Of a stretch of DNA of 43,430 nucleotides, positions 1 to 43,430 are shown piece after piece (position 1 is the first letter of the stretch; the number at the start of each line of letters is the position of its first letter). The notes below the pieces were generated by a model. That model had not been told where the DNA came from, searched no databases, and saw only the letters and a list, made by a program, of their open reading frames with translations. The position numbers were made by a program, and so were the translations under genes. The stretch is from contig JAIDCY010000057.1 in assembly GCA_029055625.1 (NCBI GenBank), forward strand, positions 1 through 43,430, read 5' to 3'. Origin of the DNA: Ruminococcus sp. Its GTDB lineage: Bacteria; Bacillota; Clostridia; Oscillospirales; Ruminococcaceae.

Positions 1-315
1 ATCGGACGCTGTGAGGAAAAGACGTTACATATCGATTTATGGCTTATGAGTTGCCGGGTGCTTAAAAGAGATATGGAACTTGCCATGCTGGACGAACTTG
101 TAAAAAAGAGTCGGGAACGTGGTATAGAAAAAATAATCGGTTATTATTACAGGACGCCAAAAAATAAAATGGTATCGGAATTATTTGCGACATTCGGATT
201 TGATAATATCAGCCGGAGCGATAACGGCGATACTGTATGGTGTCTTGATATAAAAACATACGTGAATAAAAATCACGTAATAAAAGTAAATGAAAAGGAG
301 TATAGCCATGAGTAA
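1..315 (+). CDS. HAD-IIIC / FkbH-like protein, C-terminal part (5' end outside window)
   Basis: The reading frame is open from base 1, so this is the last ~104 residues of a longer protein. The segment with DLWLMSCRVLKR, followed by a helix and GIEKIIGYYYRTPKN, resembles the GNAT-like C-terminal half of FkbH-type HAD-IIIC proteins. In that family the HAD half is upstream and loads a glyceryl or similar three-carbon group onto a carrier protein. The HAD catalytic motif is not in the window, so the reaction cannot be confirmed. The gene is followed directly by an acyl carrier protein whose ribosome-binding site (AAGGAG, 295-300) lies inside the end of this gene. This coupling fits the FkbH/ACP partnership. 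A role in decorating a polysaccharide or metabolite is inference. Confidence 0.7.
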   Translation: MGRCEEKTLHIDLWLMSCRVLKRDMELAMLDELVKKSRERGIEKIIGYYYRTPKNKMVSELFATFGFDNISRSDNGDTVWCLDIKTYVNKNHVIKVNEKEYSHE

Positions 316-550
316 AAACGAAATCGTAAAAAGACTTACGGAAGTTTTCAGGGATATTTTCGACGACGATTCAATCGTAATCACTGAAAAAACTACCGCA
401 AACGACATTGACGACTGGGACAGTATCGAGCATATCAACCTGATAGGAGCGGTTGAAGAGGAGTTCGGGATGAGATTCAAGATGCGTGAGGTTTCCGGCA
501 TGAAAAACGTCGGCGAGATGATAAATATAATCGCTGAAAGAGGTAACTGA
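308..550 (+). CDS. Acyl carrier protein
   Basis: An 80-residue protein with the typical four-helix carrier pattern. The attachment site is WDSIEHINLI, where Ser39 would take the 4'-phosphopantetheine arm. The canonical DSL is here DSI, as is common in specialised carrier proteins of D-alanylation or FkbH pathways. The start at 308 is chosen because AAGGAG (295-300) lies 7 bases upstream; an ATG at 290 in the same frame has no such site. It overlaps the end of the FkbH-like gene by 8 bp and is 1 bp from the next gene, so the three probably form an operon. It is unlikely to be the fatty-acid AcpP, because no fatty-acid synthesis genes are near, but this cannot be excluded. Confidence 0.85.
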   Translation: MSKNEIVKRLTEVFRDIFDDDSIVITEKTTANDIDDWDSIEHINLIGAVEEEFGMRFKMREVSGMKNVGEMINIIAERGN

Positions 551-551
551 T

Positions 552-1337
552 ATGAAAAAAATTATCCGGTTGACAGTTGCATTTCTGATAATTGTAATTC
601 TGTATGCGTGGGGATTCACGAGAAAAACGGAATTTTACGATGTGAAATCAGAAAAAAACAGTCTCCGGATAGTTTTTATTTCCGACCTGCATAATTGCAC
701 GTACGGGGGTAAAGACCAGTCCGGAATAACAGGGGAGATTGACAGAAATAAGCCCGATTTAGTACTTTTCGGCGGTGATGTGATACACGATACAGTCGGT
801 ACGGAAAATGCATTAACTTTAATGAAATATGTATCTGAAAAATATCTGTGTGCGTATTCCGCCGGAAATCACGAAGCATGGCGTGATAATGTGGAAGAAT
901 TTTATCAGGACGTAATAAGTATGGGAATACCGGTACTTAATCACGGTGAAAGTACAGATTTCATGATAAACAATAAGAAAGTAAGCGTTTATGGTGTACA
1001 AAACAGTGACGGAAAAGTGAAGTCAATAAATCCGGACGACGACAGTTATAATATACTTTTACTGCATCAGCCGGAACAGTTTAAGGAATTCAAGGAAAGT
1101 TTTGACCTGATACTATCTGGACACGCCCACGGCGGACAGTGGAGACTTCCGGTAATTTTGGAGCAGGGATTATACGCACCAAATCAGGGATTGTTTCCGG
1201 AATACACCAACGGCAAGTATGAATACGGCAATTGTACGCATATAATAAGCCGTGGACTTGCAAGACCGTTAAGCATGATATTTATTCCGAGAATTTTTAA
1301 CCGTCCGGAAATTTCAGTAATCGACATTTACCAGTAA
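552..1337 (+). CDS. Membrane-anchored metallophosphoesterase (YkuE/YaeI-like)
   Basis: A 261-residue protein with one N-terminal membrane segment (about residues 4-20), so the catalytic domain is probably outside the membrane. All calcineurin-like phosphoesterase motifs are visible in order: FISDLHN (D-x-H), LFGGDVIHD (GD), SAGNHEAW (GNHE), LLLHQPE (H) and LSGHAHGGQW (GHxH). These bind a dinuclear metal centre. Relatives include YaeI/YkuE-type phosphodiesterases, some acting on lipid phosphates. The substrate is unknown. It lies 1 bp after the acyl carrier gene and has a ribosome-binding site in that gene's end (GAGGTAACTGAT before the ATG), so it belongs to the same operon as the FkbH-like protein and carrier. 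A terminator is not obvious after it; the next promoter starts at 1356. Confidence 0.85.
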   Translation: MKKIIRLTVAFLIIVILYAWGFTRKTEFYDVKSEKNSLRIVFISDLHNCTYGGKDQSGITGEIDRNKPDLVLFGGDVIHDTVGTENALTLMKYVSEKYLCAYSAGNHEAWRDNVEEFYQDVISMGIPVLNHGESTDFMINNKKVSVYGVQNSDGKVKSINPDDDSYNILLLHQPEQFKEFKESFDLILSGHAHGGQWRLPVILEQGLYAPNQGLFPEYTNGKYEYGNCTHIISRGLARPLSMIFIPRIFNRPEISVIDIYQ

Positions 1338-1355
1338 ATAAAATGCGGAAAGGAC

Positions 1356-1384
1356 TTGTAATTTTTCCGTTTAAATGTTATAAT
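1356..1384 (+). promoter_or_regulatory. Sigma-A type promoter for rlmB
   Basis: TTGTAA (1356-1361) and TATAAT (1379-1384) are separated by exactly 17 bases. It lies just upstream of the rlmB ribosome-binding site and is the only good promoter in the 84-bp gap. Confidence 0.75.
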
Positions 1385-1406
1385 ATAGACAAAAGAAAAA
1401 GGAGCT

Positions 1407-1421
1407 GAGAATTTAATTCTC
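1407..1421 (+). promoter_or_regulatory. Palindrome between ribosome-binding site and rlmB start
   Basis: GAGAATTTAATTCTC is a palindrome around a central T. It fills nearly all the space between AAGGAG (1399-1404) and ATG (1422). If folded as a 6-bp stem with a TTA loop, the effective spacing becomes short. Confidence 0.4.
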
Positions 1422-2177
1422 ATGAAACATATGAACAGAAATTTAAATGAAAATGGAAATATAATCGGAAGAAATCCGGTAATAGAGGCGTTGAAGTCGG
1501 GAAAACCGCTTGATACTATATACATAAGCGGAAACGGTGGGAGTTTAGGACTGATTCGGCGACTTGCGAAGGAAAAAGGCGTAGTAGTAAAGGACGTACA
1601 GGATAATAAACTTACACAACTTGCGGAAGGTGGTTCACATCAGGGAGTAGTTGCGGTAGGTTCGTGTGCGGAGTACGTAACAGTAGAGGATATACTGGCG
1701 GTATCGCAGAAAAAAGGTACGAAACCGTTTATAATAATATGCGACGAGATAGAAGACCCACATAATTTAGGGGCTATCATACGTACCGCAGAGACCGCCG
1801 GAGTTGATGGCGTTATAATACCTAAAAGGCGGAGTGCGTCATTGAATGCGACGGTAGCAAAGACGTCGGCAGGAGCGGTAAGCCACGTACCAGTAGCGAA
1901 GGTATCGAATTTATCGGCGTGCATAGACACCCTGAAAGATAACGGCGTATGGATATACGGTACGGATGCTACCGGTAACGACTGTTACAGTACCGATTTC
2001 ACCGGAAGTATGGCATTAGTGATAGGTTCAGAGGGATTCGGAATAAGCCGTCTGATACGTGAAAAATGCGATTTTATGGTAAAATTGCCTATGTATGGGA
2101 AAATAAATTCACTTAATGCATCGGTGGCAGGTGGGATATTCATGTATGAAGTCGTAAGACAGCGATATTCCGGTTAA
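1422..2177 (+). CDS. rlmB: 23S rRNA (guanosine-2'-O)-methyltransferase RlmB
   Basis: A 251-residue SPOUT (TrmH/SpoU) methyltransferase that transfers a methyl group from S-adenosylmethionine to a ribose 2'-OH of 23S rRNA. The N-terminal substrate-binding domain starts with NIIGRNPVIEAL. The three SpoU motifs follow: DPHNLGAIIRTAE (motif 1), LVIGSEGFGI (motif 2) and INSLNASVAGGI (motif 3, trefoil knot). Length and motif order match RlmB. The likely start is ATG 1422, although AAGGAG (1399-1404) is 17 bases upstream; a palindrome between them may bring the two closer (see findings). ATG 1431 is an alternative start. The next gene follows after 12 bp with a good AAGGAG site, so it is probably co-transcribed. 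Confidence 0.92.
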   Translation: MKHMNRNLNENGNIIGRNPVIEALKSGKPLDTIYISGNGGSLGLIRRLAKEKGVVVKDVQDNKLTQLAEGGSHQGVVAVGSCAEYVTVEDILAVSQKKGTKPFIIICDEIEDPHNLGAIIRTAETAGVDGVIIPKRRSASLNATVAKTSAGAVSHVPVAKVSNLSACIDTLKDNGVWIYGTDATGNDCYSTDFTGSMALVIGSEGFGISRLIREKCDFMVKLPMYGKINSLNASVAGGIFMYEVVRQRYSG

Positions 2178-2189
2178 GGAGTGTAAAAG

Positions 2190-4631
2190 ATGTCAGATAA
2201 GAAAATCAATGATATTCTTGATGAATATTCCACCGGAAAACCTGAACCGGTCAGGGGACGGACTGTAACGGCGGTACGTCCGGAATCGCATAAGAAAAAC
2301 GCATGGGACGATAACACATTAAGACAACCGGTAAAAGAAACTCCACCACTGAAACGTACCGGAAAGAAAATAACCGTTCTGAACGGTGGTACGGATGCCG
2401 ACGGAAACCCTGTAACAGCACTTTACGACAGCGATATAATAAATACACAGATGGGTGAGAATGATGTTTCAAGGATACGACGCATGAACGATTCCACACG
2501 AGCAAGAGAAGCGGAGGAACGTAAAAAATCGATAAATAAGCGGAAATCGAAAGAAACGGAATACGATTATACATATCAGAAAGAAACGCCTGACGGTGAA
2601 TATATGTATACCCCACCGGTATTCAAGAAAAAGAAACGGAGCAGGGAAGCGATAATAGCAGAAGCGGAAGACCCTGAAAATCTGAAACTGATTACCGATA
2701 TAGTACCGTCACCGGCGATAATAAGGGCATCGGAAAATGTGAAAAAGCGTAAAGCCAACATACGCAGGACGGATTATAATAAACCGGATTCTCAACAGTC
2801 GATAGATATAAGGATAGATACGGAGACGATAAAGAAACATAATACCAGTGATAAAAAGCGTACAAAACGGATAGTAGATTTCAATTATTACGGAGAGGTT
2901 GAGGATGTCGGCAGGGATATAAAAGACCTCACCAGTATAATTACAACACGTACGGCGATACTGTTTATACTGTCGTTTCTGAGCCTTTACATAACGTTCA
3001 TGAATCAGCTGGAATTTCCGATTGTAGAGATATTCAGTAAAGCAAACAGACAATTATATCTGATAGTTCATCTGATAACCGGACTTATTGCGGTACTTAC
3101 ATCGGGAGCGGTCATAACAAACGGATTGAAAAAACTGTTTACTTTCAGGGCGGACAGCGATTCAATGACGGCTGTTACGGTATTGACCTGTATATTATCA
3201 ATAATACCGGCGATAGCTTCACCGGATAGCGTAATGCCGGAACGTATATATATGCCTATAGGTATACTTGCACTGCTGACAAATGCTATCGGGAAAATGT
3301 TTATTCTGCGGAGAGCTCAGCGGAATTTTGAACTGGTTTCAAAGAAAGATTTTCAGAGACACGGTATAGTGTATGTACGGGATGAAGAACGTGCGGAACG
3401 TCTTACACGTGGGACGTTAGGAGATTTCCCGATACTCGCATCTATGCGGAAGACAGATTTTCTTACAGATTTTCTTAAATATACGTACTCATCCGATATA
3501 ACAGACAAATACTGTAAGAAAGCGACACCGATATGTATAATAGTATCAATAGTCATATCACTGATTATAACATTTTTCTGTAAAGAATCGCTTATGACAC
3601 TTGATTCCGTTACTTTCGGAATGTCTATATATTGTATGCTGATATGTTTCTCCTCATGTATAGCGATGCCATTTGTAGCGAATATGCCACTTGAAAGGGT
3701 ATCAAACAGGGCTATGATTAAAAAAGGCGTGATGTTAGGGTATCAGAGTGTGGACGATTTTTACGATACAAATTCAATACTCGTTAATACGGATTCAATG
3801 TTTCCGGCACATTCCGTACAGCTTTGCGGAGTGAAAGTATTTTCAAATACGAAAGTAAACGAGGCGTTGCTTGAGGCGGCAAGCCTGACCACACACGCAG
3901 GAAGCGTAATGAGACATCTTTTCACCGACGTTGTGAACGAAAACAATGATATACTTTACGAAATAGATAATTTTTCATTTGAGGAATCAATGGGATTGTG
4001 TGGCTGGATTCATAACAGACGTGTATTATTCGGAAACCGTGAACTTATGGTAAGTCATAACATAGAGGGTCTGCCCACCAAATCGAAAGAATCGGAGTAT
4101 ACCAAGAACGGTCAGGAAGCTATGTATCTTTCGATATCCGGAAATATCGCCGCACTTTTTACCGTCGAGATAAAAGCGGACAGAGAAGTTAAACGGTGGG
4201 TAAAAAGACTATCAAGGGAAAAGATGTATATGATACTGAAGAGTGTTGATGCTTGCCTGACACTCGACAGAATAGCGTCAATATTTAACGTATCCCGTTC
4301 AATGTTCCGACTTCTTCCGAAAAAACTTCACGCAGATTTTGATGCGGAAACTAAAAAGACGTTACGACTGAGTTCGTCAATGGCGTGTTCGGGAAAATTT
4401 TCCGCATTTGCACAACTTATAATCGGTACGAAAGTAGTACATACTTCGGCGATACGTGGACTTATTTTACAGACAGTTTCAATAATACTCGGATTTGTGA
4501 TATGTACACTGTTGATTATATCGAAAGCGTTTCAGTTTAATTATTTATATATGTCAGCGGCGGCTCTGATAGCGTATCACATCATATGTACGATAATAAC
4601 GTGCATAGTAGTAAGTTCAAAAAAATTCTGA
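2190..4631 (+). CDS. P-type ATPase-like membrane protein lacking catalytic motifs (pseudoenzyme)
   Basis: An 813-residue protein. Residues 1-240 are hydrophilic, highly charged and probably disordered. About eight membrane segments follow (roughly 255-272, 288-310, 327-345, 353-372, 446-465, 475-497, 756-779, 786-806), the layout of P1B-type ATPases. The segment SNRAMIKKGVMLGYQSVDD aligns with the stretch before the phosphorylation site. Where DKTGT should be, the sequence reads NTDSM (N533-M537). The TGDN motif is replaced by KSVD (684-687), no GDGxND motif is found, and no CPC is seen in the membrane. The nucleotide-domain landmark RVLFGNRELM remains. So the fold is probably kept but ATP-driven transport should not be possible. 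It sits between rlmB and an LCP gene; function unknown. Confidence 0.7.
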   Translation: MSDKKINDILDEYSTGKPEPVRGRTVTAVRPESHKKNAWDDNTLRQPVKETPPLKRTGKKITVLNGGTDADGNPVTALYDSDIINTQMGENDVSRIRRMNDSTRAREAEERKKSINKRKSKETEYDYTYQKETPDGEYMYTPPVFKKKKRSREAIIAEAEDPENLKLITDIVPSPAIIRASENVKKRKANIRRTDYNKPDSQQSIDIRIDTETIKKHNTSDKKRTKRIVDFNYYGEVEDVGRDIKDLTSIITTRTAILFILSFLSLYITFMNQLEFPIVEIFSKANRQLYLIVHLITGLIAVLTSGAVITNGLKKLFTFRADSDSMTAVTVLTCILSIIPAIASPDSVMPERIYMPIGILALLTNAIGKMFILRRAQRNFELVSKKDFQRHGIVYVRDEERAERLTRGTLGDFPILASMRKTDFLTDFLKYTYSSDITDKYCKKATPICIIVSIVISLIITFFCKESLMTLDSVTFGMSIYCMLICFSSCIAMPFVANMPLERVSNRAMIKKGVMLGYQSVDDFYDTNSILVNTDSMFPAHSVQLCGVKVFSNTKVNEALLEAASLTTHAGSVMRHLFTDVVNENNDILYEIDNFSFEESMGLCGWIHNRRVLFGNRELMVSHNIEGLPTKSKESEYTKNGQEAMYLSISGNIAALFTVEIKADREVKRWVKRLSREKMYMILKSVDACLTLDRIASIFNVSRSMFRLLPKKLHADFDAETKKTLRLSSSMACSGKFSAFAQLIIGTKVVHTSAIRGLILQTVSIILGFVICTLLIISKAFQFNYLYMSAAALIAYHIICTIITCIVVSSKKF

Positions 4632-4636
4632 AAATA

Positions 4637-4682
4637 AAAACCTGCTCCCGATACAGAAAAATATTACGGAGCAGGTTTTAAA
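4637..4682 (+). terminator. Intrinsic terminator after the P-type ATPase-like gene
   Basis: AAAACCTGCTCC (4637-4648) pairs with GGAGCAGGTTTT (4668-4679), a perfect 12-bp stem with a 19-base loop. The U-run is short, so some read-through into the LCP gene is possible; no separate promoter for that gene was seen. Confidence 0.75.
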
Positions 4683-4703
4683 AAACAATGAAAGGATTCA
4701 GCT

Positions 4704-5954
4704 ATGACAAGTAGATTTCAGAACGACGAAAATAATACAGATAATCAGAACACTCTGAATATACCGATACCTAAAAATCCGCCGGATTACAGGCGAAACA
4801 ATCCGAACAGAAAGCCGTCACAACCGAGACAACCGCAATCAAGACCAGTACAGAACAGACCTTCACAACCGAGACAACCGCAATCAACATCGGTACAGAA
4901 CCAGCCTTCGCAACCAAGAAATCCGCAATCAAGACCGGTACAGAATCAGCCGTCAAAACCGAGACAGCCACAGTCAAGACCAAGACATAAAAGTTTTTTC
5001 GGTAAAATTGTACGTAAAATTCTTACGAAATTAATAGTTATATTTCTGGTGATTTTCAGTATGTACTCCTGTACCTCTCTGACGATAATAAACAAAGTCG
5101 GCAAACAGGAAACCGGTACACGTACACGTACCGCCGGAGCGATTACGAGAAGTTACGTAAAAAGCGTACTGGTGATAGGTACGGACGGACGAACCACCGA
5201 GGAGCAGGGGCGTTCAGATTCAATGATTCTGCTGTCATTCAATAGCCGGACAAATAAAATTATTCTGACGTCTTTTATGCGGGACTGTTACGTAAATATA
5301 GCCGGTTACGGTATGGACAAGTTAAACGCCGCCTATTCATACGGTGGGGCGGAACTTCTTATGGATACGATAGAGAGCAATTTTAACATAAAAATCAATG
5401 ATTATGTGACGGTAAATTTCATATCATTTGCGGGGCTGATAGATGCCGTCGGTGGGATAGACATTGATGTTACCGCCGACGAGGCACAGGAAATAAATAA
5501 TATATTGTTGTCGGAAGTGAATCAGTTAATGGGTGATGACCAGTGGTCAGATTTTCTTGAAATAATTGACGGTATAATGCATCTGAACGGCAAACAGGCA
5601 CTTTCTTACGCCCGTATCCGATACGTCGGAAACAGTGATTTTGAACGTACAAGCCGTCAGCGTGAGGTAATAACTAAAATCATACCGAAAATTGTAAATC
5701 CTGTTTCGGTAAGCCGGATAGTAAAGAATGTAATACCGAAAGTCAACACAAATATGTCGACAATCGGAATGTATCTTCTTTCCCTGAAAGTACCGTTTGC
5801 GATAGGTTACGACATTGAACAGATACAGATTCCGGCGGAAAATACATTTTATCCGGAAGATGTATGGTGCGATGACGGTACTACACAATCCGTACTACAG
5901 GTAGATTTCAATGCAAATTATAATATATTAGAGGATAAGATATTCTCACATTAA
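4704..5954 (+). CDS. LCP (LytR-CpsA-Psr) family protein
   Basis: A 416-residue membrane protein. The N-terminal ~105 residues are cytoplasmic, rich in Pro, Gln and Asn, and carry 15-residue tandem repeats (42-93). One membrane segment follows (about 108-125). The LCP domain begins at SVLVIGTDGRTTEE and includes RSDSMILLSFN, TSFMRDCYV, DKLNAAYSYGG and LSYARIRYVGNSDFERTSRQ; the conserved Arg and Asp residues bind polyprenyl pyrophosphate. LCP enzymes attach teichoic acids or capsule polysaccharides to peptidoglycan outside the membrane. The start at 4704 has AAAGGA 9 bases upstream. A second LCP gene lies at 15344-17089. The exact glycopolymer handled is unknown. Confidence 0.9.
   Translation: MTSRFQNDENNTDNQNTLNIPIPKNPPDYRRNNPNRKPSQPRQPQSRPVQNRPSQPRQPQSTSVQNQPSQPRNPQSRPVQNQPSKPRQPQSRPRHKSFFGKIVRKILTKLIVIFLVIFSMYSCTSLTIINKVGKQETGTRTRTAGAITRSYVKSVLVIGTDGRTTEEQGRSDSMILLSFNSRTNKIILTSFMRDCYVNIAGYGMDKLNAAYSYGGAELLMDTIESNFNIKINDYVTVNFISFAGLIDAVGGIDIDVTADEAQEINNILLSEVNQLMGDDQWSDFLEIIDGIMHLNGKQALSYARIRYVGNSDFERTSRQREVITKIIPKIVNPVSVSRIVKNVIPKVNTNMSTIGMYLLSLKVPFAIGYDIEQIQIPAENTFYPEDVWCDDGTTQSVLQVDFNANYNILEDKIFSH
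4827..4982 (+). repeat. 45-bp in-frame tandem repeat in the LCP gene
   Basis: Three and a half copies of a 15-residue unit: RQPQSRPVQNRPSQP, RQPQSTSVQNQPSQP, RNPQSRPVQNQPSKP and RQPQSRP. Copy number changes would keep the frame. The repeat lies in the cytoplasmic tail before the membrane segment. Confidence 0.9.
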
Positions 5955-5961
5955 AAAATGG

Positions 5962-5996
5962 TCTCCGGTTGCGTACCGGAGATTTATTTTTATTTT
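5962..5996. terminator. Bidirectional terminator between LCP and pyridoxamine kinase genes
   Basis: TCTCCGGT (5962-5969) pairs with ACCGGAGA (5975-5982) around loop TGCGT. A T-rich tail follows on the + strand and an A-run precedes it, so it can end both convergent transcripts. Confidence 0.85.
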
Positions 5997-6823
5997 ATCA
6001 TGTCAATTAGATTACCGATACATAATTCAAAACAGCTTCCGTACCATGTTTCTTCAAAATGCGGTATAGTAGCTTTTATGCACTCAACCGTATAATTTAC
6101 CGCTATATCAAGGGCAGTCTGTAAGTCTTTGCCCAGCGTGACAGCTCCAGTAAAAACGCTTGCGAAGATGTCACCCGTACCGTGTACGGAACGTGAAATG
6201 TGTTCGCCGAAAGAGTAGTAAAAAGAATCTGTGTCGGAATCATACGCAACTGCTCCCTGCTCCTTTTCGTCGAAACGTACACCGGTAAGCACCGGTACTT
6301 TACAACCAAGTCCGGCAAGTTTTCTTAAAACGTCCTCAATGTAAGCACGGTCATAACTTTCGGTATACGGCATTTTCAGCATAAAACACGCTTCCGTCAG
6401 ATTAGGTATGATGTAATCCGCTTTCGCACATAATTCAGACATTTTTTCCGCAAAATCCATATCAAATCCGGTATAGAACCTTCCGTTATCACCAAGAACA
6501 GGGTCAACGACTATGAAATTATTTTCCGTCCGGAAATCGTCGAAAAACCGGGAAACAATTTCTATCTGTTCCGCTGAACCTAAATATCCGGTATAGACAG
6601 AATCAAATCTGATGTCAAGATTTTTCCAGTGGTCAGCGATTGCCGGAATATCACCGGTCAGGTCACGGAAAGTATATCCGGTAAAACCTCCCGTATGCGT
6701 GGACAGTACAGCAGTAGGTATTACCGCCGTTTCTATGCCCATTGCGGAAATAATCGGCAGTGCGACGGTCAGCGAACACTTGCCGAAACAGGAAATATCC
6801 TGAATTGTGACAGTTTTTTTCAT
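5990..6823 (-). CDS. pdxY: Pyridoxamine/pyridoxal kinase (PdxY-like)
   Basis: A 277-residue ribokinase-fold kinase that phosphorylates pyridoxal or pyridoxamine for the vitamin B6 salvage pathway. The N terminus VTIQDISCFGKCS and the following STHTGGFTGY are typical of the PdxY/PdxK group. VDPVLGDNGRFY is the conserved Mg-ATP region, and SVHGTGDIFAS near residue 215 holds the GTGD anion hole and catalytic Asp. It is transcribed alone from a strong promoter (6854-6882), with AAAAGGAG before ATG 6823. Clostridial members are often simply called pyridoxamine kinase; substrate preference cannot be read from sequence. Confidence 0.9.
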   Translation of the reverse strand: MKKTVTIQDISCFGKCSLTVALPIISAMGIETAVIPTAVLSTHTGGFTGYTFRDLTGDIPAIADHWKNLDIRFDSVYTGYLGSAEQIEIVSRFFDDFRTENNFIVVDPVLGDNGRFYTGFDMDFAEKMSELCAKADYIIPNLTEACFMLKMPYTESYDRAYIEDVLRKLAGLGCKVPVLTGVRFDEKEQGAVAYDSDTDSFYYSFGEHISRSVHGTGDIFASVFTGAVTLGKDLQTALDIAVNYTVECIKATIPHFEETWYGSCFELCIGNLIDMIK

Positions 6824-6853
6824 AATAAAATCTCCTTTTCGTGTAGTGATTTT

Positions 6854-6882
6854 ATTATAGATTATTCCGGAAAATATGTCAA
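6854..6882 (-). promoter_or_regulatory. Promoter for pyridoxamine kinase gene
   Basis: Read on the minus strand, TTGACA (6882-6877) and TATAAT (6859-6854) are 17 bases apart, a consensus sigma-A promoter. Confidence 0.85.
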
Positions 6883-6932
6883 TAACCAGTTTTGCTTTTT
6901 AATTGCAGTTCAGAAAAAATTCCGGCAGACTA

Positions 6933-6961
6933 TTTACATTACGGTGAAAATATAGTATAAT
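6933..6961 (+). promoter_or_regulatory. Promoter for glutamine synthetase operon
   Basis: TTTACA (6933-6938) and TATAAT (6956-6961) are 17 bases apart. The start codon is 34 bases after the -10 box, so the leader is only about 27 bases long and has no room for a two-hairpin ANTAR target. Confidence 0.8.
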
Positions 6962-6994
6962 TAATTGATAAATTATTTTTCCGGAGGTCATAAA

Positions 6995-8284
6995 ATGAAT
7001 ACCCCACCTAAAGAAATTTTAAAATTCGTCGAGGAAAACGACGTAAAATTTATACGGCTTACATTTTCCGATATATCGGGAAATCTGAAAAATATAGCAA
7101 TCATGCCGGATGAACTTTCACGGGCTTTTTCCGACGGCATACCTTTTGACGCCTCATCTTTCGGCGTGAACTGTTCTGATTTGCTTTTATTTCCCGATAT
7201 TTCTACACTGTCGGTACTCCCATGGCGACCACGTTCAGCACGTGTAATACGTTTTTTCTGTTCGCTGAAAAATCCCGACGGTACGCAGTACGCCGGAGAC
7301 ATACGGAGCGAACTGATTAATTATATAAACTCTATCCGGCTCGATGGATATTCCTGTGAAATGGGTACGAAATGCGAATTTTATCTGTTCGATCTCAACG
7401 ACAAGGGCGAACCTACCAAACATCCTCACGATAACGGCAGTTATTTAGACGTCGCACCGCTTGACAAGTGCGAAAACGTACGGCGTGAAATATGTCTTTC
7501 GCTGGAGGAAATGGGCATAAATCCGACTACTTCGTGTCATAAACATGGCGGCGGTCAGAATGAAATAGAGTTCCGGGAAAATGAACCTGTTACCGCCGGT
7601 GACAATATGTTGCATTACAAGACAGTTGTAAAATCAATATCTGCTCAAAACGGACTTTTTGCGTCGTTCATGCCGAAACCTCTTCCGAATGAACACGGCA
7701 GTGCATTAAGTATATCGCTGAGTCTGAAAAAGAACGGTGAAAATATTTTCAGTAACGATCCTGAAACTATGTCGCAGACCGGAAAGTGTTTTATTTCCGG
7801 CGTACTCCGGCGGATACGTGAAATAACTGCTTTTCTGAATCCGATAACCAACTCTTATAAGCGTTTCGGAATCGGATACGCACCAAAATACGTCAACTGG
7901 TCATTTGATAATTGTTCACAGCTGATACGCATTCCGAGGAGTACCAACCCTCGCATTGAAATCCGTTCCGCTGATGCGTGTTGTAATCCTTATATCGCCT
8001 TTAAACTTATCCTGTCCGCCGGTATGGAGGGTATCAGAAACGGTGACTGTTCGTTACTGGAAAAAACTATCAAACACCCCGAAAATCCGCTTGATTTCCA
8101 GCCGTTACCGTCCACACTCGCCGAAGCTCTTTCAATAGCACGTGACAGCAAATTTGTACGGGAAAATCTTTCCGGTGAGATTCTGGAAAATATTTTCAAT
8201 AATTTCATCGTACAGATTCAGGAGTACAACCTCGCACACGACAAGGACGATTTTGAAGAGCGTCGGTATTTCAAATTTATCTGA
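6995..8284 (+). CDS. glnA: Glutamine synthetase (type I family)
   Basis: A 429-residue enzyme of the GlnA family, which makes glutamine from glutamate, ammonia and ATP. Landmarks: an N-terminal beta-grasp with RLTFSDISGNLKN, GTKCEFYLFD (metal-binding Glu), SCHKHGGGQNEIEFR (the His/Glu active-site strand), NPITNSYKRFGIGYAPKYVNW (ATP-binding loop) and IEIRSADACCNPYIAF (conserved Arg and Asn-Pro-Tyr). The length fits short GSI-alpha type enzymes. The start at 6995 is set by CCGGAGG 8 bases upstream; a TTG at 6965 in frame has no ribosome-binding site. It is co-transcribed with an ANTAR regulator 11 bp downstream, a pairing linked to nitrogen control in Clostridia. Confidence 0.92.
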   Translation: MNTPPKEILKFVEENDVKFIRLTFSDISGNLKNIAIMPDELSRAFSDGIPFDASSFGVNCSDLLLFPDISTLSVLPWRPRSARVIRFFCSLKNPDGTQYAGDIRSELINYINSIRLDGYSCEMGTKCEFYLFDLNDKGEPTKHPHDNGSYLDVAPLDKCENVRREICLSLEEMGINPTTSCHKHGGGQNEIEFRENEPVTAGDNMLHYKTVVKSISAQNGLFASFMPKPLPNEHGSALSISLSLKKNGENIFSNDPETMSQTGKCFISGVLRRIREITAFLNPITNSYKRFGIGYAPKYVNWSFDNCSQLIRIPRSTNPRIEIRSADACCNPYIAFKLILSAGMEGIRNGDCSLLEKTIKHPENPLDFQPLPSTLAEALSIARDSKFVRENLSGEILENIFNNFIVQIQEYNLAHDKDDFEERRYFKFI

Positions 8285-8295
8285 CAGGTGTTTTT

Positions 8296-8847
8296 ATGAC
8301 TAATTTGATTATTTCCTCAAACCGTGAAAACGGTGCATTTATAGAACAGTTACTGCATGAAATAAGTACCGGACCGATTGTTACAGCGAGTTCCGGCAAC
8401 GAAGCACGCCGGCTTATTTCAGGCGATACGAGACCCGATTTGGTAATTATAGACACTCCGCTTTCCGACGAATTCGGACAGGATTTGGCGGAAATAACGG
8501 CTGTTGATTCCGTGGGTGTAGTATTGATATTCCGGAAAGATTCATCTGAAAATATACCGGATAATCTACCGCAGAACGTCGCAATCCTTAAGAGACCTTT
8601 CAGCCGTGAGGAATTCCGGAATACCGTTGAAAATTTTCCGGAAATAGCAGGGATAAAGCCGGAAAGTGCGGATATTCTGACGAAAATTGAAGAAATGCGA
8701 CTTATCAACCGTGCAAAGTGTACGCTTATGGAGTACCTTGATTTTACCGAACCGCAGGCACACCGATACATCGAAAAGCAGGCTATGAATAACCGCCGGA
8801 CACGTCGGGAGACGGCGGAAAAAATACTTGATACCTACAAAAAATAG
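8296..8847 (+). CDS. ANTAR-domain response-regulator-like protein (NitR-type antiterminator)
   Basis: A 183-residue protein. Residues 1-~115 form a receiver-like domain and residues ~130-178 an ANTAR RNA-binding domain (RLINRAKCTLMEYL, then FTEPQAHRYIEKQAMNN and a final RRETAEKIL helix). ANTAR proteins bind paired RNA hairpins and prevent transcription termination. The receiver has Asp53 in LVIIDTPL and Lys104 in ILKRPF, but the N-terminal acidic pair that holds Mg is replaced by SSNR (7-10), so normal phosphorylation is doubtful. It follows glnA by 11 bp. Clostridial glnA-linked ANTAR proteins act in nitrogen regulation; which transcripts this one controls is not shown here. Confidence 0.85.
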   Translation: MTNLIISSNRENGAFIEQLLHEISTGPIVTASSGNEARRLISGDTRPDLVIIDTPLSDEFGQDLAEITAVDSVGVVLIFRKDSSENIPDNLPQNVAILKRPFSREEFRNTVENFPEIAGIKPESADILTKIEEMRLINRAKCTLMEYLDFTEPQAHRYIEKQAMNNRRTRRETAEKILDTYKK

Positions 8848-8876
8848 ACTGTGCATTTCTGCACAGTCTTATTAAA
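8846..8876. terminator. Bidirectional terminator between ANTAR and CD1247-like genes
   Basis: AGACTGTGCA (8846-8855) pairs with TGCACAGTCT (8860-8869), a 10-bp stem with loop TTTC. It overlaps the ANTAR stop codon. The stronger U-run is on the minus strand (CTATTTTTT). Confidence 0.85.
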
Positions 8877-9368
8877 TTATTCGTTATCCGATATATCTTC
8901 CGTTTCCGACTTTTCAAAGTCTTCAATCGTGAGATTTTCGTAGTCAAATTCGAGAAGTTCGTTACAGTTCGGACAGTTTATACTACCTTCTTCAATCATG
9001 CCCTCGTCTATAAGAATAGTATCTCCGCAAGTAGGACAGGTCACCTCATAGAGTTCATCGTCATCACTGTCGAAATCGTAATCGTCGGCGTCATATTCAA
9101 TGTCTTCGTCGTCGAAACAATCACAGTTACCGCAATCAAAATCGTCGTCGCCGTATATTTCTTCTTCAATTTCTCCGAGGTCTTCGTCTATAATGTCGCA
9201 GAGTTCCGTGAGTTCGTCAACCTGTGACTGCAAATCCTCGATATACAGCACCATTTCTTCCATAAGTTCCGACATCTGAATCAGGATTCTGTTTTCTTTC
9301 GTGGATTTATCTATATCGAGACCGTCCATAAGTCCTTTTAAATAGGACATTTTTTCAGTTAGCTTCAT
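8877..9368 (-). CDS. CD1247 N-terminal-domain-like acidic zinc-ribbon protein
   Basis: A 163-residue, extremely acidic protein of unknown function. The N terminus (SYLKGLMDGLDIDKSTKENR) resembles the small clostridial family named after C. difficile CD1247. A helical, coiled-coil-like stretch follows (about 30-70), then a Cys-rich acidic segment (CGNCDC), then VTCPTCGDTILI and NCPNCNELLEF, two CPxC knuckles that should form one zinc ribbon. Asp/Glu-rich segments separate them. It follows efp by 24 bp on the same strand and so probably shares its transcript. Binding of zinc is inferred from the Cys pairs. No catalytic motif is seen. Confidence 0.7.
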   Translation of the reverse strand: MKLTEKMSYLKGLMDGLDIDKSTKENRILIQMSELMEEMVLYIEDLQSQVDELTELCDIIDEDLGEIEEEIYGDDDFDCGNCDCFDDEDIEYDADDYDFDSDDDELYEVTCPTCGDTILIDEGMIEEGSINCPNCNELLEFDYENLTIEDFEKSETEDISDNE

Positions 9369-9392
9369 AAAATAGCCTCCTTGTGAGCAGGC

Positions 9393-9950
9393 TTACGCTC
9401 TTGACATATATTCGCCTGTTCTCGTATCAATCTGGATTTTTTCGCCCTCATTGATAAAGAGTGGTACTTTTACTTCCGCACCTGTTTCTACTGTAGCTGG
9501 CTTTGTTGCGTTGGTGGCAGTATCGCCCTTGAAGCCCGGGTCAGTCTGAGTAACAACGAGTTCTACAAAGTTAGGCGGTTCGATACCGAAAACAGAACCT
9601 TTATAAGACAGTACCTTACAAATCATTTCTTCCTTGACAAAGCGGAAAGCGTCGCCGAGTTTGTCCTCACTGATCGGAATCTGTTCGTAAGTTTCCATGT
9701 CCATGAAGTAGTAAAGTTCGCCGTCGGTATAGCTGTACTGCATATCCTTTCTCTCGACGAAAGCGGTCGGGAATTTAGCTGTCGGGTTGAAAGAGGTTTC
9801 AACCACTGAACCCGTAATTACGTTCTTGTACTTCGTTCTTACGAACGCCGCACCTTTACCCGGTTTAACGTGCTGAAACTCGATAACCTGTACAACTTGT
9901 CCGTCGAGTTCAAAGGTGACACCATTTCTGAAATCTCCTGCTGAAATCAT
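9393..9950 (-). CDS. efp: Elongation factor P
   Basis: A 185-residue translation factor that rescues ribosomes stalled on consecutive prolines. All three OB/KOW domains are present. The tip loop [14 protein letters not shown] places Lys32 at the site modified in many bacteria; no modification enzyme is in this window. The C-terminal domain holds [16 protein letters not shown] and [10 protein letters not shown], both typical of EF-P. It has its own promoter (9986-10014) and a strong ribosome-binding site (CGGAGG). The M24 peptidase gene lies directly upstream on the same strand, the common Firmicutes pepP-efp order. Confidence 0.96.
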
Positions 9951-9985
9951 TTTTATAACCTCCGTTTTTAAAAATTATATGTACT

Positions 9986-10014
9986 ATTTTAACATATCTT
10001 CAAACTTTTTGCAA
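9986..10014 (-). promoter_or_regulatory. Promoter for efp
   Basis: Minus strand TTGCAA (10014-10009), 17-base spacer, TAAAAT (9991-9986), in the 81-bp gap between the M24 peptidase gene and efp. Confidence 0.65.
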
Positions 10015-10031
10015 TAGTTATCCGCAAAAAA

Positions 10032-11093
10032 TTATAAAGATATTATATTTTTATCAAAATTGGTCAGATTATTACAACCATTTTCAGTCAAAACGACAAA
10101 ATCTTCTATTCTTACGCCAAATTTTCCGGTAATGTAAATACCTGGTTCGATGGTCACGACGCTGTTTTTTTCGAGTATGCTTTTATAATTCGGTGAGGCG
10201 TTAGGTTTTTCATGGATTTCAAGACCCACACCGTGTCCGAGTGAGTGACCGAAATTTTCACCGTAACCGGCATTTTCGATAATATCACGTGAAACTTTGT
10301 CGAGTTCGTAACCGGTAATGCCTGCTCTTGCGTATTCAAGACCGGCAAGCTGGGCGGAAAGTACGATATTATAGACTTTTTTCATCTCCTCGTCAGGCTG
10401 TCCGAGACATAATGTACGGGTCATATCGCTGTGATAGCCGTTCCAGACCGCCCCGAAATCCATTAAAATAAACTCACCGTTCTTTATTGGTTTATCAGAC
10501 GGTACGCCATGTGGCATAGACGTATTTTTTCCCGATAGTACGATAGTTTCAAAAGATAAGTCTTCCGCACCGTTGACGAACATAAGGCGGTTTAACTCGT
10601 TAGCAATTTCCCTTTCCGTTCTGCCGTTTTTTATAAACGGTAACAGTTCAGACAGCGATTTTTCCGCTATTTCCTGAGCTTTCCGGATATACTCAATTTC
10701 CTGTACGTCCTTTACCATACGCATATTATTTATGGCATTACTCAGAGTGTCGGAATCGTCAAAAGATATATCTTTGAAAATTTTTCTGTAACCGTTCAGC
10801 GTTCTGACCGTCATTGTTTCCGCTTCTATTGATACACTTTTTGCACCGTGTTTTTTAAGGAGTTCGGGAAACTGTCTGTTAAAGGAAGTAAGTTCGATTA
10901 CCTCCGCATTTTTTACGGTATTACGTGCTTTTTCGATGTACCGGAAATCTATAAGCAGATACAATTTTTCCGGAAACGCTACTACAACCCCGGCGGATGA
11001 CTTCATACCGGTAAAGTAACGCCTGTTGACGTCAGAAGTTATCAACGCACAATCCGTACTTATTTTATCGAAAATTTTTCTGATTTTTTCCAT
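10032..11093 (-). CDS. Xaa-Pro aminopeptidase / M24 family metallopeptidase
   Basis: A 353-residue creatinase-fold peptidase that removes N-terminal residues before proline. The N-terminal creatinase-like domain (to about residue 120) includes SDVNRRYFTGMKSSAG. In the catalytic domain, LMDFGAVWNGYHSDMTRTLCLG carries the two metal-binding Asp residues, HSLGHGVGLEIHE a metal His, VTIEPGIYI a Glu and VRIEDFVVLTE the last Glu. The start at 11093 has CGGAG 9 bases upstream and is 1 bp after the aroQ stop, so translation is probably coupled. Placement between aroQ and efp is common in Gram-positive bacteria. The gene could be called pepP or pepQ; sequence does not separate them. Confidence 0.9.
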   Translation of the reverse strand: MEKIRKIFDKISTDCALITSDVNRRYFTGMKSSAGVVVAFPEKLYLLIDFRYIEKARNTVKNAEVIELTSFNRQFPELLKKHGAKSVSIEAETMTVRTLNGYRKIFKDISFDDSDTLSNAINNMRMVKDVQEIEYIRKAQEIAEKSLSELLPFIKNGRTEREIANELNRLMFVNGAEDLSFETIVLSGKNTSMPHGVPSDKPIKNGEFILMDFGAVWNGYHSDMTRTLCLGQPDEEMKKVYNIVLSAQLAGLEYARAGITGYELDKVSRDIIENAGYGENFGHSLGHGVGLEIHEKPNASPNYKSILEKNSVVTIEPGIYITGKFGVRIEDFVVLTENGCNNLTNFDKNIISL

Positions 11094-11094
11094 T

Positions 11095-11526
11095 TTACAT
11101 CTCCGTGAGAGCCTGTAAGGCGAGATAGTAGCTACCGAACCCGAAACCGCTGATACTTCCCACGCATACCGGAGCGATTACGGAATTTGCACGGAAAGAA
11201 TCACGGGCATCTACGTTACTTATATGAACCTCGATACAAGGAATTTTTATCGCTGAAATCGCATCACGGATAGCATAACTGTAATGGGTATACGCACCGG
11301 CATTTATTATAACGCCGTCGTAAATTTTGCGTGCCTCGTGGAGTTTGTCGATAATTTCCCCCTCGTGGTTAGACTGGAAAACGTCGCACTGAATACCCGA
11401 TTTTTCCGCACGTCTGATGATTTCCGCATTGAGAGTATCAATATTGTTATCGCCGTAAACATCAGGTTCACGTTCGCCGAGCAGGTTCAGGTTAGGACCA
11501 TGTATTACAAGAATTCTCTTTATCAA
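11095..11526 (-). CDS. aroQ: 3-dehydroquinate dehydratase, type II
   Basis: A 143-residue enzyme for the third step of the shikimate pathway. IHGPNLNLLGEREPDVYG at the N terminus contains the Asn/Leu/Arg active-site lid with the catalytic Tyr. NAGAYTHYSYAIRDAI and EVHISNVDARDSFRANS carry the conserved Asn, His and Arg residues. The start is taken as TTG at 11526, because AAAGGAG lies 8 bases upstream and the protein then has the usual family length; the upstream ATG in frame has no ribosome-binding site and would add 17 residues. It lies between yqeG and the M24 peptidase gene on the minus strand. Confidence 0.93.
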   Translation of the reverse strand: MIKRILVIHGPNLNLLGEREPDVYGDNNIDTLNAEIIRRAEKSGIQCDVFQSNHEGEIIDKLHEARKIYDGVIINAGAYTHYSYAIRDAISAIKIPCIEVHISNVDARDSFRANSVIAPVCVGSISGFGFGSYYLALQALTEM

Positions 11527-11583
11527 TTCAATTACTCCTTTGGGATTTATTTTAGCACAAATTACTAAATTTGTCAAGAAAAA

Positions 11584-12069
11584 TCAGTGAAATTTTTTCG
11601 GAAGGAACAATTTTTCAAAAGTACGTTTAATTTTAAAGAAAGTAGTTTTTTCAAGTTCAATCGGGGCGGTGTAAAGAATCCTGATACCCGAAAGGTTTGC
11701 ACCGAGAACATCTGTAAAAATCTGGTCACCGATTGCGACGATATTTTTTTTAGGTATTCCGAGATATTCAACCGCCTGTCGGAAACCGTTCGGGAGTGGT
11801 TTTTTCCCCTCGCAGATACACTTTATACCGAGACTTTCCGCAAATGGCATAACTCTGGGTGGGTGATTGTTCGATACTATCACAAGTCTGATATTTTTTT
11901 CCCTGACCTGCTCCAGCCACTCCGTTACACCCTCCGCCGGTATGGGATTGTCATGAGTTGTAAGGGTGTTGTCGATGTCAAGAATTATCCCTTTCACGTC
12001 GTTTTCAACAAGAAAATCCGACGATATATCAGTAATTTTCCTGAAATATTCCGTTGCCCTGAAAAGCAT
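11584..12069 (-). CDS. yqeG: YqeG family HAD-IIIA phosphatase
   Basis: A 161-residue HAD-superfamily protein. The phosphorylation motif is ILDIDNTLTTHD (Asp at about 32 and 34), motif 2 is VIVSNNHP, the lysine motif is CEGKKPLPNGF, and motif 4 is VAIGDQIFTDVLGAN. These are all present, so it should be an active phosphatase. YqeG homologues in other organisms include phosphatidylglycerophosphate phosphatases, but the substrate here is not known. It starts with a good AGGAGG site and follows the rpsU terminator by 28 bp. No promoter of its own was recognised. Confidence 0.88.
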   Translation of the reverse strand: MLFRATEYFRKITDISSDFLVENDVKGIILDIDNTLTTHDNPIPAEGVTEWLEQVREKNIRLVIVSNNHPPRVMPFAESLGIKCICEGKKPLPNGFRQAVEYLGIPKKNIVAIGDQIFTDVLGANLSGIRILYTAPIELEKTTFFKIKRTFEKLFLPKKFH

Positions 12070-12096
12070 TCGTAACCTCCTGTAAATTCACATAAG

Positions 12097-12132
12097 AAAA
12101 AAGCGGAACTGTCAGAAAGCCAGCCCGCTTTT
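12097..12132 (-). terminator. Intrinsic terminator after rpsU
   Basis: Minus strand AAAAGCGG (12132-12125) pairs with CCGCTTTT (12106-12099), followed by TTTTTT and CTT. It separates rpsU from yqeG. Confidence 0.8.
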
Positions 12133-12158
12133 ATCGACTTTAATTAGCTGTTGCAGTA

Positions 12159-12332
12159 TTAATACTTACGCTTACGAGCTGCCTCAGACTTCTTCTTGCG
12201 TTTTACTGAAGGCTTTTCGTAGTGTTCTCTTTTGCGAACTTCAGCTATAACGCCGTCCTTGGCACAAGACCTCTTAAATCTCTTAAGAGCTGTGTCTAAA
12301 GACTCGTTTTTACCAACACGAACTTCTGCCAC
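12159..12332 (-). CDS. rpsU: 30S ribosomal protein S21
   Basis: A 57-residue basic protein. Translating the minus strand from GTG 12332 gives [18 protein letters not shown] after the start, then [20 protein letters not shown] and a Lys/Arg-rich tail ending in AARKRKY. This is bacterial S21, a small-subunit protein at the mRNA platform. A strong AGGGAGGG site precedes the GTG start. It is shorter than many automatic cut-offs, so it is easily missed. It has its own consensus promoter, a ~127-base leader that can fold, and its own terminator, so it is transcribed apart from leuS upstream as well as by possible read-through. Confidence 0.96.
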
Positions 12333-12353
12333 TTGTTTTCCCTCCCTTATTCA

Positions 12354-12421
12354 GAGGTTACACGGAATCAACCATGTATCTATACTAATCACTCCGGAGA
12401 GTGTCAGCCAGCCTATACCTC
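12354..12421 (-). promoter_or_regulatory. Possible structured leader RNA upstream of rpsU
   Basis: On the minus strand, GAGGT (12421-12417) can pair with ACCTC (12358-12354), enclosing two hairpins: CACTC-TCCG-GAGTG (12403-12390) and ACATGG-TTGATT-CCGTGT (12376-12359). The result is a three-way junction just upstream of the ribosome-binding site. An alternative GGTT/AACC pairing competes with it. The match to any known RNA family is unverified. Confidence 0.4.
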
Positions 12422-12465
12422 AAAAACAGCAGATATAAAAACCTAAATCTTAAATGGTATATTTC

Positions 12466-12494
12466 ATTTTATCACATATTTTTCTAAATGTCAA
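12466..12494 (-). promoter_or_regulatory. Promoter for rpsU
   Basis: Minus strand TTGACA (12494-12489), 17-base spacer, TAAAAT (12471-12466). The start codon is about 130 bases downstream. Confidence 0.85.
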
Positions 12495-12521
12495 GTGTTT
12501 TTTTGCAGAAATTTTTTTTCG

Positions 12522-14927
12522 TTATTTTGCTACAATATTAACAAGTTTATTTGGTACATATATCTGTTTTATTATAGTTTTTCCGTCAATAAATTCCTTT
12601 ACTTTGTCGTCAGCGAGTGCCATGGAGATTACGGAATCCTTATCAGTATCAGGGACTATGTTAAGTTTTGACTTTATTTTACCGTTTATCTGTATGACTA
12701 TTTCAATAGTTGCGTCGATACAGAATTTTTCTTCGTAAGTAATCCATGGCTGTTCACAGAGAATTTTTCCGGTTATGTTGTTATAGATTTCTTCTGTAAT
12801 ATGCGGTGCGAACGGATTCAGCATTATGCAGAGGGCGGAAAGTTCAGCCTTATTTATCGTACCGACGGCGTAGATGTCATTAATCAGCGACATCATCGAG
12901 GCTATAGCAGTATTAAACTTCATGTGTTCTATGTCGTCAGATACTTTTTTGATGGTCTTATGGAAGTTTGAGCGGAGTTTTTCGGAATAGTCGTCGCCGT
13001 CGGTGAGAATGTCCTGAAGACCCCATATCCTATCCACAAAACGCTTACATCCTTTCATACCTTTTTCACTCCACGGAGCAGCTTTTTCGTAATCGCCCAT
13101 GAAAAGAACGTACAGCCGGAGAACATCCGCACCGTAATTTTCTACAATATCGTTAGGGTCTACAACGTTTCCACGGGTTTTACTCATTTTTTCGCCGTCC
13201 TCACCGAGTATCAGACCCTGTGCGGTTCTTTTTGCGTAAGGTTCAGCAGTCGGTACAAGTCCGAGGTCATACAGGAATTTATGCCAGAATCTCGAATAAA
13301 TCATGTGTCTTGTAACGTGTTCCATACCGCCGTTGTACCAGTCAACCGGCAACCAGTACTTCAACGCTTCCTGTGATGCAAATTCATTGTCATTATGTGG
13401 GTCGCAGTAGCGGAGGAAGTACCATGAAGAACCTGCCCATTGTGGCATTGTATCTGTTTCACGCTTTGCATCGCCGTTACATTGCGGACACTTACAGTTT
13501 ACGAAACTTTCTATTTTCGCAAGCGGACTTTCACCGTCAGTACCAGGTTCAAAATTTTCGAGAGCAGGCAGGCGGAGCGGTAAATCTTCGTAAGGTACGG
13601 CAACCATACCGCATTTCTGACAGTGTATAATCGGGATAGGTTCGCCCCAGTAACGCTGACGATTAAATGCCCAGTCTTTCATCTTGTACTGTACACCACG
13701 TTCACCACAACCGAGTTCTTCAAGTACGGAAACCATTTTTTCGATAGCCTCTTTTTTATTGACGATTCCGTTAAGTACGCCGGAATTAACCATTTCACCG
13801 TCACCGGTATACGCCTCTTTCGAGATGTCGCCACCTTTGATTACCTCGATAATTTCTATGCCGAATTTCTTTGCAAAATCGTAATCTCTTGTATCGTGTG
13901 CGGGTACTGCCATGATTGCACCCGTACCGTACCCCATCATTACGTAATCGGAAATATATATTGGTATCTCTTTTTTCGTCACCGGATTTATTGCCGTCAG
14001 ACCATCTATTTTAACGCCGGTCTTATCCTTTACAAGCTGTGTACGTTCAAACTCGCTTTTTTTCGCACATTCGTTTCTGTAATCGTCGAGAGCGTCAATA
14101 TTTGCGATAGAATCCCTGTATTTCTGTATAATCGGGTGTTCCGGAGCGATTACCATAAACGTTACGCCGTGAATGGTATCCGGACGTGTTGTATAGATAC
14201 GTAATTTTTCGTCATTTTCTCTGATACTGAAATCCACAAATGCACCGGTTGATTTGCCTATCCAGTTTTGTTGCTGGAGTTTTACGTTCGGCAGATAATC
14301 AACCTGCTCCAGTCCCTTTAAGAGTTTATCGGCGTACTCTGTTATGCGGAGATACCATACTTCTTTAGTTTTCTGAATTATGTCACTATGGCAGACGTCG
14401 CATTTACCACCTTGTGAATCCTCATTCGACAGTACCACTTTACAACTCGGACAGTAATTAACAGATGTCTTATCACGGAATACAAGACCTTTTTCAAACA
14501 TCTTCAGGAAAATCCACTGTGTCCATTTGTAATATTTTTCTTCCGTAGTGTCAATAACTCGTGACCAGTCAAAAGAAAATCCTACTTTCCGGAGCTGTCC
14601 GGTAAATTTTTCAATATTTCTGTCCGTTACGATTCGGGGATGTATTTTTTCCTTGATAGCGGTATTTTCCGTCGGAAGACCGTAAGCATCAAAACCTATC
14701 GGAAAAAGTACGTTATATCCCTGCATACGTCTTTTACGTGCCACCACTTCGAGACCGGAATAAGCCTTGATGTGTCCTACGTGCATACCGTGACCGGATG
14801 GGTACGGAAATTCAACGAGGGCGTAAAATTTCTTTTTGTCGTAATCGTCAGTTGCCTTGAATACGTTGTTATCGTCCCAGTACTTCTGCCATTTCTGTTC
14901 AATGACCTTATAATTATATCTGTCCAT
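12522..14927 (-). CDS. leuS: Leucyl-tRNA synthetase
   Basis: An 801-residue class I aminoacyl-tRNA synthetase. The HIGH motif is HGMHVGHIKAYS near residue 45, the zinc-like knuckle is YCPSCKVVL with CDVCHSD, the editing domain includes YTTRPDTIHGVTFMV and GTGAIMAVPAHDTRD, and KMSKS is KMSKTRGNVVDP. The C-terminal anticodon and tRNA-binding regions are complete. The start is taken as ATG 14927 (MDRYNYKVIEQKWQ). AAAGGA is 12 bases upstream, and a TTG at 14933 in frame has better spacing, so the true start could be two codons earlier. It is the last gene of the long minus-strand operon, 18 bp after rsfS. No terminator was seen after it. Confidence 0.96.
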   Translation of the reverse strand: MDRYNYKVIEQKWQKYWDDNNVFKATDDYDKKKFYALVEFPYPSGHGMHVGHIKAYSGLEVVARKRRMQGYNVLFPIGFDAYGLPTENTAIKEKIHPRIVTDRNIEKFTGQLRKVGFSFDWSRVIDTTEEKYYKWTQWIFLKMFEKGLVFRDKTSVNYCPSCKVVLSNEDSQGGKCDVCHSDIIQKTKEVWYLRITEYADKLLKGLEQVDYLPNVKLQQQNWIGKSTGAFVDFSIRENDEKLRIYTTRPDTIHGVTFMVIAPEHPIIQKYRDSIANIDALDDYRNECAKKSEFERTQLVKDKTGVKIDGLTAINPVTKKEIPIYISDYVMMGYGTGAIMAVPAHDTRDYDFAKKFGIEIIEVIKGGDISKEAYTGDGEMVNSGVLNGIVNKKEAIEKMVSVLEELGCGERGVQYKMKDWAFNRQRYWGEPIPIIHCQKCGMVAVPYEDLPLRLPALENFEPGTDGESPLAKIESFVNCKCPQCNGDAKRETDTMPQWAGSSWYFLRYCDPHNDNEFASQEALKYWLPVDWYNGGMEHVTRHMIYSRFWHKFLYDLGLVPTAEPYAKRTAQGLILGEDGEKMSKTRGNVVDPNDIVENYGADVLRLYVLFMGDYEKAAPWSEKGMKGCKRFVDRIWGLQDILTDGDDYSEKLRSNFHKTIKKVSDDIEHMKFNTAIASMMSLINDIYAVGTINKAELSALCIMLNPFAPHITEEIYNNITGKILCEQPWITYEEKFCIDATIEIVIQINGKIKSKLNIVPDTDKDSVISMALADDKVKEFIDGKTIIKQIYVPNKLVNIVAK

Positions 14928-14957
14928 TTTCAAAATCATTCCTTTACTTAAAATTTT

Positions 14958-15317
14958 TTACTCTTTTATAAGCAGATTTTCTATTTCTACCGGTTCAGCA
15001 TCTGCCCACAGACCTTCAAGATTATAAAACTGTCTCTGTGTTCTGTCGAAAACGTGTATTATGATGTCTGCGTAATCGAGAATAATCCACGTATTGCCGG
15101 TATCTGATTCACGCCGGAGCGGTTCTATACCTTTCTGTGATAACTGAAATTCTACCTCATCGGCGAGTGTCCGTGCGTGTGTATTGCTTGTACCGTTTAC
15201 TATTACAAAATAGTCAGCAAGTATGGTAAGGTCAGTTACTTTCAATGCCTGTATGTCTTCACCCTTTTTGATGTCAAGAGTTTTAATTATTAATTCCAGT
15301 TTTTCCTGTTGTGTCAT
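14958..15317 (-). CDS. rsfS: Ribosome silencing factor RsfS
   Basis: A 119-residue protein of the RsfS/Iojap/YbeB family. These bind ribosomal protein L14 and block subunit joining in starved cells. Family landmarks are DLTILADYFVIVNGTSNTHART near the middle and YADIIIHVFDRTQRQFYNLEGLW near the C terminus. It lies between an LCP gene and leuS, 26 bp after the former; the nadD-yqeK-LCP-rsfS order is a well-known clostridial arrangement, which supports the call. Confidence 0.95.
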   Translation of the reverse strand: MTQQEKLELIIKTLDIKKGEDIQALKVTDLTILADYFVIVNGTSNTHARTLADEVEFQLSQKGIEPLRRESDTGNTWIILDYADIIIHVFDRTQRQFYNLEGLWADAEPVEIENLLIKE

Positions 15318-15343
15318 AAAAATTTATACCTTCTTTCTTTGAT

Positions 15344-17089
15344 TCACTTTAAAAGAAAATTACTGTTATCCGCATTACCGTCGCTTATATCCTGTAAGTT
15401 ATCGGCGGTATCGTCATACATGGGATTCTGATAATCCGTTATATACTCGACTATCGAGGAGTCGGAACTTGTCATAATTTTCTGATAGGGTCTGAAGTAG
15501 TTGTTAAGCATATTCAGAGTAGCCAGCTTATGCACGGAATAGATGTCGTAAATCTGACCGTCCGGAGCGTAATATTTCGCACCCTCACCCGGTACCATAT
15601 TTACCCGTACTTTTTCCATCGACAGCGTGGAAGCAAAATCTGCCAACATTCCTATATCTCCTAAACTCATATTAGTATAGATATATTCATTATCGTATAT
15701 CTGTTTAAGATAGCTGTATAACTGAAGTCTGCCCTCGTCGTTTACGATACTGAAAAGTTTTTCCATAGCGGCAGCCATAAAACGTCGCTGATTTTTCATG
15801 CGTCCTATATCGCCCTCCGCCAATGCCCACCGGAATCTCACAAACCATTCCGCCTGCTCACCACTCAGTACCGTATCTCCTGCCGGAATACGTTTATCCG
15901 CTTCGTACATTATTTCCTCGTCAAGTGAAATCGGTATACCACCTACAAGGTCTACCATATCTACAATATCGTGACAACCCGTAGTTATATACGCATCTAT
16001 CGGGATACCGAAATTTTCCTGTACCGCATTGACTACACGTTGAATAGGTGGGTTGACGTACTTTTCACCCATAGCGTAAATACTGTTGAATTTGCCGGTG
16101 GGACTGTTTGTATAATCCGGAAGACACGTATCACGTGGAATCTGTAGTATATTCAGTGCATTGTTTCCTATATCGAACTGGCACACCCATATTACATCTG
16201 TATTGAATTCTTCCTCATCGAATCCAAGAAACAGTACGCTATACTGACCCTCTACCAGTTGTGGTAAGTCGAGACCGTCGGAGAAATCGACATCAACTAT
16301 TTCATTATTTATCTGTAAATCCATAGTATTATGACGAAGTTCACCCTCAACCTGTACGAGTGGCTGGAAATTCTTCACAAAATTTATTATGGACGTATTC
16401 CCTTCGCTACCTTTTATAATCGGCATATTAAAAATCATGAAGCCTGTCAGTACGATACTTGCGGAAATCGAAACAACATTCACCGCAAAATCTCTGACGG
16501 AAATTTTTTTCTTTCGTTTGTTTTTATTTCTCTTACGTTTTTTCTTTACCTGCTCCGGAGCAGGATTATCTGATTTTTTACTTCTGACTTCCGGCTTTGA
16601 TTTGGTTTTTTTCTTTTTCTTTTCAGATTTAGTTTCCGGCAATTTTTTAATACCTCTTATATGTTTATCGGAATCGGTTTCGTTATCAGGATTATCAGCG
16701 GAATATCTGCCGTTGTAGGTATCGAAATAACTTCCCTCAACAGCATGACTTTCCGGCTTTTTACCGTCGGCGGAATATTTGCCGTTGTATACGTCTTTCG
16801 GCACAACTCCCTTTTCGTACTTCCCCTTATACGATTTAGGAGGGTTCGCATCAAACTGAACCTTGTTTTTCATTTCACTTAGTTCTTCTTCATTGTACTT
16901 ACTTTTATAATGTTCCTTCGTCAGTTCGGGTTCAAACTTTTCACGTTCCTTACTTTCAAGGGGTCTTACTTCATACCTGCCACCGGTGGAATTTGGTTTT
17001 TTCTGATTTTTTTTGTTTCTTCTTTTCTGATTATCGCCAATCTGTGAAATTTTTCTGATAGGTTCATTTTTAGTTAAATCCTCGTCCAT
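15344..17089 (-). CDS. LCP (LytR-CpsA-Psr) family protein with long basic N-terminal tail
   Basis: A 581-residue membrane protein. Residues 1-200 are cytoplasmic, low-complexity and Lys-rich (stretches such as EKKKKKTKSK and KKRKRNKNKRKKK), with four YxGKY-like motifs at 61, 87, 101 and 125 (the last two extended to YNGKYSADG and YNGRYSADN). A single membrane segment spans 202-224. The LCP domain begins at YSVLFLGFDEEEFN and includes IPRDTCLPD, GKFNSIYAMGEK, VDLVGGIPI and WFVRFRWALAEGDIGRMKNQR. Several conserved positions deviate: GFDEEE stands where G-x-D-x-R is usual, so ligand binding may differ. It lies in the nadD-yqeK-LCP-rsfS run. Confidence 0.88.
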   Translation of the reverse strand: MDEDLTKNEPIRKISQIGDNQKRRNKKNQKKPNSTGGRYEVRPLESKEREKFEPELTKEHYKSKYNEEELSEMKNKVQFDANPPKSYKGKYEKGVVPKDVYNGKYSADGKKPESHAVEGSYFDTYNGRYSADNPDNETDSDKHIRGIKKLPETKSEKKKKKTKSKPEVRSKKSDNPAPEQVKKKRKRNKNKRKKKISVRDFAVNVVSISASIVLTGFMIFNMPIIKGSEGNTSIINFVKNFQPLVQVEGELRHNTMDLQINNEIVDVDFSDGLDLPQLVEGQYSVLFLGFDEEEFNTDVIWVCQFDIGNNALNILQIPRDTCLPDYTNSPTGKFNSIYAMGEKYVNPPIQRVVNAVQENFGIPIDAYITTGCHDIVDMVDLVGGIPISLDEEIMYEADKRIPAGDTVLSGEQAEWFVRFRWALAEGDIGRMKNQRRFMAAAMEKLFSIVNDEGRLQLYSYLKQIYDNEYIYTNMSLGDIGMLADFASTLSMEKVRVNMVPGEGAKYYAPDGQIYDIYSVHKLATLNMLNNYFRPYQKIMTSSDSSIVEYITDYQNPMYDDTADNLQDISDGNADNSNFLLK

Positions 17090-17116
17090 CTCGCCGAAAC
17101 CCTCGCTTTATAAAGA

Positions 17117-17707
17117 TTATTTTTTATTTTTTTCCTTATGCTGTAATCTCTTGTAGAAATTGTAACCCTCTACCGTACATACCGGCAGATAACCACCCTT
17201 TTTTACTACGGATTTAAGGGAAAATTCAAAAGCCTCCAGCATTGCACCGTTGAGGTTGTTATATGCTATTTTACGCATTTTATCAACGTCTTTGTAATCT
17301 CTGTCCGCTGAAATGAGGTCACCAAGATAAACTATCTCTTCAAGTCTCGTCATTCCCGCACGTCCGACGGTATGGAAACGTATTGAATTAAGTATATCGA
17401 TGTCTTCAATGCCGAAGTGTATTTTTATAAAGTATGCACCGGCTATGGCGTGCCATAATGATTTTGTATCGAGTTCCTCACGGCTTACGGAAAAATGACT
17501 TTCTGTTACAAGTTTTTTCTGTTGTTCGTCAGGAATCTCCTTGCAGATGTCGTGAAGAAGTCCGGCAAAATATGACTTATCAGGGTCTTCACCGTATTTT
17601 ATCGCAAGTTTTTTACACTCTTCCGCAACGTTCAGGGAGTGCGTATAACGTTTCTGGGAAAGGTTCGCTTTGAGATATTTTTTCATTTCCGAAGTATCAT
17701 ATAGCAA
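17117..17707 (-). CDS. yqeK: YqeK family HD-domain bis(5'-nucleosyl)-tetraphosphatase
   Basis: A 196-residue HD-domain phosphohydrolase. KRYTHSLNVAEECKKLA carries the first metal His, GLLHDICKEIP the HD pair, and LWHAIAGAYFIK and SIRFHTVGR the remaining His residues. Members split Ap4A-type dinucleotides symmetrically. The start is taken as TTG 17707, because AGAGGTG lies 8 bases upstream; TTG 17725 immediately after the nadD stop has no room for a ribosome-binding site, and ATG 17686 is a third choice. It sits just after nadD, the usual neighbour. Confidence 0.88.
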   Translation of the reverse strand: MLYDTSEMKKYLKANLSQKRYTHSLNVAEECKKLAIKYGEDPDKSYFAGLLHDICKEIPDEQQKKLVTESHFSVSREELDTKSLWHAIAGAYFIKIHFGIEDIDILNSIRFHTVGRAGMTRLEEIVYLGDLISADRDYKDVDKMRKIAYNNLNGAMLEAFEFSLKSVVKKGGYLPVCTVEGYNFYKRLQHKEKNKK

Positions 17708-17725
17708 AATTTTTTCACCTCTCAA

Positions 17726-18328
17726 TTAATTATCGGCTGTGTACAAATTCTTTAATCTTATATATTGTACTACTTTTTCGTCAAGATAGCAAGAGAAATC
17801 AGAATTTTTTAATATTTTTTTTCTTATATCGGTTGAAGACACCACTTCCGGCGGTGCGGTACTGATAAAAATTTTATTTCCCGGTGAAAGTATACGGGCT
17901 TTCCGGCGGAGTGTGTCATTATCACCGATATTTCGTGATACTACACACAGATTTACATATGAAAGTATTTTATCAAAACAATACCATGTATCAAAAGTCA
18001 ATAACATATCGCTCCCGATAAGCAGAAACAAATCATCTTCCGGATACTTCCGGCGGAAATGTTCCACCGTATAGACAGAGTAGCTTATACGGTTCTGTTT
18101 TAATTCGTAGTCGCTGACGTGAAATCTGTCGTTATCTGAGCAGGCAAGCCGTAACATCTCAAGCCTGTCCGTACCTGATACGTATTCCGCACTTGACCTG
18201 TGCGGTGAAATTTTTGACGGTACAAAATATATTCTGTCAAGTCCGTAATCTTTCATGACAGTCTCTGCTAAATGCATATGACCGTTATGCACCGGATTGA
18301 AACTTCCGCCATATATACCGGTTTTCAT
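17726..18328 (-). CDS. nadD: Nicotinate-nucleotide adenylyltransferase
   Basis: A 200-residue nucleotidyltransferase that adenylates nicotinate mononucleotide in NAD synthesis. IYGGSFNPVHNGHMHLAE at the N terminus is the nucleotide-binding signature with the HxGH-type site, FVPSKISPHRS and LLIGSDMLLTFDTW are typical NadD stretches, and VVSSTDIRKKI is the ISSTxIR motif. Its ATG (18328) overlaps the end of yhbY by 4 bp, indicating coupled translation. Confidence 0.96.
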   Translation of the reverse strand: MKTGIYGGSFNPVHNGHMHLAETVMKDYGLDRIYFVPSKISPHRSSAEYVSGTDRLEMLRLACSDNDRFHVSDYELKQNRISYSVYTVEHFRRKYPEDDLFLLIGSDMLLTFDTWYCFDKILSYVNLCVVSRNIGDNDTLRRKARILSPGNKIFISTAPPEVVSSTDIRKKILKNSDFSCYLDEKVVQYIRLKNLYTADN

Positions 18329-18621
18329 TTCGGGATATTCTCTATTACTGGATTTTTCGGGTTACGTCTGAAAAGTACGAACTTTGAACCTATTACCTGT
18401 ACTACTTCCGAACCGGTAGCCTTTGCAATTTCTTCACTTGCTTCACGTGCGGTATATCCTGAATTTTCGAGAACACGCAGTTTTATGAGTTCACGTTTGC
18501 GGAGTGCTTCGCCTATATCCTTGCACATAGTCTCCGTGATACCACCCTTGCCAATCTGAAATATTGTATCGTATGTTGAGGCTATACCTCGTAGATATGA
18601 CCGTTGTTTACTTGTAAGCAT
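18325..18621 (-). CDS. yhbY: YhbY family RNA-binding protein (CRM domain)
   Basis: A 98-residue single CRM-domain protein. LTSKQRSYLRGIA opens the domain and QIGKGGITETMCKDI is the GxxG loop that contacts RNA; RELIKLRVLENS and the following strands complete it. YhbY binds pre-50S particles and is thought to act in ribosome assembly. It ends inside the nadD start and begins 6 bp after rdgB. Confidence 0.94.
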   Translation of the reverse strand: MLTSKQRSYLRGIASTYDTIFQIGKGGITETMCKDIGEALRKRELIKLRVLENSGYTAREASEEIAKATGSEVVQVIGSKFVLFRRNPKNPVIENIPK

Positions 18622-18627
18622 AAAAAA

Positions 18628-19209
18628 TCATTCACCTTTCTTTTTTTCAAGATATTCATAAAGTTTCCGCATCGCCACACCTCTGTGACTTATACTGTTT
18701 TTTTCGTCCGGTGACATCTCGGCGAGGGTCTTATTACCGTACCGGAAAACAGGGTCATAACCGAAACCGTCCGTACCACGCTGTTCGTGGGCGATAGTTC
18801 CGTAACATCTGCCTGACATTGATTCCGTACCGTCGCTATCGATATACACTATACAGCACTCAAAGTATGCCGTACGCTTACCGTCCGGAACATCCCGCAT
18901 TTCCGTAAGAATTTTGTCGCATTCCTGACCTTTCGGGGCATAACGTGCGGAGTGTACGGACGGTCTGCCACCGAGTGCGTCAACACATAGTCCGCTGTCA
19001 TCTGCGATTACCGGAACTTTTACGACGTTATATATTGCTTTTGCCTTTATTAATGCGTTTTCCCCGAAAGTCTGACCGTCTTCAACCGGTTCTATATTAA
19101 CGCCTGCTTCCTGTTGTGATATAACTTCTATTCCCAGTGGTGACAGTATTTCTCTTGCTTCACGCAACTTGTTTTTATTATTGGTAGCCATTACGAGTTT
19201 ATCAATCAT
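18628..19209 (-). CDS. rdgB: Non-canonical purine NTP pyrophosphatase (RdgB/HAM1)
   Basis: A 193-residue enzyme that hydrolyses ITP, XTP and dITP, keeping damaged purines out of nucleic acids. LVMATNNKNKLREAREIL is the N-terminal substrate-binding signature. FGENALIKAKA, IADDSGLCVDALGGRPSVHS and GFGYDPVFRY are the conserved substrate and Mg motifs, and ISHRGVAMRKL closes the family pattern. The start at 19209 lies 1 bp after the ftsY stop. An earlier ATG in frame would lie inside ftsY and give a non-family, Lys-rich extension, so it is rejected. Confidence 0.96.
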   Translation of the reverse strand: MIDKLVMATNNKNKLREAREILSPLGIEVISQQEAGVNIEPVEDGQTFGENALIKAKAIYNVVKVPVIADDSGLCVDALGGRPSVHSARYAPKGQECDKILTEMRDVPDGKRTAYFECCIVYIDSDGTESMSGRCYGTIAHEQRGTDGFGYDPVFRYGNKTLAEMSPDEKNSISHRGVAMRKLYEYLEKKKGE

Positions 19210-19210
19210 T

Positions 19211-20902
19211 TTAATCCTTCTTTCCGAAAAATTTTCCGAAAAATCCCTTTTTCTTTGATTTTTTAGATACAGATTCTTCTGTCTCCTCATCTTCGATTTC
19301 TTCCGGTTCTTCTTCCTGCTCCGGTACGTTGCGTTTAGCTTCTTCAAGTGCTTTCTTTTCACGGAAGAATTTGTTTATACGTTCTTTCCGACGTGCTTCT
19401 TCGTCAATAACCGGTTCTTGTACCTCTTCAACGATTTCTTCCGTTACCTCTTCTACAGGTTCTGCTATAGTTTCCGTTGTCTCTTCAACCATTTCTTCTA
19501 CCGTTTCCGGTACTTCTTCTTTTACTTCTACTACTTCTTCAGGAGCAGGTTCTTCAACCTGTTCTTCTTCAACCGGTTTTGTATCGTCGTAATTACTGAT
19601 AGCAAATTTACTGAAAAATCTTTGTTTTTTCAGTTTGATGTCTTCTGCGGTTTTTACGGTTTCTTTTACTTCCTCTTCTTCGATTTCCTCCGGTTCAGAT
19701 TCTTCAACTGTTTCTTCCTCTGTTTTCTCTTCTATTTCTTCGGGTTCAGATTCTTCTTCAACAGTTTCTTCTTCAACTATTTCTTCTTCTGCAGATTGTT
19801 CAACAGGTTCTTCCTCTGCATTCTTATCACTGAAAAGTTTGCCGAAAAATCCTTGTTTTTTCTGTTGTATTTCTTCCGGTTCTTCAGTTTCCTCGATTTC
19901 TGACGTCTCTTCTTCCGCTGTCTCTTCAACAGTTTCTTCAACAACCTCTTCTTCTTCTTCTTTTTCTTCCGTTCCGGATTCTTCGATAATATCCGTACTG
20001 CTGAACAGTGCGGTGACAAATGCCCGACTGTTAAACGGTTGTAAATCGTCTATTTTTTCGCCTATACCTATAAGTTTTACCGGTATGCCGAGTTCGTTTT
20101 TTATAGATATTACTATGCCACCTTTAGCCGTACCGTCAAGTTTAGTAAGTACGATACCGGTAATTTTAGCGGTCTGATTGAAAAGTTTCGCCTGATTGAC
20201 GGCGTTCTGACCGGTTGTGGCATCGAGGACCAGCAGAACCTCACGGGAACTTTCGGGAGCTTTTTTGTCTATAATACGGTTGATTTTGGCGAGTTCCTCC
20301 ATAAGATTCTTCTTATTATGCAATCTTCCGGCGGTATCGATAATTACAATATCACATTTTCTTGCCTGTGCGGCGTCGAGTGCGTCATATACAACTGCCC
20401 CCGGGTCTGAACCTTCTGTGTGTTTTACTATCTCAACTCCTGCCCTGTCCGTCCAGACGTTTAACTGGTCTATAGCTGCCGCACGGAAAGTATCCGCTGC
20501 CGCAACGAGTACTTTTTTACCCTCAGCCTTGAACTGTCTGCACATCTTGCCGATAGTGGTCGTCTTACCTGCTCCGTTTACTCCTATTACCATTATCACC
20601 GCCGGTGATACAGATAAATCAAGACCGGTGTCGTCGCCCATTATCTCGCCGATTATTTCCTGAATCAGTTCCATAATCATTTTAGGGTCTGTGATGCCCC
20701 GTTCCTTAATCTTCTTCCGTAGCCGGTCACAGATTTCCTCGGATGTTTCAACTCCTATGTCACTCATAATCATTGTTTCTTCCAGCTCGTCAAATAAGTC
20801 CTCATCTATGACGGTAAAAGAATTAAGTATTTTCTGAAGTCTGCCAAGAAAAAAATCCTTTGTTTTCCTGAGACCTTCTGCTATTTTCTGAATTATTCCC
20901 AT
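19211..20902 (-). CDS. ftsY: Signal recognition particle receptor FtsY with C-terminal acidic extension
   Basis: A 563-residue SRP receptor GTPase. Residues 1-~300 are a complete NG domain: GVNGAGKTT (107-115) is G1, DTAGR (189-193) is G3, TKLDG (253-257) is G4, and GIGEKIDDLQPF is the FtsY C-terminal signature. The typical protein ends about here. This one continues for ~260 residues that are mostly Glu, Val and Thr, with four basic/aromatic motifs: KKQGFFGKLF (348-357), KKQRFFSKFA (425-434), INKFFREKKA (509-518) and KKKGFFGKFFGKK (550-562). In E. coli the acidic A domain and its first membrane-binding motif (KKRGFF type) are N-terminal. It lies between smc and rdgB, the standard order, with 25 bp after smc. 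Confidence 0.95.
   Translation of the reverse strand: MGIIQKIAEGLRKTKDFFLGRLQKILNSFTVIDEDLFDELEETMIMSDIGVETSEEICDRLRKKIKERGITDPKMIMELIQEIIGEIMGDDTGLDLSVSPAVIMVIGVNGAGKTTTIGKMCRQFKAEGKKVLVAAADTFRAAAIDQLNVWTDRAGVEIVKHTEGSDPGAVVYDALDAAQARKCDIVIIDTAGRLHNKKNLMEELAKINRIIDKKAPESSREVLLVLDATTGQNAVNQAKLFNQTAKITGIVLTKLDGTAKGGIVISIKNELGIPVKLIGIGEKIDDLQPFNSRAFVTALFSSTDIIEESGTEEKEEEEEVVEETVEETAEEETSEIEETEEPEEIQQKKQGFFGKLFSDKNAEEEPVEQSAEEEIVEEETVEEESEPEEIEEKTEEETVEESEPEEIEEEEVKETVKTAEDIKLKKQRFFSKFAISNYDDTKPVEEEQVEEPAPEEVVEVKEEVPETVEEMVEETTETIAEPVEEVTEEIVEEVQEPVIDEEARRKERINKFFREKKALEEAKRNVPEQEEEPEEIEDEETEESVSKKSKKKGFFGKFFGKKD
19214..19990 (-). repeat. Glu-rich low-complexity coding region with four basic GFF-type motifs
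   Basis: Residues 305-563 of FtsY are an extended Glu-rich region with recurring SEPEEIEE, EEETVEE and similar blocks, broken by the four Lys/Phe motifs. The DNA is strongly purine-biased on the coding strand, so slippage and in-frame length change are possible. Confidence 0.85.
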
Positions 20903-20927
20903 TTTATTCCTCCGATACTATATAATA

Positions 20928-23900
20928 TCATTGTATGTCAGCCGTATCCTCCTGAAAGTCAACCTGTTCCATTTTCAGCAGTTTTGAAATGCCGTCTTCC
21001 TGCATAGTTACGCCATAAAGTACATCAGCTTCTTCCATAGCACTGCGTCGGTGTGTGACCAGTACAAACTGCGTGGTATCCGTAAATTTCCGCAGATACT
21101 GGGCGTATTTCCGGACGTTTACTTCATCAAGTGCTGCGTCTATCTCGTCGAGTATGCAGAACGGAGCAGGACGTAATTTCAGAATCGCAAAATATATCGC
21201 AACTGCAACGAAAGACTGTTCACCTCCTGAAAGTGAAATCAGATTTTTTATTACTTTCCCAGGGGGAGCAACTTTTATTTCTATACCTGATGTCAGAACG
21301 TCTTCAGAGTCAGTAAGTACGAGTTCCGCCTTGCCACCGCCGAAAAGTTCTGAAAATATTTCCTGAAAATTCTTGTTTATTATATTGAAACTTTCAAGAA
21401 AAATACGCTTCATTTCCACCGTCAGACCGGATATTATTTTTTCAAGTTCCGCTTTTGATTTCTGAATATCCTTTATCTGTCCCGACATAAATTCATAACG
21501 TTCTTTTACTTCCCTGTATTCCTCTATGGCATCCGTATTTACCCCACCTAATGATTTTATTTCCGTATTTATTCCGGAAAGTTTTTTCTGTGCGGAACTG
21601 AGATTATCTATTTTTACCGCCGTTCCGACAGCCTCGGAGTATGTAAGTTCGTATACGTCAAGGAGTTGTTTTAAAATTTTATCATAATCACGTTTAAGAT
21701 TTTCCCGACGTTCTGAAAGACGGGTTATTTCAGCGGAAGATTTTTCTTTCTGTGAGTTTATAATTTTAAGATTCTGTTGTATCTCGTTGACAAGCCTGTT
21801 ATGATGGGTATGCTGTTCCTGATATTCTTCAATAAGCCGGATATATTCCGCTGTGTTATCCTGAAAATTTTCCAGTTGCTGACGTATTTTTTCTATATCG
21901 TGATTTTTTACGGAAACTGATTTTTCAAGTATTTTAATATTTTCGTTCATACCGGCAATTTCTTTGTCAATGGATTTTATATTTTCGCCGGTCATGGAGA
22001 CGTCACGGGTTTTTGCCTGAATATCTTTGACAATTGCGGTATGTTTTATTTTCATTTCTGAAATTTTTACGGAAATTTCATTGATAATGCGATTAAGTTT
22101 TTCCGTCACGGATTTTTCTTCTTCAAGATTTTTTTCAGCAATCAATATTTTTTCCGAAATTTCCGCAAGTTCTTGTGTGGATTTTTTATTTTCCTCTTGT
22201 GCATCGGATAATTTTTTTTCCGATTCTTTAATAAGACTTATATTTTCAGTATTCTGCATTTCAAGCTGATTCAGAAGCGATTCAAGACCTGAAATTTCCG
22301 TATTTATCCGGATTTCTTTATTTTTATAATCTGTTATTTCCGATTTCAGGGATTCGATTATACCTGAAATTTTCTGATTTTCCGGATTTATTTTTTCCGT
22401 CATTTCAAGAAGTTCTGCGTATTCACCGGAAAGTTTTTCAATATTTTTTTCAAGTAAATTTATTTCATTACGACGTGTTATTATACCGCTTGTTTTCTGT
22501 ACAGAACCACCGGTAAACGACCCACCGGAATTTATAATCTGACCGTCAAGTGTTACTATCCGGAAACGATATTTATAAATTTTCGCTATCTCCGTAGCCG
22601 TTGTGATGTCCTCCGCTATTACCGTACGTCCGGTAAGTGATGATACAATATTCTGGAACTCCGGCTTACATTCTATCAGATTATCCGCAACAGCTACAAA
22701 TCCCCCGCATTTTTCCAGACCTCTTTCATTTAATGAACGTCCGTATATTGAAGTAACCGGTAAAAATGTAGCACGTCCGGATTTATTTTTTTTAAGAAAT
22801 TCCATACATTTTTTAGCGGTTTCCTCGTTATCGACAATTATATTCTGCATCGCAATACCTAAAGCTGTCTCTATTGCGACAGCGTATTTCTGCGGAACTC
22901 CGATATTTCCGGCAACAGTCCCGTATACTCCGGATATATTCTGCCGGAGTACCGATTTGACACTTCCGGTAAAACCTTCCATATTACTTTCCATTTCCGT
23001 TAAAATTCTGTGTTTCTGCTGGATTTCTCTTAAATTGTATTCTGTTTCCTTAAGCTGTCCGGATATGTTCTGAAACCTGTTTTTACCTGTAATATACAGC
23101 CTTTCGTACTCTGAAATTTTAATTTCAAGTTCAGAAATTTTATTCCGTATTTTACCGAGTTCTGAAAATAATTTCTCTTTCCTTTCTGAATATTCCGTTA
23201 TTTTTTCCGCAATATTCAGACTGTTTTCATTAAGTGCCGTGATATGTTCTGTTTCTTCCGATATTATTCTTCCGGTATTTTCTGCGGAAAATTTTTTCTC
23301 ACTCTGTTTTATGTACATACTTTTCAGTACGTCACCGGCATTTCCGGAATGTTCATTGAAAGCGGAAATTTCCCGTTCAGTTTTCCGTAAAATTTCTTCA
23401 TTGACAGCAATTTCTTTTTCAAGATTTATTTTTTCATTTCCGAGAGTCTCTATAGAATCCGTCATGTAATTTCTGTCCGTAATCAGCGATTTTTTTATAT
23501 CCTGACGTTCTTCAATATTTTTTAACGCTTCAGATATTGCCGTTTCCGAGTGTTCTATATCGTTTTCGAGTACCGCTATTTTCGATTTTATTTCTGAAGA
23601 AGTTTTTTCTTCGTCAATCATTTTCTGACGTATTTCATCTGATTTTGCCGTACATATCTGTATCTGACGGAAGCAGTCATTTAAAAGCTGTTCCTGCTCC
23701 TGAATATCGTTCTGTATGTTCTGATATTCCGTTTTTCCGGAAAGTATTTTTTCTTCCGTTTTATCAATTTTCTGTGTAAGTTCATCAAGATTGCAGACCC
23801 ATACAGAAATTTCAAGAATTTTTTTCTCTCCGGAAAGTCTGATAAATTTTTCCGCTTTTTCCGATTGTATCCGGAGAGGTTCGATACGGCTTTTAAGTTC

Positions 23901-24488
23901 GGATAAAATATCGGCAAGTCTTACAATATTTTCCTGTGCGTGCGAAAGTTTTTTTTCCGCCTCATTTTTTTTATGCCGGAACTTTGAAATTCCGGCGGCT
24001 TCCTCGAAAATATCCCGACGGTCATTACTTTTCGCCCCGACTATTTCCGCAATACGTCCCTGACCTATGATTGAATAGCCGTCTCTGCCCATTCCGGTAT
24101 CCATAAAAAGTTCGTTTATATCTTTCAGACGTACAGGTTTTGCGTTAATCATATACTCGCTGTCACCGTTGCGGTATAGCTTACGTGTTATCGCTACTTC
24201 ATCACCCATACCGTCAAGTTTACCGTCGGAATTGTCTATATTCAGGGTAACGATTGCAAAACCCATAGGTTTACGTGTGACAGTACCGGAAAAAATAACA
24301 TCTTCCATTTTATTACCTCTCAGGGTCTTTGTCGACTGCTCCCCAAGTACCCACCTTACAGCATCGCCGATATTACTTTTTCCGCTACCGTTCGGACCTA
24401 CTACCGCAGTCAGCCCTTTGTCGAAAGTGAGATTTATTTTATCCGGAAAAGATTTGAAACCTTGTATATCAAGTGATTTAAGATACAA
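20928..24488 (-). CDS. smc: Chromosome segregation protein SMC
   Basis: An 1186-residue condensin subunit of usual bacterial length. Walker A is VVGPNGSGKSN (residues 29-39), an N-terminal Q-loop region follows, two long coiled coils flank a hinge (about 500-660, with GFTGSVKSVL and ALGIAMQNIIVD), and the C-terminal head has the ABC signature ISLSGGEQSF and Walker B FCILDEIDAALDE. SMC works with ScpA and ScpB to fold and separate chromosomes; those genes are not in the window. It starts directly after the stop of the radical SAM gene and ends 25 bp before ftsY. Confidence 0.97.
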   Translation of the reverse strand: MYLKSLDIQGFKSFPDKINLTFDKGLTAVVGPNGSGKSNIGDAVRWVLGEQSTKTLRGNKMEDVIFSGTVTRKPMGFAIVTLNIDNSDGKLDGMGDEVAITRKLYRNGDSEYMINAKPVRLKDINELFMDTGMGRDGYSIIGQGRIAEIVGAKSNDRRDIFEEAAGISKFRHKKNEAEKKLSHAQENIVRLADILSELKSRIEPLRIQSEKAEKFIRLSGEKKILEISVWVCNLDELTQKIDKTEEKILSGKTEYQNIQNDIQEQEQLLNDCFRQIQICTAKSDEIRQKMIDEEKTSSEIKSKIAVLENDIEHSETAISEALKNIEERQDIKKSLITDRNYMTDSIETLGNEKINLEKEIAVNEEILRKTEREISAFNEHSGNAGDVLKSMYIKQSEKKFSAENTGRIISEETEHITALNENSLNIAEKITEYSERKEKLFSELGKIRNKISELEIKISEYERLYITGKNRFQNISGQLKETEYNLREIQQKHRILTEMESNMEGFTGSVKSVLRQNISGVYGTVAGNIGVPQKYAVAIETALGIAMQNIIVDNEETAKKCMEFLKKNKSGRATFLPVTSIYGRSLNERGLEKCGGFVAVADNLIECKPEFQNIVSSLTGRTVIAEDITTATEIAKIYKYRFRIVTLDGQIINSGGSFTGGSVQKTSGIITRRNEINLLEKNIEKLSGEYAELLEMTEKINPENQKISGIIESLKSEITDYKNKEIRINTEISGLESLLNQLEMQNTENISLIKESEKKLSDAQEENKKSTQELAEISEKILIAEKNLEEEKSVTEKLNRIINEISVKISEMKIKHTAIVKDIQAKTRDVSMTGENIKSIDKEIAGMNENIKILEKSVSVKNHDIEKIRQQLENFQDNTAEYIRLIEEYQEQHTHHNRLVNEIQQNLKIINSQKEKSSAEITRLSERRENLKRDYDKILKQLLDVYELTYSEAVGTAVKIDNLSSAQKKLSGINTEIKSLGGVNTDAIEEYREVKERYEFMSGQIKDIQKSKAELEKIISGLTVEMKRIFLESFNIINKNFQEIFSELFGGGKAELVLTDSEDVLTSGIEIKVAPPGKVIKNLISLSGGEQSFVAVAIYFAILKLRPAPFCILDEIDAALDEVNVRKYAQYLRKFTDTTQFVLVTHRRSAMEEADVLYGVTMQEDGISKLLKMEQVDFQEDTADIQ

Positions 24489-25478
24489 TTATTTCACCTC
24501 CCTGACCTCGTAAATCTTTACGGAACTATCCGGAATAAATTTTATTTCAACCCCGTTTTTACGGAAAAATTCGATATTTGACCTTTTCTGTCCAAGTGCC
24601 TTACTCATACATCTATCATTGACCCTGAAAGTGTATCTTCCGGAACTGTCGCCGATTACGTCGAGTAATGCCCGACGATATATGATACTATCGCAAAGTT
24701 CACGGAAAGCAGGGTGATAAAATCCGCCTATTCTGTCGTTCTCTACAAACTCACTCGCATGAAGTCCGCATTTTATCACCTTTATATTATGCCTTTCAAA
24801 TTCTGTCAGGCTTTCCGCCGTAAACTCCACGACGTACTCAAATTCAAACGGCTTATAGATACCACTTTTCAACAGTTCAGCAAGTCGGGTATTTTTAAGT
24901 ATCACTACAGGGTATATCCTGACGGTATCGGGTTTTATCCCGATTATTTTATTCATTGTCTCATATTCTGTTTCCGGCGTACTGCCATAAAGTCCAATCA
25001 TCATCTGAAGACCCAGTTCAAAACCATACTCACGAATCATACCGCTTGCGTTGAAAATATCCTGTACGGTATGTCCCCTGTCGTTCAGCTGTAAAACTTC
25101 GTCATTCATCGACTGTGCACCGAGTTCGATAGCCGTCACTCCGTAATTTTTCAGAATACCGAGAATTTCCGGCGTTATACAATCCGGACGGGTTGAAATT
25201 CTTATCCCTTTAAACTTTCCCGAACCTATGAATTTATACGCAGTCCGGAGCAGGTCTGTCATGTAGTCAAGGGGTATCGCCGTGAAACTTCCGCCGAAAA
25301 ATGCTATTTCCGTATTTTCCGGATTTTTAACCTCTCTTAACGCCTGTAAGCATACCCTCTCCACTTCCTGTATCGTCGGTGCTTTCTGCGTACCGCTTAT
25401 TGTATGCTGATTACAGAAACTGCACATATTCGGACAGCCTACGTGTGGGACAAATATTGATATATTACTGTGCTTCAT
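24489..25478 (-). CDS. Radical SAM protein of the Elp3-like group
   Basis: A 329-residue radical SAM protein. GCPNMCSFCNQ (C-x3-C-x2-C) near residue 14 binds the 4Fe-4S cluster. FFGGSFTAIP, RISTRPDCI and ELGAQSMNDEVL match the Elp3/YtqA-like radical SAM core. The usual C-terminal acetyltransferase half of Elp3 is absent, so this is a short clostridial variant often found between rnc and smc. The substrate is unknown. It overlaps the end of rnc by 14 bp, and its ribosome-binding site is inside rnc, so the genes are translationally linked. Confidence 0.85.
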   Translation of the reverse strand: MKHSNISIFVPHVGCPNMCSFCNQHTISGTQKAPTIQEVERVCLQALREVKNPENTEIAFFGGSFTAIPLDYMTDLLRTAYKFIGSGKFKGIRISTRPDCITPEILGILKNYGVTAIELGAQSMNDEVLQLNDRGHTVQDIFNASGMIREYGFELGLQMMIGLYGSTPETEYETMNKIIGIKPDTVRIYPVVILKNTRLAELLKSGIYKPFEFEYVVEFTAESLTEFERHNIKVIKCGLHASEFVENDRIGGFYHPAFRELCDSIIYRRALLDVIGDSSGRYTFRVNDRCMSKALGQKRSNIEFFRKNGVEIKFIPDSSVKIYEVREVK

Positions 25479-26154
25479 AACCCATTAATGCCAGTGCCTC
25501 TTTAGCGGATAGCTGTTCAGCTTCCTTCTTACTTTTTCCCTTACCTTTTCCGATAACCTGCGAATTTAACCGCACCTCAACCACGAATCTTTTATTATGG
25601 TCAGGACCTTCTTCACCTATCAGTACGTATTCTACCTTTTCTTCCGGATTTTTCTGTACTATCTCCTGAAGTACTGTTTTAAAATCGCTGAACGCCGGTT
25701 TAACAGGATGCTGTACGTCTTCCGGCATAAAGCGTAAAATATGTCTGGTAGCAGGTTTCAGCCCACCGTCAAGATATATCGCCGCTATTACCGCCTCGAA
25801 AGCATCGGCAAGTATAGACGGTCTTTCACGTCCGCCGGTATTTTCCTCACCTCTGCCTAAGAAAAGAAATTCACCTAATCTTATCTGTTTTGCGAAAACG
25901 TGTAACGATTTTTCACATACCAGTGATGCCCTTACCCTTGTGAGTTCACCCTCCGCAACATTAAGGCTTTTATAAAGGTAATCGGATACTACTATTGACA
26001 GTACGCTGTCACCGAGAAATTCGAGACGTTCATTACTGCCGGACGGATTTTTCTTTTCGTTGGCGTATGATGAATGCGATAATGCCTGATAAATCAGACT
26101 CTTATCCTTGAAAGTGTATCCTATTATTTTTTCAAATTTTTCAATTCTGTCCAA
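25465..26154 (-). CDS. rnc: Ribonuclease III
   Basis: A 229-residue double-strand-specific endoribonuclease for rRNA and mRNA processing. NERLEFLGDS (41-50) is the catalytic signature, and ILADAFEAVIAAIYLDGG supplies the second acidic cluster. A double-stranded RNA-binding domain follows (about 155-225: TVLQEIVQKN, NSQVIGKGKGKSKKEAEQLSA). Its start overlaps plsX by 14 bp and its end overlaps the radical SAM gene. Confidence 0.97.
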   Translation of the reverse strand: MDRIEKFEKIIGYTFKDKSLIYQALSHSSYANEKKNPSGSNERLEFLGDSVLSIVVSDYLYKSLNVAEGELTRVRASLVCEKSLHVFAKQIRLGEFLFLGRGEENTGGRERPSILADAFEAVIAAIYLDGGLKPATRHILRFMPEDVQHPVKPAFSDFKTVLQEIVQKNPEEKVEYVLIGEEGPDHNKRFVVEVRLNSQVIGKGKGKSKKEAEQLSAKEALALMGYEAQ

Positions 26155-27163
26155 TTTTATTCAACCCCTTTGAAATTTCTGCGGTTTTTTCGACGTACTT
26201 CTCTATTACGCCAGAAACATCTGTTTCCACGCATTTTTTCGCCTGACGTATTGCGTTAAAAAATGCGATATCGTCGGAACTGCCATGTGCCTTTATTACC
26301 GGTTTTTTCACACCGAGCAGGGCAGAACCTCCGACTTCCTTGTAATCCATCTGCTTACGGAAAATTTTTATTTTACTTAGTGAGAATATCGCACCTACTT
26401 TACCGATACCGGAATAAATCCACTTCATTTTTTTAGCGAAAAATGACCCCATGCCCTCGTACAGTTTAAGGGCGATATTTCCGGTGAAACCGTCCGTCAC
26501 AACCACGTGACATTCACCCTTAGGCATATCACGGGCTTCAATGTTTCCGACGAAATTCAACCCCGATTTTTCAAGCAGTCTGTACGCTTCTATTTCAAGT
26601 TCTCTGCCTTTGGTCTCTTCCGCTCCTATGTTGAGCAACGCAACTTTCGGATTTTTGACACCCATTACCTTCTCCATGTACGCACTGCCCATTATCGCAA
26701 ACTGTACCAGCATTTCCGGTCTGCACTCGGTATTTGCTCCTGCGTCGGTGAGTACGAAACTTCCCTTATCCGCAGGAAGTACCGGAGAGGGTGCAACTCG
26801 TTTGATACCTTTCAGACGCTTGACTATGAACGTAGAACCCATTACCAGAGCTCCGGTACTGCCAGCCGATACTAACGCATCACCCTGACCGTCGGCGAGA
26901 AGTTTCAGCCCTACCGCCATAGACGTATTTTTTCCCGATTTTATGATTTCTTTTGGTTCGTCGTGTATGTCGAAAACTTCCGGCGTATGCACTATTTCTA
27001 TGCCGTCGAGACTTATTTCATTTTTCTTCGCACAGGATTTTATTTTCTTTTCGTGTCCGGTGAGTACGATATTCACACCAAGTTCATTTACCGCACGTTC
27101 GCAACCTTTCAGTACCTCAAGAGGTGCGTTATCTCCGCCGAATGCGTCAACAATTATTTTCAT
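26141..27163 (-). CDS. plsX: Phosphate acyltransferase PlsX
   Basis: A 340-residue enzyme that turns acyl-ACP into acyl-phosphate for phospholipid synthesis. IIVDAFGGDNAP at the N terminus, GSTGALVMGSTFIVKRLKGI, LLNIGAEETKGRE and VVVTDGFTGNIALKLYEG are characteristic of PlsX. It overlaps trmFO by 17 bp upstream and rnc by 14 bp downstream. The acpP gene that often stands between plsX and rnc is absent here. Confidence 0.96.
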   Translation of the reverse strand: MKIIVDAFGGDNAPLEVLKGCERAVNELGVNIVLTGHEKKIKSCAKKNEISLDGIEIVHTPEVFDIHDEPKEIIKSGKNTSMAVGLKLLADGQGDALVSAGSTGALVMGSTFIVKRLKGIKRVAPSPVLPADKGSFVLTDAGANTECRPEMLVQFAIMGSAYMEKVMGVKNPKVALLNIGAEETKGRELEIEAYRLLEKSGLNFVGNIEARDMPKGECHVVVTDGFTGNIALKLYEGMGSFFAKKMKWIYSGIGKVGAIFSLSKIKIFRKQMDYKEVGGSALLGVKKPVIKAHGSSDDIAFFNAIRQAKKCVETDVSGVIEKYVEKTAEISKGLNKIGQN

Positions 27164-28469
27164 AGTTAATCCTTTCCAGTTCGCTTTTCAGTGAGTTTAT
27201 CGCTCTTTCCGCATAAACGCCGTACTTTTGTTTTTTATCTTTTATTTTTACCGGAATATCCGGTAAAATGCCCATATTCGCACCCATAGGCTGAAACTTT
27301 CCGTTATTGTAAGGGTCGCTGACGTACGCCGATAACGCCCCCGTCATGGTATCCGCCGGAAGTCTCAACGGTGGGAGATTCTTTATCTTTCTTGCAACCG
27401 CTATCCCTGCAATCAATCCACTCATTGCGGATTCCATATATCCCTCTACTCCGCTAATCTGTCCGGCAAAATATATATCCGGATTGTTTTTCATCGAAAA
27501 ATCAGAGTTCAGAACCGCCGGACTGTTTATAAAAGTATTCCGGTGCATTACGCCGTATCGCATAAATTCCGCATTTTCAAGCCCTGTTATCATTGAAAAT
27601 ACTCTTTTCTGTTCTCCGAATTTTAAGTTGGTCTGAAATCCTACCAGATTAAACAGCGTTCCGGCTTGATTTTCTTTCCGTAACTGTACCACCGCATACG
27701 GTCTTTTATTGGTGTGTGGGTCAGTGATTCCTACCGGTTTCATACAGCCGTATCGCATAGTGTCAATACCTCTTGATGCAAGGACTTCTACCGGCATACA
27801 ACCTTCGTATACACTGAACGGATGCGTTTCAAAATCTTTCAGCTGTACCGTTTCCGCCATAATTATTGCCTCATAAAATGCGGTGTACTCCTCCTTACTC
27901 ATCGGACAGTTTATATAATCCGCATCTCCCCGGTCGTATCGTGAGGCATAGAAAACTTTTTCCATGTCGATACTCTCCGCCGTAACTACCGGTGCTACTG
28001 CATCGTAAAAACTCAGACCGTCGCCACACAGAGACTTTATTTTATCTGCCAACGCTCCGGCAGTAAGCGGACCTGTTGCGATAATGGTTATACCATCGGG
28101 AATTTCCGTTACCTCACCGGATATTACTTCTATAAGCGGATTGTTTTTTATTTTATCCGTTACGGTATCGGAAAATTTTTCCCTGTCTACCGCTAACGCA
28201 CCTCCGGCGGATACTGAATTTTCCTTTGCACACGGTACGGTCAGAGAACCTAACATTTCCATTTCATACTTCAGAAGTCCGGAAGCCGATTCGATTCTTG
28301 ACGCTTTCAGCGAATTTGAACATACAAGTTCCGCAAAACCTTTATATTTATGTGCCGGTGTGAATTTTTCAGGTTTCATTTCGTATAACTTTACTTTTAT
28401 GCCGTTCTGTGCGATAATCCAAGCCGATTCGCAACCGGCTAAACCTGCTCCTATTACATTTACCGTCAT
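27147..28469 (-). CDS. trmFO: Methylenetetrahydrofolate-tRNA (uracil-54-C5) methyltransferase TrmFO
   Basis: A 440-residue FAD-dependent enzyme that makes 5-methyluridine at position 54 of tRNA, using methylenetetrahydrofolate. VIGAGLAGCESAWIIAQNG is the dinucleotide-binding motif. TIIATGPLTAG, SMEKVFYASRYDRGDADYI and GQISGVEGYMESAMSGLIAG are strongly conserved in the TrmFO (Gid) family. It overlaps the topA end by 4 bp (ATGA), the usual topA-trmFO arrangement in Firmicutes. Confidence 0.97.
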   Translation of the reverse strand: MTVNVIGAGLAGCESAWIIAQNGIKVKLYEMKPEKFTPAHKYKGFAELVCSNSLKASRIESASGLLKYEMEMLGSLTVPCAKENSVSAGGALAVDREKFSDTVTDKIKNNPLIEVISGEVTEIPDGITIIATGPLTAGALADKIKSLCGDGLSFYDAVAPVVTAESIDMEKVFYASRYDRGDADYINCPMSKEEYTAFYEAIIMAETVQLKDFETHPFSVYEGCMPVEVLASRGIDTMRYGCMKPVGITDPHTNKRPYAVVQLRKENQAGTLFNLVGFQTNLKFGEQKRVFSMITGLENAEFMRYGVMHRNTFINSPAVLNSDFSMKNNPDIYFAGQISGVEGYMESAMSGLIAGIAVARKIKNLPPLRLPADTMTGALSAYVSDPYNNGKFQPMGANMGILPDIPVKIKDKKQKYGVYAERAINSLKSELERINYENNC

Positions 28470-30586
28470 TTCTTCAACTCTCTTTCATAACCGCAATTTT
28501 CATTTTCGCATACAAGTTTACCGCTTTTTCCCCCTTTGATAAACAACGTCTTCCTGCACTCCGGACAGACTTCTTCTGATGGTACGTTCCACGTCATGAA
28601 CGTACATTCAGGGTATTTCTCGCAACCGTAAAAACTTCTGCCCTTTTTCGATTTTTTCAGTAACATTTTACCGTCACAACGTGGACATTTTCCGACTGTT
28701 TCGGTTACTATCGGTTTTGAGTTCCGACACTCCGGAAATGCAGGACACGCAAGAAATTTACCGTACTTACTGAATTTTATTACCATATTACGACCGCACT
28801 GTTCGCAGATAATATCCGTTTCCTCGTCGGGTATCCTGACACGTTTTCCCTCCATAGCGGATTCCGCTTTTTTGAGAGTTTCGGCGAAATCGTCGTAAAA
28901 TTCGTGCAGAGTATCAACCCAGTTCTTATTACCGTTTTCAATCTCGTCAAGTGAATTTTCCATTTCAGCGGTAAATTTTGCATCTACAATTTTTTTAAAA
29001 TGTTCCCTCATTAATTCCGTCGTTACCTCACCTAATGCGGTAGGTTTCAGCGATTTTCCTTCACGTTCCACGTACTGTCTGGCGGTAATTGTCGTGATAG
29101 TCGGGGCATACGTACTCGGTCTGCCTATACCGTTTTCTTCAAGTGTCTTAATCAGTGACGCTTCCGTAAATCTCGGTGGGGGTTGTGTGAAATGCTGATT
29201 TCCGGCAATGGAAACGAGTTTAAGAATATCGTCTTTATTTATTGCAGGTAATTCTTTTTTTCCGCCCTCTTCGGAATCTGAATCGACATACAGAATCATG
29301 AAACCGTCGAATTTTACGGAATATCCGGAACTTCTGAAAATACAGTTATCCGCTTCCGTTTCTATAGATGTAGTATCAAGTAAAGCGTTTGACATCTGAC
29401 TTGCTATAAATCTTTCCCATATCAGCTTGTAAAGTTTATACTGGTCAGTAGTGAGACTTGTTTTCACTCTTTCCGGTGTGAGTTCCGGTGTGGACGGTCT
29501 TATAGCTTCGTGTGCGTCCTGAGAGTTTTTACCTGATTTGTATTGTCGTGGAACGTCCGGCAGATAATTACTTCCGTAAACCTTATCAATATACTGTCTT
29601 GCGGAATTCTGTGCTTCTGCGGATATGCGGAGACTGTCGGTTCTCATGTAAGTTATCAGTCCTACCGCTCCTATCCCCTCTATGTCTACACCCTCATATA
29701 ATTCCTGTGCGGTTTTCATGGTACGTTTTGAACTGAAATTCAGTTTTTTTGACGCTTCCTGTTGCATGGTGGACGTTATAAACGGTGGAGCAGGTTGTTT
29801 TTTTGTAACACGTTTCTTTACTGATAATACTTTATATACCGCATTTTCAAGACGTTTCAGAATTTTATCCGCATCTTCTTTACTGGATATCCGTATTTTA
29901 TCAGATTTTTTTCTGCCTGACTGGTCAGGGACTTCTATTTTTTTACCGTCTACCGATACAAGCGAGGCTTCAAAAATTTTTCTCGAAGACGGTGCGGTAA
30001 AACGTGCATCTATAGACCAGTATTCAACCGGCTTGAATTTCCTGATAGCCTCTTCCCTGTCGACTATTATGTTTACCGTTACCGTCTGGACACGTCCGGC
30101 GGAAAGTCCACGTTTAACCTTTTTCCATAGAAACGGACTGAGTTCATAACCTACAAGCCGGTCAAGAATACGCCTTGCCTGCTGAGCGTTTACTAAATCA
30201 ATATCAATCCGGTGCGGATTATTCATGCCGTTCTGAACGCCTGTTTTAGTAATTTCCGTAAATGCGATACGGTTATTGTCGTTCATATCGAGGTCTAACA
30301 TCTGGGCGATATGCCACGATATAGCTTCACCTTCACGGTCGGGGTCAGTAGCAAGATATATCTTGTCGCACTTCTTCGCTTTTTTCCGGAGTTCTTTTAT
30401 AACGTCCTCTTTACCTTTCATATCAACATACTTAGGTTCAAAATCGTGTTCCTTGTCTACACCCATTTTAGATTTAGGCAAATCCCTGATGTGTCCCATA
30501 GATGCCATTACTTCGTACCCTGAACCTAAATATTTCTGAATTGTCTTCGCTTTTGCAGGCGATTCCACTATAACTAAATCCGACAT
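28466..30586 (-). CDS. topA: DNA topoisomerase I
   Basis: A 706-residue type IA topoisomerase that relaxes negative supercoils. The Toprim domain has VIVESPAKAKTI and ATDPDREGEAISWH. The catalytic tyrosine is Tyr313 in GLITYMRTDSLR. Three Cys4 zinc fingers are at the C terminus, starting CEQCGRNM, CPRCDGKM and CPECRKTL; the third ends in CGYERELKK. It follows the dprA stop without a gap and is translationally coupled to trmFO. Confidence 0.97.
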   Translation of the reverse strand: MSDLVIVESPAKAKTIQKYLGSGYEVMASMGHIRDLPKSKMGVDKEHDFEPKYVDMKGKEDVIKELRKKAKKCDKIYLATDPDREGEAISWHIAQMLDLDMNDNNRIAFTEITKTGVQNGMNNPHRIDIDLVNAQQARRILDRLVGYELSPFLWKKVKRGLSAGRVQTVTVNIIVDREEAIRKFKPVEYWSIDARFTAPSSRKIFEASLVSVDGKKIEVPDQSGRKKSDKIRISSKEDADKILKRLENAVYKVLSVKKRVTKKQPAPPFITSTMQQEASKKLNFSSKRTMKTAQELYEGVDIEGIGAVGLITYMRTDSLRISAEAQNSARQYIDKVYGSNYLPDVPRQYKSGKNSQDAHEAIRPSTPELTPERVKTSLTTDQYKLYKLIWERFIASQMSNALLDTTSIETEADNCIFRSSGYSVKFDGFMILYVDSDSEEGGKKELPAINKDDILKLVSIAGNQHFTQPPPRFTEASLIKTLEENGIGRPSTYAPTITTITARQYVEREGKSLKPTALGEVTTELMREHFKKIVDAKFTAEMENSLDEIENGNKNWVDTLHEFYDDFAETLKKAESAMEGKRVRIPDEETDIICEQCGRNMVIKFSKYGKFLACPAFPECRNSKPIVTETVGKCPRCDGKMLLKKSKKGRSFYGCEKYPECTFMTWNVPSEEVCPECRKTLFIKGGKSGKLVCENENCGYERELKK

Positions 30587-31750
30587 TTAAAATAGTCTCC
30601 TTTCTGTTTTTCTGAACCGGTTGCCATTAATTTCTTCGATTATTCCGGATATAATCAGTTCCATAATTTCGGTTATAATTTCCGAAATATCCATATCTAA
30701 ACTATCAATGATGTTATCCATGTGTACGGTATCTTTACCATCGAAAACGGAAAGTATTTTCTGTTGAACCGGTGTAAGTTGTAGTAGGGGAGTATTATTT
30801 ATTTTCTCATGATTTTCAGATTTTATTTCCGGTTTTGTCGCAGGTTTTGTTTCAGGTGTGGGGAGGATTACATTTCCCGTCTGACCGTAAAATCTGAGTA
30901 CGTCATTGACGGAGTAGACAGGCAAGGCATCATTACGAAGCAGGTAAATATTTCCGGCGTACCGGCTGTCCGTAATATCTGCCGGAGGAATACAGAATAA
31001 TTTTCTGTTCTGCCCCCTTACCAGTCCGGCGGTACTCAGTGAACCACTTTTCATACCGGCTTCAAATACTATCGTTGCCCTGCTGAGTGCGGAAAGTATA
31101 CGGTTTCTCTGCGGAAAGTTTTTAGCGTATGGGGATGTATCCGGCGGAAATTCTGAAACAAACGCTCCGCCATTTCCGATAATTTCCCGTCTGTACCGAT
31201 AGTTAGGTGCAGGATAATTTACGTCTACTCCACAACCAAGTATACAAATAGTTTTTCCACCGGAACGTACCGCCGATAAATGAGCGTTTATGTCGCAACC
31301 TACCGCAAAACCGCTTATTATGGTAAAATTATTCTCAACCAGTCCGGAACATATCACGGAAATTACTTTCTTAGTATATTCACCTGGTCTTCTCGTACCG
31401 ATACAGGTAATATTTCTGTCACCGGAAAGGCATGATACATCACCCCTGACATACAGTACCGGTGGCGGATTATATATTTTCAGCAGACTTTCCGGATATT
31501 CCGCCGATGTATACGGTACTATCGATATATCGTTACCCTGACAGTATGATATTATTTCACCGGCTTTATCCGGAGATACTTTATTTATATTATTTTTCTG
31601 ATTCTCGTTGAGTTCTACAGGATACAGACCGCTTATCAGTTCAGTGTATGCCTGATATGCGGTGTCATATGAATTTATAATCTGCCATACCGTCCCAGAT
31701 GAACTGCCGAAAACCAATGAAAGCCATACGAGATACTTTAATTCTTTCAA
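30587..31750 (-). CDS. dprA: DNA-processing protein DprA
   Basis: A 387-residue DprA/Smf protein. It loads RecA on incoming single-stranded DNA during transformation. The Rossmann-like domain has ITCIGTRRPGEYT, SGFAVGCDINAH, ILGCGVDVNYP and SEFPPDTSPYAKNFPQRNRI, all classic for DprA. The C-terminal ~65 residues look like a winged helix (QKILSVFDGKDTVHMDNII). Its start overlaps the methyltransferase gene by 4 bp. Its presence does not by itself prove competence. Confidence 0.95.
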   Translation of the reverse strand: MKELKYLVWLSLVFGSSSGTVWQIINSYDTAYQAYTELISGLYPVELNENQKNNINKVSPDKAGEIISYCQGNDISIVPYTSAEYPESLLKIYNPPPVLYVRGDVSCLSGDRNITCIGTRRPGEYTKKVISVICSGLVENNFTIISGFAVGCDINAHLSAVRSGGKTICILGCGVDVNYPAPNYRYRREIIGNGGAFVSEFPPDTSPYAKNFPQRNRILSALSRATIVFEAGMKSGSLSTAGLVRGQNRKLFCIPPADITDSRYAGNIYLLRNDALPVYSVNDVLRFYGQTGNVILPTPETKPATKPEIKSENHEKINNTPLLQLTPVQQKILSVFDGKDTVHMDNIIDSLDMDISEIITEIMELIISGIIEEINGNRFRKTERRLF

Positions 31751-32532
31751 TCCTTACTCCTTTGCATCTCCCACATAAGAATACCTGATGCCATTGCGAC
31801 GTTAAGTGAATTTATGTTACCGTTCATGGGTATGGTAATACGTCTGTTGCAACGTCGGGAAACTTCCGCCGGTAATCCGTTCCCCTCGTTTCCGACGAAT
31901 ACCGCTTGTTTACCGGTAAAAGTGCAGTCCGTCAGTAACGTTTCACCGTCTATTACTCCGGCGGATGTCATTACATTATTACCGGTAAGCATTGAGAATA
32001 AACTTTCCATATCGTTTTCCACGTAAATATTTATACGGAACACCGAACCCATTGTAGAACGTATTACCTTAGGACTGTATAAATCGCACGTACCCGACAT
32101 TATAACGCCGTCGATACCGAGTGCATCGGCGGTACGGATAATCATTCCGACGTTGCCGGGGTCTTGTAAACCGTACAGGACGATATATTTTCCGTTATCT
32201 GTGAAAACCGGCTTAATCGGCTGAGGTATACGACATATCGCAAATACGCCCTGGGTGGTAGTAGTTGCGGAGATTCTGTTTCCAAGTTCATTTGAAATAA
32301 CAATAATTTTTGTGTCTCTCAAATCAGCCTGAAATAATTCCGGATATTTTCCGGCAGAATTTTCCGTAATTATCAGATGTGTTATATCCGCACTTTCATT
32401 TAAAGCGTCCTGAACTATGCGGAGACCCTCCAATACAAATAAGCCGTACTGAAACCGGTCTTTTTTTGAAGAATTAAGTTTCTGATACAGCTTTATAACG
32501 GGGTTATCCTTGGATGTGATGATATTTTCCAA
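31747..32532 (-). CDS. TrmH/SpoU family rRNA methyltransferase (second SPOUT enzyme in window)
   Basis: A 261-residue SPOUT methyltransferase. Motif 1 is QDPGNVGMIIRTADALG, motif 2 FVGNEGNGL, and motif 3 INSLNVAMASGI. It differs from RlmB at the N terminus (IITSKDNPVIKLYQKL) and resembles the YsgA/TsnR-like group placed near pheS or rplT in many Firmicutes. The start is taken as TTG 32532, with AGGAGG 11 bases upstream and after the rplT terminator; upstream ATGs would lie in the terminator or in rplT. The target nucleotide is unknown. Confidence 0.88.
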   Translation of the reverse strand: MENIITSKDNPVIKLYQKLNSSKKDRFQYGLFVLEGLRIVQDALNESADITHLIITENSAGKYPELFQADLRDTKIIVISNELGNRISATTTTQGVFAICRIPQPIKPVFTDNGKYIVLYGLQDPGNVGMIIRTADALGIDGVIMSGTCDLYSPKVIRSTMGSVFRINIYVENDMESLFSMLTGNNVMTSAGVIDGETLLTDCTFTGKQAVFVGNEGNGLPAEVSRRCNRRITIPMNGNINSLNVAMASGILMWEMQRSKD

Positions 32533-32554
32533 AAGTCCTGATACCTCCTGAATC

Positions 32555-32592
32555 ATAATCAAAAACACGCTCCTTATTGGGAAGCGTGTTTC
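32555..32592 (-). terminator. Terminator between rplT and SpoU methyltransferase gene
   Basis: Minus strand AAACACGCT (32591-32583) pairs with AGCGTGTTT (32571-32563), with two extra C-G pairs across a one-base bulge, followed by TTTTTGATT. No promoter was seen between this and the long operon, so read-through may feed it. Confidence 0.8.
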
Positions 32593-32599
32593 ATAAATC

Positions 32600-32953
32600 T
32601 TAAAGGGCAGCCTTAGCCTTTTCAACGATAGCCGTGAAACCTGCTGGGTCGTTTATAGCAATTTCGGAAAGCATTTTTCTGTTGAGGGAAATACCAGCCT
32701 TCTTACAGCCGTTCATGAAAGTAGAATAATTCATACCGTTCATTTTTGCGGCAGCGGAAATTCTTGTAATCCAGAGCTGTCTGAACTGTCTTTTTTTCTG
32801 TTTTCTGCCGATATATGCGTAATTGCCGGATTTCATAACGGCTTGTTTAGCCATCTTGAAATGTTTGCTCTTTGCACCGAAATATCCCTTAGCAAGCTTT
32901 AAAGTCTTGTTTCTTCTCTTGCGGGTCATCATTGCACCTTTAACACGTGCCAT
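32600..32953 (-). CDS. rplT: 50S ribosomal protein L20
   Basis: A 117-residue L20. [21 protein letters not shown] at the N terminus and [18 protein letters not shown] in the middle are highly conserved. L20 is essential for early 50S assembly and in Firmicutes also represses its own operon by binding the infC leader. It follows rpmI by 58 bp with AGGAGG upstream (CTGGAGG before the ATG at 32953) and ends before an intrinsic terminator. Confidence 0.98.
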
Positions 32954-33011
32954 AGTCTTATACCTCCAGTAAATTTAATTAATGAAAAACGTCTGTGTAA
33001 AGCGTTCCGAA

Positions 33012-33215
33012 TCAGAGATAAGGAACGAGTTTCTTGATTGTAGGAGCGTTTGTTGAGTCTGCAACTCCTGCATTACGGGCGATTCTCTTACGTTTAGTGT
33101 CTTTCTGGGTAAGTCTGTGTCTCTTGTTAGTGTGCTGATACTTTACCTTTCCGCTTCCTGTAATCTTAAAACGCTTTTTAGCACCTGAATGGGTTTTAAC
33201 CTTGACCTTTGCCAT
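33012..33215 (-). CDS. rpmI: 50S ribosomal protein L35
   Basis: A 67-residue very basic protein. [19 protein letters not shown] and [11 protein letters not shown] are characteristic of L35. It lies between infC and rplT, the universal order, with a strong AAGGAGG site before ATG 33215. Confidence 0.98.
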
Positions 33216-33250
33216 TTTTATATCCTCCTTGATTCAGAACAGGTGAGTTC

Positions 33251-33769
33251 TTACTTAGTTGATTTAGGGGAGACGAACATTACTAAACTGCGTCCCTCCA
33301 TTTTAGCTGGCTTTTCGACTGTGCCGACCGTTGAAACTGCTTCTTTAAAGCGTTCGAGCAGTTCTTCGCCGAGTTGCGGGTGTGCAATCGCTCTTTTGCG
33401 GAAACGTACGGAAACTTTGAGTTTATCTCCGCCCTGTAAGAACTTCATAGCCTGATTAACCTTTGTTTCAAAGTCGTGAGTGTCGATAGTTGAAAACATT
33501 CTTATTTCCTTAATCGCCACGACTTTCTGGTTTTTCCGGGCTTCTTTTTCACGCTTTGTCTGTTCAAAACAATATTTTCCGTAATCCATGATACGACAGA
33601 CGGGTGGTGTTGCCTGCGGAGCGATTTTAACAAGGTCTAAATCCTGTTCAAAAGCCATTTTCAGGGCATCTTCCGGCGACATAATACCAAGTTTTGTACC
33701 GTCAGCGTCAATCACGAGAACTTCCTTGTCTCTGATTTCTTCATTGATTTGCAGTTCCTGCTTACTAAT
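33251..33769 (-). CDS. infC: Translation initiation factor IF-3, AUU start
   Basis: A 172-residue IF-3. QINEEIRDKEVLVIDADGTKLG opens the N domain, APPVCR-type RIMDYGKYCFEQ leads to the linker, and the C domain has EIRMFSTIDTHDFETKVNQA and KVSVRFRKRAIAHPQLG. The start is taken as ATT at 33769, with GGAGG 9 bases upstream (minus strand). The in-frame ATG at 33829 lies within the leader terminator and has no ribosome-binding site; a TTG six bases upstream of the ATT is too close to the GGAGG. AUU is the rare start known from infC in other bacteria, where it allows IF-3 to limit its own synthesis. Confidence 0.95.
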   Translation of the reverse strand: MSKQELQINEEIRDKEVLVIDADGTKLGIMSPEDALKMAFEQDLDLVKIAPQATPPVCRIMDYGKYCFEQTKREKEARKNQKVVAIKEIRMFSTIDTHDFETKVNQAMKFLQGGDKLKVSVRFRKRAIAHPQLGEELLERFKEAVSTVGTVEKPAKMEGRSLVMFVSPKSTK

Positions 33770-33796
33770 AGTCAAGCACCTCCAACTAATAATTAA

Positions 33797-33833
33797 AACA
33801 AAAATGAGTGCAGAAAACAGAATCCGCACTCAT
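33797..33833 (-). terminator. Attenuator terminator in the infC leader
   Basis: Minus strand ATGAGTGC (33833-33826) pairs with GCACTCAT (33811-33804) across a 14-base loop, followed by TTTTTGTTTT. It lies 28 bases upstream of the AUU start. Confidence 0.85.
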
Positions 33834-33961
33834 AATAAATACATATCAGAGAAATCAAAAATACAATCAAAAAAAAGGTAATAATGAAGTCTGAAACTGT
33901 AAATATTTTTACCGTTTCGGCAATGCCTGACGGTGAGAACGAATAAGTTCCGCTTTGTTTA
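33797..33961 (-). promoter_or_regulatory. L20-type leader of infC-rpmI-rplT
   Basis: The ~165-base untranslated leader has a hairpin GAAAC-GTAAA/TTTAC-GTTTC with one internal mismatch (33918-33893) near its start and an intrinsic terminator (33833-33797) near its end. This matches the design of the Firmicutes L20 leader, where ribosomal protein L20 binding favours termination. No database match was run. Confidence 0.75.
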
Positions 33962-33968
33962 CTGTAAT

Positions 33969-33997
33969 ATTATAATATGCCTGCTCCGTTTTGTCAA
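33969..33997 (-). promoter_or_regulatory. Promoter for infC operon
   Basis: Minus strand TTGACA (33997-33992), 17-base spacer, TATAAT (33974-33969), a perfect consensus sigma-A promoter. Confidence 0.92.
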
Positions 33998-34032
33998 GTG
34001 AAATTTTAAATTTCGGCATTTTATACATATTT

Positions 34033-34644
34033 TTATTTCAGAATTTTCTTTAATTTGTCCCATAAAGCAAAACGTATACGGTATTTTTCAGGTTTTTTCA
34101 TGATGTCATTTTGTTTTTCCGTAAAGAATACGGCGGTAGTTTCGGGATTTTCCTTTACCTCGCACGCCATCGGCAGACATAACGGCGGATACATCACGCA
34201 CCACCAGTTATGACCACTCGCACTGCCTATCTTTATACGTAATGCCTTGTAATCGCCCTCCGGCATGGTTATATCGCCGTATACACGTTCATCAAAATAC
34301 ATATCAGTTATTTCAGCGGTAACGGGCAGGTCACAACCGTTTTTTCTCAACGTATTTTCCGATATTCTGACGATTTCCGGTAATTTTTCAGTCGCTATGT
34401 TTTCCGCCTCGGAAAGATTTTCCGCATCGTTCAGGATTCCGCTTTTAAGTAATTCGTCCCTTACCTGTAGTTTTAAATTCTGGTCATATGGATTATCTGA
34501 TTCCGCAAGTATATGCAGTCTCAGAACACTGTTCCGGAGCAGGTCTAATTCCATGCCGTCACGGATAAAACTTCCGGTATTCGACAGTATAACCGCTGAA
34601 ATAAGTCCGCCGATAATTATGATATTGAATTTTTTTGTTTTCAT
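34033..34644 (-). CDS. spoIIR: Stage II sporulation protein R
   Basis: A 203-residue secreted signalling protein. An N-terminal membrane/signal segment (about 6-25) is followed by LRLHILAESDNPYDQNLKLQVRDELL, the SpoIIR hallmark, and later GHNWWCVMYPPLCL. In Bacillus, SpoIIR is made in the forespore and triggers SpoIIGA to process pro-sigma-E in the mother cell, so it links the two compartments. It starts with GAGGTG before ATG 34644. A forespore sigma-F promoter is expected but no convincing match was seen. Its presence implies genuine sporulation capacity. Confidence 0.93.
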   Translation of the reverse strand: MKTKKFNIIIIGGLISAVILSNTGSFIRDGMELDLLRNSVLRLHILAESDNPYDQNLKLQVRDELLKSGILNDAENLSEAENIATEKLPEIVRISENTLRKNGCDLPVTAEITDMYFDERVYGDITMPEGDYKALRIKIGSASGHNWWCVMYPPLCLPMACEVKENPETTAVFFTEKQNDIMKKPEKYRIRFALWDKLKKILK

Positions 34645-34754
34645 TTTTTATCACCTCGGTTATATAATCGGAAATTTCTGCCGGATTTATTCACACTGGA
34701 ATTAAATAACCTGTATTTTTCATGAAGTTTTCACTTTCTGTCACAATTTGAGGG

Positions 34755-34783
34755 TTGTTTTTTGTCCGATTGTGTGGTATAAT
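34755..34783 (+). promoter_or_regulatory. Promoter for ftsH
   Basis: TTGTTT (34755-34760) and TATAAT (34778-34783), spacer 17 bases. The ribosome-binding site AAGGAG begins only 10 bases after the -10 box, so the leader is very short. Confidence 0.75.
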
Positions 34784-34807
34784 CTCTATCGTAAGGAGAT
34801 GATTTTT

Positions 34808-36643
34808 TTGAAGGAAAACAAGAACCGATGGCAACAACTCGCTATTTTCAGCGGTATATGCATGGCTTTACTTTTAGTTTTCAACGTTTTTATAGTACCG
34901 TCGATAAAGGAATCACAGGTCAGGGAAACGAATTACAGTTATTTCATGAAAAAAGTTGACGAGGGCAAAGTAAAAAAAGTACAGATTGAGGAAAGCGTGA
35001 TAAAATTTGAGACGGAAGACGATACCGGCAAAAAACAGGTATATTCAACCGTCCGGATAGATGACCCCGATTTAGTGGAAAGGCTTTACAATAACGGCAA
35101 AAACGACATTGATTTTACCGGAAGTATCGAAGAAATTAATCCGCTTGCAGAATTTTTTGTATCATGGATTCTGCCGTTGATATTCCTGATAGTCCTGTGG
35201 AGCGTACTGATGAAAGGCATGAATAAACGTATGGGCGGAAATTCAATGTCATTCGGAAAAAGTAACGCTAAAATATACGTAAAGGCGCAGACCGGTAAGA
35301 CGTTCGCCGACGTTGCCGGTCAGGACGAGGCAAAAGATGCACTCGTCGAGATAGTCGATTTCCTGCATAATCCGAAAAAATATGCTGAAATAGGTGCGAA
35401 TCTGCCGAAAGGTGCGTTACTCGTCGGACCTCCCGGAACTGGTAAAACTCTGCTTGCTCAGGCGGTAGCCGGTGAAGCGGATGTACCATTTTTTTCAATA
35501 TCGGGTTCGGAGTTCGTGGAAATGTTCGTAGGAATGGGTGCGGCTAAAGTCCGTGACTTATTCAAACAGGCAAACGAAAAAGCCCCTTGTATCGTCTTTA
35601 TTGACGAGATTGACACTATCGGTAAAAAACGTGACGGCAGTCTGAACGGTAACGACGAACGGGAACAGACCCTTAACCAGTTACTCACGGAAATGGACGG
35701 TTTCGACGGTAAAAAAGGTGTGGTTATCTTAGGTGCTACCAATCGCCCCGAATCCCTTGACCCCGCACTTCTTCGCCCCGGACGTTTCGACAGACGAATC
35801 CCGGCAGAACTTCCTGACTTACAAGGTCGTGAAGCGATACTGAAAGTTCACGCTAAAAAAGTAAAAACAGAAGATTTCATCGATTTCAACGCTATCGCAC
35901 GAGCAACCGCCGGTGCATCCGGGGCAGAACTCGCAAATATTATCAATGAGGGAGCGTTAAGAGCCGTCCGGAACGGCAGACAAAAAGTAAATCAGTCAGA
36001 CCTTGAAGAAAGCGTAGAAGTAGTAATAGCCGGTTACGAACGCAAAAACGCCGTAATATCGCAGAAAGAAAAGGAAATTATCGCATATCATGAAATAGGT
36101 CACGCACTTGTCGCCACTCTTCAGAACGATTCCGCACCCGTACATAAAATTACTATTATTCCCCGTACTTCCGGTGCTTTAGGCTATACTATGCAGATTG
36201 ACGAGGGCGAAAAATTTCTCATGTCGAAAGAAGAGGCACTCGCACGTATCGCAACCCTTACCGGTGGACGTTCGGCGGAAGAACTCATTTTCAATACTTG
36301 TACTACCGGTGCATCAAACGACATAGAAAAAGCTACTAAAATAGCACGTTCTATGGTAACTTCCTACGGTATGAGCGATAAATTTGATATGGTAGCACTC
36401 GAAACCGTAAATAATCAGTATCTCGGCGGTGATACTTCCCTGACCTGCTCACCGGAAACATCCGCACAGATTGACATTGAAGTAAATAATATAATCAAAT
36501 CCGCCCACGCAAAAGCGATACGGATTCTTTCCGAAAATTCCGTTAAACTCCACGAACTCGCCGGTTATCTGCTTGAAAAGGAAACTATTACCGGTGAGGA
36601 ATTTATGGCGATTCTCGGCAAACAGCCCCTGAACGCTATATAA
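34808..36643 (+). CDS. ftsH: ATP-dependent zinc metalloprotease FtsH
   Basis: A 611-residue membrane protease that degrades membrane and regulatory proteins. Two membrane segments (about 11-31 and 118-138) flank a small external domain. The AAA module has Walker A GPPGTGKT (near 206), Walker B CIVFIDEID and the second region of homology with RPGRFDRR. The zinc site is HEIGH (428-432) with a distal acidic ligand. The C-terminal tail is short. The start is taken as TTG 34808: AAGGAG ends 9 bases upstream, while an ATG in frame abuts it directly. It diverges from spoIIR across a 163-bp gap. Confidence 0.95.
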   Translation: MKENKNRWQQLAIFSGICMALLLVFNVFIVPSIKESQVRETNYSYFMKKVDEGKVKKVQIEESVIKFETEDDTGKKQVYSTVRIDDPDLVERLYNNGKNDIDFTGSIEEINPLAEFFVSWILPLIFLIVLWSVLMKGMNKRMGGNSMSFGKSNAKIYVKAQTGKTFADVAGQDEAKDALVEIVDFLHNPKKYAEIGANLPKGALLVGPPGTGKTLLAQAVAGEADVPFFSISGSEFVEMFVGMGAAKVRDLFKQANEKAPCIVFIDEIDTIGKKRDGSLNGNDEREQTLNQLLTEMDGFDGKKGVVILGATNRPESLDPALLRPGRFDRRIPAELPDLQGREAILKVHAKKVKTEDFIDFNAIARATAGASGAELANIINEGALRAVRNGRQKVNQSDLEESVEVVIAGYERKNAVISQKEKEIIAYHEIGHALVATLQNDSAPVHKITIIPRTSGALGYTMQIDEGEKFLMSKEEALARIATLTGGRSAEELIFNTCTTGASNDIEKATKIARSMVTSYGMSDKFDMVALETVNNQYLGGDTSLTCSPETSAQIDIEVNNIIKSAHAKAIRILSENSVKLHELAGYLLEKETITGEEFMAILGKQPLNAI

Positions 36644-36653
36644 ATAATAGTAT

Positions 36654-36690
36654 AAATCCCTTGATTCAGTTCAGGGGATTTTATTTTTGA
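36654..36690 (+). terminator. Terminator after ftsH
   Basis: AAATCCCTTGA (36654-36664) pairs with TCAGGGGATTT (36671-36681) with one G-U pair and a 6-base loop, followed by TATTTTT. Confidence 0.8.
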
Positions 36691-36726
36691 ACAAATTCTG
36701 ACGTTAATATTTGTACACTTTGACTA

Positions 36727-36755
36727 TTGACTTTTATTTCCTGTCGTGATAGAAT
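36727..36755 (+). promoter_or_regulatory. Promoter for the dockerin protein gene
   Basis: TTGACT (36727-36732), 17-base spacer, TAGAAT (36750-36755). Confidence 0.75.
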
Positions 36756-36789
36756 AATAGTATATAAATATGAAAGGTGGGTAAAATCC

Positions 36790-38112
36790 ATGAAAAAGAA
36801 AATTGTATCGGCGTTAATGGCGGTGGCTATGTGTGTATCCGCAATGCCGGTATCGGTATACGCTGAAGATACCGCAACAGCTGAAATGCCCGAATTTACG
36901 CAGAAATTCTTTGAAAATTGTCTGTTGAACCCCGACGAAAGCGAAGAAAACAGACTTATCCACAATGTTTACAAGAGTTTTTATAAAGATGAGGATAAAA
37001 TATTTTTAGGCATACAGCAAGATTCTTCCAGACCGTATTATATTACAATTCCTAAGAGTGATGCAACTGTTCCGCATCATGGGGATATAAAGTGTATACA
37101 GTATATATCGCAGGATAACTATATATCGTTATACGATTACATTGAGAATCCATATATTACTGAAGCCGATTTTAATGCACTTACTTATGACGAAAAAGTA
37201 CAGACATACGGAAAAATATTAGAGGAAACCGGCGCACATATTGCGGGTTGGATTTCTACCGAACTGGCTATATTTCCGTGTTATTACATCGGTGAGGACG
37301 GCAAATGTTATAGTTATAAAGGTGCAGAACTCGACATATTTAATGACAAAGTAAAGAGTATTTATATACAACCGGATGAATTTAAGTACGTCGATTATTT
37401 AAATATTTATGACGGAAAATCAGTTTATAAATATACGGACGTTTACACCGGCAGTCTGAATAAAGCTTTAAGGGCAGATTATTATAAGTATATCGAAGAT
37501 AACAACGCTCAGGAAGTTTTCCATAGGATAACGTGTTCAGAAGTTGATGTTTACAGAACAAAAGACCGTGGCTGGAATAATTATGTTGAAGATTTATCCG
37601 ACGAACTTATTATTACGGATAAGAACGGGAATGTAATACCGAATGACCCGAATCTTCTTCAGATGAACCAGATATGGAATAGTTTTGTATATGTATATAA
37701 AGTAGACGACAGATATATTTTTGAAGATGAAGACGGAAACAGAATAACTTTATCCGACTATGACGACAGCAGAAAAAATAATTTTGAAGATGATGAAGTT
37801 GTAGAAGATTTTTTCAGAAGTCATTCAATCAGTGAGAGTTTAAGAAATGAAGAATTAAATACGGTTCACGTAGCGGAGACGTACGTCGCCGAAACTGACA
37901 GTTTAATAAAATACAATACGGAAACGCTTATAGGTGATGCCAACGAGGACGACAATATTACATTAGCAGATGCAGTACTTATTATGCAGTCTATCAGTAA
38001 TCCCGACGGCTACACACTTACGGAACAGGGCGTAATAAATGCGGACTTCAATGGTGACGGTACTGTTTCCGCTATGGATGCTCTGGAAATACAGACTTCC
38101 ATGATTTCATAA
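36790..38112 (+). CDS. Secreted dockerin-containing protein of unknown function
   Basis: A 440-residue exported protein. The start at 36790 gives a clean signal peptide (KKKIVSALMAVAMCVSAMPVSVYAED, cleaved near AYA-ED type site VYA). The C-terminal 62 residues (379-440) are a type I-like dockerin: two calcium loops, GDANEDDNITLADAV and ADFNGDGTVSAMDAL, each followed by a short helix. Dockerins bind cohesins on scaffoldins in cellulosome-like systems. The ~330 residues between are rich in Tyr, Asp and Ile; no glycosidase, protease or carbohydrate-binding signature is recognised. It is a single-gene unit with its own promoter and terminator. The mature region could be a new module or a divergent known one. 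Confidence 0.85.
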   Translation: MKKKIVSALMAVAMCVSAMPVSVYAEDTATAEMPEFTQKFFENCLLNPDESEENRLIHNVYKSFYKDEDKIFLGIQQDSSRPYYITIPKSDATVPHHGDIKCIQYISQDNYISLYDYIENPYITEADFNALTYDEKVQTYGKILEETGAHIAGWISTELAIFPCYYIGEDGKCYSYKGAELDIFNDKVKSIYIQPDEFKYVDYLNIYDGKSVYKYTDVYTGSLNKALRADYYKYIEDNNAQEVFHRITCSEVDVYRTKDRGWNNYVEDLSDELIITDKNGNVIPNDPNLLQMNQIWNSFVYVYKVDDRYIFEDEDGNRITLSDYDDSRKNNFEDDEVVEDFFRSHSISESLRNEELNTVHVAETYVAETDSLIKYNTETLIGDANEDDNITLADAVLIMQSISNPDGYTLTEQGVINADFNGDGTVSAMDALEIQTSMIS

Positions 38113-38122
38113 AATTTTACAC

Positions 38123-38157
38123 AATCCCGTGATGTAATGTCATGGGATTTTTTTTAA
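38123..38157 (+). terminator. Terminator after the dockerin protein gene
   Basis: AATCCCGTGA (38123-38132) pairs with TCATGGGATT (38140-38149) with one G-U pair, followed by a run of T. Confidence 0.85.
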
Positions 38158-38164
38158 TTTTTAC

Positions 38165-38195
38165 TTGACTTATTGCCGATAATATGTAATAATAT
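38165..38195 (+). promoter_or_regulatory. Weak candidate promoter for the small export-family gene
   Basis: TTGACT (38165-38170) is clear, but the -10 is ambiguous: TAATAA (38187-38192, spacer 16) or TAATAT (38190-38195, spacer 19). Confidence 0.4.
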
Positions 38196-38223
38196 ACTTA
38201 TCAAACATGAAAGAGGTTTTTTT

Positions 38224-38688
38224 ATGAAAAAGTATATTCTTACATTTTTAATCTCGATGGTACCGATAATAGAACTGCGTGGTGGCGTACCGGTCGGAAT
38301 CGGTTTCGGGATACCGTGGTATAAGGCGTTGCCGTTGTGCATGATAGGAAACATGATACCAGTACCGTTTATATTTCTGTTCGCACGGAAAATACTTGAA
38401 TGGGGTAAGGACAAAAAATTCATAGGCGGATTTTTTACGTGGTGTCTGGAAAAAGGAAGCAAAGGCGGTGAGAAGTTACAGGCGAAAGCCGGAAAAGGTA
38501 TGTTCTGGGCGTTGCTGTTATTTGTCGGAATCCCGTTACCTGGGACTGGTGCGTGGACAGGCACACTTGCGGCGAGTTTCTTAAAGCTGGATTTCAAGAA
38601 GAGCGTAATAGCGGTAATGTGTGGTGTACTGCTTGCGGGCGTGATAATGACGGTACTTAGTCAGCTTGGATTTTCCGTATTCAAGTAA
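38224..38688 (+). CDS. Small multidrug-export-family membrane protein (COG2426)
   Basis: A 154-residue membrane protein with about four hydrophobic segments. The motif PIIELRGGVPVGIGFGIPW near the N terminus and GIPLPGTGAWTGTLAAS in the second half are the two characteristic half-motifs of the family usually annotated as putative small multi-drug export proteins. Real transport substrates have not been established for most members. The start at 38224 is supported by AGAGG 7 bases upstream; earlier ATGs would add a tail outside the family pattern. It precedes a PASTA lipoprotein gene by 15 bp, so the two may be co-transcribed. Confidence 0.8.
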   Translation: MKKYILTFLISMVPIIELRGGVPVGIGFGIPWYKALPLCMIGNMIPVPFIFLFARKILEWGKDKKFIGGFFTWCLEKGSKGGEKLQAKAGKGMFWALLLFVGIPLPGTGAWTGTLAASFLKLDFKKSVIAVMCGVLLAGVIMTVLSQLGFSVFK

Positions 38689-38703
38689 AAAAGGAGATTT
38701 TTT

Positions 38704-39570
38704 ATGAAAACAGCGTTAACAGAAAGCAAAAAGAAAAAATACTATTCTATTATAACGGTTATTGTTTTACTTTTGTTTATCTGCTCATTTGTAAGTTGTG
38801 GAATAAATTCCGAAGATGAAATAAGTACAATTACAAGCAGTCCTGAAGTAACCAAAAAAATAAAAACCACTACCACGGAAACAACTGCCAAACCTACTAC
38901 TACAAAAGCAACTACCAAAACCACTACCACAGAAGCAACTACCAAACCTACTACCACAGAAACAACAACCAAACCTACTACTACAGAAACGACAACTGAA
39001 ACAACTACCAAACCTACTACTACAGAAACGACAACTGAAACGACCACCAAACCTACCACCACAGAAACAATTACCGAAACTGAAACTACAACTAAACCTA
39101 CTACTACAGAAAAAGCAGTAGAAATTGTTGAATGTCCTGATTTATCGGGAATAAATTATGACGAAGCAATAAAAATGTACAGTGCTTATATTACAATCAA
39201 AAAAGACAGTGAGGAACACAACTCATATATATCAGCAGGGAATATCATTGAACAGGATATTAAATTTCCTTCAAAAGTCGAAAAGGGTACTGTAGTAAAA
39301 GTAAAAGTAAGTCTCGGACCAGTTGCCGTACAAACAACTCCGCCACAAGCTGTACAGCCTGCTCAACAGGTCTCAAAAACATACGTTCTTAACACTGACA
39401 CAAATTGTATTCACGCAAATCCGCAATGTTCCGCTGCTCAGAAAATAATTCCTGAAAATTATTCCGAAGTAGTTATTTCTGAAAGCGAACTATCAAATTA
39501 TACCAATATTTACTGGGCTTGCGGTAAATGTTGTTCATATAACGAAAAAAATACGCTTCCTAAATTCTGA
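38704..39570 (+). CDS. Thr-rich lipoprotein with one PASTA domain and Cys-rich C terminus
   Basis: A 288-residue predicted lipoprotein: a basic N terminus, a hydrophobic segment (14-31) and a lipobox ending at Cys32 (SFVSC). Residues 55-136 are a Thr/Glu/Pro/Lys linker of repeating KPTTTETTTE units. Residues 141-206 fit a PASTA domain (CPDLSGINYDEAIKMYSAY, then KVEKGTVVKVKVSLGP), a fold that binds peptidoglycan fragments in PrkC-type kinases. The last ~65 residues have C-x-H-x4-C (235-242) and C-x2-CC (273-277), spaced like a small metal- or disulphide-bound domain seen at the C terminus of other surface proteins. No catalytic motif is seen. It may sense or attach to the wall; this is inference. 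Confidence 0.8.
   Translation: MKTALTESKKKKYYSIITVIVLLLFICSFVSCGINSEDEISTITSSPEVTKKIKTTTTETTAKPTTTKATTKTTTTEATTKPTTTETTTKPTTTETTTETTTKPTTTETTTETTTKPTTTETITETETTTKPTTTEKAVEIVECPDLSGINYDEAIKMYSAYITIKKDSEEHNSYISAGNIIEQDIKFPSKVEKGTVVKVKVSLGPVAVQTTPPQAVQPAQQVSKTYVLNTDTNCIHANPQCSAAQKIIPENYSEVVISESELSNYTNIYWACGKCCSYNEKNTLPKF
38866..39111 (+). repeat. Thr-rich coding repeat (KPTTTETTTE units)
   Basis: Codons for residues 55-136 of the PASTA lipoprotein consist almost only of ACN, GAA, AAA and CCT, in approximate 21-30-bp units. Copy number is free to change in frame. Confidence 0.85.
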
Positions 39571-39577
39571 TAATCAA

Positions 39578-39612
39578 AACGGACTTTTTTTAATAAAGGT
39601 CCGTTATTTTTT
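39578..39612 (+). terminator. Terminator after the PASTA lipoprotein gene
   Basis: AACGGAC (39578-39584) pairs with GTCCGTT (39599-39605), extended by T/A pairs, followed by ATTTTTTT. Confidence 0.85.
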
Positions 39613-39651
39613 TGTGTAACTGCATTTCCGGATAATGAATATAATGTAACG

Positions 39652-39681
39652 TGCGGAGACATCTGCACGATGACCTCCGCA
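39652..39681 (+). promoter_or_regulatory. Hairpin in the cotJ leader
   Basis: TGCGGAG (39652-39658) pairs with CTCCGCA (39675-39681), enclosing a second stem CATC/GATG (39660-39663 and 39669-39672). No U-run follows, so it is not a terminator. It lies 24 bases upstream of the cotJA start; it may stabilise the mRNA. Confidence 0.5.
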
Positions 39682-39704
39682 AAATAAGACAAGGAGGATT
39701 TTAT

Positions 39705-39971
39705 ATGAATTTAAACCTGTTTGATGATATGGACGGTCTCATACTCCGTGAACGTGAAAATTCACTTGATGCACCGGAAACGTATAAAATACCGGTCAGA
39801 CCACCACAGAATAACAGTACACGATTCCCACAGAGTACACCTCTTGCGATGGCATACGTACCATTTCAGGAGTGGGGGGAAGTATATACCGATGAGGAAG
39901 CATTCCCGATAGGTACGCTTTTCCCTGAACTCGACTTCCCTTTTACGAGAGGAGCTGACAGTAATGAATGA
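39705..39971 (+). CDS. cotJA: Spore coat-associated protein CotJA
   Basis: An 88-residue protein. TPLAMAYVPFQEWGEVYT and PIGTLFPELDFPF are the defining CotJA motifs. In Bacillus the cotJ operon is transcribed in the mother cell by sigma-E RNA polymerase, and CotJA is needed to place CotJC in the coat. The start at 39705 has AAGGAGG 8 bases upstream. It overlaps cotJB by 8 bp. No clear sigma-E promoter was recognised upstream. Confidence 0.93.
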   Translation: MNLNLFDDMDGLILRERENSLDAPETYKIPVRPPQNNSTRFPQSTPLAMAYVPFQEWGEVYTDEEAFPIGTLFPELDFPFTRGADSNE

Positions 39972-40212
39972 ACGTCAACAGCTTTACAACAAAATACAGA
40001 AATACAGTTTTGCGATAAAGGAACTGAATTTATATCTTGATACTCACCCGGACTGCCGACGTGCCCTGACGTTATTCAATAAGTATAACGGACTTCTGAA
40101 GAGTGCGGAAGAGGAGTATGCAAGACGTTTCGGACCTGTTAACCCTACTCAGACAAACGATTCTCAACACTGGTCATGGATTGATGAACCCTGGCCGTGG
40201 GAAAGGTGGTAA
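39964..40212 (+). CDS. cotJB: Spore coat protein CotJB
   Basis: An 82-residue protein. LYNKIQKYSFAIKELNLYLDTHP is the CotJB signature, and the C-terminal WSWIDEPWPWERW is a typical ending. It overlaps cotJA and is followed after 7 bp by the start codon of cotJC, which stops after seven residues (next entry). So the operon order is normal up to this point. Confidence 0.93.
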   Translation: MNERQQLYNKIQKYSFAIKELNLYLDTHPDCRRALTLFNKYNGLLKSAEEEYARRFGPVNPTQTNDSQHWSWIDEPWPWERW

Positions 40213-40219
40213 AAAAACT

Positions 40220-40243
40220 ATGTGGCAATATGAAAAAAAATAA
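40220..40243 (+). pseudogene. cotJC: First seven codons of cotJC (interrupted manganese-catalase-like spore coat gene)
   Basis: ATG 40220 opens MWQYEKK and then a TAA stop. GGTGG lies 10 bases upstream, overlapping the end of cotJB. CotJC proteins begin with MW-x-YEKK and continue for about 190 residues as a manganese-catalase-like coat protein, so this is the true cotJC start followed by foreign DNA. No reading frame in the next 3 kb continues the protein, which argues against a simple frameshift. The next gene is a large serine recombinase ending 25 bp away on the opposite strand. Most likely an integrated element splits cotJC here and the rest lies beyond the window. Loss of the remainder is the alternative. 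Confidence 0.75.
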
Positions 40244-40267
40244 ATATATCCGTGTTGTACATATTAT

Positions 40268-41734
40268 CTATAAAAAATCAACTTCAAGTGTAAGGTCTGA
40301 AAACCGCTTGTAATTGCACATTCTCTGCGTTTTAGTATAGTATATCTTCCGGACGGCACTTTTCAGCATGATATTTTTTTCTTCCGGAGTGGCATTTTCA
40401 AAATTATCAAGTATATACTGTAATCTTACTTTAAGTTCCCTGACAGGAAGTTTTTCTGATTTCGCCTGTGAATTTATTTCATTAAGGGCATTTTCAAGAG
40501 TTTTTATTTTTTCGCCGATTATCTTTGAACGTTCAAGAAATGTATTCGCATCATAAATTCCCTGTTCGAGCAGGTCATAAAGTTTGTTCTGTTGTTTCCT
40601 GACTTTTTCGAGTTCCGTTTCAATAGGTCTGCGATAATCCGGCGTTAGTTCTTCCGGTTTTTCCGGCGGAATATCTGAAAGTTCGCTTAAAATTCCGATT
40701 CTGTAACGTAATGCCGATAGTACCGCATTGTCGACTTCTTTGAACGATGCCCCGACGGTTACGCCTTTACACTGACTGTACGCACATAAAATATGTTCAT
40801 GACCGTTATTTGTAAGAAACCTTCGCTTCATCTGGTGTCCGCAGTTCTTGCAGTACAGTATACCGTGATAATAATTCCGTAGTACGTCATGCGGATGTAG
40901 TTGTGCAACGGGATTATTTTTCATCTTATCCTGAACGGCGTTGAAAATTTCTTCCGTAACTATCGGTTCATGCTTTCCCTGATAAAGAGTGTCTCCGTTT
41001 GATTTGTTTTTCCAGCCGATTTTACCACAGTATAACGGATTAGTAAGAATTTTCCTGATACTCGGAACTTCCCATAAATCGCTTTTCTGAGGTTTTATAC
41101 CCATGCGGTTGAGTTCCGCCGATATGAATTTTGCACCGTGACCGTCAAGATAAAGCCGGTATATTAGCCGGATAACTTCCGCTTCTTCCGGAACTATTTC
41201 AAGAGTATGTGTCTTAGGTTCGGGACTGACTTTTCTGTATCCGTATGGAGTTCGGGAAGATATATAATTTCCCTCTTTTACGGAAGCAAGCCGTCCTGCC
41301 TGCATACGTCGTTTAATGGTCTTGTACTCCCGACGGGACATAAAGAGTGAAAATTCAAAATATTCTTCGTCGATTTCATTGTTAGGGTCATAGGTCTTGA
41401 CGGGTGTTATAATTTTAGTCCCCGACTGTCTGAACGCCTGAGCAACTATGCCCTGGTCTATGGTATCGCCACGTGCGAGACGTTCCACTTCAACCACCAG
41501 CACTCCGGCGTACTTGTTCTGTGCGAGGTCTGAAAGTAACATCTGCATCTGCGGACGTGCGGAAATGCTGTCACCGCTGATTATTTCCCTGTAAATTTTA
41601 ACGATATTAAATCCCTGACGGTTTGCAAGTTCCATGAGTACCGCCTGATGACGTGCGAGAGTTTCACCCTCACCCCGTGCTTCCGCATCAAGGTCTATAC
41701 GGGATTTCCGCAGATACATACAATATTCATCCAT
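40268..41734 (-). CDS. Large serine recombinase adjacent to the broken cotJC
   Basis: A 488-residue site-specific recombinase. The resolvase domain (1-~150) has the catalytic Ser11 in CMYLRKSRID and the Arg pair in VEVERLARGD. A recombinase domain follows (PYGYRKVSP, then IRLIYRLYLDGHGAKFIS and IRKILTNPLYCGKIGW). A zinc ribbon (ILYCKNCGHQMKRR, then CAYSQCKG) and a coiled-coil region (about 370-430) complete the large serine integrase plan, the same family as the skin element recombinase SpoIVCA and phage integrases. The start at 41734 has AAGGGGG 8 bases upstream. Its C terminus faces the cotJC fragment, where an attachment site is expected. Confidence 0.92.
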   Translation of the reverse strand: MDEYCMYLRKSRIDLDAEARGEGETLARHQAVLMELANRQGFNIVKIYREIISGDSISARPQMQMLLSDLAQNKYAGVLVVEVERLARGDTIDQGIVAQAFRQSGTKIITPVKTYDPNNEIDEEYFEFSLFMSRREYKTIKRRMQAGRLASVKEGNYISSRTPYGYRKVSPEPKTHTLEIVPEEAEVIRLIYRLYLDGHGAKFISAELNRMGIKPQKSDLWEVPSIRKILTNPLYCGKIGWKNKSNGDTLYQGKHEPIVTEEIFNAVQDKMKNNPVAQLHPHDVLRNYYHGILYCKNCGHQMKRRFLTNNGHEHILCAYSQCKGVTVGASFKEVDNAVLSALRYRIGILSELSDIPPEKPEELTPDYRRPIETELEKVRKQQNKLYDLLEQGIYDANTFLERSKIIGEKIKTLENALNEINSQAKSEKLPVRELKVRLQYILDNFENATPEEKNIMLKSAVRKIYYTKTQRMCNYKRFSDLTLEVDFL

Positions 41735-41756
41735 ATTCTGTCCCCCTTAAAAAATT

Positions 41757-41790
41757 ATCCGGTATCTTTCATGATGCCGGATTTTTATTT
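41757..41790. terminator. Terminator between lipoprotein and recombinase genes
   Basis: ATCCGGTATC (41757-41766) pairs with GATGCCGGAT (41773-41782) with one G-U pair. T-runs on both sides allow termination in either direction. It insulates the recombinase from the lipoprotein transcript upstream. Confidence 0.8.
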
Positions 41791-41799
41791 CATTATTTT

Positions 41800-42468
41800 T
41801 TATTCTTTTAATGATGGCAATATCCACAAATCGGTGACGTAATCTCCTAATTGTATATCAACAATATTTCCGTTATATATACCATCTATTGTGTTTTTAT
41901 CAAGTGTGAACTGTATGACTTTTGATTCCGAACCGTCTGCCATATCCGCAACTGCCCAGTATTGAATTTCATTGAATTTATTTCCGCCTTGATTCAGAAT
42001 TACATATGCGACATTCATATAATTTTGATTTATAGTCATTTTATTTGTCATTGACGGCTTTATTTTTGCCTTAATGACCAGAGGACCGGCTACTGTTGTA
42101 TATTCCAGAAGTTCGCCATGTGCTAACGAAGTTATTTTAAATTCGTCACTGCTATTATCTGAAGTATTATCAGTCTGACTTGTTACATCCGAAGCCTCAG
42201 TAGTAGTAACTGGTTTTTCTGTAGTCTTTTTAGTTGTAGTTTTTTCAGTAGTTTCTTCAGTTGTAGAAGATTCTTCTGTTGTTTCAGTAGTTGTTTCAGC
42301 CACAGAGCTTTCAGAAGATGATATGGAACTTTCAGAATCATCTTTTCTTCCGTTATTGTTACATGAACCTATTACCAGAAGCAATAAGATTATTGATATT
42401 ATCAGTGATTTTTTATTTTTTCTGACATTCTCGGGTGTTTCCGTATTTTCGTTTTTTTTCTTTTTCAT
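41800..42468 (-). CDS. Thr/Ser-rich lipoprotein of unknown function
   Basis: A 222-residue predicted lipoprotein. The charged N terminus (1-20) is followed by a hydrophobic segment (21-34) and lipobox Cys36 (VIGSC). Residues ~43-108 are a Ser/Thr/Glu linker (SSESSVAETTTETTEESS and similar). The C-terminal ~110 residues form a compact beta-rich domain (KITSLAHGELLEYTTVAGP, VIKAKIKPS, NYMNVAYVILNQGG, YWAVADMADGSESKVIQFTL) with no motif I can name. Similar stand-alone lipoproteins occur in ruminococci. It has its own consensus promoter and terminator. It lies just upstream of the recombinase on the same strand. Confidence 0.75.
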   Translation of the reverse strand: MKKKKNENTETPENVRKNKKSLIISIILLLLVIGSCNNNGRKDDSESSISSSESSVAETTTETTEESSTTEETTEKTTTKKTTEKPVTTTEASDVTSQTDNTSDNSSDEFKITSLAHGELLEYTTVAGPLVIKAKIKPSMTNKMTINQNYMNVAYVILNQGGNKFNEIQYWAVADMADGSESKVIQFTLDKNTIDGIYNGNIVDIQLGDYVTDLWILPSLKE

Positions 42469-42529
42469 TTAAATAATCCTCCAGAATTAACCTGCTCTTC
42501 AGATGTTAGTGTCTTAAGCTGTTTATATT

Positions 42530-42558
42530 ATTTTAAACTGTTTCATAGATTTTGTCAA
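42530..42558 (-). promoter_or_regulatory. Promoter for the Thr/Ser-rich lipoprotein gene
   Basis: Minus strand TTGACA (42558-42553), 17-base spacer, TAAAAT (42535-42530), close to consensus. Confidence 0.85.
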
Positions 42559-42625
42559 GTGGTTTTTAAATTTTCAAGAAATAATGACAAACCATATGCC
42601 ATATACTCAATAGAGGTGATAAATT

Positions 42626-42883
42626 ATGGTAAATAAAACCGAGCAGATACTTACTCCGTATGAACGAGCAGGAATGTATACGGTTATTGAAAAAACAGAA
42701 ACTGAAACTCACTACATAGAGACTATACGGACATATGACGGTGCTACTGTTATTAACCGTCTTCCGAAACATACTAAAGCGGAACAGGCTGTTATTGACG
42801 GAAACATAGTAAGGGCTCTTGCGAAGTTCGCAAATCCGGATGTTGATATGTCATCAGTTGAGTATATGGAACTCATAATATGA
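42626..42883 (+). CDS. Small protein of unknown function
   Basis: An 85-residue protein with AGAGGTG upstream of ATG 42626. The sequence is mixed alpha/beta: TEQILTPYERAGMYTVIEKTETETHY, then IRTYDGATVINRLPKHTKAEQAVIDGNIVRALAK is split between strands and helices; no Cys, signal peptide or membrane segment is present. I do not recognise a family. A sequence resembling a sigma-E promoter, AAATAAT-N14-CATATACT, lies at 42579-42607, and a terminator follows at 42893-42920, so it appears to be a single-gene unit. Confidence 0.6.
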   Translation: MVNKTEQILTPYERAGMYTVIEKTETETHYIETIRTYDGATVINRLPKHTKAEQAVIDGNIVRALAKFANPDVDMSSVEYMELII

Positions 42884-42892
42884 AAGTAACTA

Positions 42893-42925
42893 AAAGACCC
42901 TGCATAAAGCAGAGTCTTTTTATTT
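42893..42925. terminator. Bidirectional terminator between the small protein and LPQTG protein genes
   Basis: AAAGAC-C-CTGC (42893-42903) pairs with GCAG-A-GTCTTT (42909-42919) around loop ATAAA; one mismatch. T-runs lie on both sides. Confidence 0.8.
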
Positions 42926-42955
42926 TATCTATATTAAAGTTATTTCTGTTTATTA

Positions 42956-43429
42956 TTAATTATTTTTTTTACGGCGAATGATTCCGGAAGATTTTATTGA
43001 AATGAAACCAACGGCTGTCATTACGAGTGCTCCGAGAGCTGTGAGAAGATTTGTAAGAGAGTTATTACCGGTCTGTGGAAGATTTACTTCATTGTCTGCA
43101 TTGTCAGTACCGATACCGTTTTCAGGGTTGATTTCGTAAACATCAAGAACGTTGTCGGAATCATCTTTAATAATCATCTGATAGCTACCGTCAGCGTTTT
43201 CGTTGATTGTAGCGGAAGTAGCTTCAGAAGTATAATTTCTTCTGTTGTAATCATTTACTGCCCAGCTGATAAGTTCTTCATCTGAGGTGATATGTGGAAC
43301 TACTGATTTTTCAACAGAAGTTATAGTTGTGGTTGTTGTAGATTCTTCAGTAGTTGTAGATGTTATAGATTCTTCAGTAGTTGTGGTTGTTGTAGCTTTT
43401 TCGGTAGTTGTGGATGTTGTAGCTTCTTC
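42956..43429 (-). CDS. LPQTG cell-wall-anchored protein, C-terminal part (5' end outside window)
   Basis: The frame stays open from the stop at 42956 to the right edge, so only the last ~157 residues are visible. At the upstream end are Thr/Glu repeats (TTTTTTEES, TSTTTEEST). A short folded segment follows (SWAVNDYNRRNYTSEATSA, then NENADGSYQMIIKDDSDNVLDVYEI), with a sorting signal near the C terminus: LPQTG, a hydrophobic helix and a basic tail IIRRKKNN. Sortase A-type enzymes would cut the LPQTG motif and attach the protein to peptidoglycan. The main domain lies outside the window. An internal ATG at 43177 is not the true start. Confidence 0.85.
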   Translation of the reverse strand, partial: EEATTSTTTEKATTTTTTEESITSTTTEESTTTTTITSVEKSVVPHITSDEELISWAVNDYNRRNYTSEATSATINENADGSYQMIIKDDSDNVLDVYEINPENGIGTDNADNEVNLPQTGNNSLTNLLTALGALVMTAVGFISIKSSGIIRRKKNN

Positions 43430-43430
43430 A

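Follow-up and report, generated by a model that had tools for sequence, protein, structure and literature searches.

In C. difficile, the skin element interrupts sigK. Its recombinase CD1231 is expressed from a sigmaA promoter, and the factor CD1234 (72 aa) is under the control of sigmaE and SpoIIID, as described in PMC5025042. Besides sigK, the interrupted genes on record in the reports consulted are spsM, spoVFB (also written spoIVFB), spoVR, gerE, and yabG (PMC4191935, PMC6957869, PMC10747680). The gin element in gerE of Bacillus cereus ATCC10987 is not prophage-like. It encodes a recombinase and a directionality factor (GirC, GirX), lies in a mother-cell gene, and its excision is described on an experimental basis (PMC5595907). 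SPbeta in spsM (SprA, SprB) and yin in yabG of C. botulinum are phages or prophage-like, carry a serine recombinase, and also reside in sporulation genes (PMC4191935, PMC10747680). According to the published cases covered here, developmental gene splicing in spore formers concerns a handful of genes with one element each. The heterocyst elements of cyanobacteria (nifD, fdxN, hupL; XisF) are likewise examples of developmental gene reconstruction by site-specific excision.

The coat gene cotJC is not among these genes. We found no occurrence of the word cotJC in the main texts of PMC4191935, PMC6957869, PMC10747680, and PMC5595907. It is mentioned in PMC11222575 and PMC3533761, and an interruption is not described in the relevant parts of these two reports; the literature search lay mostly outside preprints and subscription journals. 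The C. difficile prophages phi027 and phiCDKH01 integrate at a manganese-catalase coat gene, but they sit beside the CotJC-like gene cotG, which is a separate ORF, and no splitting is described for it in the sections on these prophages (PMC12122855, PMC8270841, PMC11222575). Lowered expression of the C. difficile cotJB2-cotD operon in a sigK mutant indicates that the homologs are expressed in the mother cell (PMC3789822). Within Ruminococcus, R. bromii is described as sporulating (PMC5814915), and a listing in PMC3533761 gives the relative R. albus 7 as non-sporogenous, with several spo genes missing.

We analyzed a stretch of 43,430 nt (the window), which is a complete contig (C105) of a Ruminococcus genome comprising 151 contigs and estimated to be 92% complete. 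In this genome cotJC is broken after codon 7. Like C. difficile skin, the element at codon 7 places a large serine recombinase inside a mother-cell gene, and it appears to combine a vegetative-type promoter for the recombinase with a mother-cell-type promoter for a small partner (PMC5025042). It differs from skin in its target, in the presence of several independent elements in one gene, and in being known from sequence alone. The partner, which we name small86, was likened to CD1234 by role and not by sequence comparison. The apparently non-prophage-like character, the pairing of a recombinase with a putative directionality factor, and the location in a mother-cell gene are features in common with gin; the gene and the host class are different, and in contrast to gin the excision is a prediction from the DNA (PMC5595907). 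SPbeta and yin are comparable to prophages that we found in cotJC of other genomes at codons 31 and about 70. They are described as one insert per gene, whereas a single cotJC (genome G022) holds two prophages in series. We consider it likely that cotJC is interrupted by a skin-like sporulation element, which would act by the mechanism of the C. difficile skin element.

Results

Three Pieces of cotJC in the Source Genome

A preliminary description of the window had reported that cotJA and cotJB are intact and that cotJC is cut after MWQYEKK, with a gene for a large serine recombinase adjoining on the opposite strand. Both statements were borne out by the open reading frames (Table 1), and the spacing between the TAA of cotJC and the end of the recombinase gene (LSR1) is 24 bp. 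Threonine-rich proteins are encoded beside the visible element (38704-39570) and by the two presumed cargo ORFs inside it, and the end of the contig falls within a repeat of this kind.

Table 1. Positions of features at the cotJ locus within the window.
Feature	Position	Strand	Remarks
cotJA	39705-39971	+	Intact ORF
cotJB	39964-40212	+	Intact ORF; PF12652 match 39976-40203
cotJC exon 1 (codons 1-7, MWQYEKK)	40220-40243	+	TAA at 40241-40243 contributed by the element
Left att site of element 1	40235-40262	+	AAAAAA, 6 nt, TATCC (40247-40251), TGTTGTACAT (40253-40262)
Element 1, visible part	40241-43430		Contig end at 43430
LSR1, large serine recombinase, 488 aa	40268-41734	-	Pfam PF00239, PF07508; phrog_95 integrase
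ORF inside element 1	41800-42468	-	Presumed cargo
Promoter-like site CAAAC-N7-CATA upstream of small86	42588-42603	+	Strict motif, common to sigK upstream regions of the genus
small86-family ORF, 85 aa (family 85-86 aa)	42626-42883	+	Candidate recombination directionality factor of LSR1; tblastn
ORF inside element 1, cut	42956-43429	-	Presumed cargo

Since the contig ends within element 1, the far end of the element must lie on other contigs. A search of the source genome with PF05067, the manganese-catalase family that includes CotJC, gave two more cotJC pieces (C129:163-333 and C8:9377-9754) and no intact copy, so the short reading frame on C105 is no coincidence. The piece on C129 corresponds to codons 8-62 (exon 2) and that on C8 to the gene from about codon 63 on, up to codon 204 (exon 3). 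Placed end to end, the three pieces form a single CotJC of 204 residues, and exons 1 and 2 join in frame on paper. The remainder from residue 8 on, which had been predicted, is thus present in the genome, on contigs C129 and C8 and not on C105. The idea of one element in cotJC held with regard to the interruption and failed with regard to its number, as the source genome has two interruptions, at codons 7 and 62. The att arm on the exon 2 side (C129, about 138-165) is degenerate in this genome. A joined allele of the source species was not found: the closest full-length match to the joined protein was 93% identical among the best 120 of 7923 (7999 candidates scored). Sporulation genes, named by eye, are present, and a full-length SigK-like match was obtained on C18. 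The source host may be able to sporulate.

Downstream of exon 2 (C129 334-2115) we found a second recombinase gene, LSR2 (C129:498-2027), directly followed by a proC-like gene and then by spoIIM and sigG (names assigned by eye). Exon 3 (C8 9311-9913) is preceded by tRNA-Pro. Because proC has other neighbors in the five relatives whose upstream flank was covered (G084, G005, G092, G122, and G108), element 2 must have been broken up by rearrangement in the source genome. Either the joining of exon 2 to exon 3 would now take out or turn round a normal part of the chromosome, or this joining may have ceased to work.

cotJC Is Interrupted at Five Positions in the Genus

We searched a set of 125 Ruminococcus genomes with PF05067 and the CotJB family. 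PF05067 matches, paralogs included, were obtained in 103 genomes and CotJB matches in 104. The frame after cotJB was read in 95 of these 104, and after dropping one of them (G075, contig end) 94 were counted. cotJC was interrupted in 69 of the 94 genomes, at five positions, and intact in 25, two of which have a non-ATG start. The break followed codon 7 in 39 genomes and was located at codon 31-36 in 15 (G101 placed by eye), at codon 62-64 in 7 (the reading of G018 stops at a contig end), at codon 65-73 in 6 (G004 placed by eye), and near codon 136 in 2. Six of the nine unread genomes (G002, G011, G081, G083, G086, and G087) have a PF05067 match directly 3' of cotJB; G019, G027, and G098 were left outside the reading of break positions. 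Relatives with an uninterrupted gene, to which the preliminary description had pointed for comparison, do exist, e.g., G108, G111, and G122.

The break at codon 7 was also present in the R. flavefaciens isolates MA2007, Y1, ATCC 19208, and YRD2003 (G010, G014, G001, and G012), and G009 (3 contigs; a contig of 3.6 Mb) has both ends of the break on one contig. By PF05067, a cotJC remainder was absent in 6 of the 39 codon-7 genomes (G030, G034, G045, G055, G115, and G121), so the gene may be lost in some of them; G030 and G034 are 98 and 96% complete. G034, G045, and G055 show the codon-7 break and an att arm, but neither an LSR1 match nor a cotJC remainder. Truncation in the absence of the recombinase had been named beforehand as a pattern that speaks against an element, and these three genomes fit it unless their assemblies are incomplete (96, 90, and 82% complete, respectively). 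In G053 (C9:9000-11500), codons 29-204 of cotJC are inverted, and a distance of about 0.6 kb separates them from cotJB and exon 1.

Structure and Content of the Codon-7 Element

The resolvase and recombinase domains of LSR1 were detected, and its zinc ribbon domain was below the cut-off. LSR1 also resembles XisF over residues 45-467; since the score of 92 bits against a cut-off of 375 reflects generic recombinase likeness, an assignment as XisF-like was rejected. Matches to LSR1 at E 1e-60 occurred in 53 of the 125 genomes, and 41 of these showed at least 53% identity. Judged by coordinates, LSR1 adjoins exon 1 in 16 of the 41 genomes and exon 2 in 15, lies further inside the element in 3 (G001, G029, and G069) and elsewhere in the genome in 2 (G084 and G111); 5 were left unplaced. 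The direction of LSR1 varies: the gene is turned toward exon 1 in part of the genomes, the source genome among them, and toward exon 2 in the rest, so the interior of the element has been inverted. The LSR1 relative in G084 and G111 (74-75% identity) is present although codons 1-62 of cotJC are joined there.

The left att site at codon 7 consists of GAGAAAAAA, six bases, and TATCC.TGTTGTACAT. The right att site is its mirror image, ATGTACAACA.GGATA, followed by AATAAA and then by exon 2. We defined complete copies as those with both ends of the codon-7 element on one contig (n = 11). Both arms matched the consensus at 9 or more of 10 bases, in the same place, in 10 of the 11 copies; the arms of G104 differ. 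In elements contained in one contig, the cotJC pieces have the same orientation and are bounded by the mirrored att arms, and the equal spacing of the arms suggests an AA core.

The 11 complete elements measure 3.1 to 19.7 kb, and the element of G003 extends over about 46 kb as judged from coordinates. LSR1 was found in all 11, as was small86 when searched by tblastn; ORF clustering, which drops overlapped ORFs, gave small86 in 6 of 11. The next gene family was shared by only 4 of the 11 elements, and ORF content varies among them. The shortest, in G104, holds LSR1, small86, and two further ORFs. In the 3.2 kb of element 1 that the window covers, we saw no ORF for a phage structural protein, and the part of the ORFs searched in the 11 complete elements included no constant one.

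LSR1 spreads partly horizontally. In 26 genomes, the distances of LSR1 and RpoB gave a Mantel r of 0.26 (59 of 5000 permutations as high), and their trees had 4 of 23 splits in common (shuffles: mean 0.27, maximum 3). A purely vertical domestication of LSR1 was rejected on the basis of the RpoB comparison, by which only the clade of G000 (the source genome), G115, G005, G036, and G092 is vertical. We gave no weight to a distance test with the cotJ proteins (r 0.23; as high in 72 of 2000 permutations), since each pair had been compared over different sites.

The small86 Family and Its Upstream Region

The small86 protein has 110 relatives, which are hypothetical proteins where named. It gave no match in NCBIfam or PHROG and a Pfam match only below the cut-off. 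The structural model, which is confident, comprises a helix, three strands, and a helix (mean pLDDT 87.8, pTM 0.58), and a fold search against the PDB returned nothing at E 0.001 or better. By analogy, small86 is most likely the directionality factor that would allow LSR1 to excise the element.

A CATA motif was located 4-22 nt before the small86 ribosome site in 15 of 19 cases and was missing in the other 4; shuffling gave a mean of 2.6 and a maximum of 7 in 300 rounds. The same test was positive for 3 of 35 upstream regions of LSR1 and 1 of 65 of cotJA. The motif CAA[GA]C-N6-8-CATA is present upstream of sigK in 22 of 37 rows for the genus, which include repeats of one genome (e.g., L289, L330). 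Before small86 it occurred in 5 of 19 cases in its strict form, the source window included (0.24 expected), in 10 of 19 in a relaxed form (0.67 expected), and in none of 35 LSR1 or 65 cotJA upstream regions; in all these promoter controls, which are shuffles or background counts, the kinship among the genomes remains. A vegetative-type extended -10, by its usual consensus, was found before LSR1 in 8 of 35 cases. We saw no sigmaE-type -35 upstream of small86, and the site there presumably has a partial likeness to SpoIIID sites. Judged by these upstream motifs, small86 may be under mother-cell control, which would be a close parallel, at the level of sequence, to the C. difficile skin element. 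The P2 promoter of C. difficile sigK is described as having the -10 box CATATAAT (PMC3789822).

Other Recombinase Families and Prophages in cotJC

Four recombinase families with a mutual identity of 22-35% were matched to four positions in cotJC. The LSR1 family belongs to codon 7. Next to the codon-62 break, the best match was an LSR2-like gene in 4 of 7 genomes. The codon-31 break was accompanied by a third family in 7 of 15 (G091 via a piece of 157 residues), and 5 of 6 genomes broken at codon 65-73 had a fourth family there. Within the short flank examined, no recombinase was found in 14 of 30 genomes, including both with a break near codon 136.

Some of the inserts are prophages. The cotJC gene of G022 (C7:50001-128000) contains two in series, at codons 31 and about 70. 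They measure about 33 and 35 kb, and each carries genes for terminase, portal, and capsid. The insert in G041 is a prophage with a tape-measure gene, and those in G059 and G105 are prophage-like by eye. The insert in G052 is small (5.4 kb). A palindrome like TCACATATAATGTGA, or a variant, stands beside a small ORF that precedes LSR2-family genes (G084:C4, G116:C38, and G052:C77); it is a possible operator.

Selection on the Separated Pieces

Pairwise dN/dS was calculated by the Nei-Gojobori method with our own script for pairs with dS below 2.5. For codons 66-204, the 30 split genomes had a median of 0.035 (75 of 435 pairs) and the 25 genomes with intact genes one of 0.045 (52 of 300 pairs). 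For codons 8-62, the medians were 0.056 among 42 split genomes (223 of 861 pairs) and 0.055 among the 25 intact ones (94 of 300 pairs). Since most pairs are saturated at silent sites, the absolute values are rough, and the equality between split and intact genes is the point. Exon 3 of the source genome and intact cotJC of G111 are separated by 13.5 nonsynonymous and 55.5 synonymous differences. Stop codons were present in the pieces of 4 of 83 genomes. In three of these the stop is located at the edge of a piece, and in the fourth it is at codon 181, which is also the end of some intact genes (products of 180 aa in G064, G065, and G097). The strong purifying selection on the pieces argues for a reconstitution of cotJC.

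Discussion

The reading of the insert as a skin-like element, as put forward in the preliminary description, gains support from the remainder in the source genome and from the conservation of the pieces across the genus. The cotJC pieces are probably rejoined in the mother cell during sporulation. LSR1 would recombine the two att sites that flank the codon-7 element. It would be expressed from a vegetative-type promoter, and a sigK-type promoter would restrict the production of small86 to the mother cell. Excision there would join GAA AAA AAA to TTA CAA TAT and restore the frame, and the forespore would retain the element, which would in this way be inherited. With a second LSR element after codon 62, two recombination events would be needed in the source genome. 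A more far-reaching version, which we put forward tentatively and rather doubt, is that cotJC is built by several independent developmental recombinations, with at least two unrelated recombinase systems each acting in the mother cell. The second event would here delete or invert a part of the chromosome with proC, spoIIM, sigG, and clpB-like genes, tolerable only because the mother cell dies.

cotJC could instead be a favored attB of mobile elements and phages that excise in transfer or lytic cycles independently of sporulation, so that the gene would be whole only after the elements leave. The prophages among the inserts (two in G022, one in G041, and by eye those in G059 and G105), the partly horizontal spread of LSR1, and the four recombinase families that target four places in cotJC all agree with such a site preference, as do phi027 and phiCDKH01, which are described beside and not inside the CotJC-like gene (PMC12122855, PMC8270841, PMC11222575). 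A mere attachment site does not readily account for codon-7 elements that hold no constant phage gene among the ORFs searched and always LSR1 together with small86, for the sigK-type site upstream of small86, or for separated pieces as constrained as intact cotJC, and we regard this explanation as unlikely. The constraint also bears on the idea that cotJC is dead in the interrupted genomes and the pieces are remnants. The high number of interrupted genes (69 of 94) and the 6 of 39 codon-7 genomes without a remainder would suit a dead gene, and R. flavefaciens is classically called non-sporing. Nevertheless, dN/dS values of 0.035-0.056 in the pieces, as in intact genes, largely refute it, and with stops limited to 4 of the 83 genomes that have pieces and a full-length SigK-like match in the source genome it is very improbable. 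That three pieces lie on three contigs of a metagenome-assembled genome and that the window ends in a repeat region might suggest an artifact of assembly or binning. Such an artifact is hardly conceivable in view of the identical break in named isolates and in G009, where both ends are on one contig, and of break positions that are conserved and tied to recombinase families.

The skin-like reading of the codon-7 insert would add a gene for which the literature searched describes no interruption, and would place this element in a hotspot where prophages are found as well. In most genomes read from this genus, a major one in gut and rumen, separate recombinase families have struck one coat gene, at five positions. 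Whether survival of elements in mother-cell genes is a rule can now be tested on a larger scale, and the locus is a source of new pairs of recombinase and partner with mapped att sites. The selection that maintains the cotJC pieces indirectly suggests that some Ruminococcus species considered non-sporing may in fact form spores.

The genus also contains skin-type elements in sigK. Four genomes have a split sigK on one contig and one strand (G009:C1:417043-423270, G041:C13:257478-266628, G123:C6:83178-92958, and G044:C60:23063-29257), with a gap of 5.5 to 9.1 kb at about codon 110. The recombinase between the sigK pieces is only 20-26% identical to the four cotJC recombinases. In G084 (C81:67500-71500), an LSR1 relative (74% identity) adjoins the second sigK piece, which covers the gene from about codon 136 on, and the first piece is found on another contig (C45). 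The LSR1 family thus seems to interrupt sigK as well.
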